A DNA stretch of 64,000 nucleotides. Source: Exiguobacterium sp. s124. GTDB lineage: Bacteria > Bacillota > Bacilli > Exiguobacteriales > Exiguobacteriaceae. Shown here piece after piece: positions 1-64,000 of this stretch (positions within the stretch are counted from its first letter, which is position 1; every line of letters begins with the position of its first letter). A program made the translations under genes and the position numbers. The stretch covers positions 248,001 through 312,000 of the forward strand of contig NZ_JACSKH010000001.1 in the NCBI RefSeq assembly GCF_018617485.1. The letters are read 5' to 3'. The notes under the pieces are model-generated. The model was not told the DNA's origin, made no database searches, and saw only the letters and a list, made by a program, of their open reading frames with translations.

Positions 1-115
1 CAAGCCAATTAACGTTCATGGCGTCTGACCTCTGAGAAAATAGAAGTTGGCTCTACCCATCTCAACAGAGTTAGGGTACAATGCTCGAGAGAGAATGAGA
101 GAGGAGTGAAGCAAG

Positions 116-745
116 ATGGGAAAAGTACATGTTTATGACCATCCTTTGATTCAGCACAAAATGACGATTATGCGAAAAGTAGAGACGGGGACGAAGCAGT
201 TCCGTGAACTCGTCGACGAAGTTTCTTCACTTATGGCATACGAAATCACGCGCAGCCTACCCCTAACAGACGTAGAAATTGAGACACCGGTCTCTGTTTC
301 CACTCAAAAGATGATTGCCGGCAAGAAATTGGGAATCGTCCCTATTTTACGTGCAGGACTTGGTATGGTGGATGGGTTCCTCAAAATGATGCCGAACGTA
401 AAAGTCGGCCATATCGGTCTCTATCGTGATCCGGAAACACTCGAGCCACACGAATACTACTTGAAGCTCCCAACAGACGTAACGGAACGCGACTTTATCG
501 TCGTCGATCCGATGCTCGCTACGGGTGGTTCAGCCGCTGATGCCATCGCTGCTCTTAAAAAACACGGAGCGAAGTCAATTAAGTTGGCTTGTCTTTGCGC
601 AGCACCAGAAGGCGTAGAACGTGTACAAGCAGAACATCCAGATGTAGAAATTTATCTTGCAGCACTCGATGAAAAATTAAATGATCACGGTTATATCGTT
701 CCTGGACTTGGGGATGCGGGTGACCGTTTGTTTGGTACGAAGTAA
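116..745 (+). CDS. upp: Uracil phosphoribosyltransferase
   Basis: Salvage enzyme in the cytoplasm that joins uracil and PRPP to give UMP. The 209-residue protein has the usual family length. The PRPP-binding loop [12 protein letters not shown] lies at residues 129-140 and the PILRAGLGM segment around residue 79; the C-terminal uracil-binding GDAGDRLFG is present. An AGGAG ribosome site precedes the ATG. The gene ends in its own strong terminator, so it is probably a separate unit from the atp operon 0.6 kb downstream; upp next to atp is the usual Bacillales order. Confidence 0.98.
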
Positions 746-750
746 GATTG

Positions 751-786
751 AAGCGAGAATCGTCTATGCGATTTTCGCTTTTTTTT
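751..786 (+). terminator. Intrinsic terminator after upp
   Basis: Perfect 12-bp stem (AAGCGAGAATCG / CGATTTTCGCTT) with a 6-nt loop, followed by a run of T. Confidence 0.93.
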
Positions 787-1032
787 CATGATGTATCTCG
801 AATAATATTTGTCATTTGAAGATGTCACAAAATAGACACAAAAGTGAACGGCAGAGAATCGATATGTGAGACGAATAAATGCTTTTCCTTCTTATTTAAA
901 TGGAATCGCGCAATTTTCCGTTTAGACGTGGCGTGAAAATGCGTCCAAAAAGAGCTTTGAGATTCCTCACAAAAAAATGGGCAAAATCGCTCGACATGGC
1001 AAAAACATCCTCGGTATACTGAAACAGGACGT

Positions 1033-1046
1033 TGAAAACGATTTCA
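1033..1046. promoter_or_regulatory. cre site (CcpA), full consensus match
   Basis: TGAAAACGATTTCA fits the consensus TGWAANCGNTNWCA at every position. It sits within a 16-bp perfect palindrome. Its position upstream of the atp operon suggests carbon catabolite control; binding is inferred from sequence only. Confidence 0.65.
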
Positions 1047-1083
1047 AAATGAAGTCAACGACCGTTTCGTAACTCTTTGTGAA

Positions 1084-1097
1084 CGTAAACGTTTACG
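1084..1097. promoter_or_regulatory. cre-like palindrome
   Basis: CGTAAACGTTTACG is a perfect 14-bp palindrome matching 12 of 14 cre positions. It lies 38 bp after the full cre match. Confidence 0.45.
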
Positions 1098-1267
1098 GAT
1101 TGAAATTTCCAAAACGTGGGGGTATAACTGAACTATTCTTCATCTGATTCCGTTTGTGAAATGTTATAAAGTCAACATTTTTATTTCAACGTTTCTTCAC
1201 ACTTTCTTTAAAAAGTGCATCGATCGTTTACTTTATGAAGTGCGTAAAACTATTGATACGACTTGAT

Positions 1268-1281
1268 TTAAAGCGCTTTTA
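1268..1281. promoter_or_regulatory. Third cre-like element
   Basis: TTAAAGCGCTTTTA matches 12 of 14 cre positions and has the symmetric AAAGCGCTTT core. It abuts a TATAAT sequence at 1280-1285, for which I find no well-spaced -35 box. Confidence 0.4.
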
Positions 1282-1296
1282 TAATTGTGAAATTCA

Positions 1297-1325
1297 TTGA
1301 CTTCTTATGCCATTTCTATTACTCT
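1297..1325 (+). promoter_or_regulatory. Candidate SigA promoter of the atp operon
   Basis: TTGACT at 1297-1302 and TACTCT at 1320-1325, separated by 17 bp. It is the best-spaced promoter near the first atp gene, although the -10 box is only moderate. Confidence 0.4.
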
Positions 1326-1408
1326 GAACTTGTGTGACTTTTGATGGTCACGCGAGTGTGAATCTGTGAAGAACTGAGAAGCACACCATGTGTGAAAGGG
1401 GGACCAGG

Positions 1409-1636
1409 ATGGCGAAAAAAGACAATCGTTACCTATCCTACGCCTCGCTCGCTTCACAAATTTCGACAGCACTTGCTGGACCGATCGTCATCGGTTATCT
1501 CGTCGGACAATACGGCGAAAGACGTGAATTTTGGGGCACGTTCGGTTGGAATGTGTCGATCATCCTCGGGCTCGTGCTCGGGATTACGGCGCTAGTTCTC
1601 ACCCTTCGGAGTTTATTGACAGGAGAGGACGAATGA
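1409..1636 (+). CDS. atpZ: AtpZ/ATP synthase accessory protein
   Basis: Small membrane protein of the AtpZ (ATPase gene 1) family that lies at the head of many bacterial atp operons and is linked to assembly or ion supply of the Fo sector. The 75 residues hold two hydrophobic segments, roughly 14-36 and 46-66. I chose the ATG at 1409 because AAAGGGGG lies just upstream; an ATG at 1388 would put this ribosome site inside the gene. The stop overlaps the atpI start (ATGA). Confidence 0.8.
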   Translation: MAKKDNRYLSYASLASQISTALAGPIVIGYLVGQYGERREFWGTFGWNVSIILGLVLGITALVLTLRSLLTGEDE

Positions 1637-2040
1637 ATACGATTCAAGCAGACAGAAAAGCACAGAAAGAACTGATGAAGCGTTATACGAAATGGTTTAC
1701 CGTCTGGTTTGCGATTTTGCTAGTCGGCGCATTCATCATCCCGATGTATAAAGCCGTATTTCTCGGGTTGTTCATCGGCGGGGTCGGAAGTCTCATCATT
1801 CTACATATGCAGAATCGAAGCGTCATTCGCATGTATGACGTCATCGAGCATGGACGACGACCAAAGTCGCACGGGACCGTTTCAAGAATGGCGGTCGGTG
1901 CTTTAGCAGTGATAGTCGGTCTTCTCTATGAGGATCGGGTGTCCGTCATCGCGGTGGTAACTGGTCTAATCGCCGGCCACATCATACAATTTGGCGAGTT
2001 CACACTTGCCCAGCTCAGCAGGAAAAGAGGTGAATATTAA
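1633..2040 (+). CDS. atpI: ATP synthase subunit I
   Basis: Membrane chaperone that helps build the c-ring of F-type ATP synthase and may carry magnesium. The 135-residue product has four hydrophobic segments and a charged N-terminus. The start overlaps the atpZ stop by ATGA and the stop shares a base with the atpB start, so the three genes look translationally coupled. Sequence in this family is poorly conserved, so the call rests on length, topology and position. Confidence 0.85.
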   Translation: MNTIQADRKAQKELMKRYTKWFTVWFAILLVGAFIIPMYKAVFLGLFIGGVGSLIILHMQNRSVIRMYDVIEHGRRPKSHGTVSRMAVGALAVIVGLLYEDRVSVIAVVTGLIAGHIIQFGEFTLAQLSRKRGEY

Positions 2041-2777
2041 TGGGTCATGAGTTTCCCACATATTCTCTGAACTTTGGGGACTATACGTTATACGGGAGCT
2101 GGACGAACGTCATTACAGTGCTAATAGCAGCGTTACTCGTCTTCGTGTTCGCACTCTGGGGGACAAGACGTTTGGCTATGAAGCCGACTGGCAAACAAAA
2201 CTTCATGGAATTCTTCGCGGAGTTCGTGCGTGGAATCATCGCAAGTGCGATGGACTGGAAGACAGGAGGACGCTTTATCGGATTTGGGATGACGTTGATT
2301 TTGTTCATTCTCTTCTCAAACTTGATGGGTCTACCGTTTAACGTCATTTCCGGACACTATCTGTGGTTCAACTCACCGACGGCCGATCCTTACGTAACCT
2401 TGGCGTTGTCGACACTCGTCGTTGCAATGTCGCATTACTACGGAGTGAAGCTACACGGATTCAAGCACTATTCGGCGGAATTCGTGAAACCAGTCTGGTT
2501 CTTACTTCCGATCAAATTGATCGAGGAGTTTGCAAACACATTGACGCTCGGTTTGCGTCTATACGGTAACATTTTTGCCGGTGAAATCATGATTACCATC
2601 ATCTTGGGACTCGCGATTACAGCCGAAGGAGCACTTAACCCGCTCGGCGCAATCTTTGCGGTCTTCCCAATGATTCTATGGCAAGGTTTCTCAATCTTTA
2701 TCGGGGTTATCCAATCCTACATTTTCCTGACGCTTGCAATGGTGTACATCGGGCACAAAGCTTCGGCCGAACATTGA
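2040..2777 (+). CDS. atpB: ATP synthase Fo subunit a
   Basis: Forms the proton half-channels next to the c-ring in the membrane. The 245-residue protein has the hallmark helix LTLGLRLYGNIFAGEIM, with the essential arginine at residue 173, and about five to six membrane spans. The start overlaps the atpI stop (TAATG). A 65-base gap with an AGGAGG site separates it from atpE, fitting the high output needed for subunit c. Confidence 0.98.
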   Translation: MGHEFPTYSLNFGDYTLYGSWTNVITVLIAALLVFVFALWGTRRLAMKPTGKQNFMEFFAEFVRGIIASAMDWKTGGRFIGFGMTLILFILFSNLMGLPFNVISGHYLWFNSPTADPYVTLALSTLVVAMSHYYGVKLHGFKHYSAEFVKPVWFLLPIKLIEEFANTLTLGLRLYGNIFAGEIMITIILGLAITAEGALNPLGAIFAVFPMILWQGFSIFIGVIQSYIFLTLAMVYIGHKASAEH

Positions 2778-2821
2778 TTCGGACATCTCGCCAAAGCGTT
2801 ACAAACAAATTATTTACTTAA

Positions 2822-3064
<243 letters not shown>

Positions 3065-3135
3065 TTCCGAGTTAACGAGAATAGCATGAGAGGGAGCACG
3101 TCTCCCTCACTTATTTAGTCAAGAGGAGGGTATGC

Positions 3136-3663
3136 ATGGATACGATGATGATTGCAGCTGGTGGCGGCGGCGAAGGCCTCCGCATCCTAGATATGATCTT
3201 TACAATTTTCACATTCCTCGTACTCTTGGCCCTGTTGAAGAAATTTGCTTGGGGACCACTCCTTGGAATGATGAGACAGCGTGAAGAGTATGTAGCGAAC
3301 GAGATTGAACTCGCTGAAAAGAGCCGCAAAGATGCGGAAAACTATGTCGTCGAACAACGTGATGCACTCAGTGCGGCACGTACAGAGTCGAAAGAAATGC
3401 TCGACGCAAGCCGTCGACAAGCAGAAGCAGAACAAGCACGCTTGGTGGAGCAGGCGCGTTTGGAAGCTGAACAAATTAAAATCGAGGCAGAGAAGGCGAT
3501 TGAGCGTGAGCGCGAGCTTGCGAAACAATCACTTCAAACCGAAGTCGTCACACAGGCGCTTTCGGCAGCACGCCACGTCCTTCAATCAGACCTTAAAGGC
3601 GATGAAGCGAAACAACGTGCCCTCGTCACAGACTTCCTGTCTAAAGCGAAAGGTGCGAACTGA
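3136..3663 (+). CDS. atpF: ATP synthase Fo subunit b
   Basis: Peripheral stalk subunit of 175 residues that links the membrane sector to F1. One membrane span lies near residues 18-36, followed by a long charged coiled coil rich in Glu, Ala, Arg and Lys. An AGAGGAGGG site precedes the ATG. The stop overlaps the atpH start by one base. Confidence 0.97.
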   Translation: MDTMMIAAGGGGEGLRILDMIFTIFTFLVLLALLKKFAWGPLLGMMRQREEYVANEIELAEKSRKDAENYVVEQRDALSAARTESKEMLDASRRQAEAEQARLVEQARLEAEQIKIEAEKAIERERELAKQSLQTEVVTQALSAARHVLQSDLKGDEAKQRALVTDFLSKAKGAN

Positions 3664-4196
3664 TGAACGCATCACTAGCAAAACGCTATGCCAAAGCGCT
3701 CTTCGACTTAGCACGGGAACAAGGCACGCTCGACCAAGTCGAAGCGGAAGTGCGTCTGCTCGATGAAGTGCTCCACGCGACTCCTGAACTCATGGATCTC
3801 TTAACGAACCCTGCAGTCAGTGACAGCGAGCTTGCACAGCTTTTAAAAGACAGCTTTGGTGATATGACGGCGATTGTCGTGAACACACTTCTCGTCATGG
3901 TCGAAAACGACCGTGCGGCAGAGGTTCGCGCTTTGCCACGATACGTCCGCGACTACATCAACGACTACCGTGGGATTGCAGAGGGTATTGTCACAAGCGC
4001 CTACCCGTTGTCGGCAACAGACTTGAAAGACGTCGAACTCGTCTTCGGACAGAAGCTCGGGAAGACGCTCCAATTGAAGAACGTCGTCGATGAAGAAGTC
4101 ATCGGTGGACTCCGTGTCCAAGTCGGATACACGACGTACGATGATACGATCGAAACGAAATTGACACGCCTCGAGCGTGAATTGTTGAATGCGTAA
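3663..4196 (+). CDS. atpH: ATP synthase F1 subunit delta
   Basis: Caps the F1 head and binds the b-dimer to complete the stator. The 177 residues show the family N-terminal pattern LAKRYAKALFDLA and the C-terminal EEVIGGLRVQVG. Length and place between atpF and atpA are normal. Confidence 0.97.
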   Translation: MNASLAKRYAKALFDLAREQGTLDQVEAEVRLLDEVLHATPELMDLLTNPAVSDSELAQLLKDSFGDMTAIVVNTLLVMVENDRAAEVRALPRYVRDYINDYRGIAEGIVTSAYPLSATDLKDVELVFGQKLGKTLQLKNVVDEEVIGGLRVQVGYTTYDDTIETKLTRLERELLNA

Positions 4197-5723
<1,527 letters not shown>

Positions 5724-5753
5724 TCCGGTGACGAGCGTCTATTAAGGTGGTGA

Positions 5754-6617
<864 letters not shown>

Positions 6618-6639
6618 GCGCACGCTCTCTAGATTGTAG

Positions 6640-8070
<1,431 letters not shown>

Positions 8071-8098
8071 GACCTACGCGGAAGGGGGAAACTAGACG

Positions 8099-8509
8099 AT
8101 GAATACTGTTCACGTCAACGTCGTCACCCCGGATGGTGCAGCCTTTGAAGGGGACGCACGAATGGTCATCGCCAAATCGGTCACTGGTGAGCTCGGTATC
8201 TTACCGAAGCACATCCCGATGGTGACACCACTCGACGTCTCAGTTCTCAAACTGCGCCACGAAGATGGTGGACGCACGCTGATCGCAATCAGCGGCGGTT
8301 TCATGGAAGTTCGTCCCGATACGGTGACGATCTTAGCTGAAACAGCCGAAATGGCGGATAAGATCGACTATGACCGCGCTTCTGCGGCGAAAGTTCGGGC
8401 CGAGCGCCGTCTCCAAGACACGAAGCTCTCAGAACTCGAATTCCGTCGTGCGGAACTTGCGCTCAAAAAAGCGATCAACCGCTTGAGCATTCGCGATATG
8501 AAAGAATAA
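8099..8509 (+). CDS. atpC: ATP synthase F1 subunit epsilon
   Basis: Regulatory rotor subunit of 136 residues, with an N-terminal beta-sandwich ([15 protein letters not shown]) and two C-terminal helices that can inhibit ATP hydrolysis. It is the last gene of the operon and is followed directly by a terminator. Confidence 0.97.
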
Positions 8510-8514
8510 CAATG

Positions 8515-8544
8515 ACTCTCACACGAAAGTGTGGGAGTTTTTTT
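8515..8544 (+). terminator. Terminator of the atp operon
   Basis: ACTCTCACAC / GTGTGGGAGT stem with a GAAA tetraloop, then seven T. Confidence 0.93.
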
Positions 8545-8597
8545 GTGTTTGATGGACAAGATAGGTCTTTCGTCACAAACCTAAATCATGGAAATAG

Positions 8598-8625
8598 TAA
8601 AAAATATAGAGAGGATGACCGATAA
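8598..8625 (+). promoter_or_regulatory. Possible SigD (flagellar sigma) promoter
   Basis: TAAA at 8598-8601 and ACCGATAA at 8618-8625 resemble TAAA-N15-GCCGATAT, but the spacer is 16 bases and two -10 positions differ. It lies 36 bases before the EAL-HDOD gene. Confidence 0.35.
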
Positions 8626-8660
8626 TAAAAGTGGGAATGGATCGTAAAGGAGAGTAGGGA

Positions 8661-9851
8661 ATGAAAGTTTACGTTGCGCGACAACCGATTTTTGACCAAC
8701 AATTACGCGTTTGCGGCTACGAACTGTTGTATCGCCGCAGCGAAAATAACGTGTTCGAGAATGTCGATGATTCGTTAGCAACGGCTGACGTGATTCATAA
8801 CGCTTATCTCGTCTTTAATTTTCGGGAATTAACAGAAGGGACGAGGGCATTCATCAATTTTCCACAGACGTTGATTGAAGGGGAAGTGCCATCGTTATTG
8901 CCTCGTCAATCACTCGTCGTGGAAGTGCTCGAGCACGTTGAACCGACCGAAAAAGTGTTAGAGTCTCTTCGTTCGCTCAGACGCCAAGGGTACACGATTG
9001 CACTCGATGATTTCGTGTTTGAAGAGAAGTATCGTCCATTAATCGGCTTGGCCGACATCATTAAAATCGATTATCAAGCCACACCGGTGGAGCAACAGCA
9101 GAAGCTAATCGATGCACTCGGTCACCGCGTCGAGTTTTTAGCGGAAAAAATTGAGACGCCTGCAGAGTATGAGATTGCGAAACGATTAGGATATAAGATG
9201 TTCCAAGGTTATTTTTTCAGCCGACCGATTGTCATACATGGAGCAGAGGTGCATCCGCTGCGCCACACGCTTATCGAGGTGTTGAAAGAACTAGATCGTC
9301 CAGAACCGAGTTTTCGTCGCATCTCAGCCCAAATCGAACGTAGTGTAGATTTATCCTATAAGATGCTTCGGTCGGTCAATACGGTGTATCAGAAAGGACG
9401 TCGAACGATTCAATCGATTGAGCAAGCTGTCGCACGAATCGGGCTCGATGAATTGAAGCGATGGTCTTATTTGATGTTACTTCGCGAGATGCAGACGTCC
9501 GAATCAAAGGAATTGATCAAACAGAGTGTCATTCGAGGAAAAATGATGGAATTGATTGCAGAGGATACGAGCAGTGATGTCTCTCCGTTTGATGCCTTCA
9601 TCACGGGCATTTTCTCATCGCTCGACGTCATTCTCGATGAAGCGATGCAAACGTTGATCGCAGAGCTTCCTGTAGCGCCTCCTGTGAAGTCTGCGTTACT
9701 CGGAGAACCTAATGGGTTGCGGATGTTACTCGAGGATGTCATCGCCTATGAGCGGTTGACAATCCCTATTCATAACACAGATTCAGATTGGGCTCAATAC
9801 TATGTCGAAGCGATTCGATGGTCACGTAGCCTTGACGAATCGAGTGAATAA
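8661..9851 (+). CDS. EAL-HDOD signalling protein (YuxH-like)
   Basis: Cytoplasmic signalling protein of 396 residues that joins an EAL-type domain (about 1-190, starting YVARQPIFDQ) to an HDOD domain (about 200-390). In this family the EAL part normally lacks a full active site. The first EAL motif here reads YELLYR and I cannot trace a full metal-binding set, so phosphodiesterase activity is doubtful and a scaffold or c-di-GMP sensing role is more likely. The gene stands alone between two terminators. The possible SigD promoter would tie it to motility. Confidence 0.85.
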   Translation: MKVYVARQPIFDQQLRVCGYELLYRRSENNVFENVDDSLATADVIHNAYLVFNFRELTEGTRAFINFPQTLIEGEVPSLLPRQSLVVEVLEHVEPTEKVLESLRSLRRQGYTIALDDFVFEEKYRPLIGLADIIKIDYQATPVEQQQKLIDALGHRVEFLAEKIETPAEYEIAKRLGYKMFQGYFFSRPIVIHGAEVHPLRHTLIEVLKELDRPEPSFRRISAQIERSVDLSYKMLRSVNTVYQKGRRTIQSIEQAVARIGLDELKRWSYLMLLREMQTSESKELIKQSVIRGKMMELIAEDTSSDVSPFDAFITGIFSSLDVILDEAMQTLIAELPVAPPVKSALLGEPNGLRMLLEDVIAYERLTIPIHNTDSDWAQYYVEAIRWSRSLDESSE

Positions 9852-9866
9852 TGTTTGAAATATGTG

Positions 9867-9916
9867 AGGGGCGTCAATTACTGTAGTAAGACCTTACTGC
9901 GGATGACGTCCCTTTT
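9867..9916 (+). terminator. Terminator-like hairpin after the EAL-HDOD gene
   Basis: AGGGGCGTCA pairs with TGACGTCCCT around a long loop that can itself pair partly; the T-run is short. Confidence 0.65.
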
Positions 9917-10051
9917 GGTGTGTTTGTGGAGAAAGTGAGTTGGTCGAATGGTCTAAACCGCTCGAAGCTTGAGACACTGTGTCTTTTTTTCTCTAACATG
10001 ACATGATATGATTGAAAATGGTACGAATTTTAGAAAAGAGGGGAATCGTCG

Positions 10052-10270
10052 ATGGTGAATACCGTACTTTCGCTAGCGATTTATGTCATAGCGATTTACG
10101 TCGCTTGGTGGGCACTCTTACCCGTCAAATGGGACAAGTTGCTCAATCAGGTGAGGAGCCCGCAAGCAGCTGTCTTGCGCGTTCTCGTAGCGGTCGTCTT
10201 CGGTTCGTTGATTGCTCAGTTCTTTTTGGAGTATATCCGATTGGCACAAGAGCTCGCACCGATACAGTAG
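10052..10270 (+). CDS. ywzB: DUF1146 family membrane protein (YwzB-like)
   Basis: Small membrane protein of 72 residues with two hydrophobic segments (about 5-25 and 42-62) separated by a charged loop. The pattern WWALLPVKWDKLL and the place between atpC and murA match YwzB of Bacillus. The function of the family is unknown. A GAGGGGAATCGTCG stretch gives the ribosome site. Confidence 0.8.
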   Translation: MVNTVLSLAIYVIAIYVAWWALLPVKWDKLLNQVRSPQAAVLRVLVAVVFGSLIAQFFLEYIRLAQELAPIQ

Positions 10271-10513
10271 CCACAGAATATTTAATAAACTGTAATCCTG
10301 CTGTAACGACTCCTATATGTTTATCATGTAGGATAAATTCGTCTGACATGATGTTTTTTCATTCCGTTCGCATTTATTTATTACGTTTTTTATTTATGAA
10401 TGAAAAACTCATCACGTTTTGAAAACCATTCTAATAATCGACATCATCACATCCGAGATTGGATATCGACGCACTATATAAAAAAACAATGAAGTTGGAG
10501 GACAAAGAGAGAT

Positions 10514-11815
10514 ATGAAGGATTTGATTGTAGTCCGTGGAGGACGTAAACTGTCAGGTACTGTGCGCGTTGAGGGAGCAAAGAACGCTGTACTCAAAACA
10601 TTGGTTGCCACTCTGTTAGCTAGCGAAGGAAAGTCAATTTTACAAAACGTACCACGTCTTGCTGACGTGTACACGATTAATAAAGTACTTCGTCACCTCG
10701 GTGCAGAGGTGTCATTCAATGAAGAGAATAATGAAGTAACTGTCGATGCGTCGGGCGACATCAAAGATGAAGCACCGCTTGAGTACGTTCGTAAGATGCG
10801 TGCTTCAATCCTCGTCATGGGACCTCTTTTGGCTCGCCTCGGTCATGCGCGTGTCGCAATGCCGGGCGGATGTTCAATTGGCTCACGTCCAATTGACCTC
10901 CACTTAAAAGGATTCGAAGCGATGGGTGCGAAGACGGTCATCGGAAACGGATTCGTAGAAGCTTCTGTAGAAGGTCGTCTCCAAGGCGCAAAAATCTACT
11001 TGGACTTCCCATCAGTTGGTGCGACGGAGAACATCATGATGGCAGCTGTGCTTGCTGAAGGCACAACAATCATCGAGAACGTCGCGAAAGAGCCAGAAAT
11101 CGTAGACCTTGCAAACTTCTTGAACGGAATGGGCGCACACGTACGTGGCGCAGGAACAGAAACGATTCGCATCGAAGGCGTGGAAACACTCCGTGGTGCA
11201 GAACATTCCATCATTCCTGACCGTATCGAAGCGGGAACATTCCTCGTCGCGGGTGCAATCACAGGAAGTGACATCGAAGTCATCGGTGCAGAGCGTGAAC
11301 ACCTTCGTCCACTCATTTCAAAAATGGAAGAGATGGGCGTACACTTCGAAGATACAGCGGAAGGCATGCGTGTCTCAGCGCCGGATCAGTTGAAGCCGGT
11401 TGATGTGAAGACGATGCCACACCCAGGATTCCCGACAGACATGCAGTCACAAATGATGGCTCTCGTCTTGAAAGCAGGCGGCACATCGGTCATCACGGAA
11501 ACTGTGTTTGAGAATCGCTTCATGCACGTGGAAGAATTCCGCCGCATGAACGCAGATATTAAGATTGAAGGTCGTTCAGCAATCGTCAAAGGTGGCGTTC
11601 GCCTTCAAGGAGCGGAGGTCGTCGCAACTGACCTTCGTGCCGGAGCAGCACTTATTCTAGCGGGTCTCATCGCTGATGAAGAGACACGCGTTGGAGATTT
11701 ATATCATATCGACCGTGGATACGTAGACTTCCACAAAAAACTTCAAGCACTCGGTGCAGATATCGAGCGCATTCAAGGAACTGTTGAAGTTACGAGTGAA
11801 ATGGTTCAGAACTAA
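10514..11815 (+). CDS. murA: UDP-N-acetylglucosamine 1-carboxyvinyltransferase
   Basis: First committed enzyme of peptidoglycan precursor synthesis; moves enolpyruvate from PEP to UDP-GlcNAc. The 433-residue protein has the catalytic cysteine C120 in [15 protein letters not shown], the residue that fosfomycin alkylates, so sensitivity is expected. The N-terminal GAKNAVLK is intact. A good GGAGGA site precedes it. Position before mbl matches murAA of B. subtilis, though without the sporulation genes found there. Confidence 0.98.
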
Positions 11816-11896
11816 GAAACGAGCACGAATTAGAGAGCGAGGAGAGACTCTTCTCGCTCTTTTCAATGAAGAAATGAACGGAGGAACCTATACATC

Positions 11897-12883
11897 ATGT
11901 TTTCAAAAGATATCGGGATTGATTTAGGGACAGCAAACGTTGTCATTCACGTAAAAGGGAAAGGAATCGTCTTAGACGAGCCTTCAGTCGTTGCGATGAA
12001 ACGCTCTACAGGGAAAGTGCTAGCAGTCGGTTCAGAAGCGTATGAGATGGTTGGTCGTACACCTGGTGATATCGTGGCGATCCGTCCTCTTCGTGATGGA
12101 GTCATCGCCGATTTCGCCACCACAGAAGAAATGCTCCGTCACTTCATCGAGAAAATTCAAGTCCGTGGGTTCTTCGGAGGCATTCGCATGTTGATTTGTA
12201 CACCTGCGAACGTGACACCGGTCGAAGCGAAAGCAATTCGTGAGGCTGCTGAAAAAGCAGGTGCGAAAGAAGTCTTCCTCGCCGTAGAACCAAAAGCTGC
12301 AGCTGTTGGTTCGGGCATGGACATTTGGAAGCCGGTCGGTCACATGATCATCGATATCGGTGGTGGGACGACCGACGTCGCCATTTTATCAATGGGAGAC
12401 ATCGTCTGCGGTGAAACCATCAAGATTGCAGGGGATCGCTTCGATACGGACATCCTTCGTGCTATCAAAGAGAAGCACAAGCTCATCATCGGTGAACGTA
12501 CGGCTGAACAAATCAAGAAAGAGATTGCGACGGTCTTCCCAGGTGGACGTAACGAATCGATGGATATTCGCGGACGTGACATGGTACGTGGATTGCCACG
12601 TACGGTGACAATCACGTCAGAAGAACTTCGTGAAGCGATGGCCGAGTCAGCGAACGAAATCGTGGAAGCGACGAAACGTGTCCTTGAACAGACACCACCG
12701 GAGCTTGCGGCTGACATTATCGACCGTGGCATCATCATGACAGGTGGGGGATCACTCCTTCACGGCCTCGACCAACTCGTCGCCGAGCGTGTCATGCTTC
12801 CAGTCATGATGGCTGAAGAGCCGACGCTCAGTGTCGCGCACGGGACAGGAATCATGCTCGAGAACTTAGATCGATTGAAATAA
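11897..12883 (+). CDS. mbl: MreB-like actin homologue (Mbl)
   Basis: Cytoskeletal ATPase that guides lateral cell-wall synthesis in rods. The 328-residue protein starts DIGIDLGTANVVIHVKGKG, closer to Mbl than to MreB by eye, and keeps the phosphate-2 motif IDIGGGTTDVAI and the adenosine motif MTGGGSLLHGL. Followed by a terminator. In B. subtilis mbl is followed by flhO-flhP; here about 5.7 kb with four other genes lies between. Confidence 0.93.
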   Translation: MFSKDIGIDLGTANVVIHVKGKGIVLDEPSVVAMKRSTGKVLAVGSEAYEMVGRTPGDIVAIRPLRDGVIADFATTEEMLRHFIEKIQVRGFFGGIRMLICTPANVTPVEAKAIREAAEKAGAKEVFLAVEPKAAAVGSGMDIWKPVGHMIIDIGGGTTDVAILSMGDIVCGETIKIAGDRFDTDILRAIKEKHKLIIGERTAEQIKKEIATVFPGGRNESMDIRGRDMVRGLPRTVTITSEELREAMAESANEIVEATKRVLEQTPPELAADIIDRGIIMTGGGSLLHGLDQLVAERVMLPVMMAEEPTLSVAHGTGIMLENLDRLK

Positions 12884-12887
12884 ACAA

Positions 12888-12917
12888 ACAGGCGACCGTG
12901 CGCGGGCGCCTGTTTTT
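12888..12917 (+). terminator. Terminator after mbl
   Basis: ACAGGCG / CGCCTGT stem with a GC-rich loop, then five T. Confidence 0.85.
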
Positions 12918-12993
12918 GTATGGACAGAAGTTCACTGCCAATCATTGGATATATAGGTATATAATGAAATCAACGATAATGGAGAGGGGAATC

Positions 12994-13014
12994 ATGATGG
13001 CACCGATAAACTAA
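12994..13014 (+). other. Six-codon upstream mini-ORF (possible leader peptide)
   Basis: ATG ATG GCA CCG ATA AAC TAA encodes MMAPIN. GGAGAGGGGA lies 3 bases before it, a ribosome site as good as that of the SDR gene 37 bases further on. A TATAAT at 12960-12965 lies upstream. Could be a short leader peptide or chance. Confidence 0.35.
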
Positions 13015-13050
13015 CGAACGAAACAGAAAACATTAGAATCGGAGGACATC

Positions 13051-13812
13051 ATGAACAAACCACTTACACTGATTACCGGAGTCAGTCGCGATCAAGGTAT
13101 AGGGGCTGCCATCGCACGAAAATTGGCCTCTGAAGGGCATGACTTATATTTGACACATTGGAGTCCGTTTGACGCGACCGAAGGCGTCGGGGAAGAGACT
13201 GGATTCATTGAACGGTTGGTTGAAGAATTGACGATAAAAGGCGCTCGTGTCGAGCATGAGGCGTATGATTTAGCCTCGGGTGACGAAGTCGCACTACTCA
13301 ATCGAATCGAAGCCAAACTTGGTGTAGCGAGTAGGCTGATTCATAACGCCACCTATGAGCGACATGTCAACACTGAAAACTTTACGACTGACATCTTGAG
13401 AAAACACTATATGGTGAACAACGAAGGGGCACTCGGCCTCACCTTTGCGTTTATCGAGCGTTATCAACAAGCGGGACATCAAGACGGACGCATCCTGTTT
13501 TTAGTATCGGGTGGAGCCGATGCGAATAACTTAGCGTATATCGCGACAAAAGGGGCACTGATCGCCATCACGCCTGCACTCGCGAACGGAGTAGGGAAGT
13601 ATGGGATTGCGGTGAACGCACTCGACCCAGGACCGACAGACACGGGATGGATCAACGAGGAGCTTCGTCAGCACCTGCTCCCATTGTTCCCATACAATCG
13701 GGTGGGAGCACCTGAAGATACGGCCCGCTTCGTCGCTTTCTTGATGGGAAAAGACGGGGCATGGGTGAACGGACAGCATTTGCATGTGGATGGTGGGTTC
13801 ACAGGGCGCTAA
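13051..13812 (+). CDS. Short-chain dehydrogenase/reductase
   Basis: NAD(P)-dependent oxidoreductase of the SDR family, 253 residues. The N-terminal Rossmann motif is TGVSRDQGIGAAIA (residues 9-22). The catalytic set is recognisable as a serine in LFLVSGGAD and YIATK for the YxxxK pair. The C-terminal VNGQHLHVDGGFTG is typical of 3-oxoacyl-ACP-reductase-like members. Substrate unknown. It has its own ribosome site (GGAGGA) and is bounded by terminators, so it is monocistronic. It interrupts the mbl-flhO synteny. Confidence 0.85.
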   Translation: MNKPLTLITGVSRDQGIGAAIARKLASEGHDLYLTHWSPFDATEGVGEETGFIERLVEELTIKGARVEHEAYDLASGDEVALLNRIEAKLGVASRLIHNATYERHVNTENFTTDILRKHYMVNNEGALGLTFAFIERYQQAGHQDGRILFLVSGGADANNLAYIATKGALIAITPALANGVGKYGIAVNALDPGPTDTGWINEELRQHLLPLFPYNRVGAPEDTARFVAFLMGKDGAWVNGQHLHVDGGFTGR

Positions 13813-13817
13813 TACAC

Positions 13818-13851
13818 AAAAGCATCTCGCTTTTTACGCGAGATGCTTTTT
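13818..13851. terminator. Bidirectional terminator between the SDR gene and the response regulator
   Basis: AAAAGCATCTCGC / GCGAGATGCTTTT stem with T-runs suited to both strands; lies between converging genes. Confidence 0.92.
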
Positions 13852-13852
13852 C

Positions 13853-14632
13853 TTAGTGCCATGTATAGTCTTTATCGACAAGTAATCGATTTTTAAGTTC
13901 GGTCTTAGAAGTCGAAGGTTGTGCCGAATCAAGCCACTCATAGTAGTCACAAGCACACGATTCACCGAGTTCAATCGAGTAGCCGTTATTGATTGTCTTC
14001 ACGGTGATATCGAGTTCATGCTCCGCTAACGTCTTTTTCAAGCGATAAATCGAATTATATACGTTGTGCAGGGCGCGTTGTGGCTCATCGATATCCGGGT
14101 ACAGTGTTTCTGCGAGTACCCATTTATTGATAACCTGTTTGCGATGGTAGACCAAGTAGGCGAATAACTCCTCCGTTTTTTGTGTTGGCCACTTCACCAG
14201 ATTCCCATCCTGTGTTCGTACTGAAAAACGATCGAGAAATTGAATGCGACAAGATCGGTGCGGATTTTTTTGCTGGATGGATTCGTAACGTTGCACAATT
14301 CGTGGAATGACACTATGAATCATCTGCTCCGTGATGGGCTTCAACAAGTAATGGGTCGCATGTAGGTTAAACGCTTCGACGGCATATTGTTGATGAGCGG
14401 TCGTGAAGACGACCTGCGTCCGTTCCGGAAGATAGGTCGCAAGCTCCAGTCCCGTCATTTCAGGCATTTCAATATCCAAGAAGACGAGGTCGACCGGATG
14501 TTCTTGAATAAATGTGAGGGCTTGAGTCGGACTTTGGAACGAACCGACCCATTCGAGAGACGGTTCCTCTTTCACAATCCGCTCCATCATCCCTAAAATA
14601 TGATGTTCATCTTCAATTAAAATCGTACGCAT
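13853..14632 (-). CDS. Response regulator with SARP/BTAD-like output
   Basis: Transcriptional regulator of 259 residues. The receiver domain (1-115) has acidic residues at 8-9, the phospho-acceptor D53 (VFLDIEMPEMTG) and K98 (YLLKPI). The C-terminal part has a winged-helix pattern (DRFSVRTQDGNLVKWPTQKTEELFAYLVYHR) and the line ALHNVYNSIYRLKKTL, like OmpR/SARP activators, not LytTR. It overlaps the 3' end of the paired kinase gene upstream by 20 bases, so both are one operon. Targets unknown. Confidence 0.85.
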   Translation of the reverse strand: MRTILIEDEHHILGMMERIVKEEPSLEWVGSFQSPTQALTFIQEHPVDLVFLDIEMPEMTGLELATYLPERTQVVFTTAHQQYAVEAFNLHATHYLLKPITEQMIHSVIPRIVQRYESIQQKNPHRSCRIQFLDRFSVRTQDGNLVKWPTQKTEELFAYLVYHRKQVINKWVLAETLYPDIDEPQRALHNVYNSIYRLKKTLAEHELDITVKTINNGYSIELGESCACDYYEWLDSAQPSTSKTELKNRLLVDKDYTWH

Positions 14633-16394
14633 TTATGTGATTCGTCCTTTCTTGTTTTGGGAGTCGCAAGTGAACGGTAGTCCCTCGTTTTAATGTAGAG
14701 GTTAAGTCAAACGTTGCACCCTGAAGGTGTTGAATCCGTCTTTTAATATTGCAAATTCCGATACCTGATGATTCATTCGACTCTTTCGATTCAAATCCGC
14801 TCCCAGTATCGCGAACACGGATATCAATCTTCCCGTTTTGTTCTTGAATGGAAATCATAAGTCTCTTTTGTCCGGGGTGCCGATAAAGACCATGACGAAC
14901 TGCGTTTTCAACGAGTGGCTGAATCAGCAGTGATGGAATGGTGCAATCTAAAAGAGAGTCATCGATTTCCTTCACGACCTCGAACGAATCACGGAACCGA
15001 GTCTGTTCGATGGCGAGGTATGAGTCAATCATATCGACCTCTTGTCGAATGGAAATATCGTGATCCGTTCGACCATTTTCGAAAATAAAACGGACGTACG
15101 TACTTAAATGACTAAGCAGACGAGCGGCATCAGGTGGTGACGTATAGCAGAGTGCAATCACGTTCCCGAACGTATTGTAGAGGAAGTGTGGTTTGATTTG
15201 AGCGTTAAAGAACGACATCTCGTGTTGTGAGGCCAGTGCTTCGACTTGTTGCTTTTTCCTTTTATCCGTAGACAAATGGATTGGTAACAGAAGAAACATC
15301 AACAAGAAGTAAATAATCATAAACGTATTGGCGTACAACTGTTGATTGGACGACACGATAAACGTCGACATCATAATCCCAATATACCCGATGATCTGGG
15401 CGAGTGTGAACGTTAGTAATTCAAGCGTATTCATACTTTTGTGTTTTTCAAGAAGCCACCCAATGTTTAAGCCGACCCAGAAAAACGTAATGAACAACAC
15501 AACGATCCATACAAAGTATTCGAACACGTTGTAAACAGAACCAGGCAGAACGATGGCTAAGGCGGTCAGACCATAAAGTGGGTATCTCAAAATCGCTAAG
15601 AACCGATCGAAGGAGACACGTTCTAAACATCTCGCAAATTCAATCAACATGATAATACTCAAGAGGGCCAAACCTAACGTCAACTTGTCACTATCCGAGA
15701 TCCATACCCCGTCCCGAGACATAATGGAGAAGCTCGTTAAGAGGAAGAAGGCTGTCCCGTAACCATACAACCGTTCATTTCGATGGAATAAGTAAACGAT
15801 GGCATAAAACATGGCAATCAGAAGTGAAATGAGCAACATGAAAAATTCATAGCCCGTGTAAGCATTTTGAGCCGTCATGATTTGATGTAACGGTCCGACC
15901 AATATACTTTCTTCGACGGGCAGAGAATTCCCTGCCTCAGATGTATGTTGAATCGTCAATCGGAACTCTCTCGTTTTATCGTTTAGTAACAAAAGTGAAG
16001 GTTGTTCACCTAAACGATTGTTGCCGATTCGTGTAGTGTCAACAGATGATCCATCAATCAAAATCGTAGAGGAGGAGAGCGATGCAGGAATGAGTAATGC
16101 GTACGTCCCTTCTGGAAGTGAGAGATCAATTTCATATGTGGATTCCTTGTAAGGTGTCGTAAATGGGATAGTTCGATAAGAGCGGCGATCGACGTTCGAG
16201 ACAATCCCGGATTCGTAACGCCATGATCCATCGAGGCGGAGAATTTCTTCGTCGATAGAGGAAGAGAGAAGCGAGGCTTCACCTTGTTTCACGGTGACGA
16301 TTGGATTGATTGACTGATGTCGAATCAATAAAGTGAGGCCGATGCCAATCAACATCACAAGGATGAAGATAAACGTCATTCGATTTCGAGTCAT
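14613..16394 (-). CDS. Sensor histidine kinase with 7TMR-DISM-like sensor
   Basis: Membrane kinase of 593 residues from the ATG at 16394. I prefer it over GTG at 16400 because GAAGGGA is then 8 bases upstream. An N-terminal anchor (about 8-25) is followed by an extracellular region to about 165 and seven hydrophobic segments to about 375, the 7TMR-DISM layout. The kinase core is of the LytS/YesM-type: the phospho-acceptor is in QIKPHFLYNTFGN, and the ATPase motifs are IQPLVENAVRHG and DTGSGF. It drives the response regulator whose gene overlaps its 3' end. The ligand is unknown; sugar-like molecules are usual for DISM sensors. Confidence 0.88.
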   Translation of the reverse strand: MTRNRMTFIFILVMLIGIGLTLLIRHQSINPIVTVKQGEASLLSSSIDEEILRLDGSWRYESGIVSNVDRRSYRTIPFTTPYKESTYEIDLSLPEGTYALLIPASLSSSTILIDGSSVDTTRIGNNRLGEQPSLLLLNDKTREFRLTIQHTSEAGNSLPVEESILVGPLHQIMTAQNAYTGYEFFMLLISLLIAMFYAIVYLFHRNERLYGYGTAFFLLTSFSIMSRDGVWISDSDKLTLGLALLSIIMLIEFARCLERVSFDRFLAILRYPLYGLTALAIVLPGSVYNVFEYFVWIVVLFITFFWVGLNIGWLLEKHKSMNTLELLTFTLAQIIGYIGIMMSTFIVSSNQQLYANTFMIIYFLLMFLLLPIHLSTDKRKKQQVEALASQHEMSFFNAQIKPHFLYNTFGNVIALCYTSPPDAARLLSHLSTYVRFIFENGRTDHDISIRQEVDMIDSYLAIEQTRFRDSFEVVKEIDDSLLDCTIPSLLIQPLVENAVRHGLYRHPGQKRLMISIQEQNGKIDIRVRDTGSGFESKESNESSGIGICNIKRRIQHLQGATFDLTSTLKRGTTVHLRLPKQERTNHINAYDFN

Positions 16395-16580
16395 GCGCAC
16401 ATTCCCTTCATTCTTTGTGAGTTTCTTGTGAGGACACTACGTTATTCTTCCTATTAGGTGAATGGATTTTTGCAGTGACTCTCCGTCTCATCATCGTACC
16501 CGAACTTTTTTTGTTTGAACAGAAAAAGTCATTCACCGTACGAAATGAGGCATTCCAGGAGTAAAGGAAGAAGGCATTCC

Positions 16581-18536
16581 ATGAAACGTTGGATTGAACA
16601 ACGAATTAGTCGACAAGTGATGACCATTTTTTATATATTGATCGCCTTAGTGACGCTCACTTCGGTTGGGACTTATTTTTACACACAACAATCGATTCAA
16701 CAGACGACCGTTCAATTGGAACGGATCAGTGAGCAACGCGCACGGGCAACAGATTTATTTGAAACGTGGCAATCGATGCAATACGAGTTGCGAGGCCATG
16801 TATTGCTTGGGGAAAACGCCCTTTTAGAGGAAGTACGAACGGCTCAGGGGAACATCGATGAGCAAACGACCTGGTTCGAAGAACAGGCAAACAATGAAGA
16901 AGAAGCACAGTTCGCAGAAGATGCAAGACTCCTCTTTTCGATTTATACGACACGCGTCATGCCGGCGCTTGAGCAGTATGTGATTGCAAAGCAAGCAGGG
17001 GAAATAGACGAATCCTTCCTGCAAATGCGTACGGTCGGGCAATTCATGCCGAAAAATGAAACGTCGACCCAGACGCGATTTAAACTCAACTCAAGTAGTG
17101 CCGCGGATATGAGTGCAAGTATCGTCGATATGGAGTCGGTCTTTACCGATTATCGGGCGAATCTTGATTTTCAGGAAAGTGAATTACGCAACGCACTCTC
17201 GAAACAGTTAGTGAAAGCACAGTGGATGTGGCTCTTGATCTTACTCGGGGCGCTCTTCTTGTTGTTCGTCGGTCTACAACCGTATATTTTACGGCTGACG
17301 AATCAGTTGCAGACGCTCATGGTCAACAGTGAGCGACTCGCGACGAATCCAAGTGCGACCCTTATTCCAATCAAACCGCTTCAAAATGAGGTTGGACAAT
17401 TATCTAAGTCGTTCAATGAGATGGCAACCTCGCTACGCACTCAACAAGACCAAGTCGACCTAGAGCGTGAAAAGACGGCTCGGATTCTGCACACGATGCG
17501 TGACTCGATTGTGTATACGGAACTCAAGACGAATGAACGGTTTGCGAATAGCGCGCTCTTTGATTTGTATGAACATCCGATTCCATCAACGGAGCGGGGC
17601 AGCCTCTATCCGATTGCGATGTACTACCCGATGTTCATGAATCAGATCGATGACAAAGAAGGGCTGAACCAATTCACAAGACGGGCCAAAGAAGAAGGCA
17701 TGTTCGATGAGACGTTCACGTACACGATGCAAGAAGGTCAGAAGACGATTCGAATGTATGCCGAACCGATTGATTTGCAGAATGAACGAGTCGGAGTCAT
17801 CTTCGTATCACGAGATATTACCCAGGAAACAGAGATCAATCAAATGAAGACCGAGCTGGTCGCTACCGTATCCCATGAGTTGCGAACGCCACTCACGTCG
17901 ATTCTCGGATTTTCAGAGCTCCTGAAGAGTCGTCAGCTAGATGAGACGAAACGAGAGCGTTACTTGGAAATGATTGCGAGTGAAACGAAACGTCTCGAAC
18001 GTCTCGTAAGCGATCTGTTAGACGTTCAAAAAATGGAGGCGGGCATGGGGACGCCTGAGTTTAAAGTTGAGAGTTTATACGACTTACTATCTGACTTACT
18101 CGAGATTCATGCAGGGTCAACCGAACAGCATCTCTTCCACTTTGACTGTGATGAAACGCTCTTTGTCGCAGGGGATCCGGCACAGCTACGGCAAGTGTTC
18201 TCCAACATCTTGAACAATGCCATCAAATATTCTCCGGACGGCGGAAATGTGACGGTCGATGTGACGTGTGAAGAGGACACGATTCAAATCGCGATTACCG
18301 ATGAAGGTCTTGGGCTTTCTGAAGAAGACATGACTCGAATCTTCGATAAATTTTATCGGTCCGCATCGGAAGCGAGTAAGCGAATCGGTGGAACCGGCTT
18401 AGGGCTGGCCATCTGTAAAGAAATCGTCCAATTGCATGGTGGTACGATTGGTGTGCGCTCTCAACTTGGAGAAGGAACGACGATGATTGTCGAGTTACCG
18501 ATGGTCGATCATGTTAACGAAGAAAGTTCATCCTAA
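16581..18536 (+). CDS. Membrane sensor histidine kinase (HAMP-PAS-HisKA)
   Basis: Kinase of 651 residues. I use the ATG at 16581, which has AAAGGAAG upstream; an in-frame ATG at 16515 has none. Two membrane spans (about 13-34 and 214-236) flank an extracellular, helix-rich region resembling a CHASE3 or four-helix sensor. A HAMP domain follows, then a PAS-like part, the H-box VSHELRTPL (histidine near residue 431), and N, G1 and G2 boxes (NILNNAIKYSPD, DEGLGLS, GTGLGLAI). No response regulator lies in the same operon. It is transcribed away from the DISM kinase and may share its partner. Confidence 0.87.
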   Translation: MKRWIEQRISRQVMTIFYILIALVTLTSVGTYFYTQQSIQQTTVQLERISEQRARATDLFETWQSMQYELRGHVLLGENALLEEVRTAQGNIDEQTTWFEEQANNEEEAQFAEDARLLFSIYTTRVMPALEQYVIAKQAGEIDESFLQMRTVGQFMPKNETSTQTRFKLNSSSAADMSASIVDMESVFTDYRANLDFQESELRNALSKQLVKAQWMWLLILLGALFLLFVGLQPYILRLTNQLQTLMVNSERLATNPSATLIPIKPLQNEVGQLSKSFNEMATSLRTQQDQVDLEREKTARILHTMRDSIVYTELKTNERFANSALFDLYEHPIPSTERGSLYPIAMYYPMFMNQIDDKEGLNQFTRRAKEEGMFDETFTYTMQEGQKTIRMYAEPIDLQNERVGVIFVSRDITQETEINQMKTELVATVSHELRTPLTSILGFSELLKSRQLDETKRERYLEMIASETKRLERLVSDLLDVQKMEAGMGTPEFKVESLYDLLSDLLEIHAGSTEQHLFHFDCDETLFVAGDPAQLRQVFSNILNNAIKYSPDGGNVTVDVTCEEDTIQIAITDEGLGLSEEDMTRIFDKFYRSASEASKRIGGTGLGLAICKEIVQLHGGTIGVRSQLGEGTTMIVELPMVDHVNEESSS

Positions 18537-18557
18537 ATCGTAGGATGAACTTTTTTT
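18522..18557 (+). terminator. Terminator after the histidine kinase
   Basis: AAAGTTCATCCTA / TAGGATGAACTTT stem overlapping the stop codon, then a T-run. Confidence 0.93.
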
Positions 18558-18634
18558 GAAAAAACGGTGAATGCAACGCTCGTTTGGTACGATATATAGA
18601 GTGAATCATGTTATAGGATGAAAGGAAGACGACT

Positions 18635-19408
18635 ATGCTACGCGGATTATATACAGCGGCAGGCGCAATGAATGCCCTTCAGCGCCAACAAGAAATTTTA
18701 AGCAATAATCTCGGTAACGTCAGAACACCTGGCTTCAAGGCGTCTGATGGCGTCGTCCGATCGTTTCCGGAGATGTTGCTCGCACAGGTCAGCAATTCCG
18801 ATAATGGGAAGTCGCGCGTGAACGGCGAAGTGGGTACCCTTTCAATGGGCGTCTATCTTCAAGAGACGATGCCACGTTTTTCAGCGGGGAGTATCACAGA
18901 ATCGGGAAGTCCAACAGATCTTTATTTGAAGGCTCCTACTGATTTTACGGGTGCGCCGATGTTCGCGGTCGAACAGGCAGGCGAGACGTTGTATTCGACG
19001 AACGGACGTTTCTCGATCGATGAGGCGTTATTCCTTCGTTCGGCAGACGGTGGCTATGTTCTCTCAGATGAAGGAGAGCGCATCCAGCTCCCATCGAGCG
19101 AGTTTCAGGTAGGCAAAGATGGTGTCATCACGTCACTCGGTCAAAACGTGGCGACACTCGGTGCCTATCAAATCGATGATTTGACGACGCTCGAGCAAGT
19201 GGGGAACGATTGGCGCGTGACAGGTGACGCACCTGCACCGGCACAAGTAGATGTGTTACAGGGCTTCATCGAAGAAGCGAACGTCAACCTCGATCAGACG
19301 ATGGCCGATCTCATGATGACGTATCGTCAATTCGAAGCGAACCAAAAAGTCGTCCAAGCGTATGATAAAAGTGCCGAGCGAGCTATCGAAATCGCTCGCG
19401 TTCGTTAA
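18635..19408 (+). CDS. flhO: Flagellar hook-basal body protein (FlhO type)
   Basis: Flagellar rod protein of the FlgE/F/G family, 257 residues. The conserved N-terminus LRGLYTAAGAMNALQRQQEILSNNLGNV and the C-terminal helix ending MMTYRQFEANQKVVQAYDKS form the coiled coil of axial proteins. It is paired with flhP 11 bases downstream. The other flagellar genes are not in this window. Position downstream of mbl is as in B. subtilis, with an insertion between. Confidence 0.92.
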   Translation: MLRGLYTAAGAMNALQRQQEILSNNLGNVRTPGFKASDGVVRSFPEMLLAQVSNSDNGKSRVNGEVGTLSMGVYLQETMPRFSAGSITESGSPTDLYLKAPTDFTGAPMFAVEQAGETLYSTNGRFSIDEALFLRSADGGYVLSDEGERIQLPSSEFQVGKDGVITSLGQNVATLGAYQIDDLTTLEQVGNDWRVTGDAPAPAQVDVLQGFIEEANVNLDQTMADLMMTYRQFEANQKVVQAYDKSAERAIEIARVR

Positions 19409-19419
19409 GGAGGAACACC

Positions 19420-20202
19420 ATGCAGTCCATTTATAACTCGATCAACTCCCTGTCCCAACTTCAACGTCAGTTAGATGTGACAGGTCATAACATCGCGAAC
19501 GTCGATACGGTCGGCTTCAAACGTCAGCAAGGACACTTCGCATCATTGTTATCGCAAGCGTATGACAACCAGCCGCGTCCTGAATTTGAAGTCGGGAGGG
19601 ACACACCGAACGGAATTCGCATCGGGGTCGGTGGCCACGTCGCTGATATCACGCAACAATTCAATATCGGACAAGTACGCATGACAGATCGCGGTCTTGA
19701 CGTCTTCTTGAAGGCGAGCCGTCAGTTCTTCGTCGTGGACACGCCGAACGGTGTCGGGGTGACACGTAGCGGGAACATGCAACTGTCTGTCGGTGATGAG
19801 ACGACACTCGTCGATGTGAACGGAAACCCACTTCTCGGCGATGATGGCAATGCAATCACGATGCCGAATGAGGCGACGAAGCATCGCATTCGTCAGGACG
19901 GTGTGGTCGTGGCGAGCGTGAACGGTGTTGAACAGGAATTTGGACGACTCGATATCGTGGAAGTCCGAAACACGTCTGAACTGCGTCCGCTCGGCGATAA
20001 CGTCTTCGCAGCCGATCTCGAGACCGAAGTCGATCGTCCGCTCGGTAACTTATTGATGGAAGGGACGCTCGAGTCCTCAAACGTCGATTTGACGAAAGAA
20101 ATGACGGATATGACCATTACGCAGCGTGCGTATCAAATGAACTCTCGTGCCCTTTCGATGAGTGATCAAATGATGGGGCTTGTCACAGCACTACGACCTT
20201 AA
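19420..20202 (+). CDS. flhP: Flagellar hook-basal body protein (FlhP type)
   Basis: Second rod protein of 260 residues in the FlgG family. N-terminus SLSQLQRQLDVTGHNIANVDTVGFKRQQ and C-terminus LESSNVDLTKEMTDMTITQRAYQMNSRALSM are diagnostic. AAGGAGGAACACC gives the ribosome site. The two-gene unit ends at a terminator right after the stop codon. Confidence 0.93.
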   Translation: MQSIYNSINSLSQLQRQLDVTGHNIANVDTVGFKRQQGHFASLLSQAYDNQPRPEFEVGRDTPNGIRIGVGGHVADITQQFNIGQVRMTDRGLDVFLKASRQFFVVDTPNGVGVTRSGNMQLSVGDETTLVDVNGNPLLGDDGNAITMPNEATKHRIRQDGVVVASVNGVEQEFGRLDIVEVRNTSELRPLGDNVFAADLETEVDRPLGNLLMEGTLESSNVDLTKEMTDMTITQRAYQMNSRALSMSDQMMGLVTALRP

Positions 20203-20208
20203 GGCTTT

Positions 20209-20237
20209 ACCGCTTCTCCGTGGGAGAGGCGGTTTTT
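20209..20237 (+). terminator. Terminator of flhO-flhP
   Basis: ACCGCTTCTCC / GGAGAGGCGGT stem with one mismatch, then five T. Confidence 0.9.
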
Positions 20238-20262
20238 GCTATAGAAAAAGGAGGACAGACAG

Positions 20263-21360
20263 ATGCGAATCGTCGTCGCCATGGATTCATTCAAAGGCTC
20301 GCTATCTAGCATGGAGGCGAATCAAGCCGTACATCGTGCGTTAGAGGGACACGACGTGATCACTATCTCAATTTCGGACGGAGGGGAAGGGTTTCTCGAT
20401 GCGTGGCTTGCGACACACGTGGATGCGGCGGTGGTAGAAGAATCTGTTCAGTGTCTGGATGGGACAAAGCGTATCGCTCGGTTTGGGTTCGAGCCGTCGA
20501 CGAAACATGCAGTCATTGAAGTAGCAGAAACGACTGGATTGACCCTCCTCACGCACGTCGATCCGTGGCGCTATAGTTCGATTGGGGTCGGAGAACAGAT
20601 CATCCAAGCGCTAGATTATGGTGCGACTTGTATCACCGTCGGACTTGGCGGGAGCGGGACAATCGATGGTGGGAAAGGGATGCTTGAAGCGCTAGGCGCT
20701 CGTTTCCTAAATGTGAACGGTACTGTATTACCGTCAATTCCACATCAGCTTGCGGACGTCGTATCCATCGATTGGTCTGGGCTCGATCGGAGAGTGCGCG
20801 ACGTTGAATGGAGGATGGCCTCTGATGTCCATAACCCGTTGACGGGAGAACGAGGGGCCGCGCATGTGTTCGGCCCTCAAAAAGGGTTGGCGACGGATGA
20901 CGTGGTGCGTTATGATCAGCTCCTCGACGTTTACGCAAGCTGTTTTGATCAGGACATGAGGACATTTGACGGAGCCGGAGCGGCAGGCGGCATCGGATTT
21001 GCACTCTTGCAGCTTGGGACGAGCTATGTGAGTGGCATCGAAGAAGTCGTCCGTTGGTCAAGGTTCGAAGAGCACGTGAAGGGAGCAGATTGGCTCATCA
21101 CGGGAGAGGGGAAGTTTGATGCACAAAGTTTAGAGGGGAAGGCACCTTATGGATTGGCGCGTCTTGCCCACACATACGGTGTACCGACGCTCGTGTTCGC
21201 CGGACAATCTGACTTGACCGCTCATGTGGAGTCTGGGATTGTCGCCGTCTTTCCGATCGTGTCACGCATCATGACACTAGAAGAAGCGATTTGGGAAGCC
21301 GCCCCGTTACTGACAAATGCGGTCCAACGGGTTCGCCATGTTATCGAAGAAGCGCTTTGA
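20263..21360 (+). CDS. glxK: Glycerate kinase
   Basis: Phosphorylates D-glycerate with ATP, feeding it to glycolysis. The 365-residue protein has the family N-terminus MRIVVAMDSFKGSLSSMEAN, the segment GLGGSGTIDGGKGMLEALGARF, FGPQKG, and the C-terminal GEGKFDAQSLEGKAP. Length is close to that of GarK/GlxK-type enzymes. Single gene with its own terminator; no glyoxylate or glycolate genes are nearby, so the physiological source of glycerate is not evident. Confidence 0.93.
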   Translation: MRIVVAMDSFKGSLSSMEANQAVHRALEGHDVITISISDGGEGFLDAWLATHVDAAVVEESVQCLDGTKRIARFGFEPSTKHAVIEVAETTGLTLLTHVDPWRYSSIGVGEQIIQALDYGATCITVGLGGSGTIDGGKGMLEALGARFLNVNGTVLPSIPHQLADVVSIDWSGLDRRVRDVEWRMASDVHNPLTGERGAAHVFGPQKGLATDDVVRYDQLLDVYASCFDQDMRTFDGAGAAGGIGFALLQLGTSYVSGIEEVVRWSRFEEHVKGADWLITGEGKFDAQSLEGKAPYGLARLAHTYGVPTLVFAGQSDLTAHVESGIVAVFPIVSRIMTLEEAIWEAAPLLTNAVQRVRHVIEEAL

Positions 21361-21381
21361 CGATCGTCAAAGCGCTTTTTG
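21350..21381. terminator. Terminator between glxK and mscL
   Basis: A 28-bp perfect palindrome (AAGCGCTTTGACGA and its complement) that includes the glxK stop codon, then five T on the plus strand. Lies between converging genes. Confidence 0.88.
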
Positions 21382-21385
21382 CTTG

Positions 21386-21763
21386 TTACGGACGTTCTTT
21401 TAATAAGTCACGAATCTCGGTCAACAACTGCTCTTCTTTCGTAGGAGTCGGCGCGGCGGCCTCTTCGACTTCCTTCTCACGTTGTAGACGGTTGATGATT
21501 TTTACAATAAGGAAGAGTGCGAAAGCGATCAAGATGAAGGATACAATCTGTTGAATGAAGTTCCCGTATAAGACGTCCACTCCAAGCACGCTCGCTTTTA
21601 AGTTAGAAAAATCGATTCCTCCGATCATAATTCCGAGAAGCGGCATAAAAATATCGTTGACGAGCGAGTTCACGATGGCCGTGAACGCCGCACCGAGTAC
21701 GACAGCGATTGCGAGATCGATGACGTTCCCGCGCATCGCGAACTTTTTAAATTCCTTTAACAT
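21386..21763 (-). CDS. mscL: Large-conductance mechanosensitive channel
   Basis: Homopentameric membrane channel that opens under hypo-osmotic shock. From the ATG at 21763, preceded by AGGAGG, it has 125 residues. The N-terminal [27 protein letters not shown] is the gating helix; a second span lies near 70-95, and a charged C-terminal helix ends the protein. The reading frame stays open further upstream but lacks a better start. In B. subtilis mscL and fabZ are also close together. Confidence 0.97.
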
Positions 21764-21957
21764 AAATGAACCTCCTGACGTTGAATAGCATAAGCGTAGC
21801 ATATTTTGGAGGAAGACAGAAAATCGTTCAGCTTCTGTCAGGGAAGGATGCTTGTTCGACATTTGTGCATAGGGTACACTAAAAAGGTAGCAATTTACGC
21901 ATTTTAATACCAGGTACTAATATGATATAATCATTTTAGCTGAAAGGATGGTTGAAC

Positions 21958-22218
21958 GTGGCGAACGATGAACAAACGAGTTCGGAAGAACAAAAGGGTT
22001 CACCAGAACAAGAGACGGAGCAGAAAAAGCGATCACGATTATCGAATCATCGTCGATTCCCGATTTTACTGCGTGTACTTGTCGTTTTAGTGTTGGCGAT
22101 CGCGATGCTCGCCCTCGGAGCGATCATTGGATATAGCGTCATTGGCGGAGGAGAATGGAAAGATGTGTTTGACATCGAGACGTGGCGCCATATCACCGAT
22201 TTTTGGCTAACCTCTTAA
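21958..22218 (+). CDS. EpuA-like membrane protein (DNA-directed RNA polymerase subunit beta family)
   Basis: Small protein of 86 residues with a charged, polar N-terminal half and one membrane span at about 38-62 ([29 protein letters not shown]). It fits the EpuA family (Pfam 11772), often named RNA polymerase subunit beta for historical reasons without proof of that role. I prefer the GTG at 21958, which is 7 bases from GAAAGGATG; a TTG at 21952 is too close. It is 13 bases upstream of fabZ, the usual partner in Bacillales. Confidence 0.75.
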
Positions 22219-22231
22219 AGGCGGTGGATGG

Positions 22232-22654
22232 ATGTATACAATTGAACAAATTAAAGAAGTAATCCCACACAGATACCCGTTTCTGTTAATTGATCGAATT
22301 CTCGAAGTCGAGGAAAAGAAGCGTGCTGTCGGATTAAAAAATGTCACGGCGAACGAAGAGTTCTTTAACGGGCATTTCCCAGACTATAACGTCATGCCAG
22401 GCGTCTTAATTGTCGAGGCACTCGCACAAGTCGGTGCTTTCGCGATGTTGAAAGACGAATCGAATCGAGGCAAGCTCGCCTTTTTCGCAGGGATTGACAA
22501 CTGTCGTTTCAAACGACAAGTCGTCCCGGGTGATCAGCTTCGCCTTGAGGTAGAAATCATGAAAATTCGTGGGCCAATCGGTAAAGGACGTGCCGTGGCC
22601 ACGGTCGATGGAGAAGTTGCTTGTGAAGCAGAACTCACTTTCGCCTTGAAGTAA
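22232..22654 (+). CDS. fabZ: 3-hydroxyacyl-ACP dehydratase FabZ
   Basis: Dehydrates beta-hydroxyacyl-ACP in each round of type II fatty-acid elongation. Hot-dog fold of 140 residues with the catalytic His48 ([12 protein letters not shown]) and Glu62 (IVEALAQ), plus the early [21 protein letters not shown] lies upstream. It is probably co-transcribed with the small EpuA-like gene before it and the lipoprotein after it. Confidence 0.97.
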
Positions 22655-22665
22655 GGAGAAATGGG

Positions 22666-23121
22666 ATGCGTGCTTTAGTAATTGTTTTACTAGTAGGCTT
22701 AATGACGATTGTGGGCTGTCAGCAACTGCAAACAGAAGAGTCGAACGAAGAGAACATTGTGTACGAACAGGACGTGAATGAGGCGATGATTGAGAAGCGT
22801 GCGGGTCAATCTGATGCGATTGCCGTTTCGCTCGAGCGGACGAACAATACGACGATGCTCTTCACAATTCGTATGCTTGAAAATCGGCGCCTCGACCCGA
22901 CGACAGTCATGAGTTATGAGGTCGACGGTGAGCGGATCGCCATTCCGTTCGGCGAACTGATTGCAGAACGGGAAGAAGACATTCGGACGTATGAATATCA
23001 GACCGACGTCGACCCTGATCTTTTCGTATCGGATACACTTCCGCTCTTTCATTTAGTAGAAGAAGGCGAGACAGAAGTCACGATTCCGCTTGAAGTCGTC
23101 GATTCGACAAATCTTGAATAA
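22666..23121 (+). CDS. Predicted lipoprotein of unknown function
   Basis: 151 residues with a lipoprotein signal: MRALVIVLLVGLMTIVGC, the lipobox ending in Cys18. The mature part is acidic, with no domain I recognise, and is predicted to sit on the outer face of the membrane. It starts 11 bases after the fabZ stop, so the two share a transcript, which ends in the terminator right after this gene. Confidence 0.75.
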   Translation: MRALVIVLLVGLMTIVGCQQLQTEESNEENIVYEQDVNEAMIEKRAGQSDAIAVSLERTNNTTMLFTIRMLENRRLDPTTVMSYEVDGERIAIPFGELIAEREEDIRTYEYQTDVDPDLFVSDTLPLFHLVEEGETEVTIPLEVVDSTNLE

Positions 23122-23123
23122 AA

Positions 23124-23158
23124 ACAGACGATTTTGTCGAAAATCGTCTGTTTTTTTG
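23124..23158 (+). terminator. Terminator of the fabZ operon
   Basis: ACAGACGATTTT / AAAATCGTCTGT stem with a GTCG loop, then seven T. Confidence 0.94.
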
Positions 23159-23216
23159 TTGAGATTGATACATTTTGTCCGATACAAAGAGTAAGGACAG
23201 AATGGAGGAAATCGAG

Positions 23217-24953
23217 ATGAAACAGAAATCACAGTCGTTACAGACACGCATTTTAGCAGCGATGCTAGTCTTCGTCACCTTGCTCATCGTTTCGTTCGGG
23301 GCGGTGCAGTACTTCAGTACGAAGCATTCCGTACTCAGCACGTTGCATGCGACGATGATTGAAGACGGTGAACGGATTAGCGAGACGTTAGATGCGGATA
23401 CATATGCGTCTTTCATGGCCAATCCGTCAAAAAACGAGCAGTATGAACAGTTGCGAGAATATCTCGATACATATCGCCAACAAATCGGGGCCATGTATGT
23501 GTACACGATTGCTACGGAGGGCGAAGAAGTTCAAATTATCGTCGATGGCTTGAGTCAGGCGGATGCGGCCGATATCGGCACACCGACTACGGCGATGACG
23601 TATGAAGGGGCAATGGATGCATTTGAAGGTGAGACCGTCACAACAAACGTGATTGACGATCCCGATTACGGGAAGTATGTGACGGTACTCGTTCCAATCA
23701 AACAAGGTAGCGAGGTTATCGGAGTACTCGGGGTTGATAAGGCAGCAACAGAAGTCGAGGCAATCACGGGAGATGTGTTAACCGAAAGCTTGCCGCCAAT
23801 CCTAATCGGACTTCTCGTCTTACTCGTCGTTGCAGCCGTCATTATTTGGCGGTACCTTGGCTGGAAGTTACGACCGCTCCAAGCACTAGAGCGCGTCGCG
23901 ACATCGATTGCAGAAGGAGACTTGGCGACGGCATCGAAGGATGTAGAAAAGATTCAATTGAAATCGAATGATGAGATCAAGCGTCTGACGGTATCAATGG
24001 ATAAGATGACCCATATGTTAAAAGATCTCATCTCTGGTATCCAAACGTCGGCGCAGACGGTCCGGGATGAGAGCGGGAACGTCTCGAGCATCTCGGAAGA
24101 AGTGAATGACGCCTCTCGTCAAATCGCCTATACGATGGAAGAGATTGCGAGCGGTGTCGAAAATCAAAGTGTGTTGACGATGCGTCTGTATGGTCATATG
24201 AATGAATTCTCGACACTCGTCGAGCAAACGACGTCAGATGGAAATCAAGTGAGCGAACAAGCAGAAGTCGTCAGTCGGGTGACAATGGATGGGCTTCGCT
24301 ACATGGAGAGCGCGGTCAGTCAGATGACACACATCCATGAACAAGTGAAGACGTCGCAAGGACAAGTTCGTGATTTTGAACAACAAGCGGATGAAGTGAC
24401 GGAGCTCGTCACGATGATTCGTCAAATCTCACAACAGACGAATTTACTCGCATTGAACGCAGCCATCGAAGCGGCACGTGCGGGTGAGCATGGAAAAGGA
24501 TTTGCGGTCGTCGCCTCGGAGATTCGGAAGTTGTCGGACAGTGTCGCAGAATCGGTCAGGGAGATTTCGGAAATTGTCGGAAGCGTCAAACAAAATTCGA
24601 TCGCACTCGGTCAGACGTTCACGGAAAGCATGACGGCGGCCGAGGAAGGAAAAGAAACGCTCGAATCGACGAAGCGTGCCTTCACGGAAATCGAACAGAG
24701 TGTCCGGCATATGCAGCAGTTGACTCATTCGATGCGTGGGCAACTCGATCGGGTGAAGACGAACCAAGACCATATCCAACACGGTCTATCCGAGATTGCT
24801 TCTATCTCTGAAGAGAGCACGGCTGGAAACGAGGAAGTGGCCGCTTCAACAGAACAGATGTCAGCGACGAGTGAGACGATGAACCGTCTCGTCAAGGACT
24901 TGTCGACGACAGCCGAATCGATGCAACAGATGAGCCGACAGTTCAAGTTGTAA
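23217..24953 (+). CDS. Methyl-accepting chemotaxis protein
   Basis: Chemoreceptor of 578 residues. I use the ATG at 23217, with GGAGG upstream, and not an in-frame ATG at 23175. Two membrane spans (about 15-35 and 190-212) flank an extracellular sensor of about 150 residues resembling a CACHE-type fold; a HAMP domain follows. The cytoplasmic signalling tip is [36 protein letters not shown], the CheA/CheW contact. Ligand unknown. A weak SigD-like -10 (TCCGATAC at 23178) lies upstream without a good -35. Confidence 0.93.
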
Positions 24954-25016
24954 GCAGTCTCACATCAGACAGACCTCTCGCGTGTCCGCTATAATGGGCG
25001 CAAGGGAGGTTTTTTC

Positions 25017-26066
25017 ATGCAACAATTCTCTAGTGAACTGACACAATTTCGCGGAAATCATTATGACTTCGGTCGATTTCAAGGGAAATATATAAAACGA
25101 AGTCAACTGCTTGAGAATCGGACGGACCAATGGAAGCTACGCGCCCCCCGTTTTGAGATTGACGCGGCAGAGGCGAAGGCTGCCTTTGATGCGGTGGCTC
25201 CGAAGATTTGGGAGGAGTTGATCGGGCTTCAAGACGAGCTCAAACTGTCCCTCAATGATACGTTGCTCCATTTCGGACATTTCCGCGTCAATAATCCAAT
25301 CAGTGGCTGCTCGATTCTGACCGGCGACAACTTCCTCGTCCGGAACTATGACTATCATCCGATGACGTATGACGGACGCTACAACGTCTTTCAACCGGAC
25401 GACGGGTATGCCTTTATCGGACCGGTGTCTCGTGTCACGGGGCGCATGGACGGGATGAACGAGAAAGGTCTCGCGATGGGATACAACTTCATCAATCGTC
25501 GTCGACCGGGGGACGGGTTCGTCTGTCAAATGATTGGACGCATCATTCTTGAGACGTGTGCGACGGTAGAAGAAGCGGTCGATTTATTAAAAGAGATTCC
25601 GCATCGTGGCTCCTTCACGTACGTCGTCCACGACAAGTCGTCGAAGACACGCGTGATTGAGGCGACACCGCGGGATATTCAAGTGCGGGAGTCGAATATA
25701 TGTACGAACCATTTCGAACTGTTGCAACACGAGAATCGTTACCATCTTGATGATTCCACCCGTCGCATGATGGAGATCAAAGTGGTGCAACATTTGATTC
25801 AAGACGCGGAGAGCGCGTTTCGTCTCATGAACGATACCGACAAGGGCGTCTTCTCGGAACTATACAAGAGCTGGGCGGGAACGATTCATACGGCTGCCTA
25901 TTTCCCAGAAACGCTCGAGACATGGTTCGCGCTCGGTGGAGACCGCGATCCGGTCATCTTTGATTTCCAAAAATGGCTCGATGGGGAAGACTTTGACTTG
26001 CACGCACTTGACGGTGAACTCGCGACCGATATCGAGTTTGCGAACACTGTCCAACTTTGGCGCTGA
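25017..26066 (+). CDS. C45-family (acyltransferase-like) autoproteolytic amidohydrolase
   Basis: 349 residues of the C45/penicillin acyltransferase-like Ntn-hydrolase group. The proposed nucleophile is Cys98 in SGCSILTGDNFLVRNYDYHP, the usual place where self-cleavage would expose it. Other family marks are GRMDGMNEKGLAMGYNFINRR and THF/NHF-like CTNHF. Members cleave or form amide bonds on small acylated amines; the substrate here is unknown. No signal peptide, so it is likely cytoplasmic. The GGGAGG ribosome site lies within a terminator-like hairpin. Confidence 0.8.
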   Translation: MQQFSSELTQFRGNHYDFGRFQGKYIKRSQLLENRTDQWKLRAPRFEIDAAEAKAAFDAVAPKIWEELIGLQDELKLSLNDTLLHFGHFRVNNPISGCSILTGDNFLVRNYDYHPMTYDGRYNVFQPDDGYAFIGPVSRVTGRMDGMNEKGLAMGYNFINRRRPGDGFVCQMIGRIILETCATVEEAVDLLKEIPHRGSFTYVVHDKSSKTRVIEATPRDIQVRESNICTNHFELLQHENRYHLDDSTRRMMEIKVVQHLIQDAESAFRLMNDTDKGVFSELYKSWAGTIHTAAYFPETLETWFALGGDRDPVIFDFQKWLDGEDFDLHALDGELATDIEFANTVQLWR

Positions 26067-26087
26067 CGTTTGTCAGTGCTTTTTTTG
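26060..26087 (+). terminator. Terminator after the C45 hydrolase gene
   Basis: GCGCTGAC / GTCAGTGC hairpin (near-perfect) overlapping the stop codon, then seven T. Confidence 0.88.
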
Positions 26088-26123
26088 TAGAAACGGGAAT
26101 ACACATAACAGGAGGGATGAAAG

Positions 26124-26402
26124 ATGAAACGATTTGGCATCATACTCATTATGCTCACACTCGTTACACTACTCGGTGGGTGTGTGCCTGGCGACGGGAC
26201 GTATACGACGGACCCGGCAGGCTTTTTCTGGGGCATCTGGCACGGATGGATTGCACCGATCTCACTCATTTTAGGGTTATTCAATGATACGTATCGGGTG
26301 TACGAAGTGAACAACACCGGCTGGTTTTACGATCTAGGATTTTATATCGCTGTTATCAGTGGATTTGGAGGATTGACGTTGACGCGGAAGAGTCGGGGAT
26401 AG
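26124..26402 (+). CDS. Small predicted membrane lipoprotein
   Basis: 92 residues with a lipobox LLGGC at Cys20 and at least two further hydrophobic segments (about 32-50 and 68-86), plus a WGIWHGWIAPISLI stretch. Similar small proteins occur in Firmicutes as hypothetical membrane proteins; no function known to me. AGGAGGGATGAAAG gives the ribosome site. It is bounded by terminators, so it is a single-gene unit. Confidence 0.7.
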   Translation: MKRFGIILIMLTLVTLLGGCVPGDGTYTTDPAGFFWGIWHGWIAPISLILGLFNDTYRVYEVNNTGWFYDLGFYIAVISGFGGLTLTRKSRG

Positions 26403-26422
26403 ATTACTACCCCGACTTTCTA
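26388..26422. terminator. Bidirectional terminator between converging genes
   Basis: AGTCGGGG / CCCCGACT stem that spans the stop codons' neighbourhood of the lipoprotein and methyltransferase genes. Confidence 0.75.
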
Positions 26423-27033
26423 CCATTTATCGCAACCGTACGATAGTCACGGGAGTCGGGACCGCACCGCACGGACACTTCCTGAAAGCCGAGTTTCGTC
26501 GCCTCAGGGATGAATTGTTCATTGATCAAGTCAGTAATCCCGTTCCACTGCATATCGCCTTTCCCATCGCAATAGGTAATCACAAACGTGCCGTTCGGTT
26601 TCAAGACACGTTCGATTTCAGATAGGACAGTCGCCACATCTTGCCAAAAATACAGTGTGTGAACGCTGAACACGTGATCAATGGATGTGTCGTCGATCTT
26701 GAGCTGATGCACGTCTCCTTGCATCAGGTGAGCCCGTCCAGTTCGAATGGACGTGGCATTACGTTTTTCGGCAGAAGCAAGAACGGTCTTCGAACGGTCG
26801 AGACCAATCACGGTCACATCTTCACGCTGTTGAAGGATGGTCGCTAGCGCATCACCCGCCCCGCATCCGAGTTCAAGCACGGTCGCATTTGGATGCATAT
26901 GTAGTTGATTGATTGTCCATTCGACTTCGATTCGATGTTGGCGCACCATCTTTTCCCCGATATATTTTCCGACAGGACCGCGTGGGTTTTTATATTGACT
27001 GTCCACCCAGTTTTTGAACACTTGTGGGAGCAT
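26407..27033 (-). CDS. Class I SAM-dependent methyltransferase
   Basis: 208 residues with a Rossmann-type methyltransferase core: motif I VLELGCGAGDALATI (about 54-68), motif II VIGLDRS, motif post-II/III LMQGDVHQLKI, and motif IV-like VFSVHTLYFW. Looks like the UbiE/type 11 group. Substrate unknown. It is transcribed divergently from the photolyase gene with 64 bases between them. Confidence 0.82.
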   Translation of the reverse strand: MLPQVFKNWVDSQYKNPRGPVGKYIGEKMVRQHRIEVEWTINQLHMHPNATVLELGCGAGDALATILQQREDVTVIGLDRSKTVLASAEKRNATSIRTGRAHLMQGDVHQLKIDDTSIDHVFSVHTLYFWQDVATVLSEIERVLKPNGTFVITYCDGKGDMQWNGITDLINEQFIPEATKLGFQEVSVRCGPDSRDYRTVAINGRKSG

Positions 27034-27097
27034 ACTGTCACCTCACTTTGAAAGTAGCTCGATTGTAGCACATTGATGAGACAAAGGAGTCAACAAC

Positions 27098-28579
27098 ATG
27101 CGTTCATTTTGGATACTTGGCAATCAACTCTCACATGAACTCGAGATGTTGAAGCAGATGAAAGAAGATGACGTCATCGTCATGATCGAGGCGACGTCTC
27201 GCGCGACGTGGCGTCCGTATCATAAACAAAAGCTCGTCCTCATTTTCTCGGCGATGCGACACTTTGCCGAAGAGTTGCGCGACAAAGGGTATACCGTCGA
27301 TTATCAGGAGGCGGATTCGTTCCAAGACGCGTGGGATGAACATTTTAAACAGTATCAACCGGACGAGATTCATGTCACCGCCGTCACGGATGAACCGATG
27401 GCTAAAAAGCTGAAACAGTTCGGCAAAAAACATAAGCTTGTCGAACATGCAGATGTTCCGCTCTTTTACTTATCGAAAGAAGAAGCGACAGAAACACTCG
27501 GAGACGAACCGTGGCGGATGGACCGGTTTTATCGCCACATGCGGAAGCGGTTCGATGTCTTGCTCGAAGACGGGAAGCCTCGCGGAGGGAAATGGTCGTT
27601 TGATGCGGAGAATCGAAAGCCACCGAAAAAAGGATTATCGTTCCCGTCCGCCATTCATTTTCGACCGGATGCCATCACGAAAGACGTCATCGAAAAGGTC
27701 GAGTCGACGTTCTCAGACCACCCAGGGGAGGTGACTCCGTTTCACTGGCCAGTCACACACACCGAGGCGAGACGTGCGCTCAAGCGATTCGTGGAAGAAC
27801 GACTCGAGACGTTCGGTCCGTATCAAGATGCAATGGTGACGGATGAACCCGAGATGTCACACAGTCTGTTGTCGGCTGCCATCAACATCGGTCTGTTGAC
27901 GCCACATGAAGTGGTCGAGGCGGCGTGTCAGGCGGATGCCCCATTGTCATCGATCGAAGGATTCGTCCGTCAAATTCTTGGATGGCGGGAATATATGCGC
28001 GCCGTCTATCTCGCTGTCATGCCGGGGTATGAAGAGGTGAACACGTTCAAGCACGAGCGCGACTTACCATCCTTCTTCTGGGACGCGAAGACGGATTTGA
28101 ACTGCCTGCATCAAAGTCTGAAGCCGGTCGTGGCGCATGCGCACAACCATCACATCCAGCGACTGATGGTGCTTGGAAATTATGCGACGCTGTTTGAAAT
28201 CAATCCAAAACAGACGAGCGACTGGTTCAATGAGATGTATATCGACGCTTACGATTGGGTCGTCTTACCGAACGTGCTCGGAATGGCACTCCATGCAGAT
28301 GGCGGGAAGCTCGCCACGAAACCGTATGTCGCCTCCGGAAAATATATCGACCGGATGAGTGACTATTGTCGAGATTGCCCATATAATCCGAAACACACGA
28401 CCGAAGAGGATGCTTGTCCGTTCAACGCCCTTTACTGGCGGTTCATCGATCGTCACGAGGAACGCTTCTCGAAAAATCAACGGATGAAGATGATGGTCCG
28501 CAATTGGCAAGGACGGGACGATGACGTGAAAGCAGACATTTTAGCGAAAGCCGAACAGACGTTGACCGATTCCCCGTGA
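27098..28579 (+). CDS. Fe-S cluster photolyase/cryptochrome (FeS-BCP family)
   Basis: 493-residue flavoprotein of the deoxyribodipyrimidine photolyase-related group (COG3046), expected to repair UV (6-4) lesions with light. The N-terminal antenna domain begins FWILGNQLSHELEML. The FAD domain carries four cysteines, C336, C424, C427 and C440, with spacing 88-3-13 identical to the [4Fe-4S] ligands C350, C438, C441 and C454 I recall for Agrobacterium PhrB. The catalytic-region HNHHIQRLM is present, as in the (6-4) repair class. Single gene with a terminator. Confidence 0.92.
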   Translation: MRSFWILGNQLSHELEMLKQMKEDDVIVMIEATSRATWRPYHKQKLVLIFSAMRHFAEELRDKGYTVDYQEADSFQDAWDEHFKQYQPDEIHVTAVTDEPMAKKLKQFGKKHKLVEHADVPLFYLSKEEATETLGDEPWRMDRFYRHMRKRFDVLLEDGKPRGGKWSFDAENRKPPKKGLSFPSAIHFRPDAITKDVIEKVESTFSDHPGEVTPFHWPVTHTEARRALKRFVEERLETFGPYQDAMVTDEPEMSHSLLSAAINIGLLTPHEVVEAACQADAPLSSIEGFVRQILGWREYMRAVYLAVMPGYEEVNTFKHERDLPSFFWDAKTDLNCLHQSLKPVVAHAHNHHIQRLMVLGNYATLFEINPKQTSDWFNEMYIDAYDWVVLPNVLGMALHADGGKLATKPYVASGKYIDRMSDYCRDCPYNPKHTTEEDACPFNALYWRFIDRHEERFSKNQRMKMMVRNWQGRDDDVKADILAKAEQTLTDSP

Positions 28580-28591
28580 ATCGGTTTTTTT
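28565..28591 (+). terminator. Terminator after the photolyase gene
   Basis: ACCGATTC / GAATCGGT stem enclosing the end of the stop codon, then seven T. Confidence 0.92.
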
Positions 28592-28623
28592 ACGTTGTCT
28601 TCATGAAACTTAGCGATTCCTTT

Positions 28624-28652
28624 ATCGTAGCTTTACAATCGTTCGCTACGAT
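28624..28652 (+). promoter_or_regulatory. Inverted repeat over the likely glpP promoter -10 region
   Basis: ATCGTAGC (28624-28631) and GCTACGAT (28645-28652) form a perfect 8-bp inverted repeat around TACAAT (28634-28639), a likely -10 box. No good -35 is visible. The repeat could be an operator or start the leader RNA. Confidence 0.4.
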
Positions 28653-28659
28653 AGGAGCT

Positions 28660-28757
28660 GTGAGACCCCCTCACTTCCAAGTGAATAATTACCGGTAGAA
28701 CCTTTGAGAGACCAACAGAAGCCCGTACGTCCATGACGTGTCGTTTCTGTTGGTCCT
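28660..28757 (+). promoter_or_regulatory. Leader with terminator upstream of glpP (probable GlpP antitermination target)
   Basis: A perfect 11-bp stem GACCAACAGAA (28710-28720) / TTCTGTTGGTC (28745-28755), with an inner ACGTC-cat-GACGT hairpin, is followed by a C and T-run ending just before the glpP ribosome site: a terminator inside the leader. Upstream, CTCAC can pair with GTGAG (28660-28674) while overlapping CACTT can pair with AAGTG (28672-28683), two exclusive folds. GlpP is known to act by antitermination on such leaders with glycerol-3-phosphate. Confidence 0.65.
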
Positions 28758-28781
28758 TTTTTTCAAGAAAGGATGATTCAA

Positions 28782-29369
28782 GTGAATGAAGCGATTGCAC
28801 GAATCGGGCAGGACCGGATGATTGCCTCGATCAAGAGTCCAAAACAAATCGAAGCGTTTTTGCAGACAGATGTGACGACGACGTTCCTCATGATGGGGAC
28901 GCTCAGCACGCTCGACCGCTATGTGGCGCATTTGAAACGAGAGAACCGAACGGTCTTCCTCCACGCCGAGCGAATCAACGGGATCAGTCTCGACCGGGAT
29001 GGCATCGATTATCTCGCCAAACGCGTAGGAGCAGACGGGATTGTCACGACGAAGGCATCGGTTCTACAGCACGCGAAACGGGCAGGGCTCTTGACGGTCC
29101 AACGCTTGTTCCTCGTCGACTCAGACGCGGTCACGAGCGGCCTCAAACTCGCAGAGGCCCAGCAACCGGATGCGATTGAACTCATGCCCGGATTGATTCC
29201 AAGTGTCGTCGAAAAGATTTCCCAGGATGTCTCGTTCCCGATTGTGACGGGTGGCATGATTCGGCAACCGATTGATGTACATCGCGCCCTCGACCATGGG
29301 GCATTCGCGGTATCGACCGGGGATGAACGACTTTGGAAAGTCCAAAGTCAGAAGGAGGAAATGGCATGA
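28782..29369 (+). CDS. glpP: Glycerol-3-phosphate-responsive antiterminator
   Basis: RNA-binding regulator of glycerol metabolism. The 195-residue barrel-like protein keeps the family blocks TVQRLFLVDS, QPDAIELMPGLIPSVVEKI, PIVTGGMIR and DVHRALDHGAFAVSTGDERLWK. I prefer the GTG at 28782, 8 bases after AGAAAGG, over ATG at 28773, which overlaps it. The stop overlaps the next start (ATGA). In Bacillus glpP heads or precedes glpFK; here it heads an ABC uptake operon and sits behind a terminator, which suggests that it controls itself and its operon. Confidence 0.92.
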   Translation: MNEAIARIGQDRMIASIKSPKQIEAFLQTDVTTTFLMMGTLSTLDRYVAHLKRENRTVFLHAERINGISLDRDGIDYLAKRVGADGIVTTKASVLQHAKRAGLLTVQRLFLVDSDAVTSGLKLAEAQQPDAIELMPGLIPSVVEKISQDVSFPIVTGGMIRQPIDVHRALDHGAFAVSTGDERLWKVQSQKEEMA

Positions 29370-30457
29370 AAACGATTCAACTACAACAACTGACGAAATC
29401 ATTCGGGGAGACGGAAGTCATTCGGGGCATCGACGTGACGATCGAAGCGGGAGAATTCTTTGCGCTCGTCGGACCGTCCGGGTGTGGCAAGAGTACGATG
29501 CTTCGCATGATCGCCGGGCTCGAATCGATCACGAGCGGAACACTTCGCATCGACGGGGTGGCGGCAAACGGGATGAAGCCGAGCGAGCGTCACTTATCGA
29601 TGGTCTTCCAAAACTATGCGCTCTATCCACATATGACGGTCGAGAAAAATATCACGTTCGGATTACATACGAAAGGACTGACGAAATTGGAGCAGCGAGA
29701 GCGTTGCCTCATGGCGGCCGACACGCTCGGACTTACCGATTATTTGAAACGGAAGCCGCGTGAACTCTCAGGTGGTCAAAGACAACGCGTCGCCTTGGCA
29801 CGCGCTATCGTGACCGAGGCACCGATTTGCCTCATGGATGAGCCGCTCTCGAACTTAGACGCAAAACTACGGGCGAAGATGCGATCGGAGATTCGTCAGT
29901 TGCAGCGGAAACTCGGGCTGACAATGATTTACGTCACACATGACCAAGTCGAGGCGATGACGATGGCGGACCGCATCATGCTTCTCAACGAAGGGGAAGT
30001 ACAACAAGTCGGGAAACCGCTCGACCTGTACAACAAGCCGGCGAACACGTTCGTCGCCTCATTCATCGGGTCGCCTCCGATGAACTTAGCCGAAGTCACA
30101 CGACAAGAAAAAGGGTGGATGGCGTCGGACGGACGCATGTTTCATCCGAACGCGATGACAGACGTTTCAGCGGCAACACTTGGCGTCCGTCCAGAACAAA
30201 TCAAACCGGCAAATGAGGACGTGACGTTTTATGCGGAGTTGAAGAACATCGAAGTACTCGGGACCGAGACGATTCTCGCATTCGATGTCGGTGGGAATGA
30301 ATGGCTAGCCAAGTGGCCGGGACAATGGCCACTCAACGTCGGCGAAAAAGTGGCGTGCTACGTGGAACCGAAACAGATGTCGCTATTCGATGCGGATGGG
30401 CAACGCATCGAGCCGAAGCACCCGAAACTGTTTGAGGCGCTGGAGGTGTTCCAATGA
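29366..30457 (+). CDS. ugpC: ABC transporter ATPase for glycerol-3-phosphate/glycerophosphodiesters (UgpC-like)
   Basis: Energy-coupling ATPase of 363 residues in the MalK/UgpC group. The start at 29366 overlaps the glpP stop; a longer reading frame to 29333 would overlap glpP more. Walker A is GPSGCGKST (36-44), followed by the Q-loop, the signature ELSGGQRQRVALARAI, Walker B and the D-loop. A C-terminal TOBE-type regulatory domain fills the last 130 residues. The partner genes follow with ATGA overlaps. Substrate is inferred from glpP and UgpB-like neighbours. Confidence 0.9.
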   Translation: MKTIQLQQLTKSFGETEVIRGIDVTIEAGEFFALVGPSGCGKSTMLRMIAGLESITSGTLRIDGVAANGMKPSERHLSMVFQNYALYPHMTVEKNITFGLHTKGLTKLEQRERCLMAADTLGLTDYLKRKPRELSGGQRQRVALARAIVTEAPICLMDEPLSNLDAKLRAKMRSEIRQLQRKLGLTMIYVTHDQVEAMTMADRIMLLNEGEVQQVGKPLDLYNKPANTFVASFIGSPPMNLAEVTRQEKGWMASDGRMFHPNAMTDVSAATLGVRPEQIKPANEDVTFYAELKNIEVLGTETILAFDVGGNEWLAKWPGQWPLNVGEKVACYVEPKQMSLFDADGQRIEPKHPKLFEALEVFQ

Positions 30458-31359
30458 CGATCGCCTTACCGAGGGAGAAAGTCCGCGCGAGACTGTCGGA
30501 CGCGGCGAGTGGACTGTTGTACTTGTCCCCGTCGATCATCTTGTTTGGTGTCTTTCTCGTCTATCCACTCCTCCGGACGATGTATTTAAGCTTCTTTCGA
30601 ACGGATACACAAGGAACGCCACTTGAATTTGTCGGAATCGGTCATTACAGCAACCTGTTCACGAGCGTGGCGTTTTGGCAAAGCATCCAAGCGACCGTGG
30701 GGTTCGTCCTGTTGACCGTTCCACTCACGATTCTCATCGCGCTCGGTCTCGCATTACTCGCCAATGAAAAATTGAAAGGCATCGGCATCTTCCGTACGGC
30801 GTTCTCGGCGACGATGGGGATGAGTGTCGCCGCGTCATCGGTCATCTGGATGTTCATCTACAACCCGTCGATCGGGATTTTCAACCGCTTCCTCGAAGCG
30901 ATTGGTGCTAGCGGCGTACAGTGGCTCCTCGACCCGCAATATGCGCTCCTTTCCGTGTCGCTCGCGACCGTCTGGATGAATATCGGCTTCACGTTTTTGA
31001 TTCTCCTCGGCGGTCTGCAAAACATCGACCGGACGCTATACGAGAGTGCGGACATCGCGGGGACGAGTTACTGGACGCAACTTCGTGCCATCACGATTCC
31101 GATGTTGTCCCCGACGCTCTTCTTCGTCGGCATCATCTCGCTCATCAACGCCTTCCAGACGTTCGGGCAGATTGACTTGTTGACGAAAGGCGGACCGACG
31201 AATGCGACGAACGTCATCGTCTATGCGATCTATAAAGACGCGTTCATCAACTACAACGTCGGAAGTGCCAGTGCACAAGCGGTGCTCTTATTCATCGCCG
31301 TCCTTCTGTTGACATGGCTTCAGTTCAAACTGGTCGAAAGGAAGGTGCATTACCAATGA
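30454..31359 (+). CDS. ugpA: ABC transporter permease (UgpA-like)
   Basis: 301-residue inner permease subunit of the MalF/UgpA type with about six membrane spans. The coupling-helix EAA motif reads ESADIAGTSYWTQLRAITIPMLSP. The start overlaps the ATPase stop (ATGA), and the stop overlaps the next permease. Confidence 0.9.
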   Translation: MTIALPREKVRARLSDAASGLLYLSPSIILFGVFLVYPLLRTMYLSFFRTDTQGTPLEFVGIGHYSNLFTSVAFWQSIQATVGFVLLTVPLTILIALGLALLANEKLKGIGIFRTAFSATMGMSVAASSVIWMFIYNPSIGIFNRFLEAIGASGVQWLLDPQYALLSVSLATVWMNIGFTFLILLGGLQNIDRTLYESADIAGTSYWTQLRAITIPMLSPTLFFVGIISLINAFQTFGQIDLLTKGGPTNATNVIVYAIYKDAFINYNVGSASAQAVLLFIAVLLLTWLQFKLVERKVHYQ

Positions 31360-32165
31360 GATTACGGAATGTAGGCGTGTATGTGCTTCTCGTCTTGAGC
31401 GCCGTCGTCATGCTGTTTCCAATCGCGTATGCGTTCTCGATCAGTCTGATGGACGGGAAGGAAGTACTCCAAGGGCATTTGCTCCCACGCGACCCATCCT
31501 TTGAGAATTACGTGGGCGCGTTCGAACGAATTCCGATGATGACCTACTTAGTAAACAGTTTGATTGTCGCACTCCTCGTGATGGTCGGGCAGGTCGTCTT
31601 GTCGAGTCTTGCGGCATTCGCGTTCGTCTTCATCGACTTCAAAGGAAAAGGGCTCATCTTTATGCTTTTCCTCGCGACGATGATGGTGCCGTGGGAAGCG
31701 ACGATGGTGCCGAACTTTTTGACGATCCAGTCGCTCGGCTGGCTCAACACCGTCTGGGGACTATCGGTGCCGTTCTTCGCACTCGCGTTCGGGACGTTTC
31801 TACTCCGGCAACAGTTCAAGACGATTCCATATGAAATGTATGAGGCATCACAAATCGCTGGGATCAGCCGGTTCCGCTTCTTCTGGAACGTTGTGATGCC
31901 GGTCTCGAAGACACCGCTCGTCACGTTGTCGGTATATAGCTTTTTGACGACTTGGAATATGTACTTATGGCCGCTTCTCGTCACGAATACGGAACAGGCG
32001 CGGACGGTCCAAATCGGGATTAAACAGATGCAGTCGAACGAGGTCGCCTCGGACTGGGGCGTCGTCATGGCAGCCGTCATCTTGATCATCATTCCGACAC
32101 TTTTATTGTTATTCGCAGGGCAAAAACATCTACAAGAAGGATTGACGCAGGGCGCGATCAAATAA
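31356..32165 (+). CDS. ugpE: ABC transporter permease (UgpE-like)
   Basis: 269-residue permease of the MalG/UgpE type, six spans, EAA loop EASQIAGISRFRFFWNVVMPVSKTP. I use the ATG at 31356, which forms ATGA with the ugpA stop and has AAAGGAAGG upstream; an earlier in-frame start lies deep in ugpA. Confidence 0.9.
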   Translation: MRLRNVGVYVLLVLSAVVMLFPIAYAFSISLMDGKEVLQGHLLPRDPSFENYVGAFERIPMMTYLVNSLIVALLVMVGQVVLSSLAAFAFVFIDFKGKGLIFMLFLATMMVPWEATMVPNFLTIQSLGWLNTVWGLSVPFFALAFGTFLLRQQFKTIPYEMYEASQIAGISRFRFFWNVVMPVSKTPLVTLSVYSFLTTWNMYLWPLLVTNTEQARTVQIGIKQMQSNEVASDWGVVMAAVILIIIPTLLLLFAGQKHLQEGLTQGAIK

Positions 32166-32181
32166 TAGGGGGACATGACAA

Positions 32182-33489
32182 ATGAAAAAGTTTGGATTAT
32201 TCGCAGGGTTGGCAAGTTCGGTATTATTACTCGGGGCATGTGGAAGTGAAGAAGCGGCACCGGTCGCGGCAACGACGGAAGACGGAAAGACAGAAGTCGT
32301 CTTTTGGCACGCGATGAGCGGCGACTTGGAAACGGCGCTCAACACGCAGGTCGACGCGTTCAACGCGTCGCAAGACGACTATGAAGTGAAGCCGGTTTTC
32401 CAGGGGACGTACGAGGAAGCACTCACGAAGTTCAACGCGGTCGCCGGTTCGGAAGACGCGCCTGCCATCATGCAGACGTTCGAGGTCGGGACGAAATACA
32501 TGATTGACTCAAATAAAATCACGCCGGTCCAAGAGTTCATCGACAAAGAGAATTTTGACACGAGCGTATGGGAAGAGAATATCTTGAGCTATTACCAAGT
32601 GGATGGGAAGCAATACTCGATGCCGTTCAACTCCTCGACACCAGTCCTCATCTACAACAAAGATGCGTTCAAAGAAGCGGGGCTCGACCCGGAGAAGGCA
32701 CCGCGCACGTATGACGAGTTGAAAGAGGCGGCGAAGAAATTGACGACGGACGACCAGACCGGATTCACGATGCTCAACTATGGCTGGTTCTTCGAACAGC
32801 TCGTCGCTGCGCAAGGTGGGCTATACGTCGATAATGACAACGGACGAAGTGGTAATCCGACGAAAGCCGTATTCGATGGAGAAGAAGGACAGAACGCCTT
32901 CAACTTGATCAAAGAGATGTACGATGAGGAGACGTTCCTGAACGTCGGTCAAAACTGGGATGACATGCATGCGGCGTTCCAATCTGGAAAAGTCGCGATG
33001 TATCTGGACTCGTCGGCCGGTATCCGTACCGTCGCAGACAATGCAGACTTTGAGATCGGTGCCTCATACTTGCCGGTACCGAACGAAGCAGACCGTCAAG
33101 GCGTCGTCATCGGTGGCGCATCACTCTGGATGGGTGATGGTATCGCTGAAGAGACGAAAGAAGGCGCATGGGAGTTCATGAAATACGTGTCATCGACAGA
33201 AACGCAAGCGCAATGGCATGTCGATACAGGCTACTTCGCCATCAACCCTGACGCTTACAATGAGCCGATTGTCGAAGAAATGTGGGTGACATATCCACAG
33301 CTCAAAGTGACGGTCGACCAATTGAGTGAGACGAAACCTTCACCGGCGACACAAGGAGCGCTCATCTCGACATTCCCACAATCTCGCCTTAGTGTTGCTA
33401 ATGCAATCGAGAGTTTGTATCAAGGTGTTTCAGCCGAAGACGCATTGAAGCGTGCGGCAGAAGAGACGACCACGACGTTGGTACAGTGA
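32182..33489 (+). CDS. ugpB: Solute-binding lipoprotein (UgpB-like)
   Basis: Extracellular binding protein of 435 residues anchored by a lipid (lipobox LLGAC, Cys20). The mature part matches UgpB by pattern: VVFWHAMSGDLETALNTQVDAFNASQ, then VFQGTYEEALTKF, APAIMQTFEVGTKYM, and IVQ-type middle with MPFNSSTPVLIYNKDAFKEAGLDP. Expected ligands are glycerol-3-phosphate or glycerophosphocholine-like diesters. It lies 16 bases after ugpE with its own GGGGGAC-type ribosome site. Confidence 0.9.
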   Translation: MKKFGLFAGLASSVLLLGACGSEEAAPVAATTEDGKTEVVFWHAMSGDLETALNTQVDAFNASQDDYEVKPVFQGTYEEALTKFNAVAGSEDAPAIMQTFEVGTKYMIDSNKITPVQEFIDKENFDTSVWEENILSYYQVDGKQYSMPFNSSTPVLIYNKDAFKEAGLDPEKAPRTYDELKEAAKKLTTDDQTGFTMLNYGWFFEQLVAAQGGLYVDNDNGRSGNPTKAVFDGEEGQNAFNLIKEMYDEETFLNVGQNWDDMHAAFQSGKVAMYLDSSAGIRTVADNADFEIGASYLPVPNEADRQGVVIGGASLWMGDGIAEETKEGAWEFMKYVSSTETQAQWHVDTGYFAINPDAYNEPIVEEMWVTYPQLKVTVDQLSETKPSPATQGALISTFPQSRLSVANAIESLYQGVSAEDALKRAAEETTTTLVQ

Positions 33490-33490
33490 T

Positions 33491-34192
33491 ATGATGATTT
33501 TTGCACATCGCGGCTATAGCGCCAAGTATCCAGAAAATACATTGACTGCCTTTAAATCGGCTCTTCCTTTTGTGGATGGGATTGAACTGGACGTCCACTT
33601 GTCGAAAGACGGACGACTCATGGTCATTCATGATGAGACGGTCGACCGCACAACGAACGGAACAGGATGGGTGAAAGATATGACCATCCACGAACTACGT
33701 CAATTGAGGATTAAAGGGTATGAACGGATTCCGACGTTAGAAGAAGTATTTGCCTTGATTAAGCGAAACGACGCTACACTGAACGTCGAATTGAAGACAG
33801 ATCAATACGCGTATCCAGGCATTGAGCGACTTGCCTTGGAGGCTGTCGATGAGTTTCAGTTGACTGCCCGAGTCGTCTTCTCTTCGTTCAATCGGGAAAC
33901 GCTCATTCGGATTCGGGACATCTCTCCGACCGCACGTCTCGCAGTCTTGACGCAGGAAGGTGATTCCGACATTGTCTCATTTGCTGAAACGATTCGAGCC
34001 GAAGCGATTCATGCTCAGGCTGCATTCGTTGGTTCAACAGCGTGGGAGGAGATGGGACGAACGACCATGCAGACACGACTCTACACCATTAACAACGTGC
34101 AGGATGTTCCAGAAGTACCTGTGGCAGCTATCATGACAGATGAGGTCGAACGATTCGCGAAACAAGTATACAACAACCCCGTTTTCATATGA
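33491..34192 (+). CDS. glpQ: Glycerophosphodiester phosphodiesterase
   Basis: Hydrolyses glycerophosphodiesters to glycerol-3-phosphate and an alcohol. The 233-residue protein has the GDPD catalytic set: HRG (H6), IELDVHLSKDG (E32, D34) and VIHDE (H47). No signal peptide, so it acts in the cytoplasm after import, like UgpQ. Its start is one base after the ugpB stop with no evident ribosome site, so translation is probably coupled. The symbol could equally be ugpQ. Confidence 0.92.
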   Translation: MMIFAHRGYSAKYPENTLTAFKSALPFVDGIELDVHLSKDGRLMVIHDETVDRTTNGTGWVKDMTIHELRQLRIKGYERIPTLEEVFALIKRNDATLNVELKTDQYAYPGIERLALEAVDEFQLTARVVFSSFNRETLIRIRDISPTARLAVLTQEGDSDIVSFAETIRAEAIHAQAAFVGSTAWEEMGRTTMQTRLYTINNVQDVPEVPVAAIMTDEVERFAKQVYNNPVFI

Positions 34193-34208
34193 GAAAACGG
34201 GGTTGTTT
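34174..34208. terminator. Terminator of the glpP-ugp operon
   Basis: Perfect 13-bp stem CAACCCCGTTTTC / GAAAACGGGGTTG with a 6-base loop between two converging genes; T-run short. Confidence 0.88.
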
Positions 34209-35293
34209 CATGTCATGATCGGTTCAGGTGATTCATAGGTTGAGATGACGACTTGGTTACGCCCCTCACTTTTGGCTTGATAGAGCGCCGAATCGGCGAG
34301 GTCGACCATCCGTTTGATTGGAAGGGCGGTACCATGTGCGACCCCGACGGACGTCGTGATGTGAATCGGTGGGAAGTCGTCTAAGTGGAACGTTTCAGCG
34401 GCAATCCGTTCCCGAATCCGGTTCGCCACTTTATCCACTTTTTCTGGCGTCAAGTCGTACATCAAAATGACGAACTCTTCTCCACCGATACGAGCGACCG
34501 TGTCGTGTGCACGCGTCTCTACTTTCAAAATGTCAGCGAACTGTTGTAACACGAGGTCTCCGTTCCCGTGACCATATGTATCGTTCACCTGTTTGAAGTG
34601 ATCGATATCGAGCGCAAGAACATTGTACGTCCGATTCTCTTGTGCGATGGAAGCTGTGTACCGATCCCATACGCGTCGATTATAGAGACCGGTCAAGTGG
34701 TCTCGCTCTGATGACTGTTTGTATTCGATCGCACGCCGGGTCGTCTGTTCTAAATCGATGGTGAGGATACTCGAGAGTAGACCGACGAGCATGCCGACCA
34801 TCCAAATGGTCAAGACGAGGGACACATACGCCGTATTCCATCCCATGTTGATGTAGACGGCAATTGAGATGACGAATAGCGCCCAGACGTTTAAAAAGAT
34901 GCTTTGTAAGAACAGTCGCTCCCGAAGCAACCGATGAATCCAGAGCATCCCGATACTGACCACGAATGTCGCGACGAAGGCGATAAAAGCTTGTTCCGTC
35001 ATCCCGAACAAAAAGCGCGTACTCGCAATGACGAGTGTCGCAATGAACAAGGGTGCCCGAGCGCCGTAAAATGCGAGGAGGACGAGCGGTAAATGACGTA
35101 AGTCCACACGTACCGTATCGTTGGCCTCGACGGCGTTGTACATCAAAAAAAGACCGAGCGCACCGGCCAACAGACCGATGATCAAGCTACGGAAAAAGTG
35201 TGAGTGGAATAGCGTAGAATGATAAATCTTCGAGATGATGTAAAATCCGGTGAACGCAACACAGGCGTTCAGTAACAAGACGGTGAGCGTCAT
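34208..35293 (-). CDS. Membrane diguanylate cyclase (5TMR-GGDEF)
   Basis: Makes cyclic di-GMP. The 361-residue protein has a six-span N-terminal sensor of the 5TM-5TMR_LYT type (1-180) and a GGDEF domain (195-361) with an intact active site GGEEF at 270-274 and an allosteric inhibition site RAHD at 261-264. A paralogue with the same spacing lies at 62137-63204. A possible promoter upstream (TTGAAG, 16 bp, TATAGT) is plausible but weak. Confidence 0.9.
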   Translation of the reverse strand: MTLTVLLLNACVAFTGFYIISKIYHSTLFHSHFFRSLIIGLLAGALGLFLMYNAVEANDTVRVDLRHLPLVLLAFYGARAPLFIATLVIASTRFLFGMTEQAFIAFVATFVVSIGMLWIHRLLRERLFLQSIFLNVWALFVISIAVYINMGWNTAYVSLVLTIWMVGMLVGLLSSILTIDLEQTTRRAIEYKQSSERDHLTGLYNRRVWDRYTASIAQENRTYNVLALDIDHFKQVNDTYGHGNGDLVLQQFADILKVETRAHDTVARIGGEEFVILMYDLTPEKVDKVANRIRERIAAETFHLDDFPPIHITTSVGVAHGTALPIKRMVDLADSALYQAKSEGRNQVVISTYESPEPIMT

Positions 35294-35383
35294 TCCTTCA
35301 CGACCTTTTCGATAGACTATACATTAACCGTAGCAGTCTTCAAAATAATGTCAATCGGAGATGTGTAAAAATTCATCTCATCT

Positions 35384-35533
35384 TCACGCTTTTTTCTTCG
35401 TTCCCCGAAATGCAAAAAACATGGCAATCCCGATACCGATTCCGAGCCACCAGTTATCGAGGGTCAGACCAAAGACGACGGCGAACACGATGGCGACCGG
35501 GATGGATAAGTATCCACGTTGTTTCATCTTCAT
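35384..35533 (-). CDS. Small membrane protein, 49 residues
   Basis: Reads MKMKQRGYLSIPVAIVFAVV at the start and ends GTKKKA. Two hydrophobic segments (about 9-25 and 28-43) flank DNWW. A full GGAGG site lies 3 bases before the ATG at 35533 and 9 before the ATG at 35527. Same strand as the neighbouring genes. No known function; strong ribosome site and charge pattern support that it is real. Confidence 0.6.
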   Translation of the reverse strand: MKMKQRGYLSIPVAIVFAVVFGLTLDNWWLGIGIGIAMFFAFRGTKKKA

Positions 35534-35594
35534 TTCCTCCTCTCTTCATCACTTCTCTATTCCCAAAATTGAATCGCTTTACATCACGAAATGA

Positions 35595-35624
35595 AAAACA
35601 TCCGACTGATCGAATCAGTCAGAC
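35595..35624 (-). terminator. Terminator after the orphan kinase gene (minus strand)
   Basis: GACTGAT-tcg-ATCAGTC core with an extended imperfect stem, then five T on the minus strand. Confidence 0.8.
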
Positions 35625-36757
35625 GTCAATGGAAAGGAGGTTTGTGGCAAAGGACAACTCGTTCGGGTATGAAGCTCGATTGTGAAAGTCGTGCCCTCCC
35701 CGTAAACGGAATCCGCGTGGATGCCCCAACCATGGGCTTCTGCGATTCGTTTACAGATCCGCAGACCGAGCCCCGTACCTTTGATCGATTGGTGGGCGGC
35801 GGAGTCGACACGATAATACTCATCAAAGACATATGGGAGCGCATCAGCCGGAATTCCAATGCCGGTGTCTGATACGGACAAGACGACCGTATCGCCACAT
35901 TCCTCGACTTGTGTATGGACCGTGCCCCCGTCTGGAGAATATTTGATGGCATTGCCAATCAAGTTATGGAGCAATTGCCGCAACTTTTCTTCGTCGGCTT
36001 GAATCCAGACGTCATTCGTCTGAAACGTCACCGCATGAAGCGGTGAGGTCGTTTGATAACCCGACATGAGATCTTCTAATAACGGACGGAGTGCGAATGT
36101 CGTCACGGACAATTGTTCGGCCGTATAACTCTCTTTTTGATAATCGAGGAAGTTATCGACGAGCCGCTCGAGCCGCTCCGATTCTTGTATCACTTGCTCT
36201 AGCATGTGATACGACTTTTCAGAACCCTCATGTCGCGCCATCAGTAATTCGGTATAGCCATGGATGGCGGTCAAAGGAGTACGGAAGTCGTGGGACAGCT
36301 CAGCAAGGAAAGCATCTTTTCGTTCTTCAAACCGAACGGCTTCCGTTTGGTCCCGCCACATGATGAAGACGCCCCGAGGTGTCCGAGTGAAGTTGAAGAT
36401 GAGGTGGAGCGTTCGGTCATCGAATTGAAGACGACGTGACGTCATACTTGGCCATTTCTCTGTCTCGCACTCCAGCAATTCTTGAATCAAATGGGTGACT
36501 TGCGACATGTCTGCGCCGTGCGCTTCAAACGTCGTATAGAGAAAACGCGTCAATGCTTCCGTTGTGGGGAAGGATTGAGTCGTCATGGATGGACACCAGT
36601 GACGAAGGAGATGATTCGTATAGAGACGGTGTTTCGAGAAATCGATATAACACATCGCATCCTGTACTTCTTCCACAATGGAAGCGATGGAGAACGTATG
36701 ACGGTCCTGTTTTTGACGAGCGGATCGCTTTTGCCTAACCCTACGAAATCGGCGCAT
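35615..36757 (-). CDS. Soluble PAS-like sensor histidine kinase (orphan)
   Basis: Kinase of 380 residues from the ATG at 36757, with GAGGAGG 6 bases upstream. No membrane span is visible. A basic N-terminus is followed by a PAS-like region (about 22-140), the H-box LSHDFRTPLTAIHGY (H156), and N, G1 and G2 boxes (NLIGNAIKYSPD, DTGIGIP, GTGLGLRI). No response regulator is adjacent on this strand. It sits beside the copper genes, but a link to copper is not shown. Confidence 0.85.
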   Translation of the reverse strand: MRRFRRVRQKRSARQKQDRHTFSIASIVEEVQDAMCYIDFSKHRLYTNHLLRHWCPSMTTQSFPTTEALTRFLYTTFEAHGADMSQVTHLIQELLECETEKWPSMTSRRLQFDDRTLHLIFNFTRTPRGVFIMWRDQTEAVRFEERKDAFLAELSHDFRTPLTAIHGYTELLMARHEGSEKSYHMLEQVIQESERLERLVDNFLDYQKESYTAEQLSVTTFALRPLLEDLMSGYQTTSPLHAVTFQTNDVWIQADEEKLRQLLHNLIGNAIKYSPDGGTVHTQVEECGDTVVLSVSDTGIGIPADALPYVFDEYYRVDSAAHQSIKGTGLGLRICKRIAEAHGWGIHADSVYGEGTTFTIELHTRTSCPLPQTSFPLTSD

Positions 36758-36886
36758 CCACTTACCTCCTCGCAATCATTTGTACATTCATTCACAACAA
36801 GTATACGACATTTGAGGAGGAATCCCTATACAGGCAATAGTCCTAACAGAAACGTACCGAAATTGGGACGGATTGACGAGACGATA

Positions 36887-36919
36887 CAAAAACCTCTCCG
36901 CATAGCAAGCGGAGAGGTC
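36887..36919 (-). terminator. Terminator of the multicopper oxidase gene
   Basis: ACCTCTCCGC / GCGGAGAGGT stem read on the minus strand, then five T. Confidence 0.88.
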
Positions 36920-36923
36920 GGCT

Positions 36924-38432
36924 TTAGTCCGTGACTTTCAGTTGTCCCATCATTCCGTTCTCTTCATGTTCGAGGATGTGACAATGGTACATGAACGTGC
37001 CGGTTTCAGTGAAGGTAAGTTCAATCTTCACTCGTTCATCTGGAGAAACGGCCACCGTGTCTTTCCAACCTTTCTCATGGTCGGCTGGCGGGTTACCATC
37101 TCGACTGATGATTCGGAATTGGACACCATGAATATGGAAGGGGTGCGTCATCCCACCCATCATATCCGGTTTGTTTTCAATCTCCCACACTTCGGTGTCT
37201 CCGCGTTTCGCTTCGATATCGATGCGGTCCGGGTCATATGTCTTTCCGTTGATGGATACCATATTGCCCATCCCGAACAGCGTGAGTTGGCGGTCGATTT
37301 TCTCATCTGTAGAGAGCTCGATTGTTTCGCTCGTCGGCATGTCGATGGACGTCTTGTCGAGTTCGCCAATACGAAACGTAGTGAACGGTACCCCATCCGC
37401 TTCTAAAGCAACGTTATCTTTTACTTGTGAGAAATCAATCAGCACCTCGGCCCGTTCGCCTGGCGTCAACGAGATGGTCTTCATCGGTACGGGGCGCTCC
37501 AATAGACCGCCATCTGTTGCGATTTGCGTCATCATCTCTCCGTTCGACAGGGTAAAGTCAAAATCACGCGCGTTTGAACCGTTGACAAGTCGCACTCGGA
37601 GCGTCTCGGTCTGAACATCGAACGTGGTATTGACGGCTCCGTTCGCAAGAATCGTATCCCCGGTCGTTCCGTCGACGTTCATGTGGGCATCGTAATCCAA
37701 TTCCCCGTTTTTAGTAAACAATCGGTCTTGTACGATGAGCGGGATATCGTCGACCCCGTATTCGTTTGGAAGGCCACTCTGTGCATCGTCGGTCACATAG
37801 AGGAGACCAGCGAGTCCCTTGTAAACTTGTTCGGCTGTCGATCCCATCGGATGGGGGTGAAACCAAAGCGTGCTAGGCTCTTGGTCGATGTCGAGTCGAA
37901 CTTGCGCACGTTCACCCGCAGGCACAGCTTGATGTGGCCCCCCGTCCATTTCAGCAGGGATGACAAGACCGTGCCAGTGGAACGTTGTCGGTTCATCCAA
38001 TCGGTTGATTGTATCAATCACGACCGTCTTTCCTTTCGGTAGCTCTAGCATCGGTCCGAGTAAGTCTCCGTTATACCCGAGCGTTTCTGTCGATTTTCCA
38101 TCTTGAAAAAAGCGTGACGTTCCTTCATCCGCTACTACCGTATAATAGATGGCACTTTCCGTGACGCGATCTGGCTTCAATGGCGTTGGAATCGGAAGTG
38201 GTTGTTCCGATTCGTCAGATGCCTCGAGTTCTTGGATAGTTCCGTGTCCCATCGGTCCGCTATCACCATTCCCCATCATGTGATCATCCATCTGTTCAAA
38301 CGTCGAATTGTCGCCCCACATATGATTCATATTGTTCATGTTCCATCTTCCATTGAATAAGACGAACAGTAGAACGAGAATGATTCCAATCAATATCCCT
38401 ATCAAGAGGAACCACATTCCTTTTGATTTCAT
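36924..38432 (-). CDS. Multicopper oxidase (CueO/laccase-like)
   Basis: Oxidises Cu(I) or phenolic substrates and reduces oxygen to water. The 502-residue protein has an N-terminal membrane anchor (about 6-28), a Met/His-rich linker and the four copper-ligand blocks HWHG, WFHPH, HPFHIHG and HCHILEHEENGMM. The Met-rich start suggests copper capture at the cell surface. It is divergent from the CopB-type ATPase across a 131-base control region that holds a CsoR-like site. AAAAGGAG precedes the ATG. Confidence 0.93.
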   Translation of the reverse strand: MKSKGMWFLLIGILIGIILVLLFVLFNGRWNMNNMNHMWGDNSTFEQMDDHMMGNGDSGPMGHGTIQELEASDESEQPLPIPTPLKPDRVTESAIYYTVVADEGTSRFFQDGKSTETLGYNGDLLGPMLELPKGKTVVIDTINRLDEPTTFHWHGLVIPAEMDGGPHQAVPAGERAQVRLDIDQEPSTLWFHPHPMGSTAEQVYKGLAGLLYVTDDAQSGLPNEYGVDDIPLIVQDRLFTKNGELDYDAHMNVDGTTGDTILANGAVNTTFDVQTETLRVRLVNGSNARDFDFTLSNGEMMTQIATDGGLLERPVPMKTISLTPGERAEVLIDFSQVKDNVALEADGVPFTTFRIGELDKTSIDMPTSETIELSTDEKIDRQLTLFGMGNMVSINGKTYDPDRIDIEAKRGDTEVWEIENKPDMMGGMTHPFHIHGVQFRIISRDGNPPADHEKGWKDTVAVSPDERVKIELTFTETGTFMYHCHILEHEENGMMGQLKVTD

Positions 38433-38520
38433 AATGTAACACTCCTTTTGTGATCAGTCCTTACTCTGTTTTACCACCTAAATGTGAAAGAAACATGAAA
38501 GTCAAAATTCGTTTATCCTG

Positions 38521-38537
38521 ATACCGCATAGGGGTAT
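38521..38537. promoter_or_regulatory. CsoR-like copper operator
   Basis: ATACCGCATAGGGGTAT is a pseudo-palindrome close to CsoR sites of copper operons, with ATACC and GGGTAT arms. It overlaps TATAAA at 38535-38540, a possible -10 of the P-ATPase gene. No csoR gene is in the window. Confidence 0.6.
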
Positions 38538-38563
38538 AAAAACCGTGTAAAGGAGAGGATATT

Positions 38564-40558
38564 ATGATGGAACATGAACACCATGAGGAAAGTCACGATT
38601 CCCATCATGGCGGACACGGACATGAGCATATGATCGATGATTTCAAACGACGCTTTTTCGTATCGCTCGGTCTGATGATTCCGATTTTGTTGTTGTCGGA
38701 CATGATTCAAGAATGGTTACGATTTGAACTCGACTTTCCGCTTGAAAAGACCATCTTATTTGTGTTGTCAACGATTGTGTACGTATACGGTGGATGGCCG
38801 TTCTTGAAAGGGAGTGTGGAAGAGCTGCGGGATCGTAGTCCAGGCATGATGATGCTCATTGGCTTGGCGATTAGCGTCGCTTACTTTTATAGTGCGGCTG
38901 TCGTTTTCGGATATGGAAGTGGGCATGACTTCTTTTGGGAACTCGCTTCACTCATTGTGATCATGTTACTCGGTCACTGGATTGAGATGCGCTCTGTCAT
39001 GGGTGCGTCGAATGCGCTGGAACAACTCGTGCAACTCCTGCCGAACGAGGCGCATCGCATCAACGGGGAAGACATAGAAGACGTTCCCATCTCTGAATTA
39101 AAGGAAGGGGACCGGATTCTCGTCAAACCGGGGGAGCAAGTTCCCGTGGACGGGAAAATCGTGAAAGGACGGACGACCATCGATGAGTCGATGTTGACCG
39201 GCGAATCGGTCCCGGTCGAAAAGACAGAAGGCGAAGATGTCATTGCGGGATCCATCAACCAAGAGGGCAGTTTGACGATTGAAACGATCGGTACGGGAGA
39301 AAGTACGTATTTGTCAAAAGTGATCGAATTGGTGAGCGAGGCCCAAAAATCGAAGTCACGGGCTCAAAATTTGGCGAACCGTGCAGCGAAATATTTGTTC
39401 TATATCGCAATTGCGGCGGGGGTCATCACGTTCACAATCTGGTTTATGCTCGGATACTCGGTTGGAACAGCGGTCGAACGGATGGTGACGGTCATGGTCA
39501 TCTCATGTCCACACGCACTCGGACTGGCGACACCGCTCGTCGTTGCCGTCTCGACAGCGTTATCGGCGAAACAAGGTCTCCTCATCCGCAATCGGACTCA
39601 GTTTGAGGAAGCACGTCGACTCGATGCGGTCATCTTTGATAAGACCGGCACGTTGACGAAAGGGAATTTCGGCGTCACGGACGTACAAGCGAGCTCATCT
39701 TACACGGATGAAGATGTACTTCGATTAGCAGGGGCTGTCGAACGGGAGTCGCAACACCCGCTCGCGCAAGGAATTTTGCGAGAAACCGAAAAACGGGAGT
39801 TAAAATTGTCGGCTGTCGACAACTTCGGATCGATGACAGGTGTCGGATTAGAAGGGTCGGTCGATGGTTCGCATATTCAAGTCGTCAGTCCACGCCATAT
39901 CCGTGATCAGCATATTCAAATCGATGAGGAGACGTTCCGTCGACTCTCCGAGGAAGGGAAGACCGTTGTCTTTGTTTTGAAAGACGGAGAATGGGTCGGC
40001 ATGATTGCGATGGCCGATTTAGTACGGGAAGAGTCGAAAGAGACCGTCGAGGAGCTTCGTGAAAAAGGTGTTCGTTCCATCATGTTGACGGGGGACAATG
40101 AAAAAGTCGCGCATTGGGTCGCCAGTCAGCTCGGGATTGACGATGTGTATGCTGAAGTGTTACCGGACGACAAGGCGAATCAAGTGAAGGATGTTCAAAA
40201 AGATGGTAGCAAAGTGGCGATGGTCGGTGATGGGATTAATGATGCTCCGGCACTAGCGCAAGCGGATGTCGGCATCGCCATCGGGAGTGGGACGGACGTT
40301 GCCGTCGAGACGGCAGACATCGTCCTCGTCCGCAGTAACCCAAAAGATGTGCTATCCATTCTAGAGCTATCACAAAACACATATCGGAAAATGATTCAAA
40401 ATCTATGGTGGGCCGCAGGATATAACGTCGTCGCCATTCCGCTCGCTGCAGGGGTGCTGGCTCCGGTCGGAATCATTCTATCACCAGCCATCGGTGCTGT
40501 TTTGATGAGCTTGAGCACGGTCATCGTCGCCATCAACGCCCGACTTTTGAAGATTTAA
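38564..40558 (+). CDS. copB: Copper-transporting P1B-type ATPase (CopB-like)
   Basis: Copper efflux pump of 664 residues. The N-terminus is histidine-rich (HEHHEESHDSHHGGHGHEH), without the CxxC metal domain of CopA. The membrane metal motif is Cys-Pro-His (C315-P316-H317, ISCPHALG), the mark of the CopB subclass, which differs from CPC. The phosphorylation site is D359 in DKTGTLT, and the hinge is MVGDGINDAPAL. Probably co-transcribed with the lipoprotein downstream (58 bases later). Copper or silver is the likely cargo. Confidence 0.93.
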   Translation: MMEHEHHEESHDSHHGGHGHEHMIDDFKRRFFVSLGLMIPILLLSDMIQEWLRFELDFPLEKTILFVLSTIVYVYGGWPFLKGSVEELRDRSPGMMMLIGLAISVAYFYSAAVVFGYGSGHDFFWELASLIVIMLLGHWIEMRSVMGASNALEQLVQLLPNEAHRINGEDIEDVPISELKEGDRILVKPGEQVPVDGKIVKGRTTIDESMLTGESVPVEKTEGEDVIAGSINQEGSLTIETIGTGESTYLSKVIELVSEAQKSKSRAQNLANRAAKYLFYIAIAAGVITFTIWFMLGYSVGTAVERMVTVMVISCPHALGLATPLVVAVSTALSAKQGLLIRNRTQFEEARRLDAVIFDKTGTLTKGNFGVTDVQASSSYTDEDVLRLAGAVERESQHPLAQGILRETEKRELKLSAVDNFGSMTGVGLEGSVDGSHIQVVSPRHIRDQHIQIDEETFRRLSEEGKTVVFVLKDGEWVGMIAMADLVREESKETVEELREKGVRSIMLTGDNEKVAHWVASQLGIDDVYAEVLPDDKANQVKDVQKDGSKVAMVGDGINDAPALAQADVGIAIGSGTDVAVETADIVLVRSNPKDVLSILELSQNTYRKMIQNLWWAAGYNVVAIPLAAGVLAPVGIILSPAIGAVLMSLSTVIVAINARLLKI

Positions 40559-40616
40559 CAAGTTTTTCATCTTTAGCACGTATGCTAGATGGGATGCTAC
40601 AGATGGAGGGATCAAG

Positions 40617-41561
40617 ATGAAACGAACGTTGATGCTATCACTTTTACTGACGCCACTACTTTTATCGGCTTGTGGTGCAGAGGAAGAACCGTCAGACACT
40701 AGTCAATCAGAGAGTATGACGACAACCAAAAAAGACGAGTGGCAACGCGTGAGAGCGGATGAGATGGTGTCCCACATCCATGGGGCTGGATTTTGGCAAG
40801 ACGACAACCGTCCGGTCATTGCAACGCATGCCGGATTGATGGAGTATCGAGAAGATGGCTGGTATACACTTCCGACGAATCGCCACGACTATATGGGCTT
40901 TGAACTCGTCGAAGACGGGTTTTATGCAAGTGGTCACCCGGATCGCCGAACGGACTATAAAAACCCGCTCGGTGTCATCTACGGGAAAGACCACGGTACG
41001 ATGTTAGAAGTACGGTCACTCGAAGGAGAAGCGGATTTCCATTATATAAGCGCCGGATATGCGACAGGAACGTTGTACGTCTATTTAGAAGAGGCGACGT
41101 CCCAACTCGAGACAGGTTTCCATCGCTCGACAGATGGAGGGAAGTCATTTGAACCGATGCAGGTGAAAGGGATCGAAGGAGGACAAGTAGCAGGGATTGT
41201 CGCCGATGCGACGGATGCGGAGCGCGTCTTCTTGTACGGTCCGTCTGGGATCCTCGTTTCAAATGATTCCGGGGATTCATTTGAGCCACTTGTTGAAGCG
41301 GAACAGGTAGTCACGGTTGGAGCGGATGATGGGCAGTTGGCTTACGTCCGGCAGACAGACGGTTCTTTCGAAGGTGTTCGATTCAACTTAGACGCTGAGT
41401 CGACAGAGACGTTCAATCTTCCAGAACTTCAAACGAACGCTGTGCCAATCGAATTGGCAGTCAACGAGGAGCACATGTTGCTTGTTGCATCGGATAATAG
41501 CGTATATGAGTTTACAGACGGGGAATGGGAGATTCGCCTCGACAAAGGGGAGCTCAACTGA
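40617..41561 (+). CDS. Secreted lipoprotein with sialidase/BNR-like repeats (F510_1955 type)
   Basis: 314 residues with a lipobox LLSAC (Cys19). The mature part has beta-propeller-like repeats with Asp-box character (STDGGKSFEPM, SNDSGDSFEPL) and a HIHGAGFW start. Family members are annotated as glycosyl hydrolase-like, but catalysis is not shown; they often accompany copper or heavy-metal genes. It lies 58 bases after copB with a GGAGGGATC site, so an extracellular part in metal handling is inferred. Confidence 0.72.
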   Translation: MKRTLMLSLLLTPLLLSACGAEEEPSDTSQSESMTTTKKDEWQRVRADEMVSHIHGAGFWQDDNRPVIATHAGLMEYREDGWYTLPTNRHDYMGFELVEDGFYASGHPDRRTDYKNPLGVIYGKDHGTMLEVRSLEGEADFHYISAGYATGTLYVYLEEATSQLETGFHRSTDGGKSFEPMQVKGIEGGQVAGIVADATDAERVFLYGPSGILVSNDSGDSFEPLVEAEQVVTVGADDGQLAYVRQTDGSFEGVRFNLDAESTETFNLPELQTNAVPIELAVNEEHMLLVASDNSVYEFTDGEWEIRLDKGELN

Positions 41562-41562
41562 T

Positions 41563-41600
41563 CAAAAGACGCCTTTCCATTACAGGATAGGCGTCTTTTT
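41563..41600. terminator. Terminator shared by converging genes
   Basis: AAAAGACGCCT / AGGCGTCTTTT stem; the right arm lies in the end of the kinase gene on the other strand. Confidence 0.85.
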
Positions 41601-42989
41601 GTCGAGGGGAAGCGTGACGGTGAAAGAGGTACCCGATGCATCGGAGGATACCGTCAACGTCCCGCCGTGGCGAGTGACGATTTGATCGGCGATGGCGAGT
41701 CCGAGGCCACTACCACCGGTCTGTCTGGAGCGTGATTTTTCCACGCGATACAGCCGGTCAAAAATATGAGGCAAATCTTCTGTCGGAATGCCTTTCCCGT
41801 CATCGCTGATGGTCAAGACGAGGTGTGTGTCCGTGACGTGTGAGTAAAGCGAGACATGCGAGGCCTCGCTATGTTCAATCGCATTATGGGCGATAGAGCG
41901 GAAGACTTGAAGCATGCGGTGACGATCTAATGTAAGCGCGATATCTGGTTGTCCTGCGCTCGGTGAAGCATCGAAGCGAATCGTCGTCATCCGGAACATT
42001 GTATCGAGCATTCGGCGTAAGTCCGCACAAAACGTGGTGACGGTCACTTCTTCTCGATGCAACAAGAACGTGTTTTCATCGAGTTGTGCCAATTGAAACG
42101 CATTTTCGACGAGTTCGGTGAGCGAACGACTTTCTTCTAAAATGGTTTGAATCGATTGTTTGCGAAGTGATTCAGGCGTACTCTCTTTTGAAGCGATCTC
42201 GGCATACCCTCTCAAGTAGGTGAGAGGGGTCTTAATTTCATGCGAAAGATCGGAAAGGAACTGATGCCGTTCTCGTCGCAGTCGAGATAGTTCGACAGAC
42301 ATCGATTCGATTGAGCGGGCCAATTCGCCGATTTCATCGACTCGGTTCGTCGGCAATTGTAACTCGTCCGGGTTCGTGAGCACGTTCTCTGTCGCTCGTC
42401 TCAACGACTCAATCGGTTTTGAAATGAGACGGCTCAGGAGAATGAACGTCAGCACGGTCGTCACGAGTGCGATGGCCGTGATATATAGAAATCGCCATTG
42501 AAGGCGGTGACTGATCCCATGAATGATCTCGGTCGGTAAAAACATATAGACGTATCCATATCGTGTGCCGGCATCGTCCGTAATCGGTGTGCGGACACTC
42601 AAATACGGTTCGTTTTCCCAATCATCCTCTAGAACGGTCGTGTCATCAAAGGGACCAGTGCGTTTTTTCGAATCGACGGTGTCGACTAAGACTTGAGGAA
42701 AAGAGTGCGAAGTTTGTAGCGTATCATGAGCAGTATCGGTAATAGCGACTTTCGTGTCGGTCTCACTTTCCATGGTGGCCACATGACTGATCGTTTCTTC
42801 CGAAAAATTCATCGCCAATACGCTTGCATGGCTCTCGGCCCGAGATTCGAGACGATTGATTTCTTCTACCACGCGTTCCCCGAGTAACGTGTGATAGAGG
42901 AGAAGGAATAACACCCCTTCAATCAAGAGGGTGGATAGGAGAAAGACGAGGCTAATCCGAAACGGTAAACTGTTACGACTTCGCTTCAT
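41580..42989 (-). CDS. Sensor histidine kinase of the copper-island two-component system
   Basis: 469 residues from the ATG at 42989, which overlaps the response-regulator stop (ATGA). Two spans (12-33, 167-188) flank an extracellular sensor of about 130 residues, then HAMP (189-240), H-box LSHEIKTPLTYLRGY (H250), and the ATPase boxes AHNAIEHSEAS, DDGKGIP and GSGLGLAI. The sensor lacks cysteine and has few histidines, so direct copper binding is not evident. Its location argues for a role in metal or envelope stress. Confidence 0.9.
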   Translation of the reverse strand: MKRSRNSLPFRISLVFLLSTLLIEGVLFLLLYHTLLGERVVEEINRLESRAESHASVLAMNFSEETISHVATMESETDTKVAITDTAHDTLQTSHSFPQVLVDTVDSKKRTGPFDDTTVLEDDWENEPYLSVRTPITDDAGTRYGYVYMFLPTEIIHGISHRLQWRFLYITAIALVTTVLTFILLSRLISKPIESLRRATENVLTNPDELQLPTNRVDEIGELARSIESMSVELSRLRRERHQFLSDLSHEIKTPLTYLRGYAEIASKESTPESLRKQSIQTILEESRSLTELVENAFQLAQLDENTFLLHREEVTVTTFCADLRRMLDTMFRMTTIRFDASPSAGQPDIALTLDRHRMLQVFRSIAHNAIEHSEASHVSLYSHVTDTHLVLTISDDGKGIPTEDLPHIFDRLYRVEKSRSRQTGGSGLGLAIADQIVTRHGGTLTVSSDASGTSFTVTLPLDKKTPIL

Positions 42990-43660
42990 CCAGAACGCTC
43001 CTCGGTCCAACGATAGCCACGTCCCCAAACCGTCTTCAAATAGTCGTCGATTGGAAATCCAGCATCCCCTAACTTTTCTCGAATCATACGAATATGTGCA
43101 TCGACCGTACGAGGGTCGGATTCGGCAGAATAGGGCCAGACGAGGTCATAGAGATCCAAGCGATTGAAAAGTCGATTCGGATGCTGGAGGAACAACTTCA
43201 GGATGGCCGTCGCTTTTGGGGTGAGGACGACCTCTTGTTCTTCATAAAGGATGCGTCCGCTCTCTTCGTCGTAACGGAGCGGACCATAATGGATATTCAC
43301 AACCTTGCTTCGCCGTAAGACGGCACGGATCCGGGCGAGGAGCACGTTCCCATCGAATGGTTTGGTGACGTAATCATCCGCACCGGCATCTAGCCCTTGA
43401 ATTGTCGTCTCATTGTCTGAACGTGCCGTCAACAAGACGACAGGCAATGTCGGATCGATCGTCTTTAGTTGACGACAAAGGGAGATACCATCCACTTCCG
43501 GCATCATGATATCTAAGAGGACAAGGTCCGGGCGTTCTTCAATTTGTTCGAGTGCTGAACGGGCATCGCTTGCTTCTAAACAAGAATAGCCATCGCTCTC
43601 GAGAAACAGACGAATCAAATGTCTCATTTTTTCTTCATCGTCCACAATGAGGATTTTCAT
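42986..43660 (-). CDS. OmpR-family response regulator
   Basis: 224 residues from the ATG at 43660, with AAGGAGGG upstream. Receiver domain with D7, D8 and phospho-acceptor D50 (LVLLDIMMPEVDG) and lysine in VTKPFDGN; the C-terminal winged helix (about 125-224) ends in the typical RGYRW. Couples to the kinase by ATGA overlap. It starts 20 bases after the stop of the Mur-domain gene, so the three genes form one operon. Confidence 0.93.
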   Translation of the reverse strand: MKILIVDDEEKMRHLIRLFLESDGYSCLEASDARSALEQIEERPDLVLLDIMMPEVDGISLCRQLKTIDPTLPVVLLTARSDNETTIQGLDAGADDYVTKPFDGNVLLARIRAVLRRSKVVNIHYGPLRYDEESGRILYEEQEVVLTPKATAILKLFLQHPNRLFNRLDLYDLVWPYSAESDPRTVDAHIRMIREKLGDAGFPIDDYLKTVWGRGYRWTEERSG

Positions 43661-43679
43661 CACGCATCCCTCCTTCCTG

Positions 43680-44018
43680 TTATCGTTCCGCGTGCTTCGC
43701 GTGATTTCCTTCCGGAACGAAAAGAGTCTGTAGTTGTTCATATGCACGTGTCACGTCTCGACAGTAAATAACTGGTACGCGCGCATCAATCGGTCGATCC
43801 GTAACGATAGCCACTGCACCGTTTCGGATAGCTGCTTTCACCAGGTCGACGCCGCGTTCATTGACGGGGCGATTACATACATATAAAAAAGTTTTATTTA
43901 TTTTTTCTGGTGTCGTCCCGATTCCACGAATCGCCATCTCTTCCGGACGATCGAGATAGGACCACGATAAGACAGAATCCAATGTTGCCAGTACATCACG
44001 CAGTGTCACCTGTTGCAT
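43680..44018 (-). CDS. Stand-alone Mur-ligase N-terminal-like domain
   Basis: 112 residues that resemble only the first domain of MurE/MurF-type ligases: IRGIGTTPEKINKTFLYVCNRP corresponds to the substrate-binding segment, then KAAIRNGAVAIVTDRPIDARVPVIYCRDVTRAYEQL to the rest of that domain. The protein stops just where the ATP-binding GTNGKT domain would start, so it cannot be a ligase. The ATG at 44018 has GGAAGGGG upstream. It is the first gene of the two-component operon. Could bind a UDP-muramyl-like ligand; that is inference. Confidence 0.65.
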   Translation of the reverse strand: MQQVTLRDVLATLDSVLSWSYLDRPEEMAIRGIGTTPEKINKTFLYVCNRPVNERGVDLVKAAIRNGAVAIVTDRPIDARVPVIYCRDVTRAYEQLQTLFVPEGNHAKHAER

Positions 44019-44186
44019 CAATGTTCCCCTTCCTTGCATAATCTCAATTTCATCAGTCTACCCTACGTTTGTGAAAAAGAAGTGAAAGCTTTGGAAAACA
44101 CGCTATGACTGAGAAAGATGCAGGTTTGAGTGCAGAACAAGTAGGTAAAAGTACTTCTACATGCATAACGAGAAAGGGTGAACGAG

Positions 44187-44663
44187 ATGAAATCGTACGG
44201 AAAATTTGGAATCATGATTGCGGTCTCTACATTTTTGATGTACTGGCTCATGTATTTGAACGTCTTTCAAATCAATCATATCTTCTATAGTCAGACGAGG
44301 TTGTATATGGCACTCATCATGGGATCGGTCATGGCATTCGTCATGCTTCTCTTTATGTGGGGGATGTACAAGAACAAAACACTTAATTTTATCATCCTAG
44401 GGGTCAGTGTCCTCGTCTTCAGTGCCTCGCTCTGGCTCGTACGCAGTCAGACGACGGTCGATGACGTCAGTTGGATGAAGGCAATGATTCCCCACCACTC
44501 CATCGCCATCTTGACGAGTGAGCGTGCGGAAATCGAAGACCCGCGTGTGAAAGAACTGTCTGAAGAGATCATCAAGGCGCAGCGCCGTGAAATTGAAGAG
44601 ATGAAGCAACTGATTAAAGATTTAGAGGATGAAGAAGAGAACGCAGAAGAGAATCAAGAGTAA
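44187..44663 (+). CDS. DUF305-type membrane protein
   Basis: 158 residues. Three membrane segments (about 7-27, 37-58 and 64-82) precede a helical C-terminal domain with MKAMIPHHSIAILTSERAEIEDPRVKELSEEII, the DUF305 signature with the paired histidines. In this family the His-rich helix is thought to bind copper or other metals on the cell surface. The start at 44187 follows AAAGGGTG. It is divergent from the Mur-domain/two-component operon, fitting the copper island. Confidence 0.85.
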   Translation: MKSYGKFGIMIAVSTFLMYWLMYLNVFQINHIFYSQTRLYMALIMGSVMAFVMLLFMWGMYKNKTLNFIILGVSVLVFSASLWLVRSQTTVDDVSWMKAMIPHHSIAILTSERAEIEDPRVKELSEEIIKAQRREIEEMKQLIKDLEDEEENAEENQE

Positions 44664-44667
44664 CAGG

Positions 44668-44703
44668 CATACACAGTCATGATTGACTGTGTATGTTTTT
44701 TTG
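44668..44703 (+). terminator. Terminator after the DUF305 gene
   Basis: CATACACAGTCA / TGACTGTGTATG stem with a TGAT loop, then seven T. Confidence 0.95.
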
Positions 44704-44860
44704 ATTTTAGGAAAAATGAGGGAAGTAAGTTAGAATTTGTTTTCCTTTATTTGAAATATAAATGACATATTTGTCGATTCGTTTTGGTGGTAAAATTTTT
44801 TCATCAAGATAATATAAAAAATAAAAATTTAAATACATAATTGAAAGGATTTACCATACT

Positions 44861-45577
44861 ATGAAACGAAAGATGCTTTCTCTCCTCTGTGCTGCATTGC
44901 TCACCATCGGAATCTTCACCCCAGCCGGTACGCCTGCTGAAGCAGCGACCACGTATTATGTCAAAGTCACGACCAACAGTTTAAACGTCCGTTCGGGCCC
45001 AGGCACGACGTATGCGATCGTTGGAAGCGCGAAGTTAGGCCAGTCGTTCAAGTATCTCGGCGTAAGCGGGGGATGGACGAAAATCAACTTTAACGGGACA
45101 GCCCGTTACGTATCGAGTACATATGTGAAGAAGTATAGTGTGACGACACTCTCGACGACGTCGACAGCAAAAATGATCATCCCGACAAAAGGAACGTTAA
45201 CGCAAAAATACGGTCCAGCGAGCGGACAATACGGCTACACGTTCCATAACGGCATCGACTTGGCGGCACCGAGAGGGACTCCAGTCGTGGCGGCCGCATC
45301 TGGACAAGTCATCGTCTCCCGGAACTACGGGGCGTATGGGAATCACATCATGATGACCCATCAGTTAAATGGCCAAACATACATCACGGTATACGCACAC
45401 CTCGACCGCCTCAATGTCGTCAAAGGACAGACGGTCGCAAAAGGGGCGACAATCGGAGCGGTTGGCAACACCGGCAACTCATTCGGAAACCATCTCCATT
45501 TTGAAGTACATCGGAACAGCTATGTATATAGCAGTTCATCGCCAGCAAACAGCATTAATCCGTATACGATGTTTTAA
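44861..45577 (+). CDS. Secreted SH3b-M23 peptidoglycan endopeptidase
   Basis: 238 residues with a signal peptide (about 1-28, cleavage near AEA). A bacterial SH3 domain (about 32-90, VTTNSLNVRSGPGTTY) binds the wall. The M23 domain (110-238) keeps the zinc ligands: HNGID, and HLHFEV for the last histidine pair. It likely cuts peptide cross-links in the cell wall. The upstream 150 bases are very AT-rich with a GAAAGGA site. Single gene with a strong terminator. Confidence 0.92.
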   Translation: MKRKMLSLLCAALLTIGIFTPAGTPAEAATTYYVKVTTNSLNVRSGPGTTYAIVGSAKLGQSFKYLGVSGGWTKINFNGTARYVSSTYVKKYSVTTLSTTSTAKMIIPTKGTLTQKYGPASGQYGYTFHNGIDLAAPRGTPVVAAASGQVIVSRNYGAYGNHIMMTHQLNGQTYITVYAHLDRLNVVKGQTVAKGATIGAVGNTGNSFGNHLHFEVHRNSYVYSSSSPANSINPYTMF

Positions 45578-45623
45578 CGTAAAAGCACGCGCTCCTCATA
45601 TTTGGGGGCGCGTGCTTTTACGT
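45578..45623. terminator. Bidirectional terminator after the M23 gene
   Basis: ACGTAAAAGCACGCGC / GCGCGTGCTTTTACGT stem of 16 bp between converging genes. Confidence 0.92.
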
Positions 45624-45784
45624 TAATGGATGGTCGTTCGTTTGTTCCGTCCGATTTGGTTGGCGACGACGAGGCTGACACCAAGGACGACACCAAACAC
45701 CAGTCCGAATAGGTTGTTGAAGAGTAACATGAGGATGATCCCGAAAACGAGACCGATACTCATGAGGCCAATCCGATCAAACAT
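45623..45784 (-). CDS. Small membrane protein, 53 residues
   Basis: Starts MFDRIGLMSIGLVFGIILML and ends in a basic tail, GRNKRTTIH. Two hydrophobic stretches (about 5-22 and 26-43) are joined by NNLF. AAAAGGGGATTCACT precedes the ATG. The gene is 87 bases downstream of terC on the same strand and may be read from it. No function known. Confidence 0.6.
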   Translation of the reverse strand: MFDRIGLMSIGLVFGIILMLLFNNLFGLVFGVVLGVSLVVANQIGRNKRTTIH

Positions 45785-45871
45785 AGTGAATCCCCTTTTC
45801 TGTAGTTGTGCACCTCATTGATTACCCGATTTTCAAAGAAAGAACACCGACGAAATGGATCGATTGATTCA

Positions 45872-46789
45872 TTATACGTGTTTGGACGAACTAGGTTTCG
45901 TTTTGTAGAAACTATAGAGGACGCTAATCAAGATGACGAGAATGATTGTCCCGAGCGACATCCAAATCGGCATCTTGTACACATCGCCCAAGATCATCTT
46001 CGCCCCGATAAAGACGAGCATAAAGCTGAGACCATGTTTCAAATAGTAGAAACGGTCGATCAAGTTGGCGAGGACGAAGTAGAGACTACGGAGTCCAAGA
46101 ATCGCCATGATGTTCGCATAGAAGATGATATACGGGTCACGCGAATACGCGAAGCTCGCGGCGACCGAATCGACGGCAAAGACGATATCCGACAATTCGA
46201 TGAAGATGAGCGCGATGAAGAGCGGCGTGAAGAACAACTTCCCATTGATTCGCTTCGTGAACTTCCCTGATGAAATGTCTTGCGTGATCGGAAGGCGTCG
46301 CTCGAGCCAACGAATCGTCTTGTTCTCCTCGAGCGACTCGTCTTTCCCGATATTTTTATACATCATCCACCCTGTATAGACGAGGAACGCTCCGAACACG
46401 TAATAGACCCAACCGAAGTTTTCTAAAAGCGATACCCCAGCGACGATGAAGACGGCGCGGAAGAAAATGGCTCCGAGAATTCCCCAGAATAACACTTTGT
46501 GCTGATACTTGAGCGGGATGGCGAAGTAGGCAAAGACGAGCGAGAAGACGAACACGTTATCAATTGCGAGTGCTTTTTCGATGAAGTATACACTCGCATA
46601 TTCTGTCGCCGCCGTACTACCTTGCGTGTAGAACAACCATCCTCCGAATACGATTGCAATTCCGATCCAGACAAACGTCCATGTCCATGCCTCGCGGAGC
46701 GAGACTTCGTGTGCCTTACGGTGGAACACCCCGAGGTCAAGCGCGAGCATAAAGATGACGATGAGTAAAAACCCGATGAGTAGGGTCAA
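45872..46789 (-). CDS. TerC-family membrane transporter
   Basis: Integral membrane protein of about 305 residues with around nine spans. It has the TerC hallmarks ALDLGVFHRK, SVYFIEKALAIDNVFVFSLVFAYF and ELSDIVFAVDSVAASFA, whose acidic residues lie in membrane helices. Relatives export manganese or load it onto secreted enzymes. Three TTG codons stand in tandem after AGGAGG; the third (46789) has the best spacing (8 bases), and no ATG is available near. A double-palindrome operator controls it. Confidence 0.88.
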   Translation of the reverse strand: MTLLIGFLLIVIFMLALDLGVFHRKAHEVSLREAWTWTFVWIGIAIVFGGWLFYTQGSTAATEYASVYFIEKALAIDNVFVFSLVFAYFAIPLKYQHKVLFWGILGAIFFRAVFIVAGVSLLENFGWVYYVFGAFLVYTGWMMYKNIGKDESLEENKTIRWLERRLPITQDISSGKFTKRINGKLFFTPLFIALIFIELSDIVFAVDSVAASFAYSRDPYIIFYANIMAILGLRSLYFVLANLIDRFYYLKHGLSFMLVFIGAKMILGDVYKMPIWMSLGTIILVILISVLYSFYKTKPSSSKHV

Positions 46790-46808
46790 CAACAATTCCT
46801 CCTTTTAA

Positions 46809-46820
46809 GTTCGTATGAAC
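46809..46820. promoter_or_regulatory. Operator palindrome 1 of the terC promoter
   Basis: GTTCGTATGAAC. It lies between the -10 box and the ribosome site of terC and is centred 31 bp from the second copy. Confidence 0.6.
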
Positions 46821-46832
46821 CTCTATGTCATT

Positions 46833-46861
46833 AATTTAAGTTCATTTGAACTCAAAGTCAA
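46833..46861 (-). promoter_or_regulatory. SigA promoter of terC with operator in the spacer
   Basis: On the minus strand TTGACT (46856-46861) and TAAATT (46833-46838) are 17 bp apart. The spacer is filled by the palindrome GTTCATTTGAAC (46840-46851), which nearly repeats the sequence at 46809-46820. A repressor bound there would block RNA polymerase. Confidence 0.7.
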
Positions 46862-46871
46862 GAGGTCAATG

Positions 46872-46898
46872 AAAAAACCACTCTCTAAAGAGTGGTTC
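46872..46898 (-). terminator. Terminator of the rrf2-type regulator gene
   Basis: Minus-strand stem AACCACTCT / AGAGTGGTT with a 4-base loop, then six T. Confidence 0.88.
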
Positions 46899-46912
46899 AT
46901 GAAGTGAATCTT

Positions 46913-47341
46913 TCAATCTGCAAGTTGTTCGATGTCTTTCACGACATCTCCGAGTGTAATCTGTTCAAGTACACGTTCCATTGCAGATTGGGCGGTTATA
47001 AAGAGGGGTTCGATCGTTGTTTGGATATTTCTTCCGACTGGACAAGCGGGATTTGGTTGGTCATGAATCCCGAACAATTCATTCGGTTCAACGACAGAAA
47101 CAGCTTGATAGATTTCGAGAAGTGAGATGGCGTTTAGTGATTTTTTTAGGGTTGCGCCGGCCACACCGGGTTTGACCTGAATCAATTCAGCTTTTTTCAA
47201 CATAGCCATAATCTTTCGGATAAGGGCAGGGTTTGTATTTACGCTCCGCGCTAAAAAATCTGATGAGATGACTTCTGGTGGTGAAAGCGCGACAAGAGTC
47301 AGCATGTGGATGGCCACCGAAAAACGACTACTGATTGTCAT
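46913..47341 (-). CDS. Rrf2-family transcriptional regulator
   Basis: 142-residue repressor-type protein with an N-terminal winged helix (RFSVAIHMLTLVALSPPEVISSDFLARSVNTNPALIRKIMAMLKKA) and a dimer helix. It resembles YwnA-like members; only one cysteine (PACPVG) is present, so it cannot hold an Fe-S cluster as IscR does and may use a thiol switch. Divergent from the NmrA-type reductase across a 145-base region with repeated operators, so it probably controls both genes. Confidence 0.88.
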   Translation of the reverse strand: MTISSRFSVAIHMLTLVALSPPEVISSDFLARSVNTNPALIRKIMAMLKKAELIQVKPGVAGATLKKSLNAISLLEIYQAVSVVEPNELFGIHDQPNPACPVGRNIQTTIEPLFITAQSAMERVLEQITLGDVVKDIEQLAD

Positions 47342-47362
47342 AAATCTCTCCCTTTCTATTCA

Positions 47363-47452
47363 TACGTGTAAACAACTTTGTTACATGTTTAGTATAACAG
47401 GGAAAGAGTAATTGACAAATGAGTTACCTGTAATTATGATGGTTACATGTAA
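47363..47452. promoter_or_regulatory. Rrf2/NmrA divergent control region with four similar operators
   Basis: The reductase promoter is TTGACA (47412-47417), 17 bp, TATGAT (47435-47440). TTACCTGTAA (47424-47433) fills its spacer and TTACATGTAA (47443-47452), a perfect palindrome, follows. On the regulator side TTACATGTTT (47381-47390) and TACGTGTAA (47363-47371) repeat the motif TTAC-N2-GTAA. Confidence 0.68.
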
Positions 47453-47486
47453 TTGATTCGATTACAAGTTGAAGGAGGAAAATAAA

Positions 47487-48344
47487 ATGAAATATTTAAT
47501 CACCGGGGCAACCGGTAAATTAGGGTCAAAAATTGTAGAGGAGTTACTTAAGTCAATCGATGCGAGCGACCTTGCTGTCAGCGTACGGAATCCAGAGAAA
47601 GCAGCATCACTGAAAGAACGTGGGGTCGACGTACGCCACGGGGACTTCGATCAACCGGACACACTCGATGAAGCGTTCAAAGGCGTCGAACGTCTCTTGA
47701 TCATCTCGGCAGATGGAGACAATGACACACGAATTCGTCAACATACGAACGCGGTCGAGGCGGCGAAACGGGCAGGTGTCTCATTTATCGCCTATACGAG
47801 TCTGGCCGATGCGACAGATAGTGAGAACTTGATGGCACCCCCACATGTCGTCACGGAGGAAGCGATTGTAGAATCGGGGATTCCGTATGCGTTCTTGCGC
47901 AACAACTGGTACTTAGAGAACGAGTTGTCGAGTATTCAAGCAGTGCTTGATGGGGCGCCATGGATCACGGCAGCACGGGACGGGAAGGTCGGATGGGCAC
48001 TTCAACAAGATTATGCGGAAGCAGCGGCGAACGTTTTGTTGAAAGAACAGCAGGAGAGTGCGGTATATGAATTGTCGGGACCGCTCCATACGCAGCAAGA
48101 TCTCGTCGATGCATTGAGTGAGGTGCTTGGTCGCGAAGTCGCGATGCAAGAGTTGAACCTCGAAGCGTATGAAGAAACGATGCGCGGGGCAGGACTACCT
48201 GATGACGTGGTCGCACTTCTCGCTGGCATTCAGCGAAGCATCCGTCAAGGAACGCTCGAGATTCACGAGAGTGACTTTGAACCGGTTCTCGGACGTCCGG
48301 TCACACCGCTCGCTGAAGGGATTCGACAACTGCTCGACAAATAA
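47487..48344 (+). CDS. NmrA-like NAD(P)-binding oxidoreductase (QOR2-like)
   Basis: 285 residues with an atypical-SDR Rossmann start MKYLITGATGKLGSKIVEEL and NmrA-like body (RHGDFDQPDTLDEAFKGVERLLIIS, then YAFLRNNWYLEN). Close by pattern to quinone reductase 2 (YtfG) or NAD(P)H sensor proteins. The ATG at 47487 follows GAAGGAGG. Its divergent Rrf2 regulator suggests induction by electrophiles or quinones, which is inference. Confidence 0.85.
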   Translation: MKYLITGATGKLGSKIVEELLKSIDASDLAVSVRNPEKAASLKERGVDVRHGDFDQPDTLDEAFKGVERLLIISADGDNDTRIRQHTNAVEAAKRAGVSFIAYTSLADATDSENLMAPPHVVTEEAIVESGIPYAFLRNNWYLENELSSIQAVLDGAPWITAARDGKVGWALQQDYAEAAANVLLKEQQESAVYELSGPLHTQQDLVDALSEVLGREVAMQELNLEAYEETMRGAGLPDDVVALLAGIQRSIRQGTLEIHESDFEPVLGRPVTPLAEGIRQLLDK

Positions 48345-48348
48345 ACCA

Positions 48349-48381
48349 ACATTCCCCCGACCAAACGGTCGGGGGAATTTG
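48349..48381 (+). terminator. Terminator after the NmrA-like gene
   Basis: ATTCCCCCGACC / GGTCGGGGGAAT stem with a short loop, but a weak T-run (TTTGTG). Confidence 0.8.
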
Positions 48382-48383
48382 TG

Positions 48384-49916
48384 TTAGGCGCGGGATGCGT
48401 GATTTTCGAGTTGTGTCGTCACATCTTCAAGTGCGTTCGCTGTGACGGCGAGTCGGTCTGACATGGAGCTAAGCTCTTTTTGGATGGCGACTTGTTCTTC
48501 TGTTGCGGCAGCGACATGGTGGATTTGTTGCTGGAGTTCGCTTGCCGCATGCTTTGTTGATTCGAGTCGTGTCTCGAGCGTTTCCATCTGGGTAGTCACG
48601 TGTTGCCGAGTCTCTTGAATCGACGCAATCTGTGCATCGATTTCAGACACGTCTTCCGTGAGTCGACCGAAGACGGCGGTCACATCGTTCGTGACGGTTT
48701 GACAGTTCTCCGTCGCTGCTTTAAACAAATGAGCGGATTTCGATACAACCGTCGTATCCTCCATCAATCCACCGAGGACACGTGTCATCTCGGACGCATA
48801 TTCTCGAGACTGGACGGCAAGTTTGCCGACTTCTGAGGCGACGACAGCAAATCCACGACCGGCTTCTCCGGCACGAGCTGCTTCAATCGAAGCGTTCAAG
48901 GCGAGCATATTCGTCTGTTCACTGATCGAGCCCACTTGCTGCAAGATGCCTTGGATTTCAGATGAACGATTCGACATCGTTGCGACGATCCGTTCGAGTT
49001 GTTCAGACTCGGTGATGATTTCTTGCACTTTTTCTTCCATGAGACGCATATCCGTATTCCCGGAAAGGGCATCTTTCGCGATACGTGACGAGGCAGCGGC
49101 CGTCTGAGCCATTCGTTCTTGGATGAGTGCAGTGAGTGAGCGGATCGATTGGATCTCATCCGCCCCTTGTACCATCGATGTTTGTTGCGATGAAGCGTGC
49201 GCAACGATCGGGTCGACGGTGATGGCGATCTGTTCGCCTGATTCGAGTGATTGGTTCGCAGCCGATTCGAGTTCTTCCGCGTGGCTATTCAAGGACTGAA
49301 CGAGGGAACTGACGTCATGAATTGCTTGTCGCAATAACTGTCGCGTCTCTTGTTCGTGCGCTTCGACACGTTCCGTTTCCTTGTTTCGGAAATGAATCTG
49401 GGCGACGAGTACCGCACTTAGCAGGATTAAGTACACTGCATGGATAAGCAACAAGCTGAACGGATAATCGCTCGTTCCACAAATCATCTCAGGGAATAAA
49501 GCATATCCCGCTAAATGCTGGACAGCGAAGATGCCGGCGCTGTAGAGGATCAAATCGATGCGACGCATGAACGATAAGATCGCCAAGACGACAAAGATGG
49601 AAAAGTGATATTCGACGAGCCCTTGTCCACCGGCGATCGTCGAGATGCTCGCGAAGGTGAGCGTCAACATCATCCAGTGCGGGAACGTCTTCTGTTCTCG
49701 TTTCAAGCTGACGAACATCATCCCGAAAAAGACGAGTGGAAGAGCGAATAACACCCACGTCATAGTTGAATACACATAATCATCTGCACCGTTCCGTAAA
49801 ATCGTATACGTATAGGCAAATTCTGTGAATCGGTGAAGCAAATGGACAACAATCGACGTCATCACAATCAATAACGTCGTCAACAACATCAACTGATTTC
49901 GTCTCGTAAAACTCAT
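48384..49916 (-). CDS. Membrane chemoreceptor with multi-span N-terminus
   Basis: 510 residues. About six membrane helices (roughly 10-190) with only short loops replace the usual extracellular sensor. The C-terminal half is an MCP signalling domain with tip [48 protein letters not shown] is not evident. Such proteins may sense membrane energy, temperature or internal state. A near-consensus SigD promoter lies upstream. RBS AGGAAAG. Confidence 0.88.
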
Positions 49917-49961
49917 GTTTCTTTCCTCACATTCTCGTGTTCATTTGTTGTGGCTCTATAC

Positions 49962-49988
49962 ATATCGGACGAAGTTCATTGATGTTTA
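49962..49988 (-). promoter_or_regulatory. SigD (FliA-type) promoter of the chemoreceptor
   Basis: On the minus strand TAAA (49985-49988), a 15-base spacer and TCCGATAT (49962-49969), matching TAAA-N15-GCCGATAT at 11 of 12 positions. Confidence 0.75.
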
Positions 49989-50011
49989 TATGAATTACAC
50001 ATTGAGCGCAC

Positions 50012-50032
50012 AAAAAAAGAGCATGAAGCTCT
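50012..50032 (-). terminator. Terminator after the TVP38-type gene
   Basis: Minus-strand AGAGC-ttcat-GCTCT hairpin and seven T. Confidence 0.85.
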
Positions 50033-50045
50033 CTTTCATGAATTT

Positions 50046-50687
50046 TTAATTTAACCCAAGCCATTTTTTAACCGGTTCACGGAAGATATACGTCACGACA
50101 ATCAATCCGACGAAGACGAGTGCGGCGATGAAGATCGTGGTGACGCTACCTGACGCGAGGCTCGCTCCGAGAAAACTATAAGCGAACGTCCCGGGAATCA
50201 TGCCAAGAACAGTCGCTGGGACGAAGGCTCGGAAACGGACGCGGGAGATGCCTCCGGCGTAACTGAGTAAGTCGAAACTGACGAGCGGGATGAGCCGTAA
50301 GACGAACACATATAAGAAACCGCGGCGCTCCATCTGGGTGAATAGCTTCTCCGACCAAGGGTAACGGTCGACGTTAACGACCGAGCGTCCGAAGAAGCGT
50401 CCCATGACGTAACCGGTCGTCGCAGCAGCGGTCGCACCGATGATGATGTAGAGTACCCCAGGCCAAACGCCGAACGCGAGACCGGCTCCAAGTGATAGCA
50501 CGGATGTCGGTAAAAAGGCGACCGGACCGATGGCGTATAGAAAAATAAAGAATAACGGACCCCAAAAACCAAACGACAAGACGATATCCCGTATGTCAGA
50601 CGGACGCAACTCATAATGGAAATGGGTGATGTAGAACAACGTGCCAAATACGAGTAAAAACAAAGTGATTTTAAGCCAACGTGGCAT
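50046..50687 (-). CDS. TVP38/TMEM64 (DedA-like) membrane protein
   Basis: 213 residues from the ATG at 50687 with AAGGAGGGG upstream. Five to six membrane helices and the SNARE-associated/VTT core: GPVAFLPTSVLSLGAGLAFG, GRFFGRS, and VFVLRLIPLVSFDLLSYAGGISRVRFR. DedA-superfamily proteins are linked to lipid carrier recycling and membrane potential; the role here is not known. Confidence 0.88.
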   Translation of the reverse strand: MPRWLKITLFLLVFGTLFYITHFHYELRPSDIRDIVLSFGFWGPLFFIFLYAIGPVAFLPTSVLSLGAGLAFGVWPGVLYIIIGATAAATTGYVMGRFFGRSVVNVDRYPWSEKLFTQMERRGFLYVFVLRLIPLVSFDLLSYAGGISRVRFRAFVPATVLGMIPGTFAYSFLGASLASGSVTTIFIAALVFVGLIVVTYIFREPVKKWLGLN

Positions 50688-50751
50688 GAGGCGCCCCTCC
50701 TTTTTTCTAAGCATACCGCATTCATCGTTCATGACAGAAAACGAATGTGCG

Positions 50752-50778
50752 AAAAAACCGAAGCGTTAGCCTCGGTTT
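50752..50778 (-). terminator. Terminator of the DUF2200-DUF1801 pair
   Basis: Minus-strand AACCGAGGC / GCTTCGGTT stem (one mismatch) overlapping the stop codon, then six T. Confidence 0.85.
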
Positions 50779-51197
50779 CCTTCATAGCGTTGAATCCATT
50801 CATCGACAGATATTTTTTCGGCGAGTTCCCCGACCAAATCAAACGGGATCCGCTTCACGTTGTTGAAGCGAATACAGCTTTTCCCCATGTCGAGTTTCGT
50901 CGGGACGCGTTTCGCATACTCTTGTTCGAACCAAGCGAGTAGTTCGGGATCAGCGTAAATCCCCATATGATAAAGCCCGACATGGCGCTTTTGTGCGATC
51001 ACGCTGATGAAAGGAAGGGGTGTACCCGGCGTCACATGATAACCCGACGGATATCGCTCGAGCGGGACGACGTAATGGACACCATGTCCGTCCGTCGTCT
51101 TTTCAAACCCGTCAGGTAAATGGTCATCGATGACCTCAATCAGATGGATGAAGGAATCGAGCCGTGCCTCGTCCACAAGTGTCGTCACGTCCATCAT
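50766..51197 (-). CDS. DUF1801 domain protein
   Basis: 143 residues, soluble. The pattern [51 protein letters not shown] is typical of DUF1801 (YdhG-like) proteins, a fold also seen in frataxin-like iron chaperones. No enzymatic motif. Its start overlaps the stop of the DUF2200 gene by ATGA, so the two are one operon. Confidence 0.8.
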
Positions 51198-51550
51198 GAT
51201 TGGCCTCCTCGCAAGATTTTCTCCATTTTCTTCCCCTTCGCCAATTCATCAATAAGCTTATCGAGATAACGGATTTCACGCATGAGTGGTTCTTCGACGT
51301 TTTCGACGCGGACCCCACAGACGACACCTTTGATGAGGGAGCGGTCTTCGTTCAAATGAGGCGCTGAAGCGAAGAACGTATCAAAATCAACCTCGTCAGC
51401 AATCTGACGCGCGAGTCCGGTCTCGTCATACCCGGTTAACCACTCGATGATCGTGTCGACCTCTTCTTTCGTACGTCCTTTTCGTTCGGCTTTAGCGACG
51501 TAGAGCGGATAGACGCTCGCAAAGCTCGTCGTATAGATGCGGTGTGCCAT
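51194..51550 (-). CDS. DUF2200 domain protein
   Basis: 118 residues, soluble. [36 protein letters not shown] is the family signature. Function unknown. First gene of a two-gene unit with the DUF1801 gene. Confidence 0.85.
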
Positions 51551-51607
51551 AGGTCTCCCTCGTTTCGGTCATATTTTCTCTATTTTCTCACATCTTAACC
51601 GAAGCGG

Positions 51608-52273
51608 TTAGACCCATTCTAAGATTCCATTCAAATCGTCATAGATCGTATCGGGCGCAACATCGAACTCCTCGAACGGTAGGTCATTTCGGTTGATCCA
51701 TGCCGCATGGAAGCCGAAGTTTTTCGCTCCGGCGATGTCCCAACCGTTCGACGATAAGAAGAGCACCTCGTCACGGCGAAGACCGGAAGTCTTGAACCAG
51801 TGCATATAGGCGGCTGGAGTTGGTTTCGGTTGTTTGATGCCGTCGACGCTGACGATGTCATCGAAATAGTCCGTAAATCCGGCGTTTTGAAGTAGCGCCT
51901 CAAGCATTTCGTCCGTTCCGTTTGAGAGGATGACGGTCTTCAAGTCATGTAGCTGTTTCAAGACAGACTCGACTTCTTCGTAAGGGGTGAGGTGCGCATA
52001 TGATGCGATCAGGCGCTGTTCGATGTCCTCCGTCGCTTTTGCGTCATGGACGGCGAGTGCGTAACGGAGTGCGTCCCGGGTCACCGTATCAAAATCTTCG
52101 TAGCGACCCATCATGTGCCGCCAAAAGAAATACTCGAGTTGTTTTGTCCGCCACACTTGGCTGATGGCTGCTCCTTTTTCAGGGAACGCTTCTTCACAGG
52201 CATCCTTCACCGAATGGACGTCGAATAAGGTGCCGTATACGTCAAAGACGATGGCTTTGATTGTTGGTTTCAT
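51608..52273 (-). CDS. HAD-superfamily hydrolase, haloacid dehalogenase type II
   Basis: 221 residues of the L-2-haloacid dehalogenase group. Nucleophile Asp in FDVYGTLFDVHSV (residue 10), then WRTKQLEYFFWRH, LSNGTDEML, KPTPAAY and FLSSNGWDIAGAKNFGF match the four HAD motifs and the type II pattern. True substrate uncertain; many such genes serve on phosphate esters. AGGAGG lies upstream. Confidence 0.87.
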   Translation of the reverse strand: MKPTIKAIVFDVYGTLFDVHSVKDACEEAFPEKGAAISQVWRTKQLEYFFWRHMMGRYEDFDTVTRDALRYALAVHDAKATEDIEQRLIASYAHLTPYEEVESVLKQLHDLKTVILSNGTDEMLEALLQNAGFTDYFDDIVSVDGIKQPKPTPAAYMHWFKTSGLRRDEVLFLSSNGWDIAGAKNFGFHAAWINRNDLPFEEFDVAPDTIYDDLNGILEWV

Positions 52274-52343
52274 AAGAACATTCCTCCTTCTGTGTCGTTA
52301 TACCCGTCTTTTCAGAATATAATGGGGGAAAGGGGGCTCAATC

Positions 52344-52937
52344 ATGTATATCCAAAACCGCTATTCCGTAGAAGATCAGGCAGATATCATAGCTTTTTTA
52401 CATGCCCATCCGTTCGGTACGGTCGTGACGCATGACGGGGACAAGCCGATCGCGACGCACGTCCCGTTACGATTCGATGAGGCGAACGGTCAATTGACGA
52501 CCCACGTATCGAAAGCGAATCCGCAGTGGCGAACGATTGAAGAACAGGACGTTCTCATCATCTTCCAAGGACCGGACGCGTACGTGTCGGCGTCATGGTA
52601 CGGACATGAGGACGTATCGACATGGAATTACCAAGCGGTACACGTATATGGACGTGCGACGATTCTCAATGAGACCGAGTTGATTGAAGAACTCGCAGGT
52701 TTGCTGCACGAGCACGAAGGAGAACGTGAACATGCGGTGCGGTGGGATGATTTATCCGAACCGGTGAAGCGACAAATGCACGGCGTCGTCGGGTTTCGGA
52801 TCGACATCACAGACATTCAGGCGACGTTCAAGTTAAGCCAAAACCGAAATGACGTGGACCATGAACGAATCGTATCGGAGCTTGAAAAACAAGATGAACC
52901 GATCGCAGACGTCATGCGACGACATCGGAAATCTTGA
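52344..52937 (+). CDS. PaiB-like FMN-binding negative transcriptional regulator
   Basis: 197 residues with the PaiB/FMN-binding split-barrel pattern: MYIQNRYSVEDQADIIAFLHAHPFGTVVT, IFQGPDAYVSASWYGHEDVSTWNYQAVHVYGRA and MHGVVGFRIDITDIQATFKLSQNR. Named after B. subtilis PaiB, but FMN-dependent oxidase activity is equally possible. Starts at an ATG after GAAAGGGGG. Divergent from the HAD gene. Confidence 0.85.
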   Translation: MYIQNRYSVEDQADIIAFLHAHPFGTVVTHDGDKPIATHVPLRFDEANGQLTTHVSKANPQWRTIEEQDVLIIFQGPDAYVSASWYGHEDVSTWNYQAVHVYGRATILNETELIEELAGLLHEHEGEREHAVRWDDLSEPVKRQMHGVVGFRIDITDIQATFKLSQNRNDVDHERIVSELEKQDEPIADVMRRHRKS

Positions 52938-52990
52938 TTAACCTGTCCTAAAATGGCAGTTTTTTTTCATTTTTGTTAGCCGAATAGCGG

Positions 52991-53019
52991 TTGACATGAC
53001 TTAGGAGCAGGTCTATACT
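52991..53019 (+). promoter_or_regulatory. SigA promoter of the siderophore importer operon
   Basis: TTGACA (52991-52996), 17 bp, TATACT (53014-53019). The Fur box starts 7 bases downstream. Confidence 0.82.
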
Positions 53020-53025
53020 CATAAC

Positions 53026-53040
53026 TGATAATGATTATCA
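53026..53040. promoter_or_regulatory. Fur box
   Basis: TGATAATGATTATCA matches the 7-1-7 Bacillus Fur consensus TGATAATNATTATCA exactly and lies within a 17-bp palindrome just after the -10 box. Confidence 0.9.
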
Positions 53041-53083
53041 GTATCGACAAAATACAGAGAAGTTCGAAAAGGAGAAAAATCAC

Positions 53084-54127
53084 GTGAACAACACATTGAA
53101 GAAATGGTTACATATGTTCATCTTTGCATCGGCTTTTGCACTCATCTTAGCCGGTTGTGGTTCAGAAGAAGCGGAGAACGCTTCCACAAATGAAGAGACA
53201 GAAGAAGCGGCAGAAGGTTACCCAATCATGATCAAGCACGCATTCGGTGAAACAGTCATCGAAGAGAAGCCAGAACGTGTCGCAACGATCTCATGGGGGA
53301 ACCATGATGTCGCACTTGCACTCGACGTCGTACCGGTCGGATTCTCGGCTGCGAACTACGGTGTCCAAGACGACAGCGGCATGCTTCCATGGACGGCAGA
53401 GAAGTTAGAAGCACTTGGGGAAGAGAACCCGAACATCTATCAAGACACGGACGGATTAGACTTTGAAGCAATCGCAGATTCAAACCCGGACGTCATCTTG
53501 GCGGCCTACTCAGGTATCACACAGGAAGACTACGACACGCTCAGTCAAATCGCACCGGTCGTGGCATACCAAGAAACTCCTTGGGTCACGTCATGGCAAG
53601 ATATGGTTCGCTATGACTCACTCGCAATGGGACTTGGTGAAGAAGGCGAACAGTTGATTAAAGATACAGAGAAATTGATCACCGACAAAGCGACAGCCGT
53701 TCCTGAGATTGCTGGAAAGAAAGCCGCTTTCGTCTCGATGAGCGCGGAAGACCTTTCAAAATACTATATTTACACGACAGGTGACCCACGCGGTGCTTTC
53801 ATCGAAGAACTTGGGATGGAATATCCGCAAAACATTTTGGACGAGGCAGAAAAAGCAGACAGCTTCTACCTTGAGCTCAGTAAGGAAAACGCCGACATCT
53901 TGAACGACGTCGACATCTTCGTCACATACGGGAACGAAGACACGTTGAAGGCGCTCCAGGCAGACCCGCTCTACGGGAAAGTGCCGGCGATTGAACGTGG
54001 ATCGGTCGTCTTGATCGAAGACAACACACCGCTCGCAGCGGCAGGAACGCCGACGCCACTCTCGATTGAATATACGATCGATGAGTACGTCTCACGCGTA
54101 TCGGATGCGCTCGCGAAAGTAAAATGA
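53084..54127 (+). CDS. Iron-siderophore binding lipoprotein
   Basis: 347 residues, GTG start after AAAAGGAG. Lipobox ILAGC (Cys24). The class III binding-protein fold shows VIEEKPERVATISWGNHDVALALDVVPVGFSAANYG and the final TPLSIEYTIDEYV. Likely binds a hydroxamate- or catecholate-type ferric siderophore, by the FecB-like pattern and the Fur box. First gene of a four-gene importer; stop overlaps the permease start (ATGA). Confidence 0.92.
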   Translation: MNNTLKKWLHMFIFASAFALILAGCGSEEAENASTNEETEEAAEGYPIMIKHAFGETVIEEKPERVATISWGNHDVALALDVVPVGFSAANYGVQDDSGMLPWTAEKLEALGEENPNIYQDTDGLDFEAIADSNPDVILAAYSGITQEDYDTLSQIAPVVAYQETPWVTSWQDMVRYDSLAMGLGEEGEQLIKDTEKLITDKATAVPEIAGKKAAFVSMSAEDLSKYYIYTTGDPRGAFIEELGMEYPQNILDEAEKADSFYLELSKENADILNDVDIFVTYGNEDTLKALQADPLYGKVPAIERGSVVLIEDNTPLAAAGTPTPLSIEYTIDEYVSRVSDALAKVK

Positions 54128-55149
54128 TGCAACATCAGGTGAAACAGATGCATACCCCGAAGTATTTCCCGCTTCTTTTGGTCGGGACGCTCGTACTGAC
54201 GGTGCTATGTATCGTGGCATCTCTTGCCTTCGGCTCAAGAACAGTCGGGTGGACTGAACTGCTGGACGGTTTATTCCGCCCGGCTGTTCAGTCGTATGAA
54301 GCGGACATCGTCCGAGAGCGGGTCGTTCGGACAATTTTCAGTTTCATGTGTGGCGCAGCGCTCGGTGTGGCGGGGGCACTCATGCAGTCGGTGACGCGTA
54401 ACCCGATCGCCGACCCGAGTATTCTCGGGGTCAACACGGGCGCGGCGCTTGCCGTCGTCATCGGAATCGCATTTTTCAACATCTCGACGGCGAGTGCGTT
54501 CATCTGGTTCGCGCTCGTCGGGGCGTTGTTGACGGCCATTTTCGTGTTCGGCATCGGCTCACTCGGACGGGGTGGCGCGACCCCGCTCAAACTCGTCTTG
54601 GCGGGTGCGGCGACGAGTGCGGCATTATCGTCCCTCGTCATGGCGCTCATGATTCCACGTTCGAACGTCATGGACCAGTTCCGCTTCTGGCAAGTCGGAA
54701 GTGTCGGCGCGGGGAATATTGATTCCATCTATACGTTTTTACCGTTCTTATTGATTGGTCTCGTGATCGCAGTCGTGACCGCCCCTTCCTTGAACGCGCT
54801 CGCGCTCGGGGAAGAGATGGCGAAGAGCCTCGGTGTCCGAACTGGGACGTTGAAGCTGACGGCCTCGTTCGCGGGCGTCATCCTGTGTGGGGCGGCGACA
54901 GCACTCGCTGGACCAATTGGCTTCATCGGGCTACTCGCTCCTCATTTGATTCGGTTCGTGCTCGGTCCGGACCAGCGTTATCTCATGCCGATGTCTGCCC
55001 TCGCGGGTGCGATCATCTTGACCTTCTCGGACGTCATCGGACGTTTGCTCGGAAGTCCGGGCGAGCTTGAGGTCGGAATCGTGACGGCATTCATCGGGGC
55101 ACCGATTTTGATTCTATTGACGATGAAAGTGAAAGTAAGAGGACTATGA
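54124..55149 (+). CDS. Ferric-siderophore ABC permease, FecCD type, first
   Basis: 341 residues, about nine to ten helices. GVAGALMQSVTRNPIADPSILGVNTGAALAVV and GPIGFIGLLAPHLIRFVLGPDQRYLMP are family hallmarks. ATGA overlaps both neighbours. Confidence 0.92.
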   Translation: MMQHQVKQMHTPKYFPLLLVGTLVLTVLCIVASLAFGSRTVGWTELLDGLFRPAVQSYEADIVRERVVRTIFSFMCGAALGVAGALMQSVTRNPIADPSILGVNTGAALAVVIGIAFFNISTASAFIWFALVGALLTAIFVFGIGSLGRGGATPLKLVLAGAATSAALSSLVMALMIPRSNVMDQFRFWQVGSVGAGNIDSIYTFLPFLLIGLVIAVVTAPSLNALALGEEMAKSLGVRTGTLKLTASFAGVILCGAATALAGPIGFIGLLAPHLIRFVLGPDQRYLMPMSALAGAIILTFSDVIGRLLGSPGELEVGIVTAFIGAPILILLTMKVKVRGL

Positions 55150-56177
55150 TGCAACCAGCGATTGAACAAATCAGACAAGGACGCATGAAGCGTCGCCGTC
55201 GCTATGTCGGGATGACACTGCTCTTGACTGTCATTGCGATCACGTTGAGCGGGTTGATGCTCATGTTGGGCAATACGATTTATCCGGTCCAGGACGTCAT
55301 CCGCGTCTTGCTCGGGGAAGACGTGAAGGGGGCGTCGTTCGCCGTTGAGGTCCTTCGGTTACCACGTATGCTCGCCGGTGTCTTTGCGGGGGCAGCGTTC
55401 GGTGCGGCGGGAACGATTTTTCAGACGATGCTCCGCAACCCGCTCGCTAACCCGAACGTCATCGGAATCACGACTGGGTCGAGTGCGGCGGCCGTCTTCT
55501 GTATCGTCGTCCTGCAGTCGAGTGAGGCCATCATCTCGATTGCATCGATTATCGGGGGACTCGTGACAGTGCTCGTCATCTACTTCCTCTCCAAAGGGGC
55601 CTCCTTCTCGATTGGTCGCCTCGTCTTGGTCGGGATCGGGATTCAGGCGATGCTTACGGCGGTCATCAATTACTTACTCCTCATCAGCCGACAAAATGAT
55701 GTCGCCATGGCGATGCGGTGGTTGACAGGAAGCCTGAATGGGGCGAAGCTAGAGGAGTTGCCGCCTTTAATCATCACGGTACTCATCTGTTTACCGATTG
55801 TATTGTTACTCACCCGTCAGCTCGAGATGCTCGAGCTCGGTGAAATGGCGGCGACAGGGTTAGGGATCAATACGAACCAAACCCGATTGCTTCTCATCGT
55901 TGCTGCGGTGTTCATGCTCGCCCTCGCGACAGCGACGACGGGACCGATCGCCTTCATCGCCTTTTTGGCGGGGCCGATCGCCAAACGTCTCGTCGGGACG
56001 AGTCACGCGGGAATTTTGCCGGCAGCGCTTGTTGGTATCATCTTAGTGCTCGCGTCCGACCTCGTCGGACAATTTGCCTTCACGGCACGCTATCCGGTCG
56101 GTGTCATCACCGGGATCATCGGCGCGCCTTATCTCTTATACTTGTTGATTCGGATGAACCAGAAAGGGGACTTCTAA
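55146..56177 (+). CDS. Ferric-siderophore ABC permease, FecCD type, second
   Basis: 343 residues. GAAGTIFQTMLRNPLANPNVIGITTGSSAAAVF and GPIAFIAFLAGPIAKRLVG mark it as the second member of the FecC/FecD pair. Stop overlaps directly onto the ATPase start with no gap. Confidence 0.92.
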   Translation: MMQPAIEQIRQGRMKRRRRYVGMTLLLTVIAITLSGLMLMLGNTIYPVQDVIRVLLGEDVKGASFAVEVLRLPRMLAGVFAGAAFGAAGTIFQTMLRNPLANPNVIGITTGSSAAAVFCIVVLQSSEAIISIASIIGGLVTVLVIYFLSKGASFSIGRLVLVGIGIQAMLTAVINYLLLISRQNDVAMAMRWLTGSLNGAKLEELPPLIITVLICLPIVLLLTRQLEMLELGEMAATGLGINTNQTRLLLIVAAVFMLALATATTGPIAFIAFLAGPIAKRLVGTSHAGILPAALVGIILVLASDLVGQFAFTARYPVGVITGIIGAPYLLYLLIRMNQKGDF

Positions 56178-57014
56178 ATGGCATCCATTATGAAAGTGGA
56201 ACATCTCACCTCAGGGTATGAGGACAAGATGATTTTGAACGATATCAGCCTTGAAATTCCGAGCAACCAGATTAGCATCATCATTGGTGCGAACGGTTGT
56301 GGGAAGTCGACGCTACTGAAGACGATGGCACGCCTCATCAAGCCGAGTGCCGGTCAAGTGACGCTTTACGATAAGCCGATCTCGAAGATGGCACCGAAAA
56401 AGCTGGCGCGTGTCCTCGGGATGTTGCCACAGTCCCCCGTCGTACCGGAAGGAATCACGGTCGCCGATCTCGTCGGTCGCGGTCGTTATCCGCATCAATC
56501 GTTCTTAAAGGGATGGACGAAAGCCGATTATGAGGCCGTCGCCGAGGCGATGGAGATGATGAACATTACGGAGTTTGCGGACCGTCCGATCGACGAGTTG
56601 TCAGGCGGACAGCGCCAGCGCGTCTGGATCGCGATGGCACTTGCCCAACAGACGGACGTTCTCTTTTTAGACGAGCCGACGACGTATCTCGATATTACGT
56701 ATCAGGTCGAGATTCTCGACTTGTTGACGGACTTGAATCGAAAGTACGGGACGACGATTGTCATGGTGCTACACGACATCAACTTGTCGGCACGTTATGC
56801 CGACTACATCTTCGCACTCGACAAAGGGAAGTTGATTGCTGAAGGGAAGCCATCGGACGTCATCACATGTGACTTGATCCATCGGGTCTTCAACCTCCGC
56901 TGTTCGGTCATGTGTGACCCGGTGTCGGGTTCACCGTCGGTCATTCCGATCGGTCGCCACCATGTACAGACAGAAACGGAAGAGGCGCCTGTCGCGCAGC
57001 TTGAGTTGGTATAA
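56178..57014 (+). CDS. Ferric-siderophore ABC ATPase (FecE/FepC-like)
   Basis: 278 residues. Walker A GANGCGKST, signature ELSGGQRQRVWIAMALAQ, Walker B VLFLDEPTTYLD, switch histidine VLHDIN. The early segment SIIIGANG and AGQVTLYDKP are typical of iron-siderophore ATPases. Last gene of the operon. Confidence 0.93.
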   Translation: MASIMKVEHLTSGYEDKMILNDISLEIPSNQISIIIGANGCGKSTLLKTMARLIKPSAGQVTLYDKPISKMAPKKLARVLGMLPQSPVVPEGITVADLVGRGRYPHQSFLKGWTKADYEAVAEAMEMMNITEFADRPIDELSGGQRQRVWIAMALAQQTDVLFLDEPTTYLDITYQVEILDLLTDLNRKYGTTIVMVLHDINLSARYADYIFALDKGKLIAEGKPSDVITCDLIHRVFNLRCSVMCDPVSGSPSVIPIGRHHVQTETEEAPVAQLELV

Positions 57015-57022
57015 CGAAAATC

Positions 57023-57052
57023 GAGAAGGAGCGAATGTTCCTTCTTTTTTTT
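57023..57052 (+). terminator. Terminator of the siderophore operon
   Basis: GAGAAGGA / TCCTTCT-type short stem with 8-base loop, then eight T. Confidence 0.88.
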
Positions 57053-57059
57053 GCATTGA

Positions 57060-57073
57060 TGAAAGCGTTCTAA
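57060..57073. promoter_or_regulatory. cre-like site upstream of cdd
   Basis: TGAAAGCGTTCTAA matches 13 of 14 cre positions and lies 9 bases before the -35 box of cdd. Confidence 0.5.
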
Positions 57074-57081
57074 AAAAGTCG

Positions 57082-57110
57082 TTGACTTCTCTTTGAGGCG
57101 GGTGTATGCT
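57082..57110 (+). promoter_or_regulatory. SigA promoter of cdd
   Basis: TTGACT (57082-57087), 17 bp, TATGCT (57105-57110). The leader is about 70 bases long. Confidence 0.75.
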
Positions 57111-57184
57111 AAAAATCCTGCCCAAAAATGAGAGGCATGGGGACTGGCATCAGTTCATTCGATTTTTGAGAGGAATGACTTAAG

Positions 57185-57583
57185 ATGAACCAACAACAAT
57201 TAGTCGAGCGCGCACGCCAATTGAAAGACAATGCGTATTCACCATATTCGAAGTTCCGCGTCGGAGCGGCACTTCTCATGAAGGACGGCACGGTCATCGA
57301 CGGCGTCAACGTCGAGAACGTCTCGTTTGGAGCGACAAACTGTGCGGAGCGTACGGCCATCTTCACAGCAATCGCGCAAGGATATAAAAAAGGTGACTTC
57401 GAAGCGGTTGCCGTGTCTGGGGACACGGACGACTTCTTGCCACCGTGCAGCATTTGCCGCCAAGTCATGGTCGAGTTCGGCGATCCTGACTTCAAAGTAC
57501 TCCTCACGAACGGCAACGCCGATGTGAAAGAAGTGACGCTTGGGGAACTCGTCCCGCTCGCGTTTACTGATTTGGATATGTGA
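57185..57583 (+). CDS. cdd: Cytidine deaminase
   Basis: Deaminates cytidine and deoxycytidine in pyrimidine salvage. The 132-residue protein has zinc ligands C53 (with catalytic E55, NCAERTAIF), C88 and C91 (PPCSICRQ). An AGAGGAATGAC site precedes the ATG. Single-gene unit with its own promoter and terminator. Confidence 0.97.
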   Translation: MNQQQLVERARQLKDNAYSPYSKFRVGAALLMKDGTVIDGVNVENVSFGATNCAERTAIFTAIAQGYKKGDFEAVAVSGDTDDFLPPCSICRQVMVEFGDPDFKVLLTNGNADVKEVTLGELVPLAFTDLDM

Positions 57584-57588
57584 GTTCG

Positions 57589-57622
57589 AACCCCTTGGAT
57601 GTATTGTCTAAGGGGTTTGTTC
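57589..57622 (+). terminator. Terminator after cdd
   Basis: AACCCCTT / AAGGGGTT stem with a 13-base loop and short T-rich tail. Confidence 0.82.
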
Positions 57623-57626
57623 TTGT

Positions 57627-58559
57627 CTACTTTAAAAAGTGAAAAAGTAATCGAGGGATGGCCAGAACAATTTCAAGTGTCAAATCGAAGACATCATACC
57701 CGTCCCAAAGTCTTTCGGCTCGTGGGACGATAATTTGACCACGAACAGGTTGCATTCTCCCTTTCCAACGAATCGGGAGAGCGGTCGCGGTATCCACATC
57801 CGGGTGATTCATGACACGCATATGTAAGCGTGGCTCTAGTGTGTTTCCGGAACGTCCACAGCGTCCGATTAACTGTTTGGTTTTAAGTTGTTCCCCGACA
57901 TGAACGGCAATCGAACCATTCTCTAGATGGGCGAGAAGGCTATATTCATCATGTTTGTGTTGAATGATGATGTAATTGCCGAGTGGATGGTCATCATTTG
58001 GTTCATCTGGTAAGCCATCGACGACCTGATAAACCGTACCATCTAATGGAGCAATCACTCGCTCCCCAAATGCATACGAGCCATCAATTCCGACTTTTCT
58101 ACGATTGTAAGGTTGTTGATCTTTTGTTTTTAAAAAATCATAGCCAACACGTTTCTTTCGAATCGGTTCATGGAGATACATTCCGACGTTCGTCCCTTCT
58201 GAGACGACGAACCACTCTTCTTTGAATGGGAGACGGTATTTGTTTTTCGTGAAAGGGTTGGTCTCTTTTGAAGAGGATGTGACAGTCATCTGAATGGATT
58301 CAATCTCATTCGCGCGATTGAATTGAACGGACAATAACTTTTCTTTTCGGAAATCCGACCATAAGACATACCGATTCCCGTTCAATACCATCTCGTTGAG
58401 CAGACGATAGCGCCGAATTCCGTGATGAAACGAAGATGCCTGACGATGAAAGGCATCCATGGAATATTGAGATTTGAATAAATCGCTTGTCTGATGATAA
58501 AGATCATCGAATTGACCCGACTTGAATAAGAGGATGAACTGTTTGTACTCGTGACGCAT
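57627..58559 (-). CDS. M23-like domain protein with altered zinc site
   Basis: 310 residues from the ATG at 58559, 7 bases after AAAGGCGG; the ATG at 58565 is possible. The N-terminal part (about 1-110) resembles a DUF3887-type domain (FKSGQFDDLYHQTSDLFKSQ). The C-terminal M23 domain shows GIDGSYAFGERVIAPLDGTVYQV, LLAHLENGS and LHMRV. Two usual ligands look changed: no His before GID (KVGID) and Arg in place of the first His of HxH (RLH). No signal peptide. Could be an inactive or substrate-binding relative. Confidence 0.6.
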   Translation of the reverse strand: MRHEYKQFILLFKSGQFDDLYHQTSDLFKSQYSMDAFHRQASSFHHGIRRYRLLNEMVLNGNRYVLWSDFRKEKLLSVQFNRANEIESIQMTVTSSSKETNPFTKNKYRLPFKEEWFVVSEGTNVGMYLHEPIRKKRVGYDFLKTKDQQPYNRRKVGIDGSYAFGERVIAPLDGTVYQVVDGLPDEPNDDHPLGNYIIIQHKHDEYSLLAHLENGSIAVHVGEQLKTKQLIGRCGRSGNTLEPRLHMRVMNHPDVDTATALPIRWKGRMQPVRGQIIVPRAERLWDGYDVFDLTLEIVLAIPRLLFHFLK

Positions 58560-58676
58560 ACGCATACCGCCTTTGTTGAGTGTTGGTTTTATATACGGAC
58601 AAAAATTCATAAATGTTTCGTCGTAAAATAGAGTGATGTTTTGATGTACAATAGGCGTAAATGAAGGGTGATTTGA

Positions 58677-58895
58677 ATGTCTACGATTCCATGCAAGAAA
58701 GCTCGAGAAGAGTTTGGGTATATGCTTCATCAAGTATGTGAAACTGGTGAGATAATCGTTGTTTCTAGAAAGAATAGGAAAAATGCTATTATTCTGTCTG
58801 AAGGAGAATATGCAAGCTTGTTGGAAACAGTTTATTTGTTAGATAGCCCTAAAAATGCAGAACATTTATTAGATTCTATTGCGAGTATAGAATAG
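58677..58895 (+). CDS. YefM/Phd-family antitoxin, solitary
   Basis: 72 residues with the Phd/YefM pattern: SARE-type ISTIPCKKAREEFGYMLHQV, EIIVVSRKNRKNAIILSEGEYASLLETVYLLDSPKNAEHLLDSI. In full modules a YoeB/Txe-type toxin of about 85 codons follows. Here only 150 bases separate it from arsR, and I find no toxin frame. Base composition is clearly more AT-rich than its neighbours, a sign of transfer. AAGGGTG gives the ribosome site. Confidence 0.85.
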   Translation: MSTIPCKKAREEFGYMLHQVCETGEIIVVSRKNRKNAIILSEGEYASLLETVYLLDSPKNAEHLLDSIASIE

Positions 58896-58977
58896 ATCAC
58901 TAAAAAATGAGAACTACTATAATAGATGATTTCTGCTGTATAAGTATCACGAGCGAATAATGTTTGCATGTGCAACT

Positions 58978-59011
58978 AGACTCACATCAATCAAAGATGA
59001 GAGTCTTTTTT
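58978..59011 (+). terminator. Terminator after the antitoxin gene
   Basis: AGACTCaCATC / GATGaGAGTCT stem (one A-A mismatch), then six T. Confidence 0.88.
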
Positions 59012-59038
59012 GACATTTCGAGAATTATCGAATAACAT
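59010..59038 (+). promoter_or_regulatory. SigA promoter of arsR with operator in its spacer
   Basis: TTGACA (59010-59015), 17 bp, TAACAT (59033-59038). The spacer holds TTCGA-N6-TCGAA (59017-59032), a likely ArsR operator. The ATG at 59045 lies 7 bases after the -10 box, so the transcript may start at or next to it (leaderless). Confidence 0.7.
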
Positions 59039-59044
59039 AAGCGT

Positions 59045-59362
59045 ATGAAAAATGCTGTGGAACTATTTAAAGTGTTGGGAAATGAAACGCGACTCGAAAT
59101 GTTGCATTGGCTGAAAGAACCGATGCGTCACTTTGATAAACCGACAGCGCATCTTACGAAAAATATGAGCGAGAAAGGAGGCGTATGCGTTGGGGATATC
59201 CAAGAGAAGACCACGTTATCCCCGTCAACGGTCTCACATTATTTAAAAATGATGCAAAGCGTTGGCTTGTTAGAGTCAGAGCGACACGGGCAGTGGACGT
59301 ACTATCGAAGAAATGAAGAAGTACTCCAAGAACTGTCTCGGTACATTGGAGAAGAGCTTTGA
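59045..59362 (+). CDS. ArsR-family repressor
   Basis: 105 residues with a winged-helix pattern: FKVLGNETRLEMLHWLKEP, CVGDIQEKTTLSPSTVSHYLKMMQSVGLLESERHGQWTYYRRNEE. The single Cys in GGVCVGD lies at the place used for arsenite in ArsR but without a clear CxC, so a metal ligand is not evident. No ribosome site is visible before the ATG. Its operator recurs before the YdcZ-type pair downstream. Confidence 0.88.
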   Translation: MKNAVELFKVLGNETRLEMLHWLKEPMRHFDKPTAHLTKNMSEKGGVCVGDIQEKTTLSPSTVSHYLKMMQSVGLLESERHGQWTYYRRNEEVLQELSRYIGEEL

Positions 59363-59380
59363 CTCTTTTCCACGCTTTTA

Positions 59381-59400
59381 ATTTCGACTTTTCTCGAAAT
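59381..59400. promoter_or_regulatory. Second ArsR-type operator, upstream of the YdcZ pair
   Basis: ATTTCGA-N6-TCGAAAT is a perfect 7-bp inverted repeat with the same half-sites and spacing as the arsR promoter operator. TATAAG at 59406-59411 is a possible -10 box. Confidence 0.68.
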
Positions 59401-59438
59401 GTAGATATAAGCAGCGGATAGAAATGGAGGAAGACAGG

Positions 59439-59867
59439 ATGAAATCAATTTTTTACGTCCTCGCTTTTTTAGCGGGTGTGGCGCTCAGTCTAGAGGGAGC
59501 GATGTATGCGAGTTTAGGAGAAACAATTGGAAAACTCGAAAGTAGTTTATACAACTTTGCCGTCGGTACGATTATTTTAGGAGTGGCCTTATTATTCTTC
59601 GGTAAAGGCAAATTGTCGTATACGAAAGAAGCACCGAAATGGCAACTGACAGGTGGACTGCTCGGGTTAATTTATCTCACGATTCTTGTTGTTGGAATCC
59701 CGCTAATTGGCGTCGGGATGGCAATGAGTAGTGTTGTCGTCGGTCAATTGATCATGAGTATGGTGATTGAGCACAACGGTTGGCTCGGAAGTCCGAAAGT
59801 GACAGTGAGAAAAGAGAAAATTATCGCTGTCGGACTGATGATCGTATCGTTGTTCTTAATCTATTAA
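59439..59867 (+). CDS. YdcZ/DUF606-type membrane transporter, first
   Basis: 142 residues with five hydrophobic segments. The pattern LSLEGAMYASLGETIGKLESSLYNFAVG and GIPLIGVGMAMSSVVVGQLIMSMVIEHNGW fit the YdcZ (DUF606) half of the drug/metabolite transporter superfamily. I use the ATG at 59439, 8 bases after GGAGG. It pairs with the next gene, 16 bases downstream; the two may form a heterodimer. Probably controlled by the ArsR regulator. Confidence 0.82.
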   Translation: MKSIFYVLAFLAGVALSLEGAMYASLGETIGKLESSLYNFAVGTIILGVALLFFGKGKLSYTKEAPKWQLTGGLLGLIYLTILVVGIPLIGVGMAMSSVVVGQLIMSMVIEHNGWLGSPKVTVRKEKIIAVGLMIVSLFLIY

Positions 59868-59883
59868 TCGGGAGGTTTAACAT

Positions 59884-60366
59884 ATGTCTATATTATTATT
59901 GCTCGTCACCGTCATCGGAGGCGCGCTTCTCAGTGCACAGTCTTCTGTGAACGGAGCATTTAGCCGAAAGGCGGGTACATTAGAAAGTGCCTTCTTAACG
60001 TTCATTACGGGAGCCATGATGCTGTTCTTGCTTGTTTTGTTCTTTGGAAGTGGGAAGATTTTAAGCATTTTAGATGCACCGGTCTGGCAACTAAGTGCCG
60101 TCTGGCTCGGAGTCGGTTACCTGTTTTTAACGATTCTAGCAGTTCCCAAAATCGGGGTCATCGCAGCTAACTTGGCGGCGATTATCGGTCAACTCTCGAT
60201 GGGAATGGTGATTGATCACTTCGGCTGGTTCGAAGGAGCTGTGATTCCATTCGACACGAAACGGTTGATTGCGTTGATCTTGATGGTTGTCGCTTTGCGG
60301 TTGCTATACGTAGGAAACGTGAAACAACAACGTGAGAAAGAGATGTTGGAAACAAAAGCATCATAA
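59884..60366 (+). CDS. YdcZ/DUF606-type membrane transporter, second
   Basis: 160 residues with five membrane segments: GGALLSAQSSVNGAFSRKAGTLESAFLTFITG and VAANLAAIIGQLSMGMVIDHFGW-like IAANLAAIIGQLSMGMVIDHFGW. Same family as the gene before it, with a longer basic tail. GGGAGGTTTAAC gives the ribosome site. Ends at a terminator. Confidence 0.82.
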   Translation: MSILLLLVTVIGGALLSAQSSVNGAFSRKAGTLESAFLTFITGAMMLFLLVLFFGSGKILSILDAPVWQLSAVWLGVGYLFLTILAVPKIGVIAANLAAIIGQLSMGMVIDHFGWFEGAVIPFDTKRLIALILMVVALRLLYVGNVKQQREKEMLETKAS

Positions 60367-60367
60367 T

Positions 60368-60415
60368 CAAAAGGCAAGTTATGAAGTCAATCATTCATAG
60401 CTTGCCTTTTTTAAC
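60368..60415. terminator. Terminator between the YdcZ pair and the WYL regulator
   Basis: AAAAGGCAAG(T)TATGAA pairs with TTCATAGCTTGCCTTTT with one wobble; T-runs on both strands. Confidence 0.9.
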
Positions 60416-60439
60416 GGGTTCAATTTTATTGAAACATCT

Positions 60440-61330
60440 TCATTGATAGTGCCGCATTAATTGTTCCGCATGCTCCTTCATCATCCCCCGCAACACACTC
60501 GGCGCCTTCACCTCTACTTCAGCCCCAGCCTTCAACAGCTGCCTCGACAAAAAGGGAAGTTCTTCTTCGGGTACGTCCCACTCATTTTTCTCCTCGATAT
60601 CGGGTAATACATCTTCAAGCAAACGACGACCGAGTGGGGTGAGTTCGAGTCGAACGGTCACACCGTTTCGTTCATCACTTGCCTGTAATAAGCTCACCAA
60701 ATCCTCGGACTCAAACGTCTCCTCAAGCAGTTTAACCGTTTCGATGCGATCGATTCGATATTGACGGAGTCCAAGTTCAGAGAGACCGAAGACGTACCAC
60801 TTCAAATCAAGGAGTGCCATGCCGACCGGTGCGACGTTGAACGTGCGTTGTCCTTTGGTCGTCCGATACGTCATCTCTATCTTATTTCGATGTTCGATTG
60901 CCTGATAGATGTCTTTCGTGAACGGGGCTTTTGGAATCTGTTTGTTCCCGAGCCACAAAATGTTTCGCTCCAATCGACGAATCTTCGCCTCCAAGTCATG
61001 AGGCAACTCGTTCACGTACCAGTCGGATAGTGTGCTTCGTATATCCCCGAATGGCACGTTTGGGATGTGTTCTATCCATTTGAGTGTGAGATAGAGGGCG
61101 ACGGCTTCCTGTTCGCGGAGATGGAGCGGGGGCAACAAGCGGTTCGGTAACATCTCATAGCCACCGCCAGTCCCGGGCATGCTCCAAATCGGATAACCAA
61201 GCTCCTCGAGTGACAGCATATCCCGTTGAATTGTCCGGATGGAGGCACCTGTCTCTTGCGCCAGCTCTTCAGCGGTAACGCGTCGTCCATGATTTAGCAA
61301 TCGAATCAGTTGTAAATGTCGTTTCTTCAC
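60440..61330 (-). CDS. WYL-domain transcriptional regulator (YafY-like)
   Basis: 296 residues. An N-terminal DeoR-like helix-turn-helix (RVTAEELAQETGASIRTIQRDMLSLEELGYPI, about 15-48) and a WYL domain (LLDLKWYVFGLSELGLRQYRIDRI, 170-195), followed by a C-terminal extension. WYL domains often sense small ligands or nucleic acids. Divergent from the DHFR-like gene with 75 bases between, so that gene is its likely target. Confidence 0.88.
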   Translation of the reverse strand: MKKRHLQLIRLLNHGRRVTAEELAQETGASIRTIQRDMLSLEELGYPIWSMPGTGGGYEMLPNRLLPPLHLREQEAVALYLTLKWIEHIPNVPFGDIRSTLSDWYVNELPHDLEAKIRRLERNILWLGNKQIPKAPFTKDIYQAIEHRNKIEMTYRTTKGQRTFNVAPVGMALLDLKWYVFGLSELGLRQYRIDRIETVKLLEETFESEDLVSLLQASDERNGVTVRLELTPLGRRLLEDVLPDIEEKNEWDVPEEELPFLSRQLLKAGAEVEVKAPSVLRGMMKEHAEQLMRHYQ

Positions 61331-61405
61331 TTAAATCATTCCCGTCATCTTTTGTCGTGTTTATCAGATAAGCTGAATGTATCACGAATCAAGGAGGAAG
61401 ACACG

Positions 61406-61936
61406 ATGCCAAATGTAGTGTTATATATTGCGATGAGTTTAGACGGAAAGATTGCTCGGTCGAACGACCAGCTCGATTGGTTGTTCGCCGTAGATGGAGA
61501 CGGGGATAACGGCTATGCCGAATTTTTCAAAACGATTGGTGCTGTCATCATGGGACGAAAAACATATGAAGAAGTCCTTCAATTGTCAGAGGAGTACCCA
61601 TATCCAAACATGCCGAACTATATTTTGACGCATCAGTCTGATCGCGAAGCCGAGCATGTCACCTTTACGGACGAACCGATTGAAGAGCTGATTCATCGGT
61701 TGAAAGAAGAAATCGGTCAAGACATTTGGCTCATCGGTGGCGGGGAAGTCATCAAAGCGGCGATGGAACAAGATCTCGTTGATCGTTACGAGATTGCGAT
61801 TGCGCCGGTCGTCCTCGGTGAAGGGGTCCCGCTCTTCCCAGAAGGTACGAAAGAGACGAAATTGCGACTAACGAACCAACGTGCATCGGGGCAGTTCGTC
61901 ATGGTGACGTACGACAGCTATACAAATGAATCATGA
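61406..61936 (+). CDS. Dihydrofolate reductase-family protein (RibD_C type)
   Basis: 176 residues from the ATG at 61406, with AAGGAGG upstream. Similar to YyaP/YwjB: VVLYIAMSLDGKIARSNDQLDWLF, IGAVIMGRKTYEEVL, IWLIGGGEVIKAAMEQDLVDRYEI. NADPH-dependent reductase fold; not the housekeeping DHFR, whose core residues differ. Substrate unknown. Confidence 0.85.
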   Translation: MPNVVLYIAMSLDGKIARSNDQLDWLFAVDGDGDNGYAEFFKTIGAVIMGRKTYEEVLQLSEEYPYPNMPNYILTHQSDREAEHVTFTDEPIEELIHRLKEEIGQDIWLIGGGEVIKAAMEQDLVDRYEIAIAPVVLGEGVPLFPEGTKETKLRLTNQRASGQFVMVTYDSYTNES

Positions 61937-61938
61937 TG

Positions 61939-61975
61939 TCAAAACACTCTGTTCTATATGAATAGAGTGTTTTCA
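61939..61975 (+). terminator. Terminator after the DHFR-like gene
   Basis: AAAACACTCT / AGAGTGTTTT stem with a 13-base loop. Confidence 0.82.
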
Positions 61976-62136
61976 ATGTGTAATCATGATGAAATAATGA
62001 AGAACCAATTTACTTTTTTGATAAAAATATTATTGAAATTTAATATCTTGAATAGGAAAATATTATTAATATGTATTCGATTTTTGGTAATAGAAGGGAT
62101 ATAGAGATCACAATCGAAACCGAGGTGTAAACGAAC

Positions 62137-63204
62137 ATGTTCATCAGTCTAGTCGCCAATTCGTGTATTGCGTTTACTGGGATTTATTTTATATCTAAGA
62201 TTGTGAATCACCGTACGAACTATCTTCTTTTAAAAAAATTCTTCATCGGAATCTTATCTGGATGTCTGGGGATCTTTTTGATCACGCAAGGGGTGTTGTA
62301 TGAAGAGGTTGTGAAAATTGACTTTCGTTACCTCGCGCTCATCCTGATTGGATTCTATCGGTTAGTTTCTCCATTATTCATTGCAGCGACCGTCATTTCA
62401 ATCTATCGATTCAGTTTTGGTCTGAATCTACAATCCATCGTGGCTTGTATCGCCATCTTTCTTATCGCAATTGGAATTGTCATGATTTATCGAATCGCTC
62501 GACTTGAACAGAAATTTCTTCTATTCGGAATCATGCTGAATCTATGGGCTTGTCTCATCGCTTTTTTTGCCATCTATACGAATGGTGGCTTTACAGGGAG
62601 TGCATTCGCTGTCGGTCTATTAGTCGTGAGCATTAGTTTCCCGGTAGGCCTTTTAATCACCTTTTTAAATATCGATGTCTATTTGATTAACCAACGCGTG
62701 AAAGAGTATAAAGTGTCGGCCGAGACGGATCATTTAACAGGATTAGCGAACCGTCGGGCATGGGAGATGCAGATGAAGAAGTTCAAAGAGCGTGCATTGA
62801 TTTGCAATGTGTTGATTCTCGACATCGACCACTTCAAACAAATCAATGATCGATTTGGTCATTCGAATGGGGATGAGATTTTAAAACAGTTCGCGCAACT
62901 TCTGTATCGAGAAACGAGGGACCACGATATTAAAGCGCGAATCGGAGGAGAAGAGTTTGGGATTTTGATACCGATGCTCTCCCATTCGGAGATTATGAAC
63001 GTAGCAGAACGGATTCGGCGAAGTATCTCGAAGCACGAATTTAAACTGCTCGATGAACGAGTCATTCATATCTCCGTATCGATTGGGATTGCCAATGGAA
63101 AGAGTGAAAATCTGCAGCACATGATTCATTTAGCAGACGATTGTTTGTATCGTGCGAAAAATAGTGGGAGGAACTGTACGCACATTAACGAAACGGTTGT
63201 GTAA
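62137..63204 (+). CDS. Membrane diguanylate cyclase (5TMR-GGDEF), second copy
   Basis: 355 residues with a six-span sensor (1-180) and GGDEF domain. The active site GGEEF lies at 270-274 and the inhibition site RDHD at 261-264, the same numbering as in the paralogue at 34208-35293. The 200 bases upstream are AT-rich. GAGGTGTAAACGAAC gives the ribosome site. A membrane protein gene follows 27 bases later and may share its transcript. Confidence 0.9.
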   Translation: MFISLVANSCIAFTGIYFISKIVNHRTNYLLLKKFFIGILSGCLGIFLITQGVLYEEVVKIDFRYLALILIGFYRLVSPLFIAATVISIYRFSFGLNLQSIVACIAIFLIAIGIVMIYRIARLEQKFLLFGIMLNLWACLIAFFAIYTNGGFTGSAFAVGLLVVSISFPVGLLITFLNIDVYLINQRVKEYKVSAETDHLTGLANRRAWEMQMKKFKERALICNVLILDIDHFKQINDRFGHSNGDEILKQFAQLLYRETRDHDIKARIGGEEFGILIPMLSHSEIMNVAERIRRSISKHEFKLLDERVIHISVSIGIANGKSENLQHMIHLADDCLYRAKNSGRNCTHINETVV

Positions 63205-63231
63205 TTCTTTAATGGAAAGGAAGTATGGTGA

Positions 63232-64000
63232 ATGAAGATGACAAAACAGCCCATTTTCTTATGGTCAATCCTGACCGGTGGTGTTCTTCTGTCTCTTATC
63301 CTCGCTAATGTGATTGAATTGTTAGAAGGGTTACGTTATTTGAGTGTGACATTCATTATGTTGTTAGGTCTTCGTATTTCTGTTGAATCGTTAATGATCT
63401 GGCGAAAAAACAAAAGTGATATCCCTTTCTTTTGGCTACTATTCGGTATTGCGTTCACGTGTTTCTGGATGTATCGATCGCTTTACGAACTTTATATTCA
63501 ATCTGACACGTTCATGCCGTACATGGTTGTCCTAGTCGTTGAAATCATGAGTTTCATCTCACTTTTCATTGCGCTTCTATACAAATTGAGTAAGCGTAGG
63601 TTACACGGAAAAGGAAAATCCTATGTATTTGATCTGCTGATTTACTTAACCATCCTTACAGCGATGATGATACAGGGATCGATGTTCCTCAATCAATCGG
63701 TCCACTACGATTTTATGGCGCACCAATATTTAAATAGTACAGTTCAAGTTTTATATACAGGCGTACTCATCACGATCCTGACCATCTTCTATTTTAATAA
63801 AATTGAAATGAACAATCGAAATACTACACAGGTTTTAGTCGGGCTGACATTGATCGTCTGCATTGATTTTGTAAAGTATCCGATTTATCACACGTCACAA
63901 CCAGTGTTGGTTATGTTGGATTACCTGACATGGCTTCTTTCGTTTTTGCTCATCTCAAACGCCGTTCACAATCAGTTGACAGGGCGGAATACCACAAGAA
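63232..64000 (+). CDS. Multi-span membrane protein, cut by the window end
   Basis: Starts MKMTKQPIFLWSILTGGVLL after AAAGGAAG and stays open for 256 codons to the end of the window. About seven or eight hydrophobic segments with short loops are visible; no domain is recognisable yet. It may be the sensor part of a signalling protein, as it lies 27 bases after a diguanylate cyclase, or a transporter-like protein. 3' partial. Confidence 0.65.
   Translation, partial: MKMTKQPIFLWSILTGGVLLSLILANVIELLEGLRYLSVTFIMLLGLRISVESLMIWRKNKSDIPFFWLLFGIAFTCFWMYRSLYELYIQSDTFMPYMVVLVVEIMSFISLFIALLYKLSKRRLHGKGKSYVFDLLIYLTILTAMMIQGSMFLNQSVHYDFMAHQYLNSTVQVLYTGVLITILTIFYFNKIEMNNRNTTQVLVGLTLIVCIDFVKYPIYHTSQPVLVMLDYLTWLLSFLLISNAVHNQLTGRNTTR

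Follow-up and report, generated by a model that had tools for sequence, protein, structure and literature searches.

A glpP-headed ugp operon of Exiguobacterium with a candidate PhoP-type promoter and a putative GlpP-type antiterminator leader

Direct sensing of a metabolite is a property that GlpP shares with few other antiterminators. The RAT elements of the LicT/SacY type are short hairpins, the 3' arm of which overlaps the left arm of a terminator. For LicT, this overlap of antiterminator hairpin and terminator is set out in the available part of PMC7430163. In Bacillus subtilis the control exerted by GlpP extends to glpD, glpFK and glpTQ: according to the available part of PMC9604022, glpD is a tested target and both glpT and glpQ are GlpP-controlled, and PMC4744853, in the portion available, places glpQ under PhoP control. 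The Escherichia coli ugpBAECQ operon has two promoters, responding to PhoB and cAMP-CRP respectively; its control by phosphate and carbon is described in PMC4415409.

The locus considered here lies in a stretch of 64,000 nucleotides from Exiguobacterium sp. s124, termed the window. All parts of the operon (Table 1) are of known kinds. It resembles the B. subtilis system in combining a GlpP family protein with a conditional-terminator leader, and differs from it in acting on an operon for a ugp ABC transporter, headed by its own glpP, in that glpFK shows no such leader, and in the presence of two GlpP paralogues. With ugpBAECQ it shares the type of transporter and a cytoplasmic-type GDPD, but in place of two promoters there is one with a PhoP-type box, followed by a GlpP-type antiterminator leader. 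In B. subtilis glpTQ the same pair of regulators (PhoP-PhoR and GlpP) acts on one scavenging unit, although with another transporter and with glpP outside that unit; the glpQ precedent consequently makes dual control less novel. As with the RAT elements, the 3' arm of a short hairpin falls within the left arm of the terminator, although protein family, sequence and signal all differ. No description of the two-step control combination, or of the RNA switch common to many related bacteria, was found.

The glpP2 product matched PF04309 (G3P_antiterm) with E 7e-58 and 195 bits against a cut-off of 27, covering positions 1-173 of 173, and has relatives in the PDB in 3kts and 1vkf. The GTG at 28782 is a more likely start than 28773; AAAGG stands at 28768-28772, and four glpP2 alignments from the genus start only from residue 3. 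The first-pass annotation had described glpP-ugpC-ugpA-ugpE as joined by ATGA overlaps and followed by ugpB and a GDPD gene, an arrangement with which the overlaps (29366-29369, 30454-30457 and 31356-31359) agree. Of the profile matches, that of UgpC exceeds its cut-off, and those of UgpA, UgpE and UgpB are to Ugp models as best match, with scores under the cut-offs. The closest solved relative of UgpB is E. coli UgpB (4aq4, E 1.4e-62), and no obvious signal peptide was seen when the GDPD protein was read by eye.

Table 1. Features of the ugp locus, in window coordinates.
Feature	Position	Strand	Evidence or detail
PhoP-type box	28600..28637	+	TTCATG 28600-28605, TTAGCG 28610-28615, TTTATC 28621-28626, TTTACA 28632-28637; spacing 10, 11, 11
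Putative -10, TACGAT	28647..28652	+	9 bases past last repeat; suggested by conservation
GlpP-type leader RNA motif	28677..28717	+	R2 match 36.5 bits, E 2.2e-6 (window-type sequence in building set); kept in 18/18
Putative antiterminator stem	28694..28713	+	GGU 28694-28696 with ACC 28711-28713
Intrinsic terminator	28706..28763	+	Stem 28706-28758, U tract 28757-28763
glpP2	28773..29369	+	GlpP-family antiterminator; PF04309 match
ugpC, ATPase	29366..30457	+	NCBIfam NF008653 UgpC, 441 bits, passes cut-off of 432
ugpA, permease	30454..31359	+	UgpA best model, score below cut-off
ugpE, permease	31356..32165	+	UgpE best model, score below cut-off
ugpB, substrate-binding lipoprotein	32182..33489	+	Ugp model best, score below cut-off
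GDPD phosphodiesterase	33491..34192	+	PF03009, E 1e-36
Inverted repeat over GDPD stop	34172..34205	+	Likely operon terminator, by-eye reading

The strong terminator reported directly before glpP was confirmed, coordinates included: a folding energy of -29.1 kcal/mol was obtained for the segment 28690-28765 (z -5.3, with none of 200 shuffles as good), and both arms of the lower stem are nearly invariant across all 18 related leaders. A separate promoter between this terminator and glpP, which the first-pass annotation had named as evidence that would tell against its own reading, was excluded, since the U tract is followed by just 9 or 18 bases, according to the start chosen, and these leave no room for one. 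Simple promoter and terminator scans of the region returned sites in numbers not above those of shuffles, and thus contribute nothing.

Common to the ugp and glpD leaders is an element made up of AAGU and then a short stem, GGUU/AACC, around a purine-rich loop, as seen in a joint alignment (A5; 48 of 55 motif sequences, the near-copies L114, L133, L021, L148, L151, L154 and L172 being left out) and with R2, an RNA model that finds leaders of both kinds; the B. subtilis glpD leader lay outside this comparison. As a window-type sequence was included in building R2, its match to the window leader was to be expected. At the gathering score, Rfam gave no matches in the window or in 17 leader-bearing loci. 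The ACC at 28711-28713 also belongs to the left arm of the terminator, and because the 3' arm of the short stem is thereby the left base of the terminator, the two folds compete. Covariation of the GGUU/AACC stem was moderate. Pairing was present in 78.6% of cells, a value as high in only 4 of 500 shuffles and lowered to 32-60% when the stem was slid, and the best-helix score was 5.01 against 4.02 (sd 0.14, 300 shuffles), the best helix being one other than the proposed stem in about ten sequences. Two of the five covariation measures were not above shuffles, 130 of 500 reaching the value for changes on both sides and 335 of 500 that for further pair types. The stem has only three pairs in the genus Exiguobacterium and four to five in other families. 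These comparisons support a reading of the leader as a GlpP-type conditional terminator, and with glpP placed behind such an element the wiring would be autoregulatory. The first interpretation of the locus accordingly stood in respect of its GlpP-type leader and autoregulatory wiring; it had missed the PhoP-type box, and a second GlpP and the glpD leader, both outside the window, could not be visible to it.

The operon had also been described as the only visible target of GlpP. This holds within the window, from which glpF, glpK and glpD are indeed absent (glpK is at C1:626132 and glpD at C1:222288), but not in the genome, where a search for further copies of the leader found one before glpD and none before glpFK: no leader was seen in the glpFK upstream sequence, and L037 gave no R2 match at E up to 1. 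The glpD leader, the one other leader in the genome with the same RNA motif, was detected in all 19 genus genomes, by which the window operon was ruled out as sole target. Six further R2 matches (E 0.26-0.92) were recorded in five genomes of the genus, the scan having scored the best 150 of 570-850 candidates per genome, a selection that weak further elements could escape. R1, an RNA model built from ugp leaders only, reached glpD leaders weakly (E about 0.2) in 3/19 genomes.

The two kinds of leader are distinguished by the base that follows AAGU, which is G or A in 41/41 ugp leaders. The motif is present in 26 of 29 glpD leaders, and because the first glpD pattern had U built in at this position, a recount was made with the base left free; this gave U in 25, A in one and no core in three (n = 29). 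The lone A proved to lie in the upstream coding sequence of L166, the real motif of which has U, so that U follows AAGU in 26/26 motif-bearing glpD leaders.

The second glpP, encoding GlpP1, is unlinked (C1:1157381), and its product is about 30% identical to GlpP2. GlpP2, the leader and UgpB co-occur in 18/19 genus genomes. In the nineteenth, the leader is degraded, what may be a stub of glpP is present, and a divergent ugpC stands alone; this genome is without GlpP2 and UgpB, and in it R2 misses the ugp leader but finds the glpD leader. The most likely target of GlpP1 is the glpD leader, and it could also act on that of ugp, the pairing of each paralogue with an individual leader being presumed. 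Were canonical GlpP1 to read both leaders, GlpP2 having acquired a different function or a different ligand, such as some other phosphoester, then the shared motif and the occurrence of GlpP1 in 19/19 genus genomes would be accounted for, as would the departure of GlpP2 at a conserved site, E66 occurring in 30/32 rows of its clade versus D in 15/16 other GlpPs. Such an arrangement nevertheless appears unlikely, given that the two kinds of GlpP agree at 21 positions, each conserved in at least 94% of 49 sequences, that the base after AAGU separates the two leaders, and that GlpP2 accompanies the intact leader in 18/18 genomes and was lost with its decay where GlpP1 and the glpD leader remain.

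Beyond the genus, UgpB was not found in any of 19 sister-genus genomes, and the nine searched for GlpP gave a single match each, of a weaker kind. GlpP-ugp operons of similar kind, complete with leaders, occur in five other families of Bacilli; the GlpP tree carried a long-branch warning, and its group test left 17 rows aside. GlpP2-like genes lead ugp-type operons there, UgpC being downstream in 16 of 18 loci, and UgpC, UgpA and UgpE were all present in 25 of 40 GlpP2-like loci drawn from the top of the matches listed, some near-copies having been left out. The leaders of 23 other-family loci share the motif.

Upstream of the leader, the PhoP-type box together with its putative -10 element suggests that the operon is under phosphate control as well. 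PhoP promoter repeats in Bacilli are given in the available part of PMC12404567 as TT(A/T/C)ACA spaced 4-6. The window box is weak (TTAGCG, TTTATC), being off strict consensus in three of its four repeats, and its score was equalled at 50 of 127,922 window positions with rigid 11-bp spacing and, with one spacing allowed to be 10 or 12, reached at 3 of 127,910, the box itself included. These weak repeats and their rigid-spacing equals, along with the frequency of TT..A. words in a low-G+C promoter, are what might be expected if GlpP antitermination operated as originally described behind an ordinary sigma-A promoter, the repeats being no PhoP site. That explanation is quite improbable when set against the wider comparison, in which a PhoP-type box attained p < 0.05 against dinucleotide shuffles in 27/30 ugp promoters tested (20/23, plus 7/7 in the genus) versus 1/25 glpD promoters taken from the same search, by a score devised after several of the scored promoters had been seen. 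The three of the 23 in which it was not significant were L130, L131 and L135, and in nine of the 23 the best-scoring register departed, in one direction or the other, from the usual distance of 22-23 bases to the leader. In the genus, the repeats, in relaxed form, keep one register in 18/18 related leaders, TTTACA-N9-TACGAT is present in 17/18 promoters with TACAAT in the remaining one, and repeats of the same kind precede pstS in this genome.

The evidence, which is comparative, makes it probable that the operon serves to scavenge phosphate and is controlled at two successive points, a PhoP-dependent start and then read-through dependent on glycerol-3-phosphate and GlpP2. Judging from the promoter anatomy, scarce phosphate would bring PhoP~P onto the repeats, and RNA polymerase would initiate just past TACGAT. 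The conserved RNA anatomy and the nature of the GlpP family suggest that the leader RNA would then form either the short hairpin or the terminator, which are mutually exclusive since both need the same ACC. GlpP2 with glycerol-3-phosphate would hold the short hairpin (GGU/ACC in this genus and GGUU/AACC in other families), the terminator would be prevented from closing at its base beside the U tract, and polymerase would continue into glpP2-ugpCAEB-GDPD. Ugp would bring in glycerophosphodiesters or glycerol-3-phosphate, GDPD would free glycerol-3-phosphate, and the additional GlpP2 would constitute positive feedback gated by phosphate. That the leader is instead a plain attenuator or 5' stabiliser, ancestral only in its likeness to glpD leaders, has a parallel in the influence of B. 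subtilis GlpP on glpD mRNA stability (PMC7430163, available part), but is highly improbable in view of the unpaired AAGUGAAUA and loop kept across families, the alternative pairing of ACC, and the loss of the leader together with GlpP2.

As a more tentative generalisation of this serial control, Bacilli may deploy two parallel GlpP-RNA switches told apart by one leader base (U in glpD, G or A in ugp) and by corresponding substitutions in the protein, D66E among them. Placed behind a PhoP box, the ugp switch would act as an AND gate for scarce phosphate and available glycerol-phosphate, its sensor being part of its own output, and the hairpin would represent the antiterminator of GlpP leaders in general, for which Rfam 15 has no family. 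For the fold on which GlpP acts, itself absent from Rfam 15, the comparison supplies a concrete proposal with some covariation and with a pairing that is an alternative to the terminator. That one leader base separates two paralogous systems within the same cells poses the specificity of paralogous RNA-binding regulators with a simplicity rarely available, and the two-input design for phosphate scavenging is testable with ordinary reporters. All four loci scanned for a HAD phosphatase gene have one after glpP2, which likewise fits phosphate scavenging.

The order proposed by the first-pass annotation (a terminator leader followed by glpP, ugpC-ugpA-ugpE with ATGA overlaps, ugpB and a GDPD gene) was borne out by the sequence, by domain assignments and by the predicted leader fold. 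The overlaps occupy the glpP-ugpC, ugpC-ugpA and ugpA-ugpE junctions, and the leader segment folded far more strongly than its shuffles. Domain searches gave clear assignments for GlpP, the ABC components and GDPD; with curated models UgpC scored above the cut-off, while for UgpA, UgpE and UgpB the best model was Ugp with scores below the cut-offs, and E. coli UgpB (4aq4) was the best match to UgpB among solved structures. Close to where the leader presumably begins, this species has a small hairpin, GTGAG...CTCAC, at window positions 28660-28674; its counterparts elsewhere in the genus are imperfect.

Location of the operon and of related features in other genomes
Feature	Position	Strand	Basis
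Promoter region, leader with strong terminator, glpP, ugpC, ugpA, ugpE, ugpB, GDPD gene	28600-34205	+	sequence
Weak GlpP-type motif (15.7-18.9 bits across the three loci), downstream of glpP	L141 1487-1526		
Weak GlpP-type motif, downstream of glpP	L142 1494-1532		
Weak GlpP-type motif, downstream of glpP	L134 1394-1427		
Decayed unit of G002 (altered leader, possible glpP2 stub, ugpC)	L070 about 2270-3740	reverse	

Comparison of sequences indicates that this unit is conserved, that its leader motif is common to ugp and glpD, that the leader is capable of alternative pairing, and that the ugp leader is associated with a PhoP-type box. Within the genus, the operon's own GlpP (GlpP2) was present in 18 of 19 genomes, UgpB in the same 18, and the leader in every genome bearing GlpP2, its terminator arms and GGTAGAAC-TT-GAGAGACCAACAGAAG segment being nearly invariant. 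A second GlpP (GlpP1; C1:1157381, ~30% identity to GlpP2), located outside any glp operon, was found in all 19. UgpB was absent from 19/19 sister-genus genomes, and the nine of these 19 searched for GlpP yielded one match each (E ~1e-24 to 1e-26), weaker than GlpP2. Named relatives of GlpP2 were from Exiguobacterium in 13 of 14 loci, the remaining one being labelled Bacillus sp. P14.5; its GlpP2, 82% identical and carried on a 3.4-kb contig (L081), is probably Exiguobacterium contamination of that assembly.

In G002, the genus member devoid of GlpP2, the leader was altered yet recognisable (79.7 bits with R1, the model built from ugp leaders only), although R2, the joint ugp and glpD model, gave no match to it at E up to 1. 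It is followed by a short frame that weakly resembles the C-terminal part of GlpP2 (E 0.044) and by a lone, divergent ugpC (44% identity) with its frame intact; no further ugp gene was convincingly matched within the 10-kb stretch. We read this single case as a unit that decayed following GlpP2 loss.

Beyond the genus, some GlpP match was obtained in 182 of 250 genomes sampled from the class. UgpC lay directly downstream of GlpP in 16 of the 18 best loci, and UgpC, UgpA and UgpE occurred together in 25 of the 40 larger stretches chosen among the highest-ranking entries of the class-wide GlpP match list; the leader motif preceded glpP in 23 of these, in five families besides that of the window. 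A tree of 49 GlpPs, subject to long-branch warnings, grouped the 27 from ugp operons on a single branch (support 95/91) that also took in five further GlpPs.

The ugp leader motif consists of ACAAGU(G/A)NAUA, ~5-20 bases, GGUUGGAG, a few bases and GGAGAAACC; that of glpD comprises AAGUUAAUA and GGUUGGAG...GGAGAGACC. In Rfam, no family reached the gathering score for the motif. GGUU can pair with AACC, which doubles as the base of the terminator left arm, and since AACC belongs to both, the short hairpin and the terminator would be mutually exclusive. In the window the stem has three pairs only (GGU 28694-28696 with ACC 28711-28713). In A5, a sequence-based joint alignment of 48 of the 55 sequences with some rows misregistered, the four stem pairs formed in 78.6% of cells (as high in 4/500 shuffles; 32-60% after a slide of 1-3 columns), with a covariation score of 0.214 (reached in 5/500) and 11 cells altered on both sides (11/500); pairs with both-side change (130/500) and further pair types (335/500) showed no excess over shuffles. 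GCUGU/ACAGC (L168, L171) and GUCU/AGAC (L163) pair well once the register is shifted. A register-free test gave a mean best-helix score of 5.01 vs 4.02 in 300 shuffles (sd 0.14, maximum 4.49), about ten sequences having a best helix other than the proposed stem.

R1 detected the glpD leader weakly (E about 0.2) in three of 19 genus genomes. R2, trained on both leader types and applied to the best 150 candidates per genome, returned 37 matches at E <= 0.0011, upstream of glpD in 19/19 genomes (adjacency verified) and of glpP2 in 18/19, plus six at E 0.26-0.92. When the motif search placed no constraint on the base following AAGU, this position was G in all 18 genus ugp leaders and G (13/23) or A (10/23) in those outside the genus; in the glpD set, one spurious L166 match being discounted, 26 of 29 loci had U, and the other three (L169, L170 and L173) lacked the core. 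The residue at window GlpP position 66, one divergent row (L144) being omitted, was E in 30 of 32 ugp-clade rows and D in 15 of 16 other GlpPs. We hypothesise that these differences insulate the ugp and glpD systems.

Upstream of TACGAT (28647) are four TT-A words of 10-11-bp periodicity, and five such words at 11-bp steps occur in the pstS promoter of the same genome; the published PhoP consensus (PMC12404567) is TT(A/T/C)ACA-N4-6-TT(A/T/C)ACA. The window box is weak, being equalled at 50 of 127,922 window positions with rigid spacing, and at 3 of 127,910 with one spacing variable. The repeat register was preserved in 18/18 genus promoters. A three-repeat score, devised after several promoters had been inspected and compared with 300 dinucleotide shuffles per promoter, gave p < 0.05 for 20/23 ugp promoters outside the genus, 7/7 tested (of 18) within it, and 1/25 glpD promoters tested (of 29 loci).

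Phosphate limitation would act through PhoP to start transcription of the operon, GlpP2 with glycerol-3-phosphate (G3P) would stabilise the short hairpin and so block the terminator, and the operon products would raise both G3P and GlpP2; either basal read-through or GlpP1 could trigger the loop. The component parts are already known: E. coli ugp has two promoters responding to PhoB and CRP (PMC4415409), and B. subtilis glpQ is controlled by PhoP (PMC4744853) and also by GlpP (PMC9604022). Literature searches on GlpP with ugp, the Pho regulon or phosphate starvation, with subscription journals mostly outside their reach, found no title or abstract on control of a GlpP-ugp operon; the antiterminator fold may already be in print, for example in the original GlpP leader papers in such journals.

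Elsewhere in the source genome, glpD is located at C1:222 kb and glpFK at C1:626 kb. Unlike B. subtilis glpFK, the latter has no terminator leader upstream of glpF (L037), where by-eye reading suggested a cre-like site and a promoter.

Other layouts were also encountered. In L141 and L142 glpP comes first and the weak motif matches precede ugpB, while that of L134 precedes an MgtC gene; as judged from motif position, these three appear to be non-autoregulated arrangements. The gene immediately downstream of glpP2 encoded a HAD-type phosphatase in all four loci scanned for this (L105, L106, L130, L108), perhaps a G3P phosphatase releasing phosphate, and the gene at that place encoded a PAP2 protein in L129 and an MgtC protein in L134.
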